This document shows, piece after piece, positions 1 to 42,726 of a stretch of 42,726 bases of DNA. The stretch comes from Lachnospiraceae bacterium. GTDB taxonomy: Bacteria > Bacillota > Clostridia > Lachnospirales > Lachnospiraceae. The translations under genes and the position numbers were made by a program. Position 1 is the stretch's first letter. Each line of letters begins with the position of its first letter. The notes under the pieces are model-generated. The model saw nothing but the letters and a program-made list of their open reading frames with translations, had not been told where the DNA came from and made no database searches. The DNA lies in assembly GCA_017480195.1 (NCBI GenBank), contig JAFVBE010000004.1, positions 1-42,726 on the forward strand, in the 5' to 3' direction.

Positions 1-57
1 TATCTTATTCCTAAAAATAAACGAATTGAAAAATATAAAGAGAAATGGTGTGCATAG
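1..57 (+). CDS. C-terminal end of a gene entering from the left edge
   Basis: The first 18 codons of the plus strand are open in frame 1 and end at a TAG (55-57), reading a basic tail ending KEKWCA. A strong hairpin follows directly (61-87), which is what the end of a plus-strand gene would look like. The stretch is far too short to assign a family. It could also be chance open frame. Confidence 0.3.
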   Translation, partial: YLIPKNKRIEKYKEKWCA

Positions 58-60
58 AAA

Positions 61-87
61 AACGACCGCACACTTTGTACGGTCGTT
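61..87. terminator. Hairpin terminator, probably bidirectional
   Basis: An 8-bp perfect stem AACGACCG/CGGTCGTT closes an 11-nt loop. Read on the minus strand it is followed by TTTTTC, so it fits best as the end of the minus-strand mobile-element genes. Read on the plus strand it follows the ORF ending at 57, with a weaker T-rich tail. Confidence 0.65.
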
Positions 88-119
88 CATTAGCACTTTA
101 TTTTAGATATTTAACCTGT

Positions 120-191
120 CTACTTGACAGGGGGCATATCAACTGCCTCTGTTAAAAACATTGCATTTTTTATTTTGATAATAATTAAAAA
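120..191 (-). pseudogene. C-terminal coding fossil, mobile-element type
   Basis: Downstream of the MobC-like gene the minus strand holds a short open stretch of 23 codons ending TEAVDMPPVK-stop, preceded by an in-frame stop. The tail has the feel of the C-terminus of a recombinase or relaxase from clostridial mobile elements, but that is memory-based and not provable from 23 residues. If right, it is what remains of the gene that once followed mobC. Confidence 0.25.
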
Positions 192-232
192 TTATGTTTT
201 TGGTCAAAAAACAATTTACAATTTTTGATAAA

Positions 233-622
233 TCATCTATTATTTCTGCAATAGATTTTTTCAAAAATTTCTAAAATGTCTCTTATCACTTCCAATGTTC
301 CATAATCCATTTCAGATAAGTCACCGGATAAATATACATGTTTTTTAATTTCTTCCAACTGTTTTTTTATCTCATCAAAAGTTTTTATATTTCCTTTAAC
401 AAGTATGGTTTGATACAAGCAGCTTTGAATAAAAAACTCACTTTTCGAAAGTCCCGACAAATTAATTCTGTTATCAATCAGAGCTTTTTCTTGTGGAAAA
501 ACTCTGAAATTTATAATAACATTTCTTTTCCTTGCCTTTTCATTTTTCTTTTTCTTTGGTGTACCGCTTGATTGAGTCGGTCTTCTATAAATCTTATCCT
601 TACCTGTTTCGTTATTATTCAT
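233..622 (-). CDS. MobC-like plasmid mobilization (relaxosome) protein
   Basis: The 129-residue protein has a basic, disordered N-terminus rich in K/R/P/T, then a segment (NVIINFRVFPQEKALID...LSGLSKSEFFIQ) typical of the ribbon-helix-helix region of MobC/relaxosome accessory proteins, then a C-terminal helical part. MobC helps the relaxase open DNA at oriT during conjugal mobilization. I chose the ATG at 622 because GGAGG lies 8-9 bases upstream; the longer form starting at 655 has no such site. It overlaps the end of the upstream recombinase-tail ORF by 8 bp, so translation is probably coupled. No relaxase gene follows it, so the element looks defective. Confidence 0.75.
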   Translation of the reverse strand: MNNNETGKDKIYRRPTQSSGTPKKKKNEKARKRNVIINFRVFPQEKALIDNRINLSGLSKSEFFIQSCLYQTILVKGNIKTFDEIKKQLEEIKKHVYLSGDLSEMDYGTLEVIRDILEIFEKIYCRNNR

Positions 623-917
623 TATCACTATCCTCCTCAATATCAACAAATGCATTATTAAGACTTTTTGCCATATCCCTTTGTACCGATGGATAAAGGT
701 GTGAATATCTTTCTGTTACTGTTACACTCTCATGCCCTAACCGTTCGGCAACAAACCTCATATCAAGATATATCTTAAATGATGCATAATTGATATCGCG
801 AACTGCGTCTGAATGAAACAAGGACGGTGTAATACGCACATAACCCTTTTCATTACCGTTTGGGCTACGGCTTTCGTAAGGCTTGAAAAGAACGATTGTA
901 TCTTTTCTTCTTGCCAA
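615..917 (-). pseudogene. Chimeric ORF: element-borne N-terminus joined to tyrosine recombinase C-terminus
   Basis: The first ~52 residues (MARRKDTIVLFKPYESRSPN...) look like a small conserved protein of Firmicute mobile elements. The rest (RFVAERLGHESVTVTERYSH...) is the C-terminal end of a phage-type integrase, with the LGH box and the TERYSHL motif that carries the catalytic tyrosine. The conserved catalytic R and the rest of the catalytic domain are missing, so it cannot be an active recombinase. The frame is intact across the junction. The likely start is TTG at 917, with GGGG 6 bases upstream. I read it as the product of a deletion that fused two genes, possibly through similar codons for D(M/L)RFVA. 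Confidence 0.7.
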
Positions 918-1003
918 TTTCTACCCCTTTCCTTGAAAAGAAATGTACAATATGCTAATATAAGAATTGCGAATAGTTATATGTGCATATTTGTACATAT
1001 ACC

Positions 1004-1026
1004 GGCTCCTGTTTTTCTCAGGAGCC
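1004..1026 (+). terminator. Hairpin followed by T-rich run
   Basis: A perfect 7-bp stem GGCTCCT/AGGAGCC with a 9-nt loop is followed on the plus strand by TTTTCTTTTC, giving a textbook terminator orientation for plus-strand transcription. No plus-strand gene precedes it, so it may protect the minus-strand operon from antisense reading or mark a lost gene. Confidence 0.45.
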
Positions 1027-1051
1027 TTTTCTTTTCAATATTCATTCTTTA

Positions 1052-1246
1052 TTATCTCCTTTGCATGCAGGCTTCTTCATAGTATATCCTATTAATCTTT
1101 CCGGACATAACTAAAAGCTTTGGATTTTCTTTCTTCATTTGTGTTGACAGTTCCTTAATAATTGCGTATGCCTTACTGCGACTACAACCCCAATCTTCCA
1201 TAACCTTTTGTACATCCACATACATAGGCTCTGTTGTATTTTTCAT
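1052..1246 (-). CDS. Excisionase-like small HTH DNA-binding protein
   Basis: This 64-residue protein begins MKNTTEPMYVDVQKVMEDWG, followed by CSRSKAYAIIKELSTQM, the helix-turn-helix pattern of small excisionase/MerR-like proteins of integrative elements. Such proteins bend DNA at att sites or regulate element genes. The start at 1246 is supported by GGAGGCG just upstream. A consensus promoter (TTGACA-17-TATACT on the minus strand, 1297-1325) drives it divergently from the XRE gene. The position next to an integrase tail supports an excision-control role, but the family alone cannot prove it. Confidence 0.65.
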   Translation of the reverse strand: MKNTTEPMYVDVQKVMEDWGCSRSKAYAIIKELSTQMKKENPKLLVMSGKINRIYYEEACMQRR

Positions 1247-1283
1247 ATGTAACGCCTCCTCTTCTGTACTTTATTTATATTAT

Positions 1284-1411
1284 CTGTACAATGCACAGTA
1301 TATCACTATAAATTACAGATGTCAATAATAAAATTTGTATTTTATTTATTTTCTTTGCATTGAAAAGTTTTTTATCTTTTCATTGCACATTTATATTGTC
1401 TTTGGTATAAT
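1284..1411. promoter_or_regulatory. Divergent promoters with three related operator half-sites
   Basis: Minus strand: TTGACA (1320-1325), 17 bp, TATACT (1297-1302) for the HTH gene at 1246. Plus strand: TTGCAC (1383-1388), 17 bp, TATAAT (1406-1411) with extended -10 TGG for the XRE gene. Three copies of a 12-mer close to TGCATTGAAAAG are present: plus 1356-1367, minus 1376-1387 (together an 11/12 inverted repeat overlapping the XRE -35) and minus 1284-1295 (TGCATTGTACAG, just downstream of the HTH -10). This fits a repressor that controls both promoters. Confidence 0.7.
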
Positions 1412-1433
1412 ATGCTAAATGGAGGTTTTTATA

Positions 1434-1898
1434 ATGGGATATGGAAAGAATTTAGAAAAAGCAATTAAAGAAAAGGGCTGGTCTGTCGCAGAGACAGCAC
1501 GCAGAACAAATGTCAATGTAAACACAATTCACGGTATTATAAGGAGAGATTCCCCTGTAAGATACGACCATGCATTAAGACTTTCTAATGTTTTAGGTAT
1601 AGATATAAAAGAAATATGCAAGGAAAATCCTTATGATGATGGAGATGTATTACCTGCCCTACTTCCTGATGGCAGAGGTGCATTTACCAAGCTTGATAAA
1701 AGTGCTTATATAAAGCACAGACTTAACTCTATACTTGATATATATAAGTATAGCGACTATCCGATTATCGACCAGCTCATTACTAATTTTTATATGATGG
1801 ATGATGCCGGAAGAAAGCAATTTATAGATTATGCGAATTTTATATTACAGACTAATACTGATAAAGACAGAGCGAACGAAGTAAAACAAATAGAATAA
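1434..1898 (+). CDS. XRE-family transcriptional regulator of the mobile element
   Basis: The 154-residue protein starts with a Cro/cI-type helix-turn-helix (about residues 5-58: LEKAIKEKGWSVAETARRTN...NTIHGIIR...) followed by a ~95-residue C-terminal part without a recognised protease or ligand domain. It probably acts as the element's repressor. The ATG at 1434 was chosen over the one at 1419 because GGAGG (1421-1425) sits 8 bases upstream of it. It is transcribed away from the HTH/integrase-tail/MobC genes, like phage and ICE immunity modules. The operator-like repeats overlapping its own promoter suggest autoregulation. It ends just before the terminator shared with guaA. Confidence 0.85.
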   Translation: MGYGKNLEKAIKEKGWSVAETARRTNVNVNTIHGIIRRDSPVRYDHALRLSNVLGIDIKEICKENPYDDGDVLPALLPDGRGAFTKLDKSAYIKHRLNSILDIYKYSDYPIIDQLITNFYMMDDAGRKQFIDYANFILQTNTDKDRANEVKQIE

Positions 1899-1925
1899 TC
1901 TGCAACGATTTTGCAACGATAAAAA

Positions 1926-1956
1926 TCGGGAAGTCTTATTTTATAAGGCTTCCCGA
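1926..1956. terminator. Bidirectional terminator between XRE gene and guaA
   Basis: A 14-bp near-perfect stem beginning TCGGGAAG closes a 3-nt loop. On the minus strand it is followed by TTTTTATC, ending guaA transcription; on the plus strand it follows the XRE gene. The same stem sequence reappears in the terminator at 40934-40966. Two direct copies of GCAACGAT lie just before it (1902-1920). Confidence 0.8.
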
Positions 1957-1966
1957 CTATTTTCCA

Positions 1967-3576
1967 TTATTCCATCTCTATAGTTCCGGGTGGCTTACTC
2001 GTCAAATCATACATTACCCTGTTTACACCCTTAACTTCATTAATTATTCTATTCATAACCCTCTGTAATACTTCAAACGGTATATCCGTACAGTCGGCGG
2101 TCATGAAGTCACTGGTATTGACTGCACGAAGTGCGACTGCATAGTCATAGGTTCTGAAATCTCCCATTACTCCTACCGAGCGCATATTGGTCAAGGCAGC
2201 GAAATACTGATTTGGCTTGGTTTTGATTAAACCTTCATCAAATGCTTTATCTATCTCCTCGCGATAGATCGCATCCGCATCCTGAACCATTTTACCTTTT
2301 CAGCGGTTATATCGCCGACTATTCTTATACCGAGTCCCGGTCCGGGGAATGGCTGGCGGAATACAAGATAATCAGGTATGCCAAGCTCAAGTCCTGCTTT
2401 TCTTACCTCGTCTTTAAAAAGCATACGAAGAGGTTCGATTATCTCCTTAAAGTCCACATAATCAGGCAGTCCTCCCACATTGTGGTGACTCTTTATAACT
2501 GCTGATTTGCCAAGTCCCGATTCTATAACATCCGGATAGATGGTTCCCTGAACAAGAAAATCAACTGCTCCGATTTTCCTTGCCTCCTCTTCAAATACAC
2601 GGATAAATTCTTCTCCGATTATCTTTCTTTTATCTTCAGGTTCTGTAACACCTGCAAGCTTTATGTAAAATCTATCCTGAGCATTAACTCTTATAAAGTT
2701 AAGGTCGTATGGTCCCTCCGGACCGAATACCGCCTCTACCTCATCTCCTTCATTTTTACGAAGAAGTCCGTGGTCTACAAATACACAGGTAAGCTGCTTT
2801 CCTACTGCCTTCGACAAAAGCACTGCCGCAACAGAGGAATCAACTCCACCCGATAATGCACATAAAACCTTTCCATTCCCGACCTTTTCACGTATCTGCT
2901 GTATAGTTGTTTCAACAAAGGAATCCATACGCCAGTCACCTGTGCATCCGCATACCTTATATACAAAGTTGCTAATCATCTTCTGACCATCTTCGGTATG
3001 CATTACCTCAGGATGAAACTGTGTTGCATAAAAGCTTCTGCTCTCATCCTCCATAGCTGCCACAGGGCAATCCTTGGTATGTGCTGTAATCCTAAATCCC
3101 TCAGGTACCTTTGCTATGTAATCCGTATGACTCATCCAGGTATTAATCTTATCTGAAACATCATCAAATAGCTTGGATGATATATCGCTTGATTCTACTT
3201 CGACATCTGCATTTTGATCATCTGATGATGCCGAACCTGTATCTATAAATGTTTCCGTCCGTCCATACTCACTTACCGGCGCAGTCTTAACCTCTCCTCC
3301 AAGAGTATATGCCATAAGCTGTGAGCCATAACATATTCCAAGTATCGGAACTCCTATATCAAATATTTCCTTTCCGTAACTTGGCGAATCGCCTTTATAG
3401 ACGCTGTTCGGACCACCTGTAAATATAATCCCCTTCGGATTCATTGCCTTAATCTTGTCAAGTGTAAGTGTATAAGGATGAACCTCCGCATACACATTAC
3501 ATTCTCTTACTCTTCTTGCTATAAGCTGATTATACTGTCCTCCAAAATCAAGAACGATAATCATTTCCTTATCCAT
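1967..3576 (-). CDS. guaA: GMP synthase (glutamine-hydrolysing), frameshifted in this sequence
   Basis: GuaA converts XMP, glutamine and ATP to GMP in purine synthesis. The N-terminal class I amidotransferase has C82 (GICYGSQ), H188 and E190 (QFHPE). The ATP pyrophosphatase has the PP-loop SGGVDSS, and the dimer domain includes [12 protein letters not shown]. The frame breaks near 2290: upstream reads AEKVKW..., downstream resumes as [12 protein letters not shown]... and ends PPGTIEME. One A is missing from an A-run (TTTT at 2290-2293 on the plus strand); restoring it gives about 536 residues. An acidic/serine-rich stretch at about residues 113-134 appears to be an insertion relative to the family norm. 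Start at 3576 has GAGAGG upstream. A missing base in a homopolymer of an important gene suggests a sequencing or assembly error, but a real mutation cannot be excluded. Confidence 0.93.
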
Positions 3577-3629
3577 ATGTAAATCCTCTCTAACATATAA
3601 ATTAATATGTGATAATTAAAAACAAAAGC

Positions 3630-3821
3630 AGCTTGCATATATAAGATAAATCTATAAGCAGGTACTATGAGCCGCCGGTACTTAGTGATTTGTATGGGAA
3701 GCATAATTATCTTTACGAAGTAAAAGATAATTATGACTTATAGACAAAGAACTTAGTACCGCTGCGTGTGAATCGTAGCGAGAGCGTGCCTGCGATAGGT
3801 TTTATCTTATATATGCAAGCT
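3630..3821 (-). repeat. Dispersed palindromic element, copy A
   Basis: Perfect 21-bp inverted arms (3630-3650 and 3801-3821, outermost AGCTTG) enclose two conserved core segments (3654-3685 and 3752-3796), between which lies a further perfect 13-bp hairpin (3702-3714/3723-3735). The cores pair partly with each other (GCAGG/CCTGC, CGGTACT/AGTACCG). The cores match copy B at 16904-17026 in 74 of 77 positions, while arms and inner hairpin differ in sequence. It fills the intergenic space between ctpA and guaA. It could be a MITE-like or REP-like element or a structured RNA. Confidence 0.85.
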
Positions 3822-3837
3822 TCACTATGTAGAGCCA

Positions 3838-5073
3838 TCACTTTTTACTATTAATTATCTCTATTGCCTTATCAAGCTGTGCATCCTCATCATGTGGAAG
3901 ATTAACAGCATTCTGTCTGCCGTCAGCAAGCTCAACCACATAGTCTGGTTCAATTCCTATGGTGTGGATATCCGAACCATTCGGAGTAAAGTACTTAGCA
4001 ATGGTTATCTTGATTGCCGTACCATCACTAAGAGGTATAACAGATTGAACAATACCTTTTCCAAAGGTCGTTGTTCCGACGATTGTAGCTTTGCCGCTGT
4101 CTTTCAAAGCACCTGTGAATATTTCTGAAGCACTGGCACTATTGCCATTTACAAGAACAACCATAGGCATATTAATCTGTTGTTCCTCATCTGACTCATA
4201 ATCATTTATAACCCTTCCATCTCTATCCTCGACAGTAACTATAGTCCCTTCACCCATTATATAATCACACATTTCCGTAACTGCATTAAGCAATCCGCCG
4301 GGATTATCACGAAGGTCGAATATAAGTCCCTTTGCTCCATCTGCTATAGCTTTCTCTATCGCCTCTTCGAATTCCTTCGGAGTATTGTCATAGAACTGCT
4401 GAACCTGAATAAGTGCGATATTATCATCCAGCATTTCTGAGTATACAGAATAATTCTCTACAACCCGTCTTGGGATATCAAATTCAAGATAATCTCCCTC
4501 GCTTGCTCTGTATACTTTAATATGGGCGGTCGTATCAGCTTCGCCTCTTATCATATCTACAACTAATGTAAGCTCCTGATCAGTAATCTCTGTACCATCA
4601 ACCTCAACTATCTGATCCTCAGGCATAAGCCCTGCTTCCTCTGCAGGACTATTGGGAATAGGGCGTACCACAGTTACTCGCATAGTCTCATCCTGTGTGA
4701 CAACCGCACCGACTCCGACATATTCGCCTGAGTCTTCTTCCATAAGTTCTTCATATTCTTCTTTTGTATAATATACGGAATACGGATCATCTAACCCCTC
4801 CATAATTCCGTCATACAGGGCTTCCTCCTGCTTTTCTCTATCGATGTCAAAATAAAAATAGCTATCGATATAACGGTTAATTTCATCAATCTTTTTATTG
4901 ACATCACTATCATCAAGCAAATCTCCGTCTGAGGACTTTGAGCCTGAATTCGTACTTATATTTATGGAATCTTTTTCTTTTTTACCATTATTGTTATTCC
5001 ATGGCATTGTGCAACCGGATAAGCCAAGCACAACTGTCAAAGATAAAACAACTGATACTATTTTCTTTTTCAT
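3838..5073 (-). CDS. S41 carboxy-terminal processing protease, lipoprotein
   Basis: This 411-residue CtpA/CtpB-type serine protease begins with a lipoprotein signal peptide (MKKKIVSVVLSL..., lipobox LSGC, Cys about residue 21), followed by a polar linker. A PDZ domain (about 115-195, EYVGVGAVV...PAEEAGLMPEDQIVEVDG) feeds the S41 catalytic domain. The Ser/Lys dyad is visible: Ser in NGNSASASE and Lys in TFGKGIVQS. It acts outside the membrane, cutting C-termini of exported proteins. It is the last gene of ftsE-ftsX-M23-ctpA and starts 17 bp after the M23 gene, with AGGAG 8 bases before ATG. The context suggests it tunes the division hydrolase; that is inference. Confidence 0.93.
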   Translation of the reverse strand: MKKKIVSVVLSLTVVLGLSGCTMPWNNNNGKKEKDSINISTNSGSKSSDGDLLDDSDVNKKIDEINRYIDSYFYFDIDREKQEEALYDGIMEGLDDPYSVYYTKEEYEELMEEDSGEYVGVGAVVTQDETMRVTVVRPIPNSPAEEAGLMPEDQIVEVDGTEITDQELTLVVDMIRGEADTTAHIKVYRASEGDYLEFDIPRRVVENYSVYSEMLDDNIALIQVQQFYDNTPKEFEEAIEKAIADGAKGLIFDLRDNPGGLLNAVTEMCDYIMGEGTIVTVEDRDGRVINDYESDEEQQINMPMVVLVNGNSASASEIFTGALKDSGKATIVGTTTFGKGIVQSVIPLSDGTAIKITIAKYFTPNGSDIHTIGIEPDYVVELADGRQNAVNLPHDEDAQLDKAIEIINSKK

Positions 5074-5089
5074 TATTAACTCCTAAATC

Positions 5090-6256
5090 TTATAGATATG
5101 GCTGTGGATCAACTCTCACTCCGTTTATTCTAACACCAAAGTGGCAATGCGGACCGGTCGAATATCCGGTACTTCCTGAATAAGCAATAACCTGACCTCT
5201 GGATACATAATCTCCCACATTCACAAGTCTCTGCGAATTATGCATATACTCTGTAGCGACTCCATCTCCATGGTCGATAACTATATATTCACCTGCTGAA
5301 CTGCTGTAATAAGAAGCAATAACTGTTCCTGACTCTCCGGCAAGTATTGGAGTTCCCATAGGGCATGCTATATCAAGCCCCTGATGAACAGTTCCCCATC
5401 TTGGTCCAAATGTTGATGTTATTGTACCACCGCTTGATACAGGCCACTGAAAATTTCCTCCCGTATAATAGACAGGCACATCTAATCCTTGCACAGCCGC
5501 GGCCTCTGCCTGCTTTCTACGTTCTTCCATAATGGCAGCTATCTGTGCATCTATATCATCCATACCTGCCTGATACTGTGCTATCTGCTCATTATAACCA
5601 TCTATGGATGCATTATAATTACTTATTTGTGTTTCCTTGCCTTCTATCATAATCTCTACAGCATCTCTATCTTCTGTAAGCTGATCCTCTATTACCTGAA
5701 CCTGTGCAAGCTGGTCGTTTAATGTATCCTGTGTGTCAGATATTTCTTGTTTTATATCTATCAACTGGTTTAATAACATGGCATCGTATTTATATATTTG
5801 CTCACCATACTCATCCTGATTGACCATATTTGATATATCAGACGATGTAAATACAACATCAAGATAACTATCATCGCCGTTCTCATATGCATACTGAATA
5901 CGCAGCTTCATAGCATCATACTGTTCTTCTTCCTTCTCTATGGCATTTTCAAGCTGTACCTCAGTTACATCTATCGCGTCATTTAATTCCAGCTTCTGTT
6001 CCTCAAGATCATTAATCTGTGTATTAAGCTCACTAACCTGTGCATCAAGCTCCTGTATGGCAGCAAGAATATTATCCCTCTCAGTATCCATCTTGTCTAC
6101 GATAGCCTGAGCCTCTTTCTTTTTATCTTCTAATTCTCCCTTCTGACCTTCCAAGTCAGATATTGTGTCGGCATTTACATTTACTACATTTAACAGTATT
6201 GCTCCAACTATAAAAAATGATAGCAATGTCTTCAAAATAATCCGCATCTTTCGCAT
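5090..6256 (-). CDS. M23 murein hydrolase with coiled coil (PcsB/EnvC-like FtsEX partner)
   Basis: The 388-residue secreted protein has a signal peptide (to about NVNA-DT, residue 30), then a long coiled-coil region (about 33-245) rich in E/Q/L, and a C-terminal LytM/M23 domain (about 268-388). Zinc ligands are present in HQGLDIA and HCHFG, so it should be an active peptidoglycan endopeptidase. Coiled-coil M23 proteins beside ftsEX (EnvC, PcsB-like, RipC) are typically activated by the FtsEX complex through the coiled coil. I moved the start to the ATG at 6256, 8 bases after AGGAGG; the ATG at 6262 is only 2 bases from it. The gene follows ftsX by 13 bp. Confidence 0.9.
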   Translation of the reverse strand: MRKMRIILKTLLSFFIVGAILLNVVNVNADTISDLEGQKGELEDKKKEAQAIVDKMDTERDNILAAIQELDAQVSELNTQINDLEEQKLELNDAIDVTEVQLENAIEKEEEQYDAMKLRIQYAYENGDDSYLDVVFTSSDISNMVNQDEYGEQIYKYDAMLLNQLIDIKQEISDTQDTLNDQLAQVQVIEDQLTEDRDAVEIMIEGKETQISNYNASIDGYNEQIAQYQAGMDDIDAQIAAIMEERRKQAEAAAVQGLDVPVYYTGGNFQWPVSSGGTITSTFGPRWGTVHQGLDIACPMGTPILAGESGTVIASYYSSSAGEYIVIDHGDGVATEYMHNSQRLVNVGDYVSRGQVIAYSGSTGYSTGPHCHFGVRINGVRVDPQPYL

Positions 6257-6269
6257 CTTCATTACCTCC

Positions 6270-7181
6270 TTAAACCTTAAGGTGCTTTCTGGTTGTAACT
6301 AAACTGCCTATCAAACCTAAGCCTATACCGATAATTGCAGATATAGGAATTAATACTGAGAATAACTCATCAATAGGAACAAAAGCGAAATTATTAGAGA
6401 TAACATTGAACCTTCCTACTACATAAGATACCACCTTATCGTACATAAGCCATACCAGTGCAAGTGGAATAAGCGAACCAACCAATCCTATGACAACGCC
6501 TTCGACGATAAATGGTGCTCTAACGAAGAAATTTGTCGCTCCGATAAGTTTCATAATGGCTATCTCTTCTTTTCTTACTGTTATACCTATAGTTATTGTA
6601 TTACTTATAAGGAAAATTGATACAAATAAAAGTATGGCAATTATTCCTATCGAAGCATAGCTTACAACACTGCTTAATGCAGATATACCATCAGCAGTAA
6701 CCTGCGATGTACGAATCTTCCTTACGCCATCCAAAGACTCAAGATAATTTACAAATTCCGCCTGATTACTTAAATCTGTCATGGTTATCTCATAAGATGC
6801 ACTGTTTGCCAAAGGATTGTCACCTGCAAATGAAGCCATAGCCGCCTCATAATTATCCTGATATCTTTCTCTTGCATAATTCTCCCACGCCTCATCAGCA
6901 GAAATAAAGTCCATAGTATTAACTTCATCCCTGAGTCGTATCTGTCCGCCTATAAGGTTAATATTCTCCTGCGATATGCCTTCATCAAAAAACACTGATA
7001 TAGTAACCGTATTTTTCAAATCGTTCATAGCTTCCCTGAAATTAACTATAATACAGTAAAAAATACCGAACAGAAAAAGACAGGATACTATGGTTCCTAC
7101 AGAAGCCAGAGAAAATAGTAAGTTTCTTCGTATATTTTTAAGTCCCTGTCTTATACTATATAATAATGAACTAATCCTCAT
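6270..7181 (-). CDS. ftsX: Cell division protein FtsX (ABC permease-like)
   Basis: The 303-residue protein has the FtsX layout: cytoplasmic N-terminus (MRISSLLYSIRQGLKNIRRN), TM1 near 22-50, an extracellular domain of about 110 residues, then three TM segments (about 172-200, 218-245, 270-295) and a basic tail TTRKHLKV. FtsX with FtsE forms a non-transporting ABC complex that transmits ATPase cycles across the membrane to peptidoglycan hydrolases. It overlaps ftsE by 11 bp, so translation is coupled, and is followed directly by the M23 hydrolase that it likely controls. Confidence 0.95.
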   Translation of the reverse strand: MRISSLLYSIRQGLKNIRRNLLFSLASVGTIVSCLFLFGIFYCIIVNFREAMNDLKNTVTISVFFDEGISQENINLIGGQIRLRDEVNTMDFISADEAWENYARERYQDNYEAAMASFAGDNPLANSASYEITMTDLSNQAEFVNYLESLDGVRKIRTSQVTADGISALSSVVSYASIGIIAILLFVSIFLISNTITIGITVRKEEIAIMKLIGATNFFVRAPFIVEGVVIGLVGSLIPLALVWLMYDKVVSYVVGRFNVISNNFAFVPIDELFSVLIPISAIIGIGLGLIGSLVTTRKHLKV

Positions 7182-7860
7182 CTATATAACCACCTTTTTC
7201 TTCATCACTAATTATCTCGCCCTTTTTGAGTGTGATAACTCGCTTTTTCATCATATTTACAATCTCTCTGTTATGAGTAACAACTACGACAGTAGTTCCC
7301 TTTTTATTAATATCCTCCAAGAGTCGCATAATCTCCCAGGAATTCTTAGGGTCAAGATTACCCGTCGGCTCATCGGCAAGCAAAAGCTCAGGCTTATTAA
7401 CCAAAGCTCTCGCAAGCGCAACTCTCTGCTGCTCGCCACCGGAAAGCTGCTTCGGATATGATTTGTACTTATCAGCAAGACCAACCAGCGTAAGCATAGC
7501 AGGTACCTGCCTTCTGATATATCTCGAAGGTGTCTCTACAACTCTCTGGGCAAATGCAACATTCTCATATATTGTTCTGTCCTTAAGCAGACGGAAATTC
7601 TGAAATACAACTCCTATTCTTCTTCTGACCTTAGGGATATTTCTGCGCTTTAATCTACTGTAATCAACTCCAACAACCTTAACTGTTCCGGAGGTCGGTT
7701 CCATCTCCTTTAATAAAAGCTTTATAAGTGAGGTTTTACCCGAACCGCTTGAACCGACTATGAATACGAATTCACCCGGTTCAATCTTGATATTAATATC
7801 GTTTAAAGCATATTTCTTACCGCCGGGATACTTGTACTTTACATGATCTAATTCTATCAT
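7171..7860 (-). CDS. ftsE: Cell division ATP-binding protein FtsE
   Basis: The 229-residue ABC ATPase has Walker A GSSGSGKT (37-44), Q-loop VFQNFRLL, signature LSGGEQQR, Walker B LLLADEPTG and H-loop VVVTHNRE. The VFQNFRLLKDRTIYENVAF stretch is characteristic of FtsE. It binds FtsX and drives activation of cell-wall hydrolases. It is the first gene of a four-gene operon; a promoter with TTGACA and TATAAT lies at 7918-7947. Confidence 0.96.
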   Translation of the reverse strand: MIELDHVKYKYPGGKKYALNDINIKIEPGEFVFIVGSSGSGKTSLIKLLLKEMEPTSGTVKVVGVDYSRLKRRNIPKVRRRIGVVFQNFRLLKDRTIYENVAFAQRVVETPSRYIRRQVPAMLTLVGLADKYKSYPKQLSGGEQQRVALARALVNKPELLLADEPTGNLDPKNSWEIMRLLEDINKKGTTVVVVTHNREIVNMMKKRVITLKKGEIISDEEKGGYIDED

Positions 7861-7917
7861 ATCAAAATTATCTCCTGTTGCTAAATATTACAAATTTGTT
7901 ACAAATATATTACAATT

Positions 7918-7947
7918 ATTATAGCAAATATATCTATGTACTGTCAA
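7918..7947 (-). promoter_or_regulatory. Promoter of ftsEX operon
   Basis: On the minus strand TTGACA (7942-7947) and TATAAT (7918-7923) are separated by 18 bp, 58 bp before the ftsE start. The leader downstream contains repeated TTACAAAT/ATTTGTAA motifs (7888-7915), including the palindrome TTTGTTACAAA, which may be a regulator site. Confidence 0.7.
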
Positions 7948-7994
7948 TGGGACATTATGTAAATTCGCCATTTTTTCACATTCTTAAACTTATC

Positions 7995-9083
7995 TTAATA
8001 TTCCAGAGAATCCATATATCTCATATATTTTGCAACCATAAGAGCTATCTTAAAGGTTATGGCGTCCTCAAAAACCCTTAAGTCAAGTCCTGTGCTCTTC
8101 TGAAGCTTGTCTAATCTGTAGACTAAAGTATTACGATGAATATATAACTGTCTCGAGGTCTCCGATACATTCAGGTTATTCTCAAAAAATTTATTAATCG
8201 TGGTTATGGTCTCCTCATCAAACTCATCCGGTGATTTGCCGTCAAATATCTCCTTAATGAACATCTCACAGAGCTGCTTAGGAAGCTGGTAAATAAGTCT
8301 TCCTATACCAAGATTACTGTATGATATAATATTCCTGTCACCGTAGAAGATTTTACCTACCTCAAGTGCGAGCTTTGCTTCCTTATAGGAACGTGATACA
8401 GCCTTGATTTCATTTACAATTGTTCCATAAGAAACATTTACCGCAGACATGGCTTCCGTATTGAGCATATCCACTAAAACCTTGGCTGTCTTATTCATAT
8501 CATCATAATTTTCGTTAGCCTTAAGCTCCTTAACAAGAATAATATTCTTCTCGTCAACAGCGGTTATAAAATCCTTAGTTTTACTTGAGAATAGTGTTCT
8601 GATTGTCTCAAGAGCATTAGTATCCTTCTCATTCTTAGTTTCTATTATGAATACTACTCTTCTTACATCTGTTTCGATGTGAAGCTTTTTGGCTCTGTTA
8701 TATATATCAACTAAAAGAAGATTATCCAGCAAAAGGTTCTTAACAAAATTATCCTTGTCAAACCTCTCCTTGTATGCCACAAGAAGATTCTGAATCTGAA
8801 ATACTACCATATTGCCAATCATATATACATCCTCTGCCTCGCCCTTGACAATCAGTATATATTCAAGTTCGTTTTCATCATAAATCTTGAAGAAATGAAA
8901 CCCCTGCATAACCTGACTCTCTGCCGGTGAATCGGCAAAAGTCACAACTGACTTCTCATAGCTTTCCGTCTCTCTCATGGTTGAAGCTAAAACTTTACCC
9001 TCTGTATCCATCACGCACAAATCCGTGCGTGTAATATTTTTTACTCCATCAATAGTATCCTGGAGTATCTGATTTGAAATCAT
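7995..9083 (-). CDS. CdaR/PucR-family transcriptional regulator
   Basis: The 362-residue protein begins with a sugar-diacid-recognition-type sensor domain (MISNQILQDTIDGVKNITRTD... about 1-135), a middle GGDEF-like region, and a C-terminal PucR-type HTH (about 300-355: FFENNLNVSETSRQLYIHRNTLVYRLDKLQ). Regulators of this family activate carbohydrate or purine catabolic genes. RBS GGGGTGG precedes ATG. It lies downstream of the msmK-like ATPase but is separated from it by a strong terminator (9177-9207), so it is a separate transcript. This pairing suggests control of sugar uptake, which is inference; the ligand is unknown. Confidence 0.85.
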   Translation of the reverse strand: MISNQILQDTIDGVKNITRTDLCVMDTEGKVLASTMRETESYEKSVVTFADSPAESQVMQGFHFFKIYDENELEYILIVKGEAEDVYMIGNMVVFQIQNLLVAYKERFDKDNFVKNLLLDNLLLVDIYNRAKKLHIETDVRRVVFIIETKNEKDTNALETIRTLFSSKTKDFITAVDEKNIILVKELKANENYDDMNKTAKVLVDMLNTEAMSAVNVSYGTIVNEIKAVSRSYKEAKLALEVGKIFYGDRNIISYSNLGIGRLIYQLPKQLCEMFIKEIFDGKSPDEFDEETITTINKFFENNLNVSETSRQLYIHRNTLVYRLDKLQKSTGLDLRVFEDAITFKIALMVAKYMRYMDSLEY

Positions 9084-9176
9084 TAAACCACCCCTATTAT
9101 CTTATATTATCCAACATATTGTATATGCTTATAGCCATACATAATCTATTTTACAGTAAAACAAGAAAAAATAAAA

Positions 9177-9207
9177 GAGGAAATACATATTTTTTATGTA
9201 TTTCCTC
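9177..9207 (-). terminator. Rho-independent terminator after the sugar ABC ATPase gene
   Basis: A perfect 13-bp stem (GAGGAAATACATA with its complement) and 5-nt loop is followed on the minus strand by TTTTATTTTTTC. It lies 28 bp after the stop of the ATPase gene. Confidence 0.9.
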
Positions 9208-9234
9208 AAATATTATTCTATAACTCACTTAAAA

Positions 9235-10347
9235 TTAGTTAGCTACAATCTCCTCTGTCTCCTTATCGAAGATATGTATCTTACTTAAGTCAAATGCGAA
9301 CTGAACAGTATCACCAGGTCTTGCAGTTGTACGAGCATTAACTCTTGCAGTAATATCGAACTGGTCGATAGTGAAGTATAAGTAAACCTCAGCACCTAAC
9401 ATTTCGTAGATATTAATTCTTGCGTCGATAACACTCTCAGGTGATGATTCTATGAAAAGCTGCTCATCGTGGATATCCTCAGGACGAATACCAAGAACAA
9501 CTTCCTTATCAATAAAGTCACCTGCAATAAGCTTCTGAGCCTTAGCATCAGGTACTTTGATTGAATGTGAACCAAACATAAGTAATACATCTGCACCGGA
9601 CTTAACAACCTTACAATCAATGAAGTTCATAGGTGGCATACCCATGAAACCTGCAACGAATAAGTTGCATGGATTGTCGTATAAGTTCTGTGGAGTATCA
9701 ACCTGCTGTATAATACCATCCTTCATAACTACGATTCTTGTACCAAGAGTCATAGCCTCAGTCTGGTCATGTGTAACATAAATGATAGTTGTCTGTAATC
9801 TCTGATGAAGCTTAGAAATCTCGACACGCATCTGAACTCTGAGCTTAGCATCAAGGTTTGAAAGAGGCTCATCCATAAGGAATACCTTTGGCTCACGAAC
9901 GATTGCACGTCCCATGGCAACTCTCTGTCTCTGACCACCTGATAAAGCCTTTGGCTTTCTGTCAAGCAAGTGCTCGATATCAAGAATCTTAGCAGCCTCA
10001 TGTACCTGCTTATCAATCTTCTCCTTTGGTACCTTTCTAAGCTTAAGTCCGAATGCCATGTTATCATAAACTGACATATGAGGATACAAAGCGTAGTTCT
10101 GGAATACCATTGCGATATCTCTGTCCTTAGGCTCAACATCATTTACCATCTTGTCGCCTATCCATAACTCACCGTTACTGATATCTTCAAGTCCGGCAAT
10201 CATACGAAGTGTAGTAGACTTACCACATCCTGAAGGACCAACGAAGATGATGAACTCTTTGTCTTCAATCTCTAAGTTGAAGTCCTTAACAGCATTAAAA
10301 CCGTTAGGGTAAATCTTATAAATATTCTTAAGTGATAAACTAGCCAT
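9235..10347 (-). CDS. Sugar ABC transporter ATP-binding protein (MsmK/UgpC type)
   Basis: The 370-residue ATPase has Walker A GPSGCGKST (37-45), signature LSGGQRQR (135-142), Walker B VFLMDEPLSNLD (155-166) and a C-terminal OB/TOBE regulatory domain (about 240-360, including GIRPEDIH). Length and motifs match MsmK/MsmX/UgpC, the ATPases that energise several carbohydrate importers in Firmicutes. No permease or binding-protein genes adjoin it, consistent with a shared ATPase serving distant transporters. The first codons MASLSLKNIYKIYPNG are typical. A plausible promoter (TTGAAA-16-TAATAT) lies about 80 bp upstream. Confidence 0.92.
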   Translation of the reverse strand: MASLSLKNIYKIYPNGFNAVKDFNLEIEDKEFIIFVGPSGCGKSTTLRMIAGLEDISNGELWIGDKMVNDVEPKDRDIAMVFQNYALYPHMSVYDNMAFGLKLRKVPKEKIDKQVHEAAKILDIEHLLDRKPKALSGGQRQRVAMGRAIVREPKVFLMDEPLSNLDAKLRVQMRVEISKLHQRLQTTIIYVTHDQTEAMTLGTRIVVMKDGIIQQVDTPQNLYDNPCNLFVAGFMGMPPMNFIDCKVVKSGADVLLMFGSHSIKVPDAKAQKLIAGDFIDKEVVLGIRPEDIHDEQLFIESSPESVIDARINIYEMLGAEVYLYFTIDQFDITARVNARTTARPGDTVQFAFDLSKIHIFDKETEEIVAN

Positions 10348-10425
10348 TTAATTTTTCCTCCTTAGATTAGCTAAATTTTCTGACTCACGATATTCAGATT
10401 TTACATCAGTTCACAATTAAAAACT

Positions 10426-10453
10426 ATATTACTATTTAACAAATAACTTTCAA
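10426..10453 (-). promoter_or_regulatory. Probable promoter of the sugar ABC ATPase gene
   Basis: Minus-strand TTGAAA (10448-10453) and TAATAT (10426-10431) are 16 bp apart, leaving a leader of about 75 nt before the start codon. Confidence 0.45.
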
Positions 10454-10531
10454 AAATATTGTGTATTTTGTATATTGAAATTTTTTTGTCCAAGTTTTTA
10501 TATAATTTTAACAAATAAATGACTATTTAAA

Positions 10532-11434
10532 CTATCCCAGTTTTGTGAAACCTTCACCAAAAGCCTCACTGATATCTCCAACAAAACAAAGTGATTTTGA
10601 ATCCACTAAACCTACAAATTGCTTGATTTTAACTAATTCACGACCGGATGCGACACACATCATCATTTTTTTACCCTCGTTGGTATATCCGCCGACTACA
10701 TCTATGAAAGTCACACCTCTTCCGATTGTATTGAAAATGTAATCAGCAATCTCCTCATAGGAAGATGAGATAATATATATAAGCTTTGAGCGCTTAAATC
10801 CTTTAATAACCGTATCTGACATTCTCGTCTCTATAATAAGGGCAATGATTGCATATATTCCCTTCACGACTCCGAAGAAGCTTATGGCACAGATAATTAT
10901 TATCCCGTCTATAACCAGCATAACCTGTGGAATGGTTACATATCTTACCTTCTTGCTAATCATGGTTGAAACCATATCAACTCCGCCTGATGAAGCATCC
11001 GAGCTTAATATCATGCCAAGTCCCAGCCCCATAAGAAATGCTCCTATAAACACATCAACAGCGAAGCTTCCCGTCTTGAAGTTAAGCGCAGGAACAACCG
11101 CCAGAAAAAAGGATAGGCAGGCTGTACCATATATAGTCTTGACAAATACACGTCTCTCAAACTCCTTATAGCCAATTATGAAAAGCGGAATATTAATCAG
11201 AGTGTTCACTATCCACATAGGAATACCGAGTGTATTATAAAGGATTACGGCGATACCTGTGACACCACCCACAACAATCTCAAGCTGGTTAAAATATAAA
11301 ACCAGCGCCACCGACATAAGAAGCGCTCCGAAGGTTATTGTGAGATATTGCTTGAACAACACACTTTTACTAAGCTTTCGGACATCATTATTAATTTTTT
11401 GAATTTCCTTATCTACAAATAATAAATTCCTCAT
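10532..11434 (-). CDS. YitT family membrane protein (DUF161/DUF2179)
   Basis: The 300-residue protein has five or so membrane segments (from about 30 to 210; e.g. YLTITFGALLMSVALVLYF, VDVFIGAFLMGLGLGMIL) and a soluble C-terminal DUF2179 domain (about 215-295; FNTIGRGVTFIDVVGGYT...). YitT proteins are widespread in Firmicutes; their transport function is not established. The only good start is ATG at 11434, which lacks a clear ribosome site and lies inside a perfect 10-bp inverted repeat (11427-11451), so initiation may be regulated by a hairpin. Confidence 0.88.
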   Translation of the reverse strand: MRNLLFVDKEIQKINNDVRKLSKSVLFKQYLTITFGALLMSVALVLYFNQLEIVVGGVTGIAVILYNTLGIPMWIVNTLINIPLFIIGYKEFERRVFVKTIYGTACLSFFLAVVPALNFKTGSFAVDVFIGAFLMGLGLGMILSSDASSGGVDMVSTMISKKVRYVTIPQVMLVIDGIIIICAISFFGVVKGIYAIIALIIETRMSDTVIKGFKRSKLIYIISSSYEEIADYIFNTIGRGVTFIDVVGGYTNEGKKMMMCVASGRELVKIKQFVGLVDSKSLCFVGDISEAFGEGFTKLG

Positions 11435-11451
11435 AAGATAATTATGAGGAA
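11427..11451 (-). promoter_or_regulatory. Inverted repeat covering the yitT-like start codon
   Basis: TTCCTCATAA (11427-11436) and TTATGAGGAA (11442-11451) are perfectly complementary with a 5-nt spacer. The gene's ATG (11432-11434) lies within the stem. The structure could hide the start in mRNA, or the palindrome could bind a repressor in DNA. Confidence 0.55.
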
Positions 11452-11538
11452 CTTATTTTAAAATTATTCATACGCAAATTCACAAGAATACAATCAGCGA
11501 TTACGGTTTTATTATTTTGCATTGCAATTTAATAATGG

Positions 11539-12093
11539 TTACTGACTGTCGTCGTCTGCTGCTCCGATTATAATGACCACATCATAAGCGCTCGTATCTA
11601 TAGAAGCGCCCTCGGTTACCTCTCCCACCTCATAGCTTGCGCCATTGAAATACTGTAAGAAGTCCTGACCTAAGTCCTCACTTTTAGCCACGATGCGGGT
11701 TGTCTCCTGTGGGGTGCTGTAATCAGACGCCATAGTATTCGCATATCCATAGCCGTTAAACTTCTCACACCATCTTCCCGCAAGTCCTGTAGTATCAGTG
11801 CTGTTAAGCACAAGTATATTGGCTGTACTTGGTGTAATTGCTGCAACATTATCAGGCTCAGGTACTGCCTCTGTCGTAGCGGCAGTAGTTTCATACAGCA
11901 AATCATCATGCGCTCCTGCCTCCGTAAGCACATTATCGCTCACCGTCGTAGCAGGGTTTGAATCAGTTTTATCGGTTTTCATAACCTTTATAATAAAGAA
12001 TATTCCAAATGCAACTATGGCAATTCCAAGTAAAATAACTATTGCTTTAAGCAGTATTGAGAAAAAAAGTCCTGCGGCACTTTGCTTTTTCAT
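11539..12093 (-). CDS. Membrane-anchored LytR C-terminal-domain protein
   Basis: The 184-residue protein has a short basic N-terminus (MKKQSAAG), one TM segment (about 10-35), a low-complexity Thr/Ala/Glu linker (about 40-85), and a C-terminal LytR_C-like domain starting ANILVLNSTDTTGLAGRWCE and ending VVIIIGAADDDSQ. The domain is often found at the end of LytR-CpsA-Psr cell-wall ligases; here it stands alone, without the ligase domain. ATG at 12093 has GGAGG 9 bases upstream, while the longer frame to 12234 has none. It is divergently transcribed from the SDR gene. Confidence 0.75.
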   Translation of the reverse strand: MKKQSAAGLFFSILLKAIVILLGIAIVAFGIFFIIKVMKTDKTDSNPATTVSDNVLTEAGAHDDLLYETTAATTEAVPEPDNVAAITPSTANILVLNSTDTTGLAGRWCEKFNGYGYANTMASDYSTPQETTRIVAKSEDLGQDFLQYFNGASYEVGEVTEGASIDTSAYDVVIIIGAADDDSQ

Positions 12094-12124
12094 CAAAATC
12101 AACCTCCATCCGTATGTATTTTGT

Positions 12125-12168
12125 AGTATAGCAAAGTTAGTTGTTTTTTTCAACTGTTTTGATATAAT
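12125..12168. promoter_or_regulatory. Back-to-back promoters for LytR_C and SDR genes
   Basis: Minus strand: TTGAAA (12148-12153), 17 bp, TATACT (12125-12130). Plus strand: TTGTTT (12141-12146), 16 bp, extended -10 TGATATAAT (12160-12168). The two -35 regions overlap around an AGTTG-(T)7-CAACT inverted repeat, so the promoters likely compete. The SDR leader (12168-12290) also holds an ATCGTC/GACGAT hairpin. Confidence 0.65.
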
Positions 12169-12290
12169 GATAAAGTCAATGTTTTTTACTTCAAGTTCCC
12201 GGACAGATCGTCCACGGAGCAGACGATGGAGCACGGAATATGTGCATCCTCATGGTAAAAAGCAAATTATTTATGAAAAGGGATTTAACC

Positions 12291-13016
12291 ATGAAAACTG
12301 CTTTAATAACAGGTGCATCCAGAGGCATAGGCAGAGCCGGTGCTATAGAGCTCTCTAAAGACTATGACTTAATTGCCATTTGCTGTAAAGAAAATACAGA
12401 AAAATTAGAAGAAACAGCTTTATCTATGAAGAAAAACAACTGTGAAGTTATGACCTTTACAGGTGATGTATCCGAGTATAATTTTGTATCAGATATGGTA
12501 AATGCGATTATCGACAAATACGGTCATATAGATACTCTGATAAACAATGCAGGTATAGCTTCTATAGGATTATTTACTGATGTCACCCCATCTGACTGGC
12601 AGAAAATGCTTGATACAAATCTCACATCCGTCTACAACACCTGTCATACGGTTGCGCCACATATGATACACGAAAAAAGCGGTCGCATAATTAATGTATC
12701 CTCTGTCTGGGGGCTGGTCGGAGCATCCTGTGAGGTCTGCTACTCCGCAACAAAAGGAGCTATAAACAGCTTCACGAAAGCACTCGCCAAGGAGCTTGCT
12801 CCAAGCAATGTATCCGTAAACGCAATTGCCTTCGGAGCAGTCGATACCGATATGAATTCCTGTCTTACAGAAGAAGACAAATCCGCTTTATGCGAAGAAA
12901 TACCTTTTGGACGCATGGCAAGTTGTGCAGAGGCTGCACTTTTTATAAAAAAGCTTTCAAAAATGCCCTCCTACTTCACAGGTGAGGTTGTTAAATTCGA
13001 TGGCGGATGGATTTAA
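12291..13016 (+). CDS. ymfI: SDR oxidoreductase, EF-P 5-aminopentanone reductase (YmfI) type
   Basis: The 241-residue short-chain dehydrogenase has TGASRGIG (7-14) for NAD(P) binding, NNAG (85-88), Ser in INVSSVWG and the YSATK catalytic pair (Y151, K155). The stretch SSVWGLVGASCEV and the C-terminal EEIPFGR...FDGGW match YmfI, the FabG relative that reduces the 5-aminopentanone group on elongation factor P. A generic FabG-like ketoreductase is the alternative. ATG at 12291 follows AAAAGGGA; the upstream in-frame codons from 12240 lack a site. Odd: the family's A-P-G after VNAIA is A-F-G here. Confidence 0.8.
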   Translation: MKTALITGASRGIGRAGAIELSKDYDLIAICCKENTEKLEETALSMKKNNCEVMTFTGDVSEYNFVSDMVNAIIDKYGHIDTLINNAGIASIGLFTDVTPSDWQKMLDTNLTSVYNTCHTVAPHMIHEKSGRIINVSSVWGLVGASCEVCYSATKGAINSFTKALAKELAPSNVSVNAIAFGAVDTDMNSCLTEEDKSALCEEIPFGRMASCAEAALFIKKLSKMPSYFTGEVVKFDGGWI

Positions 13017-13028
13017 TGGGAGGACTCT

Positions 13029-13766
13029 ATGAACATTTTTCTGAATAACGAACAAAAGCAGGTTGATATGTATAATTTATACAAGCCGTATTTGTATGAT
13101 AATGACCGGCATATATACTTAAATTCTGAAGGTTGGACCAAACTAATACATCAATCTTTTGATAAAATAATAGAGGATAATTTCGGAATGCATCCTATTA
13201 AGGAAAGATGCTGGGCAGATAATTATAAAGACGGAAGGCGACGAGTTATATCTATTTTTTTGGTTAACGATATGTTCGCCACATTAAAATATGGATGGAA
13301 TTTTAATTATATTCCTCGTACCGACGGAAGAAAAAAAATAAGCTGGTGCCGAACGGATAAAACCATATATACACATACATTCAAATTATCAGAAGATTTT
13401 ATAAATTACAATCAAAAAAAGCGCAAATCAGTTTTCGGCAGAAATGGTTATACTAACGATCCATCAGGATTTAATTTGCTTATGAAAGAACATAAAACAG
13501 CATGGGATACCATATATCCAGAGATATTCGATTATTATGAAAAAACTTCTACATATGAAGGACTATTAAATAATCTCAGGGAATTAAAAAAAAGCGGATA
13601 CTATAACTTAATCAACTCCGGTAATCATATTGTTTATATATTTGTAGAAAAATACACAGGCAACGATATACAAGCAGAAAAAGATTTTGAAGAATTACAA
13701 TTTTATGACGAGCAAACAAAAAATGATTTTTATAAGAAACTTCAAATGGTAAACAATAAGATTTAG
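13029..13766 (+). CDS. Unrecognised soluble protein
   Basis: The 245-residue protein is not one I recognise. It is soluble, rich in K, N, Y and D, without signal peptide or membrane segment. It begins MNIFLNNEQKQVDMYNLYKP, has an aromatic central section (KYGWNFNYIPRTDGRKKISW) and ends in charged helices. GGGAGG 7 bases before ATG supports the start, and the 12-bp gap places it in an operon with the SDR gene. Its higher AT content and strong lysine/asparagine bias compared with its neighbours could indicate acquisition. It may be a lineage-specific protein. Confidence 0.75.
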   Translation: MNIFLNNEQKQVDMYNLYKPYLYDNDRHIYLNSEGWTKLIHQSFDKIIEDNFGMHPIKERCWADNYKDGRRRVISIFLVNDMFATLKYGWNFNYIPRTDGRKKISWCRTDKTIYTHTFKLSEDFINYNQKKRKSVFGRNGYTNDPSGFNLLMKEHKTAWDTIYPEIFDYYEKTSTYEGLLNNLRELKKSGYYNLINSGNHIVYIFVEKYTGNDIQAEKDFEELQFYDEQTKNDFYKKLQMVNNKI

Positions 13767-13809
13767 GTGATACCTTGATTACTGAATATCCGGTAATCAA
13801 AATATCACC
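13766..13809. terminator. Two-tier hairpin between convergent genes
   Basis: An outer GGTGATA/TATCACC stem and an inner perfect TTGATTAC/GTAATCAA stem lie between the convergent gene ends at 13766 and 13837. There is no long T-run, so it may act as a weak bidirectional terminator. Confidence 0.5.
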
Positions 13810-13836
13810 CTAACTAACTCTCAACTAAAATATCAT

Positions 13837-15093
13837 TTATTTACTCTTCCTAAGACCCTTAAGTGCATTGGAAATCTTTATCGGATTGCCATATCTTAAG
13901 GTTGAATTCCTGAATATCTTTCCACCTATAAATCCAACGAGTATGACTGATGCATAAAGGATAACTGCCGAAAGTACAATCTCCCATGTCGCTACACTTC
14001 CCATCGCAACTCTGGCGAACATCGCACTGTAAGAGCTGATTGGCAGGAACGAGCAGACCTTAATTATGACACCGTCTACATTTGTAAGATTGATAAGTAC
14101 GACAAAGTACACAATCATAATAACCATCTGAGCAGTACCTGCTGTCTTGTTCAAATCCTCAATCTTGGAGACAAGGGCTCCGAGGGCTCCGTAAAGGAAT
14201 GCATAAAGTATAAATCCACCTATTCCGAATACCGCAAAGGTTATAAGTACATCTGACGGAATATCAAGGAACATCGCTATACCGTCACCCCAGTAGTCCT
14301 TATTGACCTGATACGAGCCAAGAAGTGATAATCCTATAAGTCCCACCTGGAATATAGACGAGATAACGCTTGCAAACACCTTACCAAATAATACTGCCGT
14401 AGTCGAAGTACTGGTTACAAGTATCTCTATTGAACGATTACTCTTCTCGTTTGTAACGCTGCTTGCAACCTGCATACCGTACATGATTATAAGCATAAAG
14501 ATAATTATAACTAAGATATAGCAGTACCAGTAATTGCTTGAGCTGTCCTTACCAAGAACCTCCTCATGCATAGTTATTTCTCTATTTTCAACCTCAAGGA
14601 AGTCCTCTATGTCAATTCCATTTCGCCAGCAGTAGTCAAGCTTATTTACCATAAGCATAAGCTCTGAAAACGTCTCGGCATTGCTGTCAAACATTGATTT
14701 ATTGTTCACATAGTATGTGAAATCAACATATCCGTTTACGAAAAATCCTGCCTCAATTCCATCATCTTCCTTCATTATATCCTTCTTCATGTCTTCTACA
14801 TCAGAATAAAGTACGAATTCAACATCAGGAAAATAAATTTTAGCATACTCGGGTGTGATAAGATGTGTCTGGCCGAACAGTCCCAGCTTCACTTTCTCAT
14901 CTTCATCAGCGCCATCTACTCCATCTGCCTTCTCTACATCTGAATCGCTGTTCGACTTGAATGAATCAATAACACGAGGAGCGAACATAATACCGGCTGA
15001 TAATATGCACAGCAAAATCGTCGAAATAATAAATGACTTTGACTTAAAGTAATTATCTAATTCAAATCTTAAAACCGTTAAAAACTTCTTCAT
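13837..15093 (-). CDS. ABC-2 type permease (NatB-like)
   Basis: The 418-residue protein has one N-terminal TM segment (about 19-38), an extracellular region of about 150 residues with an acidic start (DVEKADGVDGADEDE), then five or six TM segments (from about 195) including the block MQVASSVTNEKSNRSIEILV that marks NatB/ABC-2 export permeases. It pairs with the ATPase gene whose stop overlaps its ATG (TAATG), so both are made together. The substrate is unknown; relatives export Na+, antibiotics or peptides. Confidence 0.9.
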   Translation of the reverse strand: MKKFLTVLRFELDNYFKSKSFIISTILLCILSAGIMFAPRVIDSFKSNSDSDVEKADGVDGADEDEKVKLGLFGQTHLITPEYAKIYFPDVEFVLYSDVEDMKKDIMKEDDGIEAGFFVNGYVDFTYYVNNKSMFDSNAETFSELMLMVNKLDYCWRNGIDIEDFLEVENREITMHEEVLGKDSSSNYWYCYILVIIIFMLIIMYGMQVASSVTNEKSNRSIEILVTSTSTTAVLFGKVFASVISSIFQVGLIGLSLLGSYQVNKDYWGDGIAMFLDIPSDVLITFAVFGIGGFILYAFLYGALGALVSKIEDLNKTAGTAQMVIMIVYFVVLINLTNVDGVIIKVCSFLPISSYSAMFARVAMGSVATWEIVLSAVILYASVILVGFIGGKIFRNSTLRYGNPIKISNALKGLRKSK

Positions 15094-16142
15094 TATGCCT
15101 GCACCTCCTTATCATCTTTTTCTTCCTCCAAATTAGTTTCGTTACTTTCTTTATCTTTTTTCCTGCCTAAAGCTTTCTTTTCTTTGACCGGCTTTTTATT
15201 ATCCCTGTCCTGAGTATCCTCTTCAGGTTCTTCCTCACCCACACAGGTTACGAAGATATCATTAAGCGACGGCTCATAATCACCGAAGGTTTTTATATCA
15301 ACATTCTCCTTCTTAAGTGCTTCAAGTATATCCCAGCCCGTCGTATTCTTCGCACACTCAAATATAACATGATGTTTTGAAACCCTCTCAACCTTAACCA
15401 TAGATGAAAGCTTTGATTCAAGTATTTTTCTTACTTCTTCAAGACTCATATTAGAAGCAGCAAGTTTCTTCCTACCCTTGCCGTATTCCGCCTTAATGTC
15501 ATCAAGGTGTCCCTTTAATACAGCCTCACCCTTATTGATGATAACAATATCCTCGCAGAACTCCTCAACATAACTCATCTGATGGCTTGAGAAGATAACT
15601 ATCCGACCTTCATTTATAAGCTCTCTGATAACATCCTTAAGAATCTGTGAATTAACAGGGTCAAGTCCCGAAAACGGCTCGTCAAGTATCACTATCTCAG
15701 GCTCTCCTACAAGGGTTGCCGCAAGCTGTACCTTCTGCTGATTACCCTTTGATAAGGTATCAAGCTTCCTGTCTGTATACTCGTCAACGCCAAGTCTTTT
15801 TAACCATTTTGCGGTATTGGCGGCAGCCTCCTTCTTACTAAGTCCCCTCAGACAGCCAAGATAAATCATCTGATCCTTAACAACTCTCTTCGGATATAAT
15901 CCCCTTTCCTCAGGCAGATATCCAAATCTTCTTCCATCCGGTTTAAACTTCTCTCCGTCAAGCAGAACCTCCCCTGAATCAGCATGAAATACATCCATGA
16001 TAATCCTTATGGTCGTTGTCTTACCTGCTCCATTTCTTCCGAGCAGTCCGAGCGCCTTTCCGCTCTCAACATCGAAATCAATTCCATGCAGTATTTCATT
16101 TCCTTCAAAGCTCTTTTTAATATCTTTTAATTCAAGCTTCAT
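15093..16142 (-). CDS. ABC exporter ATPase (NatA-like) with charged tail
   Basis: The 349-residue ATPase has Walker A GRNGAGKTT (35-43), a Q-loop region FGYLPEERGLYPK typical of NatA, signature LSKGNQQK, Walker B IVILDEPFSGLDP and H-loop SSHQM. The PEERGLY and SKGNQQK forms are shared with the ATPase at 30296-31240. The last ~45 residues (EEEPEEDTQDRDNKKPV...) are a very charged, probably disordered tail not needed for the ABC fold. It lies downstream of the XRE gene (18 bp) and is translationally coupled to the permease. Confidence 0.92.
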   Translation of the reverse strand: MKLELKDIKKSFEGNEILHGIDFDVESGKALGLLGRNGAGKTTTIRIIMDVFHADSGEVLLDGEKFKPDGRRFGYLPEERGLYPKRVVKDQMIYLGCLRGLSKKEAAANTAKWLKRLGVDEYTDRKLDTLSKGNQQKVQLAATLVGEPEIVILDEPFSGLDPVNSQILKDVIRELINEGRIVIFSSHQMSYVEEFCEDIVIINKGEAVLKGHLDDIKAEYGKGRKKLAASNMSLEEVRKILESKLSSMVKVERVSKHHVIFECAKNTTGWDILEALKKENVDIKTFGDYEPSLNDIFVTCVGEEEPEEDTQDRDNKKPVKEKKALGRKKDKESNETNLEEEKDDKEVQA

Positions 16143-16160
16143 AAAACATACTCCTTTCCC

Positions 16161-16352
16161 CTATTCCCAGAATAGTTCATCCAAAGTTTTATCTAAAGCC
16201 CTGCATATTGCTATGCAGAGATTTATGGTTGGATTGTAATCGCCTTTTTCTATGGAACTGATTGTCTGTCTTGATACCCCTACATTCTTGGCAAGATCCT
16301 CCTGAGACATATCCTTCATAGTACGGGCAGCCTTTAATCTAAGATTCTTCAT
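16161..16352 (-). CDS. Small XRE-family regulator
   Basis: The 63-residue protein is a single Cro-type helix-turn-helix (MKNLRLKAARTMKDMSQEDLAKNVGVSRQTISSIEKGDYNP...) ending CRALDKTLDELFWE, the standard minimal regulator that accompanies ABC exporters and small membrane proteins in Firmicutes. It is 3 bp downstream of the membrane protein gene and 18 bp upstream of the ABC ATPase gene. It likely controls its own operon. Confidence 0.92.
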   Translation of the reverse strand: MKNLRLKAARTMKDMSQEDLAKNVGVSRQTISSIEKGDYNPTINLCIAICRALDKTLDELFWE

Positions 16353-16355
16353 AAG

Positions 16356-16871
16356 CTACTCTTCCTCTCTCTTGTTAAGTCCAAGCTTAATCAAGCCTGC
16401 AGCCGATACAACAAACAATGCAATTCCGCATGCCGGGCTCACTATAGAGAATTTCAGTCTGCCGTCCACCACCCATTCACTCCTATTCGCAAAACCTATT
16501 GCAAAGTTCATAATTCCTATTCCGAGCAACATAAGAATTGACGATAAAGGTTTTTCAACCAGTCCGAAATATCCATCGTTGATGATGCAGTATATGGCAA
16601 AAACCACTACCGAAATAAGCACTGAAATAATCATTGCGGCATCCACATCGATATACTCAACATGGTCGCCATCCGACAAGCAGAGTATAACCATATTGCA
16701 TATGGCAAATGTGAAAAAGCCCAGCTTATACCCTCTGCCTCTGACAAGCTCCTGCCTCTCATCATACTCAGCTTTATTGCTCCTCTTCTTTTTAAAGATG
16801 AAGAAAAATATAAAAAATATCAGAGCAAATATAACGCCAAACACAAATCCCGCTCTATAAGATTCCATCAT
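16356..16871 (-). CDS. Small multi-pass membrane protein in XRE/ABC operon
   Basis: The 171-residue protein has an N-terminal TM segment (about 8-27), the short cytoplasmic motif YDERQELVRGRGYKLGF (about 38-54) common in small Firmicute membrane proteins paired with XRE regulators, and four further TM segments. No enzymatic motif is visible. AGGAGG lies 8 bases before the ATG at 16871. It is first in the operon membrane protein-XRE-ATPase-permease, so it may sense a signal or help the exporter. Its biochemical role is unknown. Confidence 0.8.
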   Translation of the reverse strand: MMESYRAGFVFGVIFALIFFIFFFIFKKKRSNKAEYDERQELVRGRGYKLGFFTFAICNMVILCLSDGDHVEYIDVDAAMIISVLISVVVFAIYCIINDGYFGLVEKPLSSILMLLGIGIMNFAIGFANRSEWVVDGRLKFSIVSPACGIALFVVSAAGLIKLGLNKREEE

Positions 16872-16903
16872 ATCAGTATCCTCCTTATTATCTCTTGGCT
16901 TAC

Positions 16904-17026
16904 AAGCTTGGATGAATCCATCGCAGGCACGCTCTCGCTAAGATTCGCACGCAGCGGTACTAAGCCCGAAAATACCTCGCTAAGTACCGGCGGCTCATAT
17001 TACCTGCTTATGGACTCATCCAAGCT
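16904..17026 (+). repeat. Dispersed palindromic element, copy B
   Basis: Inverted arms of 18 bp (16904-16921/17009-17026, one G/T difference, outermost AAGCTT) enclose the same two core blocks as copy A at 3630-3821, here in the opposite orientation. The inner loop between cores is only a short CCCGAAAATACCTC stretch instead of A's 13-bp hairpin. It lies upstream of the membrane-protein gene and is not transcribed in the same sense relative to neighbours as copy A, arguing against a gene-specific leader. Confidence 0.85.
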
Positions 17027-17223
17027 TCGTAAGCCATCTACATAGTTTAATATTTTAATCTATAGTTCTTATTAGCTACATTTGTTTTTCTTAATTGCAA
17101 TAATAATCCATTATATGATTTTTGTCAAGTATATTTTACATTTTATTTATTATATTTGTATTTTTGCCATTATACAGTTACAATCCAAGCCATAATTGGT
17201 ATATTGCAAAAACGAGATTTCAC

Positions 17224-17278
17224 TATTCCGGTTTCGGCCTAATCGGAATTGACACCACACATATACTGATGATATACT
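17224..17278 (+). promoter_or_regulatory. Promoter of the chemoreceptor gene with upstream inverted repeat
   Basis: TTGACA (17249-17254) and TATACT (17273-17278) are 18 bp apart, 48 bp before the start codon. An ATTCCG-(14)-CGGAAT inverted repeat (17224-17249) abuts the -35 and could be an operator. No sigma-28-type promoter was evident. The remaining stretch 17045-17223 is AT-rich without visible genes. Confidence 0.65.
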
Positions 17279-17326
17279 TTTGCTAATTGAGAACTGCAAA
17301 CAACCGTATTTATTTAGGAGAAAGAT

Positions 17327-19039
17327 ATGTCTGTAAGAAAGATAAAATTAAGATGGAAGATAACTATAGCCGTACTTTTATGTGTATTAATTGTCGAGGC
17401 TGTAATAGGAATATTTGCAATATCTAATTTAAAGAAGGATTTGCTTAGTACAAGTAAGCAGCAAACCATATATACTGCACAGGTTGCAGCAGATATGATA
17501 GATGGCGATGCATTTGCAGAGCTTACCAACGGAGACGAAGACACAGATACTTATATGGAAATGTTTGATGCACTTTCACATTTTCTTTTAGATGAAAATG
17601 TCGCGTACATATATACTATGCGTCGCTCAGGCAACACAGCAGAATTCGTAGTTGATACCGATACTGAGGAAGGCTCGGAAATCGGTGAGGAATACGAGCT
17701 CTATGATGAATTAGAGCAGGCACTAAACGGCAAGATAATAGGCGACGATGATGTAACAACAGACGAATGGGGAAGCTTCTATACAGGCTATGCCCCAATT
17801 CATAATTCAAAGGGTGAGACGGTAGGTGTCGTAGGTGTCGATTACGAGGTAGGCAGTATTAACAAGCCAATTAAAAGTATGATAAATAAAATAATTATCA
17901 TAGAGTTCATCGTACTTATAATCGCTGCGGTAATTGCTACAGTTATAGGTCGTATGATGTCTCAGAATGTTCTTATGATAAATGCAAAGGTAGATGAGCT
18001 TGCATCCGCTGACGGAGATTTAACGAAAGAAATCGATATAAGAAGTGGCGACGAGATAGAAAATGTTGCTTCAAGCTTTAATCAGTTCATAGGCAAACTC
18101 CGCACTCTTATGCTCTCCATAAAGCAGAACGAGAGCAAGCTTATGCAGTCAACAAAGAATATTAATCAGGAATTAGATGCCGCTTCAAACGAGCTCGCAG
18201 ATGTATCCGCAACATTAGAAGAAATGTCTGCATCAATGAGTGATACTAATAATTCCGTATCAGAGATATTTACCGCTTCCATTGAGGTTAAGGATTTAGC
18301 CGACAAGCTACATGATGAATCAAAGGAAAGCGAAGAATATGCTCTGTCAATAAGCCGCTCGGCAGATGAAGCCGGAAGAAACTGCAACAACGCAAAGCAG
18401 AACATGGCAGAGACACTTACAGAATTAGAAAAGGATTTGGAAAACCGCATAAATGATACTACAGATATAAACAGAATAATCAAGCTTACCACAGATATAA
18501 TAGACATCGCAGAGCAGACTCAGATGCTTTCATTAAATGCAAGCATAGAAGCAGCCCGTGCAGGCGAAAGCGGAAAGGGCTTTGCCGTAGTAGCAGAGGA
18601 GATAGGCAAGCTCGCAGAAGCAACCTCGAATACCGCAACCGAAATCGAGGAGATAAGCAAATTCACCGTAGACACCGTAAACGGTCTTGTAAATGTATCT
18701 CAGAGCACCATAAATCTCATCGACCAGAATGTAAACCATGATTACGAAGTTATGGCAGAGGTCGGCGAGTCCTACTCAAAGGACTCCAGATACTTTATGG
18801 AGCGCATGACAAACTTCAACTCATTGGCTAAGGAATTAAGCTCAAGCATAACACAGATAGAGGAACACTTAAATCTTATACAGGAGGTAGTTGACGAATC
18901 AACATCCAGCATCTCAACTGTAAGCGAGAATGCCCAGACAATCAACACCAAGCTTAAAAATGTCGCTGCAAACAGCGAGGTCAACGCCGAAATCGTAAAT
19001 GAGCTCGGAGAGATCATAAATAAATTTACGGTGGAATAA
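17327..19039 (+). CDS. Methyl-accepting chemotaxis protein
   Basis: The 570-residue receptor has TM1 (about 13-31), an extracellular Cache-like sensor (about 32-185; includes [21 protein letters not shown] and [20 protein letters not shown]), TM2 (about 188-208), HAMP (about 210-262) and a cytoplasmic signalling coiled coil. The kinase-contact hairpin tip is clear: [20 protein letters not shown] followed by [11 protein letters not shown]. It senses small extracellular ligands and controls CheA; the ligand is unknown. AGGAG lies 6 bases before ATG. It is monocistronic and isolated from other chemotaxis genes. Confidence 0.95.
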
Positions 19040-19057
19040 AAATTATTGCAAATCAAG

Positions 19058-19090
19058 AACAGGCGTGCAACATATTGATACACGCCTGTT
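19058..19090. terminator. Terminator between chemoreceptor and toxin gene
   Basis: A perfect 10-bp stem AACAGGCGTG/CACGCCTGTT with a 13-nt loop sits between convergent genes, followed on the plus strand by AATTATTATTTATTTG. Confidence 0.75.
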
Positions 19091-19109
19091 AATTATTATT
19101 TATTTGTAC

Positions 19110-19430
19110 TTAATCTTTAGTTAAACACTTGCTAATATCTCTGCCACCATACAAAATTCTCACAATATAAACAATCTTTAATTTATTATCAGTATAATAA
19201 AATACCATATATTTATTAACTAACATAAATCTATATCCTTTGCTTCTCCAAGGCTCACTATGATAAAGTGGATTCCTATTAGGCATCTGTTCCAATGAAC
19301 GAATATTCTCCATAATTCGTCTTACTTGTTCGGCAGCGATATATGAAGCAAGAAGGTTAATTGTCATATATTCATATATATCACGTAAATCCTGTCTTGC
19401 CGATTCTGAGTATTCAATTCTAAAAATCAT
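19110..19430 (-). CDS. RelE/ParE-family toxin
   Basis: The 106-residue protein has the RelE/ParE fold pattern: an N-terminal beta strand MIFRIEYSESARQDLRDIYEYM, two helices, and a C-terminal sheet with GYRFMLVNKYMVFYY and IVYIVRILYGGRDISK. Toxins with this form cut mRNA at the ribosome or poison gyrase; sequence alone does not settle which. It overlaps the antitoxin by 4 bp (ATGA), the normal coupled order antitoxin-toxin. Confidence 0.9.
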   Translation of the reverse strand: MIFRIEYSESARQDLRDIYEYMTINLLASYIAAEQVRRIMENIRSLEQMPNRNPLYHSEPWRSKGYRFMLVNKYMVFYYTDNKLKIVYIVRILYGGRDISKCLTKD

Positions 19431-19732
19431 ATACCATAATCCCTCATCATTTCTTTCTCTACCTCATCCGCAGAATATGTTCTTTCAGCTTCTATATCTG
19501 CTACTCCTTTCATAAGTTCAGCATCTAATTGCTCTTTTGTCAAAGCTCCATATGATACAGGCACTCTATCAGGAAGCTTTATCTCAAATGGAATTCCACG
19601 CTGCAACACAACCTGTCTAAGAAACATACTCACTGCATTTGACATTGGAATTCCAAGCTGATTTAGCACAACCTCTGCCTGTTCTTTAATATCGGGTTCT
19701 ACACGAGCAAATACATTTGAAGTCTTAGCCAT
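19427..19732 (-). CDS. RelB/DinJ-family antitoxin
   Basis: The 101-residue protein begins MAKTSNVFARVEPDIKEQAEVVLNQLG, the ribbon-helix-helix N-terminus of RelB/DinJ antitoxins, followed by MSNAVSMFLRQV and an acidic C-terminal tail that would wrap the toxin. The ATG at 19732 is preceded by AGGAGG at suitable distance; a GTG one codon earlier is less likely. A promoter (TTGCAC-17-TATAAT, 19792-19820) precedes it and is probably autorepressed. Confidence 0.92.
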   Translation of the reverse strand: MAKTSNVFARVEPDIKEQAEVVLNQLGIPMSNAVSMFLRQVVLQRGIPFEIKLPDRVPVSYGALTKEQLDAELMKGVADIEAERTYSADEVEKEMMRDYGI

Positions 19733-19791
19733 CACATCACCTCCTCACAAAATATCAAATATCTTAACTAATTTTATCATTTGTTTATATT

Positions 19792-19820
19792 ATTATAGCA
19801 TATAGTCTTAATATGTGCAA
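19792..19820 (-). promoter_or_regulatory. Promoter of toxin-antitoxin operon
   Basis: Minus-strand TTGCAC (19815-19820), 17 bp, TATAAT (19792-19797), about 60 bp upstream of the antitoxin start. Confidence 0.7.
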
Positions 19821-19871
19821 TCTAAATGCAATACATTTGCAAGCTATTATATCTTTAACTAAATTCAGCAA

Positions 19872-19922
19872 TTATTCTAAATAATCAGCTATTCCATCCT
19901 CATCATTAATTCTAATAACAAA
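19872..19922 (-). pseudogene. Short coding fossil after the HAD gene
   Basis: Just beyond the HAD gene's stop, in another frame, the minus strand reads NFVIRINDEDGIADYLE-stop. The NDEDG(V/I)A pattern resembles the C-terminal end of Cof-type HAD phosphatases. At this length it may be chance, or the stump of a deleted gene. Confidence 0.25.
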
Positions 19923-19923
19923 A

Positions 19924-20571
19924 TTAAATTTTTAAAGCATATTTATAAACATTGAGTATATTCTTGCACACACATACATTATTATAACCTGCAAATTCAT
20001 CTCTTGTAGTCGTTCCTGTAAGTACAGCCACAAAATTCACATCTGCATTTTCGGCGGTTTTAGCATCAACAATGCTATCACCTACATATAAAACCTCTGA
20101 TTTGTCTACTCCAAAATAGTCAATAGCCCATAGCAATCCTTCGGGATTAGGCTTTTCAACCTTTACATCCTCTGCTCCCACAATAACATCTACTAATTTA
20201 TCCGCATCATATTTAAATAATATCTGTTCAATACGATAATGAAATTTCGTAGTTACAATACCTATCTTGTAACCATTATCTTTTAACTTCAGCAAGGTTT
20301 CCTTCACATTTTCATATAATACAGTATTTTCAACCATAACATCATCAGCCTTGTCCTTAAAATAATTCGCAAATAACTCAGCTTCCTTTAAATCATTTTT
20401 ATCAGTTAATGCGAAAAAAGTATCTTTAAGTGATAATCCTATTGTCCTCTTAATATCTTCATCCTCTTTAGCCCCATATCCTAACCTCTCTAACGCATAA
20501 TTAACACTAAGCACAATCCCCTTTGTAGAATCACCCAATGTATAATCAAAATCAAAAATTATAACCTTCAC
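19924..20571 (-). CDS. HAD-family phosphatase (phosphoglycolate phosphatase-like)
   Basis: The 215-residue hydrolase has HAD motif I DFDYTLGDST (7-16), a helical cap, motif II IVTTK, motif III Lys in EKPNPEG, and motif IV GDSIVDAKTA. The layout fits the Gph/PPase branch, which removes phosphate from small sugars or glycolate; the substrate is not predictable. The start is GTG at 20571, with GGGAGG 8 bases upstream. A promoter (TTGATT-16-TATAAT with extended -10 TGA) lies at 20614-20641, so it is independent of the atp operon. Confidence 0.9.
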   Translation of the reverse strand: MKVIIFDFDYTLGDSTKGIVLSVNYALERLGYGAKEDEDIKRTIGLSLKDTFFALTDKNDLKEAELFANYFKDKADDVMVENTVLYENVKETLLKLKDNGYKIGIVTTKFHYRIEQILFKYDADKLVDVIVGAEDVKVEKPNPEGLLWAIDYFGVDKSEVLYVGDSIVDAKTAENADVNFVAVLTGTTTRDEFAGYNNVCVCKNILNVYKYALKI

Positions 20572-20613
20572 TATATAAACCTCCCAATCTCATATCAAAT
20601 AAAATTTCTTGCC

Positions 20614-20641
20614 ATTATATCACATCGCATACATAAATCAA
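20614..20641 (-). promoter_or_regulatory. Promoter of HAD phosphatase gene
   Basis: Minus-strand TTGATT (20636-20641), 16 bp, TATAAT (20614-20619) preceded by TGA (extended -10), about 43 bp upstream of the GTG start. Confidence 0.65.
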
Positions 20642-20696
20642 CACAAACTACAACCTTAAATAAAATTATTCAACCTAAGCAAATACAAAAATATAT

Positions 20697-20753
20697 AACG
20701 GCTCACATTTATAAATGAATCCATATCTCTATCGAGCCGTTGGCGAGATAGAG
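20697..20753 (-). terminator. Terminator hairpin with a competing stem, downstream of atp operon
   Basis: AACGGCTC/GAGCCGTT (20697-20704/20734-20741) forms a stem containing the palindrome CATTTATAAATG in its loop; on the minus strand it is followed by TATATATTTTTG, as a terminator. A second stem, CTCTATC/GATAGAG (20727-20733/20747-20753), uses bases next to the first and would block it in part. The arrangement resembles an attenuator or simply nested hairpins. Confidence 0.55.
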
Positions 20754-21088
20754 GATGGTCTTGGAATGTGGGCGGTGCAACAGTTAGCTCTTGGACACTT
20801 CACCAAAGTATATTTGTATGCCATTTGTCAATAGCGGCATAGGGGTTATGGGTTTGCAAAAGAACCGTATAAAAGCGTGGGTAATTAAAGAAAAAGAAGT
20901 GGAATATATTTTACGAATAGTAATTATATATTCCACTTCTTTTGATTTTAGTATCCCCTACGCTTTTATCCGAGTGAGAACGGGTTCTTGGCAAACCCTT
21001 ATAACACCGAAGCCCTATGACAAAGGCATACTCTATAATATATTGGTCCAAGAGCTAACTGTGGCGCCATCTACATTCCAAGACCATC
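20754..21088. repeat. 335-bp imperfect palindrome downstream of atpC
   Basis: The left arm (about 20754-20908) and the reverse complement of the right arm (about 20927-21088) align along their whole length at roughly three-quarters identity. Both share GATGGTCTTGGAATGT at the ends and ACAGTTAGCTCTTGGAC further in, and meet in a perfect 17-bp stem (20892-20908/20927-20943). Transcribed, it would form one long bulged hairpin. No convincing protein is encoded. It could be a MITE-like insertion, two inverted copies of a shorter repeat, or a structured RNA. It fills most of the 544-bp gap between the HAD and atpC genes. Confidence 0.8.
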
Positions 21089-21115
21089 AGTCTATAAACC
21101 AACCCTGATATAATT

Positions 21116-21528
21116 TTAATCTAATTTGTGTCCTTTGTCTCGCAGTCCCGCTGCCGCCCTCTGCAGCATAAGCTCTGCCTCAAGATACTCCTCTACACTC
21201 TTCTTCTGGAGCCTTGCCTCGATAAGTTCCTCTTCCTTCTCTTTGGCACGATTAGCCTCAACCTCATCAGGTCGCTCGGCTGTATTAACCAAAAGAAGAA
21301 CATCATTATTCTCAATACGCATTATACCCTCAGACACTACAGCATATTCTACCGTATCGTCAGGCAGAGTATAATGCAGAGTACCCGGCACAATTGCCAC
21401 TACTACATTCCTGTGGTGAGCTAAGACACCATATTCACCATCTATGGTAGGAACGACAATCCCTTTTAGCTCTCCTTCGAAGAAAGGACTGTCCGCCTCA
21501 TATATACGTGCTTTAAAAGTATGCTCCA

Positions 21529-21529
<1 letters not shown>
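21116..21529 (-). CDS. atpC: ATP synthase epsilon subunit
   Basis: The 137-residue protein has the N-terminal beta-sandwich (FKARIYEADSPFFEGELKGI... about 1-85) and the C-terminal two-helix hairpin (RAKEKEEELIEARLQKKS...) of F1 epsilon, which regulates rotation and ATP hydrolysis. The start is GTG at 21529, sharing its first base with the last base of the atpD stop codon, so translation is coupled. It is the last gene of the operon. Confidence 0.95.
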
Positions 21530-23854
<2,325 letters not shown>

Positions 23855-23856
23855 TC

Positions 23857-25641
23857 CTACTCACCATCCCCGCTGTCAAGCTTACTTATATACTCATCTT
23901 TGTATTTTGCCGCCTCATCAATTATAGTCTGCTTGTCATCATCTGACAAAAGTCCCGTATCATCAATCCTATTACAAAGACTCATCTGATTCTCATGGAA
24001 ATATCCGAACAATTCACTTCTGAAATCAAGCATACTCTCAAGAGGTATATCCTGCATAACATGAGCTGTTGAAGCTACTAATGTAATAACCTGCTCGTGA
24101 AGCTTCATAGGATGACTCTGCGGCTGTCTCAAAAGTCTCATAAGTCCCTGACCATATACAAGCTGTCTCTTGGTCGTATCATCAAGGTCACTTGAGAACT
24201 GTGTAAATACTTCCATCTCACGATACTGTGCAAGGTCAAGTCTAATACTTCCTGCCGCCTTCTTCATAGCCTTAGTCTGTGCAGCACCACCTACACGGGA
24301 TACTGAAAGTCCGACATTTACAGCAGGTCTTTGACCTGAGAAGAAAAGCTCACTCTCAAGGAATATCTGACCGTCTGTTATGGAGATGATATTCGTCGGA
24401 ATATACGCAGATACATCTCCTGCCTGTGTCTCAACTATAGGAAGCGCAGTAAGCGAGCCGCCACCCTTCTCGGCAGAAAGATGCGCCGAACGCTCGAGCA
24501 GTCTCGAATGAAGATAGAATACATCTCCCGGAAATGCCTCTCTTCCCGGTGAACGCTCAAGCAGAAGGCTCAAAGCCCTGTATGCTATGGCATGTTTCGA
24601 TAAATCATCATATACGATAAGAACATCCTTGCCCTGCTCCATAAAATACTCTCCAAGCGCAGTACCCGCATATGGAGCAATATATTGAAGCGGTGCGGAG
24701 TCCGAAGCAGATGCATTTACAACTATGGTATAACTCATTGCGTCATGCTTGTTAAGAGTTGCTACAAGCTGTGCCACGCTGCTTGCCTTCTGTCCTATCG
24801 CAACATATATACATATAACACCGTTGCCTTTCTGATTCAGTATTGTATCAAGTGCAACCGTCGTCTTACCCGTCTGTCTGTCGCCAATTATGAGTTCTCT
24901 CTGACCTCTGCCTATAGGGAACATGGAATCAATGGCAAGAAGTCCTGTATCCATCGGCTCATTAACAGGCTGTCTGTCAATTATACTTGGTGCAGGCGTC
25001 TCTAATGCACGGTAATCCTGTGTCGGAATATCACCCTTCTTATCTATAGGATTGCCGAGCGCATCAACCACTCTTCCAACGAAGCCTTCACCTACAGCTA
25101 TACCCGCCGTCTTCTTAGTCCTTCTGACACGGCTTCCGTCAGTTATATCCTCGTCATCACCAAAAAGTACTACACCGATTTCGCCGCGTCGCAAATCCTG
25201 AACCATTCCCTTGACACCTGATTCAAATACAACTATCTCACCGTATCTTACCGCATCAAGTCCGGTCACAACTATTATACCGTCTCCGACAGTCTTGACG
25301 AAACCTTCCTCCTCCGGTACAGCCTCCAATGTAAAATCATCTATCGACTTCCTAAGAAGCGTTATCATCTGCTCAGGCTGTGACTTACTTGCATATCTGC
25401 CTGAAATCTCTGACAATAAATCCTTGAACTGTCCGAGTCTTCCCTCAGGCGTCCAGTTGTAAACCTCGCCCTCATATTCAAGCTTGAAGCCGCGTATATC
25501 ATTATCCGCCACCCATTCAAGCTCTATATCCTTATCATATTTATTCTTAAGAAAGCTCTCAAATCTTACCTTCTGTTCATCTGACGGTGCAGCCTTGGCA
25601 TAGAGATAAGCGATAGATTTTTCAGGAGTATTATTGTCCAT
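23857..25641 (-). CDS. atpA: ATP synthase alpha subunit with fused delta C-terminal domain
   Basis: The 594-residue protein is about 90 residues longer than a normal alpha subunit. Residues 18-80 (SDEQKVRFESFL...DIELEWVADNDIRGFKLEYEGEVYNW...GRLGQFKDLL, quoted with gaps) match the C-terminal domain of the delta/OSCP subunit; alpha proper starts around 86 (SQPEQMITLLRKSIDDF). Walker A GDRQTGKT (253-260) and the PQSHPMKLHEQV region are intact. No separate atpH exists: atpF overlaps this start by 11 bp. Alpha's N-terminus normally binds delta's N-terminal domain at the top of F1, and that delta N-terminal domain is not encoded here. I infer the fusion replaces delta as the stator link to subunit b. 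Confidence 0.93.
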   Translation of the reverse strand: MDNNTPEKSIAYLYAKAAPSDEQKVRFESFLKNKYDKDIELEWVADNDIRGFKLEYEGEVYNWTPEGRLGQFKDLLSEISGRYASKSQPEQMITLLRKSIDDFTLEAVPEEEGFVKTVGDGIIVVTGLDAVRYGEIVVFESGVKGMVQDLRRGEIGVVLFGDDEDITDGSRVRRTKKTAGIAVGEGFVGRVVDALGNPIDKKGDIPTQDYRALETPAPSIIDRQPVNEPMDTGLLAIDSMFPIGRGQRELIIGDRQTGKTTVALDTILNQKGNGVICIYVAIGQKASSVAQLVATLNKHDAMSYTIVVNASASDSAPLQYIAPYAGTALGEYFMEQGKDVLIVYDDLSKHAIAYRALSLLLERSPGREAFPGDVFYLHSRLLERSAHLSAEKGGGSLTALPIVETQAGDVSAYIPTNIISITDGQIFLESELFFSGQRPAVNVGLSVSRVGGAAQTKAMKKAAGSIRLDLAQYREMEVFTQFSSDLDDTTKRQLVYGQGLMRLLRQPQSHPMKLHEQVITLVASTAHVMQDIPLESMLDFRSELFGYFHENQMSLCNRIDDTGLLSDDDKQTIIDEAAKYKDEYISKLDSGDGE

Positions 25642-26137
25642 CCTTTACACTCCTTTCGGCATCCTCTAAGAACACATCATATGCCTTTTCAATATCATCA
25701 CTCATAAATATCTTCTCAGCAGCCTGACTTACCATATCAGTTATATCCTTGCTGGCGCTGTTGATAATATTAGCACGAACACTCTCTGCTTCCTTCTTGG
25801 CATCATCTACTATCTTGTCTGCCTTTTCCTTAGCTTCCTTTTCCTTATCGGCACGAAGTGTATCAAGCTCTGCTGCCACAGCCTTCTTCTTGTCAGCTAT
25901 CTCATCATCCACAGCCTTAAGCTTATTCTGATACTCCTCCTCACTTGCCTTAGCGTTGGCAAGCTTCTCATTTGCCTCATCATCAAGACTCTTGTAATGA
26001 GCCTCTCTCTTATCCATAAAGTCCTTAACCGGCTTATATAACAGGATATATAATCCGAAGAAAAGTATCGCAAAGTTAGCAAGATGGAGTAATATCTGCT
26101 GGAAGTCTATATTAAGTGGTAATCCTGTAAGTATCAT
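25631..26137 (-). CDS. atpF: ATP synthase b subunit (stator)
   Basis: The 168-residue protein has one N-terminal membrane segment (about 18-37, HLANFAILFFGLYILLY) followed by a long charged helix (EEEYQNKLKAVDDEIADKK...) forming the peripheral stalk dimer. The ATG at 26137 has GGAAGG 8 bases upstream; a GTG 9 bases earlier is too close. It overlaps atpA by 11 bp; with no separate delta, its C-terminus presumably meets the delta-like domain on AtpA. Confidence 0.95.
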   Translation of the reverse strand: MILTGLPLNIDFQQILLHLANFAILFFGLYILLYKPVKDFMDKREAHYKSLDDEANEKLANAKASEEEYQNKLKAVDDEIADKKKAVAAELDTLRADKEKEAKEKADKIVDDAKKEAESVRANIINSASKDITDMVSQAAEKIFMSDDIEKAYDVFLEDAERSVKDGQ

Positions 26138-26155
26138 ATTACGCACCTTCCTTTA

Positions 26156-26626
<471 letters not shown>

Positions 26627-26662
26627 TTAGATTTGATTTATTAAAATATTTTAATTAGATAA

Positions 26663-27526
26663 TCAGGCTTCCTGTACCTCACCGGACTGAATATCCTGCT
26701 TAACCTTCTTTTCCTTCTTCTCCTTAGGCTTAGGCGGCTCCGAAACCTCTCCGTAGAATATGGTTGTTAAAAGCGTCAGCACATATGCCTGTATAAGCGC
26801 ATGAAGCAATGTGAACAACACTCCTACAACTACCGGAAGCAATATCGAAAGTCCCAGAGTGAAATATATAAGCTCCGTAACCAACATACCTGAGAGCAAA
26901 GCTCCAAATAGACGGAAGCTCATAGAAAGAGGAAGCGAAAACTCCTTAAGCGTAAGTCCCACACCTCTTAGCTTATTATTCATAATACCGCCTGAAAGTA
27001 TGACAAGATATGATAAGCATCCCATCATAATCGCACCATTTATATCTGCAAGCGGTGCAGGAAGTGATATCGAGTGTCCCTCCGTAGTTATCGCCTGAAA
27101 TCCGAACAGCTCGAACAGTGTACCTACGAATACATAAGTTCCTGTTGCAAATACATATGCACCTAAAAATCCATTGCTGTGTGGACTATTTGTCTTTGCC
27201 AGATTATCGAAAAATCCAACCCATGTCTCAAGTAAGAGCTGGAATTTCCCCGGCACATTCTTGAATCTCGGAATAACGAAGATTCTTACAATCAAGGCAA
27301 ACAAAAGTATAATCGCCGTCACCGTAAATCCTGCTATGAGCGACGGATTAACCGAAAGTCCAAACAGGCTTATCCTGTTTTCTTCGTGGAGTACCGCATC
27401 TCTCATCATTTCCTTGATAGTCTCATGCTTCTCTACCGCTCCATTCGTAAATGCTATACCGGCAGCAAGCACAAGCTCAATGACGATGAGTAATATGATG
27501 GCAGTCGTCCTTTTCTTTTTACTCAA
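26663..27526 (-). CDS. atpB: ATP synthase a subunit
   Basis: The ~287-residue membrane protein is the Fo stator channel. The essential Arg is in PLSMSFRLFGALLSG (about residue 205), and the last helix region LLHALIQAYVLTLLTTIFYG is typical. A lysine-rich cytoplasmic tail (PPKPKEKKEKKVKQ) follows. There is no ATG: two in-frame TTG codons lie at 27532 and 27526; I chose 27526 because GGAG is 9 bases upstream. It is first in the operon atpB-E-F-A-G-D-C, driven by the promoter at 27574-27602. Confidence 0.95.
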   Translation of the reverse strand: MSKKKRTTAIILLIVIELVLAAGIAFTNGAVEKHETIKEMMRDAVLHEENRISLFGLSVNPSLIAGFTVTAIILLFALIVRIFVIPRFKNVPGKFQLLLETWVGFFDNLAKTNSPHSNGFLGAYVFATGTYVFVGTLFELFGFQAITTEGHSISLPAPLADINGAIMMGCLSYLVILSGGIMNNKLRGVGLTLKEFSLPLSMSFRLFGALLSGMLVTELIYFTLGLSILLPVVVGVLFTLLHALIQAYVLTLLTTIFYGEVSEPPKPKEKKEKKVKQDIQSGEVQEA

Positions 27527-27573
27527 AACCAAAGACTCCTTTCCTTGTAAAATATGTAATTAATCCGTGGATA

Positions 27574-27602
27574 ATTATATTCCTAAAAAACCGCAGTGTC
27601 AA
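27574..27602 (-). promoter_or_regulatory. Promoter of the atp operon
   Basis: Minus-strand consensus TTGACA (27597-27602), 17 bp, TATAAT (27574-27579), about 48 bp before the atpB start. Confidence 0.8.
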
Positions 27603-27620
27603 ACATTAAAAGTTAAAAAC

Positions 27621-28976
27621 TTATCCCTTGCCAAGCAAATTACCAAGCACATCCTTGGAGTTTATCCTGTTACCCTTAAAAAGTGATGTCATCTTGTATA
27701 TACGACCTGCTATCGTTACAAATACCAGCGTAAATATTATCATTATAATAAATGATATAATGCCTTCTGCAAGACCTGCCTGTCCTAAGCTTAAATCCGC
27801 CGGCATTATAAGTGCTGCTGTGAACGGTATGAATTTTAACACAGCAGGAGCCCTGCCCTCTAAGCCGCCTAAACCAAATAATGCAAAGAAGCTTATAATA
27901 AGCGGAAGTACAAATATCGTAGTCTTATTACCGGCATCCTCCTTGCTGTTAGATAAAGCTCCAGCTATGGCAGCTATAGAGGAATACATCACAAATCCGA
28001 ATATTATAAATAATACTGCAAGTATAACATTTACCGGTCTGAATATATTAAGCTCCTTCATCGCATCAAAGAATAACACAATTCCAAGATGACTGTCAGG
28101 GAAAAGCTGTTTTGTAATTTTAGTACCTATGAACATTCCCAAGCTTATAGATAATACCCAGGACATAAGCTGTAAAAGTCCTGCTAAGATACAGCCTAAC
28201 AGCTTACCGAAAATAAGCGACTCAGGCTTAAGTGTAATAAGCATGGTATCCATAAGCTTTGATTCCTTCTCCATAATCATGTTCATGGTAATGGTATTCC
28301 CGTACATAAGAATCATAAAATAAAGCAGCATCAGGCTTATATAGGGCATGGCAAATCTGAATATCTCAAGAACTTCATCCGTTGCCTTCTCATCGTTTTT
28401 CTCAACCTGTGAGCTTAAAGAATAACCGTCCATATAACCTGTCTCGTCGTAGGTTTCATATTCATTCGGAAGGCTCAGCTTATTTAATGAATAAAAATCA
28501 ATTCCGGAGACAAGTATCAGAAAATACTGCTCGTACTTATCCACGAATTCAAAATAATTCTTCGCATCTTCATTATCTATATTGGATTTCTCAGGGATAA
28601 TTATACTGACATTAACACTTGATGTGTTCTCTTCAAAAAGCAATACCAGGCTATCCTCTCCTGAATCTTCACATGCATCTTCTGCGGACTTTGCACTAAC
28701 ATATCTGATATCATCATAATTCTCCTCATGCAAAAGATTGAGTTGTTCCATAGCTATCTCATTATCCGAGACTTCATTTACATAATATATAGTCTTTGCA
28801 CCACAGGCATCTATAGCTTTGTCCTCATCATCTGATTTTGCCGCACATGAAATAAGCATAATTACCGATGGGACTATCAATAGAAGAAGTGAAACAATTA
28901 TGGTAAATATCTTATAAGCCTTACTTGTCTGATTATGAAATGTAAATCGTACGACCTTAGAAAAATTCCTAAACAT
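27621..28976 (-). CDS. ABC-2 type export permease, second of a pair
   Basis: The 451-residue protein has an N-terminal TM segment (about 24-44), an extracellular region (about 45-205) and six TM segments, with the NatB-type block NTITMNMIMEKESKLMDTML after the second TM. It resembles its neighbour at 28978-30303 in size and layout, so the two likely form a heterodimer driven by the ATPase at 30296. GGAGGG precedes ATG; the intergenic gap is 1 bp. The substrate is unknown. Confidence 0.9.
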   Translation of the reverse strand: MFRNFSKVVRFTFHNQTSKAYKIFTIIVSLLLLIVPSVIMLISCAAKSDDEDKAIDACGAKTIYYVNEVSDNEIAMEQLNLLHEENYDDIRYVSAKSAEDACEDSGEDSLVLLFEENTSSVNVSIIIPEKSNIDNEDAKNYFEFVDKYEQYFLILVSGIDFYSLNKLSLPNEYETYDETGYMDGYSLSSQVEKNDEKATDEVLEIFRFAMPYISLMLLYFMILMYGNTITMNMIMEKESKLMDTMLITLKPESLIFGKLLGCILAGLLQLMSWVLSISLGMFIGTKITKQLFPDSHLGIVLFFDAMKELNIFRPVNVILAVLFIIFGFVMYSSIAAIAGALSNSKEDAGNKTTIFVLPLIISFFALFGLGGLEGRAPAVLKFIPFTAALIMPADLSLGQAGLAEGIISFIIMIIFTLVFVTIAGRIYKMTSLFKGNRINSKDVLGNLLGKG

Positions 28977-28977
28977 A

Positions 28978-30303
28978 TCAGTTTCCCTCCTTTGCCAGCT
29001 TCAATATCTCCTTAAGCTTAAGTGTCTTACTGTCATTGACTATAAGCTTCCTGTAAACCTTTGCGCACAATATGAACAAAAGATATAAAAATCCTATCTG
29101 AATTATAAGCGATATGCCGAATACCACAGCGCTTATCCTTCCACATACGAAGTAAATCGGCGCAACATAAGACGATATAAAAGGTACCAGCGAAAGAATT
29201 ATGCCAACACTCTGCTTCTCGACAGTAGGCACAATAAATGCTATAAAATATCCTACAAAGGCAAATATCATTACCACGCCAAGCGCCTGCCCTGCATCCT
29301 CAAGCCTCGTGCACGCACTACCCATTATACCTGATATAATAGCATACATAAGATATGCTATTATCAAGGTTATAAGCAATATGATTATTTTCCCTGCACC
29401 TAAATCAAATATCCGACCAAAGTTAAGCAGCGAAGTCACTGCCTCAGACTTTGGAGGAACTATGGATTTTACAAGCTTATCCGTAAATATCGCCAAAACT
29501 ATTCCCGTTACAAGCATAGACAATACATAGGTCATCATGGCAAATATCTTACCCATCACAAGTGCCAGTGGTCTTACACTTACAAGCAGATTCTCAACAA
29601 GCTTCGACGACTTTTCTTCTATAACCGAATTAACTATAGCACCGGTACTGATTGATACAATGAATAAAATCATAACCGCATAGATTGCCATATATCCCTC
29701 GACATCTCCTGAAGTATATGAGCCACTTGAAATAATCCTGTAATCCCCCTCTGTATATACCGTACCCATGTACATAGTCTTATTTAACACGGCAATATCT
29801 TCATCCGAAATATCCGCATCAATCCTTCTTGCCTGTACGAATTTATCTGATATATATTCTGATATTCCGTCTATCTCATTTGCAGATATCTTAGAATTAT
29901 CGGAGATAACACCATTAATAATATAGCCTTCCTCCATAGAAAAGGTTATATCGACAAACACCTCAGTCTCATTAAGTGAGGTGATACCATCTACAAATTC
30001 AACCGGGACATCCTTATATGAGGTCTTGGATAATTCCATTATCTCCTCATTAAAATCAATATCGGTTTTGTTGAATATATAAATATTACTTACCTCTGTC
30101 TCACCGGAATATACTACATCATTCCCCTGAACTGCACTTACACCTATGTTCCCGGAGAGATATGTTATAGGTCCCATAAATGCTATGAGCAGCACGAATA
30201 CAATAAAATTAGTCCTGTATGTCTTGCTCTTGAAGGTCTCCTGTAAGGTGAATTTATATACCTTATTCATCCCCTTCATACTGTATATACTATCCTTATT
30301 CAT
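28978..30303 (-). CDS. ABC-2 type export permease, first of a pair
   Basis: The 441-residue protein has TM1 near 31-50, an extracellular region of about 160 residues, and six TM segments, including the block TGAIVNSVIEEKSSKLVENL that marks NatB-type permeases. It overlaps the ATPase gene by 8 bp, with GGAGGTAGG upstream of ATG. It likely exports an unknown substrate with the adjacent permease. Confidence 0.9.
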   Translation of the reverse strand: MNKDSIYSMKGMNKVYKFTLQETFKSKTYRTNFIVFVLLIAFMGPITYLSGNIGVSAVQGNDVVYSGETEVSNIYIFNKTDIDFNEEIMELSKTSYKDVPVEFVDGITSLNETEVFVDITFSMEEGYIINGVISDNSKISANEIDGISEYISDKFVQARRIDADISDEDIAVLNKTMYMGTVYTEGDYRIISSGSYTSGDVEGYMAIYAVMILFIVSISTGAIVNSVIEEKSSKLVENLLVSVRPLALVMGKIFAMMTYVLSMLVTGIVLAIFTDKLVKSIVPPKSEAVTSLLNFGRIFDLGAGKIIILLITLIIAYLMYAIISGIMGSACTRLEDAGQALGVVMIFAFVGYFIAFIVPTVEKQSVGIILSLVPFISSYVAPIYFVCGRISAVVFGISLIIQIGFLYLLFILCAKVYRKLIVNDSKTLKLKEILKLAKEGN

Positions 30304-31240
30304 CAGCGCCTACCTCCTTGACAAATATCTCATGTAAGGAAAGCTCTGATAAGTCGAATTTTATCACATTTATTTTATTCTCAACAAGCTTCGCCAAAAG
30401 CTCATTCGCCTGTGCGTCTCCCGTAACCTTAAGGCTGTACTCACACTCCTTGTCAGTAAGCACGGTAATGCCCATCTTGTCTATGATACTGCGACAGTCC
30501 TGTTCACACTTAAGGTTAAGGTTTACTCTGCCATAGCCCTTCTTAATCTCATTCAGGTTACCCTTAACTACAGCCTTAGCCTTGGATAATATCGTTATAT
30601 CAGTACAGAATTCTTCAACCACTGCCATCTGATGACTCGACATAATAATAAATTTGCCTGCCTCTATCTGCTCACGAACAACATTCTTCAATATGTCAGT
30701 ATTAACCGGATCAAGTCCGGAAAATGGTTCGTCAAGCACTATAAGTTCCGGGTCAGACAGCATGGCAATAAGGAACTGTATCTTCTGCTGATTACCCTTC
30801 GAGAGCTGATCAGGGCTCTTAGGCTTAACCTTTTTCTTTCTGCCTTTCTTGTCCTCACTCGCTGTCGGATACAGGTACTCATCAAGCTTAAGTCTGTCAG
30901 ACCAATAGCGTATCTTCTCATCTAATTCATCCTCCGGTACATCACGCAATCTGCCAAAATATTTAATCTGATCCATAAGAGGATACTTGAGATACAGACC
31001 TCTTTCCTCAGCAAGATAACCTATATTACAAGTCTCAAAGCTAAGCGGTCGGTCATTCCACAACACCTCTCCCGTATTCTTATCAAGCATATCCAGTATC
31101 ATACGAATAGTGGTTGTCTTGCCTGCTCCATTAGTACCAAGAAGTGCGTACACTCCCGGTTTATCCATCTCAAAGCTTATATGGTCAACAACCGTCTTAT
31201 CTCCGTATTTCTTAGATAAATCCCTAACAATAAGTCCCAT
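30296..31240 (-). CDS. ABC exporter ATPase (NatA-like)
   Basis: The 314-residue ATPase has Walker A GTNGAGKTT (34-42), IGYLAEERGLYLK in the Q-loop region, signature LSKGNQQK, Walker B LIVLDEPFSGLDP and H-loop SSHQM. A lysine-rich insert (SEDKKGRKKKVKPKSPD) precedes the signature, unlike the paralogue at 15093-16142. RBS GGAGGGAG lies before the ATG. It starts a three-gene exporter operon after the terminator of the two-component system. Confidence 0.93.
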   Translation of the reverse strand: MGLIVRDLSKKYGDKTVVDHISFEMDKPGVYALLGTNGAGKTTTIRMILDMLDKNTGEVLWNDRPLSFETCNIGYLAEERGLYLKYPLMDQIKYFGRLRDVPEDELDEKIRYWSDRLKLDEYLYPTASEDKKGRKKKVKPKSPDQLSKGNQQKIQFLIAMLSDPELIVLDEPFSGLDPVNTDILKNVVREQIEAGKFIIMSSHQMAVVEEFCTDITILSKAKAVVKGNLNEIKKGYGRVNLNLKCEQDCRSIIDKMGITVLTDKECEYSLKVTGDAQANELLAKLVENKINVIKFDLSELSLHEIFVKEVGADE

Positions 31241-31310
31241 TATTTCTCCCTCCGTAAAACAAAACTAAATTTAAGTATAGCATAACAGTAGATATTTTTC
31301 CACAAAATAA

Positions 31311-31350
31311 CTGCCACACCTTAATGCCTTTGGGCATCTTGATGTGGCAG
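31311..31350 (-). terminator. Terminator after the sensor kinase gene
   Basis: An 8-bp outer stem CTGCCACA/TGTGGCAG and an inner ATGCC/GGCAT stem are followed on the minus strand by TTATTTTG. It separates the two-component operon from the ABC operon. Confidence 0.8.
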
Positions 31351-31367
31351 TATGTATTAGGGATAAT

Positions 31368-33986
31368 TTATGCTCTTGGTATATGAAGCTCGACTTTGAA
31401 TAAATCTCCGTCTACGGTTATCTTTATATCGCCTCCCTGAAGTTCCATAAGGCTTTTTGCTATGGAAAGTCCAAGTCCGCTTCCTTCGGTATTCCTTGAA
31501 CGGTCGCCCCTTGTAAATCGTTCCATCAGCTCTTCTCCCGTGATGTTAAGCTCCTGTGAGGAGATATTCTTAATCATAACAATCAGGAATTTTCCTGTAT
31601 CGTCATTTTCTATGTTGATGTACACTCTTGTATTATCCTGAGCATATTTCTTAATATTGACAAACATATTGTCGAAGACTCTGTAAAGATGTCTGCCGTC
31701 AGCCATTATATGAGTGTCCTCAACATGGTTATTAACCTTAAGCTTCAAGCTCTTAGCGGCAAACTGCTCCTCATATTCACCATTAATCTGAGTAAGAATA
31801 ACATCTAAGTCTATCCTCTCCGTATTAACCTCAATATTACCGGTTGACGCCTTCGATGCATCTATCAAATCCACGATAAGCTTCTTAAGTCTCTGTGACT
31901 GTCGGTTTAAAACCTCTATATATTCCTTAGCTTTATCGTTATCTATCTCTTCCTTGTTGAGCAAATCAACATAATTAATTATGGAGGTAAGAGGAGTTTT
32001 TATATCGTGCGAGACATTTGTTATAAGCTCAGTCTTCATCATCTCAGACTTCATCTGTTTATTAACTGCGCTTTCGATTCCGTCACTTATATTCGACAAA
32101 TCCTCTGCATAGCCCTTAAATGCTCCATACATATGAGTGGTGTCCAGTTCTCCGCCCACGTCGCCGTCTGCCAAAAGCTTGGTGTATTCCTTTAGCTTCC
32201 TTATGCTTATAACCGAATATGCCAGAATAAATGCAACTACTATCTTTTCAAGCACAATAAACATAGCTGTATTAGGCGCACTTTCGTTTGTTGCCAGTAG
32301 GAGCTCTACAAATGCCACTGCTCCTATACATAGTATGTATTTGGCATAGAGGTGTATATGCTGCCACAGGTATTTTATGACACCGCCAAGCTTTACAAAA
32401 AGCTTCTTAAGGAGCCTTCCAACAAAGCTTAACAACCTGCATATGACCATTTTTTTAAGAAATGCAAAGCCTTCACATTTCAGTCTTACAACCGTTGAAT
32501 AGAATATGTATGTAAAAAATGCAACTATGGATATTATAATCGCACCCAAAACAACAGATTCAATGCTACCATAATATACCCATTGTCCATCAAACCAGTA
32601 AAGCATAATTAATACAAGAAATCCAAAGACAACCCATATAATATCATAAGGAATCCTGTCAAAGAGTCCAAGAGAAACCTCTTCCTTATTCTTCTTATAG
32701 CCTGCAACGGCGATAAGAAAACCTCCCGATACCAGAAGCAGTATTACCGAAATAGCAAATACCGGTATCGCTGCCGAAGAAAGTAAATCTATATATCTTA
32801 ACATAAGCGAATTATAAAATGCATCATAAGCCGTAAGCTCAGATTTTACACACCAGTCTATCTCAACTGTAGCTGTCCTGTAGACATAGGTATCAATATA
32901 TACTGTGTTAATTTCATCAACATACCCAAGATAATTCTCTATATTATAATCAGCATAGACACGCTCCATCTGTCTGATATATGAAGCTACCTCATCAATG
33001 TTCTGTAAAATGTAATAATATGTTCCGTCAGTTATTACATATATATCATAGCTGTCAAATATGCCATTATCAAAACTGTAAAATTCTAGCTCGTCCATCA
33101 TCTCACGCTGTTTTACTATATCATAAAATTCAGTATAATCATGGTATATATATTCATATCCGTCTCCATAATGTACCCGGTTTTCATCATATGCATAGCT
33201 GTAATCATATGCAGTGGTTACATCATCCCAGTCAATCTCAGACACAGTTATGTCATAGTCCATAGCCTCTCCGCTGTCAAAAGATTCATTTTCTGTCTCA
33301 GCCAACATCTCATCATCATACAAATATTCCTCGTCCACATAATCTATCTGCGGCACATCCCTATTTGTAAAATAATCATAACCATACTCGCTAATAAAAT
33401 TATATCGTAGTATGTTGACAATATTAGCATTTATTAAAAAAACATCAGCATAATCTGATTCATACCATATACCACTTCCAAGATAATCTGTATCAAAAAG
33501 CCCAAGATTCTTCAAATCTTCAAAATCAAGCAGCATATATGCAGTAGACTTAATGATATCCTGTTTGGACAAACTGCGTTCATAATATTCATAATCTTCA
33601 TCAATATTTATCTGTGCAAAGTAGGAGTTTCTGTATTGATAATCCTCTGTATCATAATTCGTAAGTACCGGATAAACCAGAGGTTCACTTACAATCTGTG
33701 CCATAAAGGAATAGTTCATATTCTCCTCAGAGAAAAAATCATGGTCAGAATAAGTATCTTCCCCATTTATGTATCTTTTATAGTAATCAAGCACCCAGTC
33801 ATTATACTGTGGTGCGATAGACTCTATAATCTCATTCTTAAGCCCCTCCTTGCCGCGCTTTGTTAGGGCATGTTCTACATAAAGGCTCACTGAGACAATA
33901 CCGCTTATCATAGTAGCTAAAAGCGATACCATAAAGACTATTACAATTACAATCTTAAATAATGTACTTTTCCTTAATTTGTCCAT
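31368..33986 (-). CDS. Sensor histidine kinase with large extracellular domain
   Basis: The ~872-residue kinase has TM1 (about 7-30), a ~385-residue extracellular domain very rich in Y, D and E, then several TM segments (about 420-625). It ends with HisKA (SHDIKTPLTS, His about 658), N-box DNMFVNIKKYA and the ATP-lid GSGLGLSIAKSL. The G1 Asp box is not canonical (KNISSQEL), as in some related kinases. ATG at 33986 follows AAAGGAAG; the upstream in-frame codons to 34007 lack a site. It follows the response regulator by 13 bp and should phosphorylate it. The ligand is unknown. Confidence 0.93.
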   Translation of the reverse strand: MDKLRKSTLFKIVIVIVFMVSLLATMISGIVSVSLYVEHALTKRGKEGLKNEIIESIAPQYNDWVLDYYKRYINGEDTYSDHDFFSEENMNYSFMAQIVSEPLVYPVLTNYDTEDYQYRNSYFAQINIDEDYEYYERSLSKQDIIKSTAYMLLDFEDLKNLGLFDTDYLGSGIWYESDYADVFLINANIVNILRYNFISEYGYDYFTNRDVPQIDYVDEEYLYDDEMLAETENESFDSGEAMDYDITVSEIDWDDVTTAYDYSYAYDENRVHYGDGYEYIYHDYTEFYDIVKQREMMDELEFYSFDNGIFDSYDIYVITDGTYYYILQNIDEVASYIRQMERVYADYNIENYLGYVDEINTVYIDTYVYRTATVEIDWCVKSELTAYDAFYNSLMLRYIDLLSSAAIPVFAISVILLLVSGGFLIAVAGYKKNKEEVSLGLFDRIPYDIIWVVFGFLVLIMLYWFDGQWVYYGSIESVVLGAIIISIVAFFTYIFYSTVVRLKCEGFAFLKKMVICRLLSFVGRLLKKLFVKLGGVIKYLWQHIHLYAKYILCIGAVAFVELLLATNESAPNTAMFIVLEKIVVAFILAYSVISIRKLKEYTKLLADGDVGGELDTTHMYGAFKGYAEDLSNISDGIESAVNKQMKSEMMKTELITNVSHDIKTPLTSIINYVDLLNKEEIDNDKAKEYIEVLNRQSQRLKKLIVDLIDASKASTGNIEVNTERIDLDVILTQINGEYEEQFAAKSLKLKVNNHVEDTHIMADGRHLYRVFDNMFVNIKKYAQDNTRVYINIENDDTGKFLIVMIKNISSQELNITGEELMERFTRGDRSRNTEGSGLGLSIAKSLMELQGGDIKITVDGDLFKVELHIPRA

Positions 33987-33999
33987 TATTACACTTCCT

Positions 34000-34689
34000 T
34001 TATTCAAACTTATATCCCTGTCCCCACACTACTTTTAAATATCTTGGTTCAGAAGGATTAATCTCGATTTTCTCCCTCAAATGTCTGATATGTACCGCAA
34101 CCGTTCCTTCCGCTCCAAGCGGTGCATCCTGCCATACCTCTCTGTATATCTGCTTCGGCGAATAAACCACTCCCGGATTCTCCATAAGAAGCTTCAATAT
34201 CTTGTATTCTATCGGTGTGAGCGCTATCGGATTACCGTCAGAGGTCACGCTCTTCGCCTTGTCATCAAGCTCTATGCCTCTTATAATCAGCTTGTCCTTC
34301 TTGTCATTTATAGCACTGCTGCCAAGCGTGATATATCTTCTTAGCTGCGCCTTAACTCTTGCGATAACCTCCACAGGATTAAACGGCTTCGTTATATAAT
34401 CATCAGCTCCCACGCTTAAGCCTAAGACCTTATCAGTATCCTCGCCCTTAGCCGTAAGGAGTATGATAGGAAGATTGCTTTTCTTTCTAATCATATTCAT
34501 GGCAGTAATTCCGTCCATTTCAGGCATCATAATGTCAAGAAGCACAAGCTGTATATCATTGTTCTCTACCATCTCAACAGCCTGAACACCATTATATGCC
34601 TTGTAAATATTATATCCTTCACTCTCAAGATATATGGTAAGCGCCTCAACTATATCTTTTTCATCATCACATACTAATATGCTGTACAT
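34000..34689 (-). CDS. OmpR-family response regulator
   Basis: The 229-residue protein has a receiver domain (phosphoacceptor D52 in LLDIMMPEMDG, T in LLTAKGED, K in ITKPF) and a C-terminal winged helix (about 130-229; LTPIEYKILKLLMENPG, AEGTVAVHIRHLREKIE, GQGYKFE). It is first in the two-gene operon with the kinase at 31368. TTTTAAG direct repeats upstream (34729-34782) may be its own binding sites. Confidence 0.96.
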   Translation of the reverse strand: MYSILVCDDEKDIVEALTIYLESEGYNIYKAYNGVQAVEMVENNDIQLVLLDIMMPEMDGITAMNMIRKKSNLPIILLTAKGEDTDKVLGLSVGADDYITKPFNPVEVIARVKAQLRRYITLGSSAINDKKDKLIIRGIELDDKAKSVTSDGNPIALTPIEYKILKLLMENPGVVYSPKQIYREVWQDAPLGAEGTVAVHIRHLREKIEINPSEPRYLKVVWGQGYKFE

Positions 34690-34713
34690 TTTACCCCTCC
34701 TCTATATGTCACA

Positions 34714-34782
34714 TTATGTCAGATATTCATTTAAGAAAAAAGTCGGTAATGTTTTAAGAAAGTTTTAAGTTTTAATTTTAAG
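34714..34782 (-). promoter_or_regulatory. Candidate response-regulator binding repeats and promoter
   Basis: Four copies of (T)TTTAAG occur at 34729-34735, 34752-34758, 34763-34769 and 34776-34782, with 11-13 bp between the last three, the spacing of OmpR-type tandem sites. A CATAAT -10-like box lies near 34714-34719 with no good -35, as expected of an activated promoter. Confidence 0.5.
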
Positions 34783-34806
34783 AAAAAGGAATCAAAGAAC
34801 CCCAGA

Positions 34807-35700
34807 CTATAACATATTGTACAGATCCGGTCTTCTGTCGTTTCTTAAAGGAAATGCAGTTCTTAGTTCCTGCACATCATTTAATATATCATAAATTAAT
34901 ATGGCATCCTCTGCTTCCCCATTATAGGAATTCACATCAATCATATTATTATTTATATCGAGTATTATGGTCGGCATTTGCATCTCTCCGGCAGGATTAA
35001 ATATCACGGAATGTCCGCTGTAGTACTTGTCGTTCATCATACCCGCACAGTTTATCCCTGCTATATAGCACTGGTTTTCTATGGCTCTTGCTCTAAGCAG
35101 TGTATCCCAGTGCATAACCCTTGATGCCGGCCAGTTAGCAGGCACGATAATCATATCTGCCTGCTCAGAGAGCTTCGTAAATATCTCGCCGAATCTTAAG
35201 TCATAACAGATAGCAGTTCCTATGGAAAAATTTGAGAATTTACAGACAGACAGCTTATCCCCACCTCTAAAATACTTATCCTCATTATCATAACTGAAAG
35301 GGTGTATCTTAATATAGTCTGATTCGATAAGCTCATTTCGCCCTACATCTCCGTCCTTTTGGGCTATTGCTATGGTCTGCTTGGGATTTCGCCCTTCACC
35401 CCCGTCCCCAGGGACAATGGTGTAGTGATTTTCGCATAATGAGTCCTCGCCCTTTTTTGTCCAACCGACACCTATAGATATGCCGTAGCTTGAAGCAAGC
35501 TTCTTAATCTGCTCTACTGTATAGTTATCTGATTCTGCAGTGTTATCAGTATTCATCGAAAATCCTGTAAGTGACATCTCAGGAAGCAGAAGCAGATTCA
35601 CAGCTTTATCTCGTAATAAATCAAGGCACAATCTTACTTTATCTAAGTTTTGTGCCTTATCCTCCCATATTATATTCATTTGAAAAAGTGCGGTTCTCAT
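34807..35700 (-). CDS. Carbon-nitrogen hydrolase (nitrilase superfamily)
   Basis: The 297-residue enzyme has the Glu-Lys-Cys catalytic set: E41 in LLLPEMSLTGFS, a Lys in the central region, and Cys in AICYDLRFGE. Members hydrolyse amides or nitriles, such as omega-amidases, amidases and N-carbamoyl hydrolases. The exact substrate cannot be told; omega-amidase-like is plausible. ATG at 35700 follows GGAGG by 7 bases, preferred over the ATG at 35730. Confidence 0.88.
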   Translation of the reverse strand: MRTALFQMNIIWEDKAQNLDKVRLCLDLLRDKAVNLLLLPEMSLTGFSMNTDNTAESDNYTVEQIKKLASSYGISIGVGWTKKGEDSLCENHYTIVPGDGGEGRNPKQTIAIAQKDGDVGRNELIESDYIKIHPFSYDNEDKYFRGGDKLSVCKFSNFSIGTAICYDLRFGEIFTKLSEQADMIIVPANWPASRVMHWDTLLRARAIENQCYIAGINCAGMMNDKYYSGHSVIFNPAGEMQMPTIILDINNNMIDVNSYNGEAEDAILIYDILNDVQELRTAFPLRNDRRPDLYNML

Positions 35701-35758
35701 ATATATCCTCCTTACATAATGTCGGAGCATTAAGAAATTTATGCTTAATTCATATCCA

Positions 35759-36673
35759 TCATAGTGTATTTAAGAATCTTCCAACCTCTGTCCACGCATT
35801 CATGGACTCCGGCATAAGCTTAGCCCCCATCTGGAACACATGGAACATTCCGTCGTATATCGAAAGCTTAACCTGCACACCTGCCTCCTTAGCCTTATCT
35901 GCGACAAGTGTCGAGTCGCTTAAAAGCATCTCATTTGAGCCCACCTGTATAAGCATAGGCGGAAATCCTGTAAAATCTCCATATAACGGAGAGATATATT
36001 TATCTCCCTTGTCAATGCCTTCTACATACGGATTATCATATATCAAATTCTGTGTCTCATTTCCAAATACCGGGTCTACACTGTAGTTATCCTTGTAAGA
36101 GCTTCCGGTTGACAGAAGGTCTGTCCATGGTGACATAGCAACAACTGCATGTGGCAGCTTCCTATTATTATCTTTGAGACAATGACATAGCGCCATGGCA
36201 AGTCCTCCGCCGGCGGAATCACCGGCAAGTATTATCCTATCCTCAGTATATCCCTGCTCTAATATCCAGTCGTATGCAGCAACTGCGTCAGCAAGTGCTG
36301 CCGGATGCTTATACTCCGGTCCAACTCTGTAATCAGGTGTAAGTACACTCGCACCCTTGCTTACCTCACCATAAAGCCCGGCCATAGTACGATATATATT
36401 TTTAAACGCACCTATATAACCGCCTCCGTGAAGCTGCAATATAATCTTGTCCGACGGATTATCAAAGGTCTCCTTATCCACCCATTCAAGAAGCTCCATA
36501 GGGAAATTCTCTGTATCAATACGAGTCTTCTTCAAATGCTCAGGATATCTGAAATTTTTATCAAAATCGCTGTCAGGTCTTTTCTCTTCTCTTAAGTGTG
36601 TGCGTAGATAACTGTTTTTATTAAATTCTGATATAACCGTAATAACCATCTTGGCACGTCTGCTTGGTTCCAT
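35759..36673 (-). CDS. Alpha/beta hydrolase, HSL/esterase family
   Basis: The 304-residue enzyme has the oxyanion motif HGGG (82-85), nucleophile S153 in GDSAGGG, acid in the region after FPPMLIQVGSNEMLLSDS, and His in DGMFHVFQMG. It is an intracellular carboxylesterase or lipase-like enzyme of unknown substrate. I chose ATG at 36673 because AGAAGGAG lies upstream; the longer frame to 36742 runs through the repeat cluster at 36693-36833. It follows the zinc-ribbon and acyltransferase genes on the same strand. Confidence 0.9.
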   Translation of the reverse strand: MEPSRRAKMVITVISEFNKNSYLRTHLREEKRPDSDFDKNFRYPEHLKKTRIDTENFPMELLEWVDKETFDNPSDKIILQLHGGGYIGAFKNIYRTMAGLYGEVSKGASVLTPDYRVGPEYKHPAALADAVAAYDWILEQGYTEDRIILAGDSAGGGLAMALCHCLKDNNRKLPHAVVAMSPWTDLLSTGSSYKDNYSVDPVFGNETQNLIYDNPYVEGIDKGDKYISPLYGDFTGFPPMLIQVGSNEMLLSDSTLVADKAKEAGVQVKLSIYDGMFHVFQMGAKLMPESMNAWTEVGRFLNTL

Positions 36674-36692
36674 TTTCTTTCTCCTTCTTGTA

Positions 36693-36833
36693 GCTTGGTT
36701 TTCGCTTTGGCTCGCCACCTCGCAAGCTCGTGTCTTCGACACTTTATTGTCTGCTGCGCAGACTGCTTGCTCGTCAATTCGCCGCTAAAACTCAAATGCC
36801 TGCTTCGCAGTCGCTTGGTTTTCGCTTTGGCTC
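36693..36833. repeat. Direct repeats with a cluster of tiny hairpins
   Basis: A 21-bp sequence (start GCTTGGTTTTCG) occurs identically at 36693-36713 and 36813-36833. Between them are three small perfect hairpins with 3-nt loops: GTGTC/GACAC (36730-36742), GTCTGC/GCAGAC (36749-36763) and CTGC/GCAG (36800-36810). The block separates two genes of one apparent operon. It looks like a dispersed intergenic repeat rather than coding DNA. Confidence 0.75.
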
Positions 36834-36834
36834 A

Positions 36835-37539
36835 TCATATCCTGAACCTTTTCGCAAGTTCGCTTGTAGACTTTTTATCTCCCAAAAATACTATCAATGC
36901 AAATACAAATATCGAAACTGCGGCAGCTATAATTGACAACAGCTTGAATTTGAAAGTTCCAATCCTGACTATGACAGCACATACCAGACTTACTATAATT
37001 CCAAGCAGCGAAACCATAAGATACAACTGACAGTTTCTAAAATTAACCATGGATAATATGAACACTACCATTTCAAGTACAAGCACAATAATTGGTATAC
37101 CATAGTTTATCGACCATCCATTTGCTCCGTAAGTATAATCTATAATCAGTATAAGCGGTATGGCAGCAAGCATCTGAAGGGCAAGCTTAGCCCTATGGCT
37201 TACATTTCTTTGAAACGAGTATATAATCGTAAAGCATATATATACGAATATCGCACCCGTAACCAGCGACCATGCTTTGTCATTTTTTCCAAGCACATTT
37301 ATAAGTATTAAAAGCGCTTCTATAAGTATTGACAGAAATATGCTTAATCGGATAACAAATCGGATAACCTTACGCTTCTTTATAACATCAGGATAGCTTA
37401 TCGACTTGGATTGATATATACCGAGATTCCCCGTTTTGTCATTATCCATATCATCCGACAGCTCAAGCACGGATTTGCACAGTGGACAGACAATCGAATC
37501 ATCCAATATATTCACATTACATTTTCTACATCTATTCAT
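36835..37539 (-). CDS. Zinc-ribbon membrane protein (DUF6320-like)
   Basis: The 234-residue protein begins with a CxxC...CxxC zinc ribbon (CRKCN and CPLCK within the first 22 residues), a linker, and six TM segments (from about 62 to 218). The start at 37539 lies inside the end of the preceding acyltransferase gene (8-bp overlap), so translation is coupled. I recall such proteins beside condensation-fold acyltransferases in Clostridia; the function is unknown. It probably acts with its neighbours, which is inference. Confidence 0.8.
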   Translation of the reverse strand: MNRCRKCNVNILDDSIVCPLCKSVLELSDDMDNDKTGNLGIYQSKSISYPDVIKKRKVIRFVIRLSIFLSILIEALLILINVLGKNDKAWSLVTGAIFVYICFTIIYSFQRNVSHRAKLALQMLAAIPLILIIDYTYGANGWSINYGIPIIVLVLEMVVFILSMVNFRNCQLYLMVSLLGIIVSLVCAVIVRIGTFKFKLLSIIAAAVSIFVFALIVFLGDKKSTSELAKRFRI

Positions 37540-38806
37540 AATAAGCACCATTACTTTCTATAGTTACATCTATGCCGTCCTCAACCATGCGTCTAAAAAA
37601 AGCCTTCTGTACATGAGTTTCTCTGATACAGGAGCTGAATGTAAATACAAGGGTATCCTTATAAGAACATATCGCCCCCTTCACATTCTGTCCAGGAGAG
37701 GTGGATAGCACAGCCGAAAAGTGATTTATATATTTTTCATAATCAGGGCTTACAGTTATTAGTCCCATATTCGTCACAGTAGTAGTGTTAGCCTTAGCCG
37801 ATGCAAGATATACACGCTTCATAACTATATTTTTCAAAAAAAGCGGTACGGCACGCAACATTTTATTTTCTTCGTTGGAAACATTATAAGACAATATATC
37901 CTCAAGATTTTCCTTTGTAACCTGCTTCTTCAAGCCATCCGCAACCTCCTTTAAAACCTCCTCAAAGGTGTAATTATCCTTCTTCGGATAAAATGTTGCC
38001 GATACGATGGCAAAAAAATTCTTCAAAGTATTTGAATCAAAATAAGGTCTTAGGTTGACCGGCACACAGGCGGAGAATGGTTTTTTGCCTGCCTGTGATT
38101 TCATACATTCTTTATATACCGCCCACGCAAAACTGCCAAGAAGATACTGATTAATCGTAACACCGTATCGCTTGGCTGCATTCTTTATCCCGTCTATCCC
38201 GATATATCCGTGTATAATACCTAATTCAGGCGGTGTGAGCTTCTCACCCTCTATGATAAACGCTTTTTCTTTTTTATATTTTTTCTTCTTGCTCTTCTTA
38301 TAATTTTTAAGATAACTGTCTTCTTTGTCAAGAGAGGTATCCGAATGAAGGATATCCTTATTCGTCTCCTTAAGCTCCGGATACCTGTCTCTTAAATACT
38401 GATAGGTTATCTCCTTAAGGAAAGCCAGAGCTCCGTTGCCATCCGTCACAGCATGAAAGACCTCAAGATTAATACGGTTCTTATAATACGACACGCGGAA
38501 CTGATAATCCTTGTTCATATGCGCATTGATATAACGGCATGGGTATGTGTCCTCTGCCTCAACACGGGGAGCACTGTTATTATTCGTTTCAAAATAATAC
38601 CAGAACATTCCCTCCGTCATCTTGGAATTAAACACATCGAAATAAGGCAGAACCTTATCAAGTGCTCCCTGAAGTATGTCAGGTATGATGTCATATTTTA
38701 AAGTCACGGAAATCCTATACACATTACTCATACTTTCACTGACAATCATCGGGAAAAGATTGGCCGTATTATCTAATTTGTCATAGCGTTCGTCTTTGCT
38801 GCTCAT
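37532..38806 (-). CDS. Condensation/alcohol acetyltransferase-fold protein
   Basis: The 424-residue protein has the catalytic-type motif HAVTDGNG (an HxxxDG box) at about residue 130 and the tail motif region TNMGLITVSPDYEKYI, both characteristic of the CoA-dependent acyltransferase/condensation fold (WES/alcohol acetyltransferase branch). The basic segment KKSKKKKYKKEK divides the two lobes. ATG at 38806 follows AAAGGAAAG. With the zinc-ribbon membrane protein and the esterase it forms an acyl-transfer/acyl-cleavage cassette. The substrate is unknown. Confidence 0.82.
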   Translation of the reverse strand: MSSKDERYDKLDNTANLFPMIVSESMSNVYRISVTLKYDIIPDILQGALDKVLPYFDVFNSKMTEGMFWYYFETNNNSAPRVEAEDTYPCRYINAHMNKDYQFRVSYYKNRINLEVFHAVTDGNGALAFLKEITYQYLRDRYPELKETNKDILHSDTSLDKEDSYLKNYKKSKKKKYKKEKAFIIEGEKLTPPELGIIHGYIGIDGIKNAAKRYGVTINQYLLGSFAWAVYKECMKSQAGKKPFSACVPVNLRPYFDSNTLKNFFAIVSATFYPKKDNYTFEEVLKEVADGLKKQVTKENLEDILSYNVSNEENKMLRAVPLFLKNIVMKRVYLASAKANTTTVTNMGLITVSPDYEKYINHFSAVLSTSPGQNVKGAICSYKDTLVFTFSSCIRETHVQKAFFRRMVEDGIDVTIESNGAYYE

Positions 38807-38844
38807 ATAACTTTCCTTTAACAAAAATCAATTTATATCTAAAC

Positions 38845-39600
38845 TTATTTTTCTGTAGGAGCCATAAGCACAGTTCCGGTTCCTCTGTAAACATTTACAA
38901 GTCCTTCTCCTGATACCGCGGAGCCGATTAATGACTTGCTGGATTTTTCTACGGTAAACTGCAATGAGCCTGACCATGCGATAGCCATATTTCCGTCAAT
39001 CTTAACCTCGTCATCCTGAAGATTAAAGGATATAAGCTCCTGCTGTGGTACAGGGCTTTCCAATACTGCTATACCCTGTCCCATAAGGCTTAGGTTAAAT
39101 AATCCCTCACCGCCAAGTGCTGCTGAGGATAAATTACTTCTTGCCACAACCTTATCCTGTAATGTATTGTCGCACGCAAGGAAAAGACCGTCTTGAAGCA
39201 CGATTGATCCCCACTGCGCCACATCTACCATAATTATATGCTTGTATGTAGGTTCAAGCATTACATAACCCTGACCTACATATTCAGGCTTTGCAACTGT
39301 CTCGCCGGTTACTGCAGCGCCAACCATCTTACCTAAGAAATTACCGGCTTTGACACCTGAGGTCATTGATACATTTCCTATCATCCACTGCATAGCACCC
39401 GCCTGCACCTTAGTGCCGGTGTTATTAAGCTCAATAAGCACCTGTCTTTTGCGTACATTCATCTTAGACGCAAAATACTCCGTAGCAGCAGTTCCCGGTG
39501 TAACTGACAAGTCCTGCTGGTGCTCATACACCCTGTACTGTCCAAGCTGGTTGATACAAGGCATATTCTGATTGTCAAATAAGTTGTTAATCTGATACAT
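38845..39600 (-). CDS. AIM24 family protein
   Basis: The 251-residue all-beta protein shows the AIM24/TRAP-like repeats with glycine turns (KVQAGAMQWMIGNV, GEGLFNLSLMGQGIAVL, GEGLVNVYRGTGTVLMAP). Bacterial members are common and functionally obscure; the yeast homologue is mitochondrial. GGGGGAAACGAAC precedes ATG. It lies next to the tRNA-Thr gene on the same strand. Confidence 0.9.
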   Translation of the reverse strand: MYQINNLFDNQNMPCINQLGQYRVYEHQQDLSVTPGTAATEYFASKMNVRKRQVLIELNNTGTKVQAGAMQWMIGNVSMTSGVKAGNFLGKMVGAAVTGETVAKPEYVGQGYVMLEPTYKHIIMVDVAQWGSIVLQDGLFLACDNTLQDKVVARSNLSSAALGGEGLFNLSLMGQGIAVLESPVPQQELISFNLQDDEVKIDGNMAIAWSGSLQFTVEKSSKSLIGSAVSGEGLVNVYRGTGTVLMAPTEK

Positions 39601-39637
39601 GTTCGTTTCCCCCTTTTTATTCTTTAATAAAAGAAAA

Positions 39638-39710
39638 AGCTTCTGATGGGACTCGAACCCACGACCTACGCATTACGAATGCGACGCTCTACCAACTGAG
39701 CCACAGAAGC
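39638..39710 (-). tRNA. tRNA-Thr (anticodon CGT)
   Basis: A complete cloverleaf is visible on the minus strand: acceptor GCTTCTG/CAGAAGC, D arm GCTC-AGTTGGTA-GAGC, anticodon loop TTCGTAA (CGT, reading ACG), T arm GTGGG-TTCGAGT-CCCAT. CCA is not encoded; TTTTTC follows. The first anticodon-stem pair (27-43) is T-T, otherwise normal. A promoter TTGTAT-17-TATAAT lies at 39725-39753. Confidence 0.95.
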
Positions 39711-39724
39711 TTACAACAAAAATT

Positions 39725-39753
39725 ATTATAGCATTTCATTAGAAAAAATACAA
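39725..39753 (-). promoter_or_regulatory. Promoter of tRNA-Thr
   Basis: Minus-strand TTGTAT (39748-39753), 17 bp, TATAAT (39725-39730) with extended -10 TGC, 15 bp before the tRNA 5' end. Confidence 0.65.
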
Positions 39754-39809
39754 TATCAGCAAATATAAAAATTATATCATTATATAGCAATTAGCAATAA
39801 TCATAATTA

Positions 39810-40304
39810 TTATTCAGTATTTTCCATATCACGCTTTGCAATGCACACATGTTCCACATACACGGCTGCGTTCTCCCTGATATTCTCTATCTCCTCACCA
39901 GTGAGCTTTCTGATAATCTTGGCAGGATTGCCATAGACCATAGAGCCCTCCGGTATCTGCATCCTCTGTGTCACCAAAGCTCCCGCACCTATTATGCAAT
40001 TATCTCCGATAACCGCATCATTTAACACTATTGCACCCATGCCTATTAATACATTGTCTCCGACTATACAGCCGTGAACTATCGCTCCATGTCCGACGGT
40101 CACTCCACTTCCTAATTTAAGCTTATGCCCTCTGTCAACATGCAGAACCGCCAAATCCTGTATATTAGTATCGTTACCTATCTCAATCGTATCACTGTCA
40201 CCACGGATTACCGCATTGTACCATATGCCACAGTTTTTACCTATAGTGACATTTCCGATAATCTTAGCCCCCGGTGCTATATAAACTGTTCTGTCTATCT
40301 GCAT
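39810..40304 (-). CDS. Gamma-carbonic anhydrase family hexapeptide protein
   Basis: The 164-residue protein is a left-handed beta-helix of hexapeptide repeats (IIGNVTIG, VIGDNCIIGAG...) with the three candidate metal-binding His residues (VLHVDRGH, TVGHGAIVHG) of the gamma-CA/YrdA/PaaY family. It may be a carbonic anhydrase or a non-catalytic relative. The end NPAKIIRKLT and the C-terminal helix are typical. It is transcribed toward the tRNA promoter. Confidence 0.92.
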   Translation of the reverse strand: MQIDRTVYIAPGAKIIGNVTIGKNCGIWYNAVIRGDSDTIEIGNDTNIQDLAVLHVDRGHKLKLGSGVTVGHGAIVHGCIVGDNVLIGMGAIVLNDAVIGDNCIIGAGALVTQRMQIPEGSMVYGNPAKIIRKLTGEEIENIRENAAVYVEHVCIAKRDMENTE

Positions 40305-40346
40305 TTATTTTTCTTCCTTTCAAACTAATTAACTTAATTAACAAAC

Positions 40347-40368
40347 AAGCCTGTATAAATACAGGCTT
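40347..40368 (-). terminator. Terminator after HD hydrolase gene
   Basis: A perfect 9-bp stem AAGCCTGTA/TACAGGCTT with a 4-nt loop lies directly after the HD gene stop (40373), followed on the minus strand by GTTTGTTAATT. The T-run is weak. Confidence 0.55.
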
Positions 40369-40372
40369 AAAT

Positions 40373-40813
40373 CTAATTATCAATTTGTTCCTTTTCAAGT
40401 ATGGCATAGGCTTTTTTGTATTTTTCAAGCCTTCGGTAATCTCTGTCCGTAGGGTCCTTAATTCTGTCAGGCTTCATATTATGGGTTAAATCAGCGAGCT
40501 TAACCTTTATTGCAAGAGGGTTTTTCCTAACCTTTTCGATATAATCAAAATAATCTTCATCATCAGCTTTAGTAAGTGTGACAACTGCATCTGTTATCTC
40601 GTCACCGAATACAGGTCTTAAGTCCGCTTCGGTTATGTCAGTATCCTCGATAGTATCATGAAGCCATGCTATAATCTTAAGCTTCGGCTCATCAACATAC
40701 GAAGCCACAGTTCTCGGATGGTTTATGTACTCGACACCACACCTGTCATACTGTCCTTTATGTGCTGCTGTCGCAATCTCTTCTGCTTTTTTCAATAATA
40801 ATTCGTAATCCAT
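40373..40813 (-). CDS. HD-domain protein resembling small (p)ppGpp hydrolases
   Basis: The 146-residue protein has the SpoT/MESH1-type HD layout: AHKGQYDRCGVEYINHP, HD dyad in AWLHDTIEDTD, and KLADLTHNMKPDR, so metal-binding residues are present. There is no synthetase domain. It could hydrolyse (p)ppGpp or a related nucleotide. ATG at 40813 follows GAGG; the frame to 40858 has no site. Confidence 0.8.
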   Translation of the reverse strand: MDYELLLKKAEEIATAAHKGQYDRCGVEYINHPRTVASYVDEPKLKIIAWLHDTIEDTDITEADLRPVFGDEITDAVVTLTKADDEDYFDYIEKVRKNPLAIKVKLADLTHNMKPDRIKDPTDRDYRRLEKYKKAYAILEKEQIDN

Positions 40814-40933
40814 AATAACCTCTTTGCACTTACACTGCCGACATAGATATTGTACCATAATTCAAAACATAATAAAACAATAAAATATCTCGTCGTCTCC
40901 CGACTCAATTTAATACAGGATAACATTTAAAAA

Positions 40934-40966
40934 AATCGGGAAGTCCCATTATAAGACTTCCCGATT
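40934..40966 (-). terminator. Strong terminator, same stem as that after guaA
   Basis: A perfect 12-bp stem AATCGGGAAGTC with its complement is followed on the minus strand by TTTTTTTAAATG. It ends the sortase-substrate fossil. Its TCGGGAAGTC stem matches the terminator at 1926-1956. Confidence 0.9.
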
Positions 40967-40980
40967 TCATTACTGTATAT

Positions 40981-41169
40981 CTACTTCATCAAGCGTCTTC
41001 TAAGTGTAAGATAAAGTCCTGCCATTGCGGAATCAATCATCAACATAACTATCACACCTAAATTAATCTTATCTCCTGTTGTCGGTGCTTTTGGTGTATC
41101 TGCCTTTGGAGCTTCGGTTGTTGGAGTATCAACCTTAGTGGTCGGTGCCTCGGTTGTTGGTGTTTTTAC
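40981..41169 (-). pseudogene. C-terminal remnant of a sortase-anchored surface protein
   Basis: The minus strand encodes 62 residues: a Thr/Pro/Ala repeat (TPTTEAPTTKVDTPTTEAPK), the PTTGD-type sorting signal, a hydrophobic stretch (LGVIVMLMIDSAMAGLYLTL) and a basic end RRRLMK-stop. This is the complete cell-wall sorting module. It is cut off upstream by an in-frame TAG at 41170-41172, and no surface domain precedes it, so it is a fossil. A normal terminator follows it. Confidence 0.8.
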
Positions 41170-41249
41170 CTAAGTTTTAGCTATCTTTTTAACTTTGGAT
41201 AATCAAATTTTGGGAACTGAGTTCCCAAAATTAATACATTCATTTTGAT

Positions 41250-41669
41250 TTATATAGGGCAAATACAATCTTCTATATAATGTTTCAGCTTTGAGTCAGC
41301 AGTAATAAATTTCATTTTCTCTGTCTTAGCCTGAGCTACCAAAAGCCAATCATAAGGGTCTTTATGATTTATTACACTTTCATCCTTTTCAAGTGTTTTC
41401 ATAGCAAGTATATGTTTATTTTCCAGTCTAAGCAGTTCAAACCCTGCATCGTTGCAAAAAGCTATCAATTCTTCTCCTGAAGGCAGATTTTCCTGTGGTC
41501 TTACTATTCTTTTAAGTTCTGTTTCAAATATATTTATTGAACTGTAAAAAATGGTATTCTCAGGATTTAAGAGAATTGTTTTAACAGTATCAGGCAATTT
41601 CTGTCCATCCTTGTCCTCTTCTCCAAGAACCCACAAAAGAATATGTGTATCAAGTAAATAATTCATCAA
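41250..41669 (-). CDS. PIN-domain toxin (VapC-like)
   Basis: The 139-residue protein has the PIN acidic set: D in NYLLDTHILLW, E in NIFETELKR, D in HKDPYDWLL and D in FITADSKL. PIN toxins are Mg-dependent RNases. It overlaps the upstream antitoxin gene by 4 bp (ATGA). It sits in a patch of fossil mobile genes. Confidence 0.9.
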   Translation of the reverse strand: MMNYLLDTHILLWVLGEEDKDGQKLPDTVKTILLNPENTIFYSSINIFETELKRIVRPQENLPSGEELIAFCNDAGFELLRLENKHILAMKTLEKDESVINHKDPYDWLLVAQAKTEKMKFITADSKLKHYIEDCICPI

Positions 41670-41881
41670 TTTAATCCAAACAATTCAGAAGTATTAAAAT
41701 CAATATCATCAAAATCTTTTGATACAGCAATCTTTCCCTTTGCTATGCCAATTCTTTTACTGACATCAATATCTGCATTTGGTTTTTTTGTAAGCTCTTC
41801 AACAAGTGCAGTAACAATAAATAACTGCTCTTCTGTTAAATGTGAAATTTTTTCTATTGTTGAAGTTGGAACTGTAACCAT
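41666..41881 (-). CDS. Antitoxin of the PIN toxin (VapB/DUF2281-like)
   Basis: The 71-residue protein begins MVTVPTSTIEKISHLTEEQLFIVTALVEEL and ends with the segment IGIAKGKIAVSKDFDDIDFNTSELF, which is typical of small antitoxins paired with PIN toxins. GGAGGTAATGCT precedes ATG, supporting the start. Confidence 0.85.
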   Translation of the reverse strand: MVTVPTSTIEKISHLTEEQLFIVTALVEELTKKPNADIDVSKRIGIAKGKIAVSKDFDDIDFNTSELFGLN

Positions 41882-42041
41882 AGCATTACCTCCTATCCTT
41901 GTATAATCCTTTCTGAATAATAAATTATATCTTCATTATTTATCTACTAACTATTATACACAATTCAATGATAAAAACAAATATAAATTGATATTTTTTA
42001 ATCCTTTTGAAGAAATCAGAGTAAAAAATACATATTAAATA

Positions 42042-42395
42042 TGTAACAGTAAACCAAGCAACCAAGAAAGACTAACTATTGATAATGACTATATCTTTAA
42101 AAAAGATAACGGAATGCCATATTACCCTGATTATCCATCAAAGGCATTTTCAAAAATTATTTAAGAAAATCCTGATTTACCTCAGGATATTACATTACAT
42201 GGGCTGCGCTCATCTTGTGTATCAGATTTAATTCATGATAATTATGATGTAAAAAGCGTTCAGGATTGGGTTGGTCACTCAGACAGCCAAACAACAATGG
42301 ATATATACGCCAAAGTAAGAAGTGAAATATCAAAGAAAGAAATATCTGACAAAATGTCCGAAAGAATTAAGAAAAATAGGAAAAAAAATCAATGA
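42042..42395 (+). pseudogene. Broken tyrosine integrase, C-terminal part
   Basis: Reading in one frame gives DNDYIFKKDNGMPYYPDYPS...FSKII-stop(42162-42164)-ENPDLPQDITLHGLRSSCV..., then VQDWVGHSDSQTTMDIYAKV and a basic tail to the TGA at 42393-42395. The catalytic HxLR (HGLRSS), GH (WVGHSD) and Tyr (MDIYA) of a phage/ICE integrase are all present, but an in-frame TAA interrupts it and the N-terminal part is missing. No start or ribosome site is visible. Confidence 0.85.
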
Positions 42396-42726
42396 ATTAT
42401 TAGAATTCATTTTTAAAAATCAGTATCAAATGTAATTTTGATAAAAATAGGAATGCAAATTAATGAATAGCTACTATTCGTTTAAAGATAAATCAAAAGG
42501 AATAATTAGAAAATTTGTTAGAAAAATAAGAAAATGATGAGGTTTTTTTAAATCCTAAAAACCCCCATTTTAAGCCAGTCGATGCGACAGGATTCGAACC
42601 TGCGGTCTCGTCTCCCGACTCGGTCCTCGCTTAACGCTTGCCACCGGCAAGCAGCGACTCTGCGCCCGAACTATGCGTTCGCTCCTTACAAAAGCTCAAT
42701 TTTCGATTCTGTTACCTTGATTAAGA
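42396..42726. other. Post-integrase region with tRNA 3'-end fragment and GC-rich tract
   Basis: 42396-42575 is AT-rich without a gene. At 42587-42603 the minus strand carries a perfect T arm (GCAGG-TTCGAAT-CCTGT, allowing G-T) followed by an acceptor-like CGCATCGAC. The 5' side is not a tRNA: it is a GC-rich tract (42604-42690) with a CTTGCC/GGCAAG hairpin (42637-42651). This is a tRNA 3' end without the rest, as left at an integration site. The right end of the window holds no further gene. Confidence 0.55.

Follow-up and report, generated by a model that had tools for sequence, protein, structure and literature searches.

Where is the delta subunit in an F-type ATP synthase operon that has no atpH, and how many peripheral stalks could the resulting enzyme hold? 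The question was raised by a stretch of 42,726 nucleotides from the genome of a gut Lachnospiraceae bacterium, called the window in the following. A complete F-type operon lies on its minus strand (27532-21116) in the order B-E-F-A-G-D-C, i.e. a, c, b, alpha, gamma, beta and epsilon (Table 1). An earlier note on this DNA had pointed out that there is no space for atpH between atpF and atpA, which is borne out by their overlap of 11 bp, and had read the extra N-terminal residues of AtpA as the C-terminal domain (CTD) of F1 delta.

Table 1. Features of the fused ATP synthase operon in the window.
Feature	Position	Strand	Remark
atpB	26663..27532	-	a subunit, 289 aa
atpE	26156..26611	-	c subunit, 151 aa; N-terminally extended by about 80 aa (signal-peptide-like); c hairpin lacks the Na+ signature
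atpF	25631..26146	-	b subunit, 171 aa; 11 bp shared with atpA
Shine-Dalgarno AAAGGAG	25650..25656	-	inside atpF, 8 nt ahead of the ATG of the fusion
atpA	23857..25641	-	delta-CTD-alpha fusion, 594 aa
Delta CTD part of AtpA	25402..25617	-	about residues 9-80
Alpha N-terminal helix	25336..25377	-	about residues 89-102, kept past the linker; meets delta in ordinary F1
atpG	22922..23854	-	gamma subunit, 310 aa
atpD	21529..22929	-	beta subunit, 466 aa
atpC	21116..21529	-	epsilon subunit, 137 aa

The whole AtpA protein scores 734.2 bits against the F-type alpha family TIGR00962 (curated cut-off 484.45) and 607.6 bits against the N-ATPase family TIGR03324, which is under the cut-off of 750.5. The atpA family model begins matching at residue 88. 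For the N-terminal domain, hhalign gave an E-value of 1.8e-6 against PF00213 (F1 delta/OSCP), and the match to the delta model begins at position 101, the six-helix N-terminal domain of delta being absent. In a profile search with PF00213 the domain's own score of 14.8 bits stayed below the Pfam cut-off of 22.3. Among the CTD-only relatives, 40 of the 42 searched were over this cut-off, with 58.7 bits as the best score.

When the modelled fold of the N-terminal domain was compared with known structures, ATP synthase entries filled the first 45 of 50 rows. A full-length AtpA model from AlphaFold2 was poor overall (pLDDT 62.6) and served only as a second look at this domain. With phmmer, residues 9-574 of AtpA align unbroken to residues 6-569 of an engineered fusion (PDB 9jc1_I), and for the 59 other chains among the matches listed the alignment begins at AtpA residue 82 or later. 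We regard it as confirmed, as far as sequence analysis goes, that AtpA carries a translated homologue of the delta CTD, fused ahead of a kept alpha N-terminal helix; the CTD identity (by hhalign and fold match) and the loss of the N-terminal domain are both as the earlier note had them, and a missing fold match, one of the findings by which the note would have been refuted, did not arise. The joining of the delta CTD to alpha is as good as certain. Both the alpha N-terminal helix and the C-terminal region of b are retained in the fused type, and the C-terminal region of AtpF is similar to b subunits from operons with a separate delta.

Delta is joined to another stator subunit also in the mycobacterial b-delta fusion (PDB 7jg5), the delta part of which matches the N-domain model. 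There the partner is b, one such protein is present per complex and the N-domain of delta is retained. The N-ATPase (alternate F1F0, TIGR03324 family) has an F-type operon without atpH, and its alpha subunit is not known to carry a delta CTD. The window operon differs from it in gene order (operon type in PMC5709465). Among the transcription units listed in PMC5709465 (passages cited here) is one from Clostridia that lacks delta and may be of the same kind as the window operon. PMC4478896 (passages cited here) reports a full set of F0F1 subunits for each of 62 rumen butyrivibrio genomes. Among the matches listed from open-licence papers there was no fusion from Lachnospiraceae and no full-length delta-alpha fusion, and within that scope the breadth in Lachnospirales, the existence of a full-length form and the recurrent loss of the N-domain appear to be new.

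A delta-alpha gene fusion without the N-domain of delta is shared with Acidaminococcus fermentans, which belongs to a lineage other than Lachnospirales, and with the UniProt entries G4Q3K6 and A0A1I2C5T3. These are the natural delta-alpha fusions named by Ueno et al. 2025 (PMC12229609); the comparison with A. fermentans follows the description in that paper and not the sequence, and the passages cited here name no full-length fusion. The same authors removed residues 2-104 of delta from Bacillus PS3 and joined the CTD through a short linker to the N-terminus of alpha, with no separate delta and with the C-terminal domain of epsilon also removed. The engineered enzyme was found with as many as three stalks, an a subunit accompanying each, and its H+/ATP ratio was 5.8 versus 3.0. 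Cryo-EM particles with 0, 1, 2 and 3 stalks made up 15, 51, 26 and 8%, which gives a mean of 1.26, and the mean by gels and by H+/ATP was higher, about 2 (PMC12229609). The likeness to the window lies in a delta CTD placed in frame ahead of alpha, an absent N-domain and an operon without delta; the difference is that the engineered fusion (PDB 9jc1) is man-made and its stalks were measured, whereas the window enzyme is a natural one predicted from its genes. Since Ueno et al. built the same fusion and named natural cases, the window belongs to a recently recognised kind of fusion.

In ordinary F1, according to the same paper (PMC12229609, passages cited here), the N-domain of delta occupies the threefold axis, where it touches the N-termini of two alphas; the third N-terminus is contacted by the C-terminal region of delta, and b2 binds delta. 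We propose that the fused operon encodes a second F-type ATP synthase, in which delta has been cut down to its b-binding CTD on the N-terminus of alpha. All three alphas would then carry a delta CTD and the threefold axis would be without the N-domain, and for these reasons each alpha would be an equivalent dock for a b2 dimer. By analogy with engineered PS3, such an enzyme could have two or more peripheral stalks and an a subunit for each of them. It would run in a low gear, i.e. with more H+ per ATP, and could synthesise ATP at low proton-motive force or pump more protons per ATP hydrolysed. To this reading as a whole, a second, probably H+-coupled synthase with the delta CTD on alpha, capable of several stalks and of a low gear, we assign a probability of roughly 0.6. 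That the native enzyme actually holds more than one stalk, as its engineered counterpart does, has in our estimate slightly less than an even chance. The expectation in the earlier note of three delta-like domains per F1 agrees with what the gene encodes, and its suggestion that the b dimer binds one of them may be too modest, given up to three b2 dimers in the engineered equivalent.

In total 99 loci were analysed: 24 with separate delta and alpha, 23 with a full-length delta-alpha fusion and 52 with the CTD-only form of the window. The full-length fusions are 669-756 aa long and cover delta positions from 2-19 to 164-171, and the CTD-only fusions cover positions from 84-101 to 156-171. The spacing between b and the fused reading frame ranges from -17 to +6 bp in full fusions and from -101 to +86 bp in CTD-only ones; in separate-gene loci b and alpha are 480-589 bp apart. 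In the separate-gene relatives of the fused group (type 2), delta and alpha overlap by 4 bp in 10 of the 14 loci, which we infer to be a natural start for a fusion. Three N-domains per F1 are to be expected in the full-length fusions (23 loci, L048-L051 and L106-L124), where the axis fits one. The longest of all 75 fused AtpA proteins is a full-length one of 756 aa (L106, genome G425), which has about 80 extra residues at the C-terminal end of alpha compared with other full fusions.

The N-domain of delta has been lost repeatedly. A tree of the alpha core and beta (56 of the 99 loci, mixture model) needs seven changes for the CTD-only state, five of them forced by well-supported branches. Full-length and CTD-only forms are well-supported sisters in the genome pairs G249/G108 and G413/G347, each within one genus, and in G360/G354 and G315/G397. 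Beta alone gives six changes, five of them forced, with high support for G249/G108 and G315/G397 and lower support for G360/G354 (97/78), and does not resolve G413/G347. The AU test spoke against a single origin of the CTD-only form, which it rejected with p 1e-30 (27 rows versus 29); the grouping for this test was picked after a quick tree had been seen. The fused state changes four times on the quick tree, and the separate state two and three times on the careful trees. The placement of the deepest groups (the window clade and the clade of family f17) is poorly supported, including whether a full-length fusion preceded the CTD-only form. A decaying N-domain in the full fusions was considered and is not supported; its identity is 0.38, compared with 0.36 in separate type-2 delta (alpha identity 0.75-0.80; pairs are not independent).

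The fused enzyme may nevertheless have a single stalk, a reading to which we give serious weight while holding it somewhat short of even odds. Here only one of three CTDs would recruit b2 and a, either by the usual amounts of b and a or because the first stalk hinders the others, and the fusion would merely save a subunit or make docking firmer. As a rule, every ATP synthase known to date has a single peripheral stalk and a single a subunit; the engineered fusion broke this rule, and even there 51% of the particles had one stalk (PMC12229609, passages cited here). Since full-length fusions persist (23 of the 75 fused loci), a fusion as such needs no multiple stalks, and the operon, with a single a gene and a single b gene, shows no sign of extra synthesis of either. 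Against a single stalk, the N-domain, which is held to enforce it, was repeatedly lost once fused, and the engineered twin has about two stalks on average by gel and H+/ATP (PMC12229609).

The multi-stalk reading supposes that every alpha carries the CTD. Internal initiation or proteolysis could instead give heads with one fused and two plain alphas, mimicking the usual ratio of one delta to three alphas. In the window protein, Met92 sits at the expected start of alpha, and 16 codons ahead of the alpha core there is an in-frame TTG with a marginal Shine-Dalgarno energy of -4.7; this TTG is found also in the relative L036 and is absent from L037-L042. The energy at Met92 is -1.5, and the residue is not conserved. 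Start signals were evaluated as duplex energy with the nine-letter anti-Shine-Dalgarno sequence at a threshold of -4.5, a test that does not reach weak starts or proteolysis. An in-frame start with a strong signal near the alpha start occurs in 23 of the 24 separate-gene loci (median of the best -13.6), but in only 3 of the 23 full fusions and 16 of the 52 CTD-only fusions (the window among them), against a background of 30% of 1089 windows inside alpha. As strong internal starts are no more common than background, the fusions as a group have lost the start signal of alpha, and all three alphas would probably carry the delta CTD. The full fusions themselves start with GTG in 18 of 23 loci and have an energy of -8.3 in 15 of 23.

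Selection was estimated from 13 of the 28 pairs among eight members of the genus: dN/dS is 0.045-0.174 for the N-terminal domain and 0.007-0.062 for alpha, ratios that are rough since most dS values exceed 1. When pairs of the same alpha divergence are compared, the CTD of delta shows higher conservation in fusions than in separate delta. For an alpha identity of 0.75-0.80 the CTD identity is 0.54 in CTD-only fusions (49 pairs), 0.47 in full fusions (45) and 0.39 in separate type 2 (46), the pairs again not being independent; in the bin 0.80-0.85 the gap is small, 0.55 in full fusions versus 0.51 in type-1 separate delta. A translation start near residue 86-92 (near residue 86 in the earlier note, as one of the findings that would refute it) is unlikely by both the start signals and dN/dS, and we consider mixed heads improbable.

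The claim that atpH is missing was true of the fused operon and did not extend to the genome, where contig C38 has a complete canonical operon that includes a full-length delta gene (160 bits). A separate full-length atpH was among the findings that the earlier note had named as refuting; taken literally it exists, but as part of this second operon. This delta could in principle cap the fused F1 in trans, the more so as the alpha part of the fusion still has the N-terminal helix region that contacts delta. Delta and AtpA were searched for in 61 of the 63 fused genomes (G000 and G026 left out). The fused AtpA is the sole AtpA in 20 of the 61, and 16 of these 20 are at least 90% complete (14 CTD-only, 2 full-length). 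In these 16 genomes no separate delta was found at E 0.01, and the sole OSCP match was the fused one. The fused type therefore needs no separate atpH, and a hybrid enzyme is very improbable. In all 42 separate deltas from these 61 genomes the N-domain is present (model start 1-13), so that its loss is seen in fusions only.

In the genus of the window, 17 of 37 genomes have a fused AtpA (its own included), and 16 of these 17 also have an AtpA without fusion. The distribution is patchy: 13 genomes, own included, are CTD-only and 4 full-length, in different tree clades, which suggests transfer or differential loss of whole operons. An in-frame fusion free of stops occurs in at least 63 of the 392 genomes from the order Lachnospirales (matches to about E 2e-33). 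Of 398 genomes sampled from the phylum, 8 match at E 1e-40, a threshold below which more divergent fusions could fall; five of these are in-frame fusions, i.e. the window, three further members of its family and G692, from a different order of the class, and three have a stop inside the match. Although the assembly is a draft (84.7% complete, 5.5% contamination), an artefact, whether chimera, contamination or pseudogene, is practically ruled out by the 17 of 37 genomes, by one of these (G005) with both operons on one contig of 2.9 Mb and by the low dN/dS.

The coupling ion was assessed from the c subunit. In the ten canonical type-1 c subunits the residue that corresponds to Ilyobacter Q32 is Q (6) or E (4), and E-T-T and Y are present as well, which is a Na+ signature; the canonical operon of the window's genome has a c subunit of this type. 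In the 88 other c subunits analysed, from 14 loci with separate type-2 genes, 23 full fusions and 51 CTD-only fusions, this residue is I, M or L, and the fused enzyme is therefore probably H+-coupled, next to a probably Na+-coupled synthase. As a source of proton-motive force an Ech-type [NiFe] hydrogenase was considered and set aside, there being no PF00374 match in the genome, which is weak evidence since the genome is 84.7% complete; rnfC is present.

Ueno et al. suggested that nature may break the one-stalk rule too, and predict multi-stalk enzymes in nature (PMC12229609, passages cited here). Beyond the few database entries named so far, the natural case now spans a bacterial order, in which some genomes have the fused enzyme as the only F-type ATP synthase found. 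An evolutionary series is supplied as well, from separate genes to full fusion to loss of the N-domain, with species of the same genus that differ in just this feature. With this series and these species, the question of native multi-stalk enzymes and their effect on H+/ATP becomes directly testable in anaerobes with a low energy supply. We tentatively suggest that many Lachnospirales run multi-stalk synthases, the repeated N-domain losses allowing up to three b2-a stalks and about 2-3 times the H+/ATP, here beside a normal, probably Na+-coupled synthase. If the multi-stalk reading is true, these would be native low-gear ATP synthases in anaerobes that live on little energy.

A search of the window for RNA families and tRNAs gave nothing at the operon and only a tRNA-Thr at 39637-39711. 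The N-terminus of the window's c subunit, about 80 aa ahead of the hairpin, combines a signal-peptide-like segment with an acidic stretch. Such extended c subunits (116-181 aa) occur in all 24 loci with a readable c in the 25-row fusion clade of the window, and those of the other 50 fused loci have at most 94 aa; an outward-facing collar of the c-ring and a cleaved leader are candidate readings. Directly upstream of atpB, on the minus strand (27621-31240), two ABC-2 permeases and an ABC ATPase are encoded, resembling a NatAB-type exporter, and a second ABC ATPase/permease pair lies at 13837-16142 of the window.
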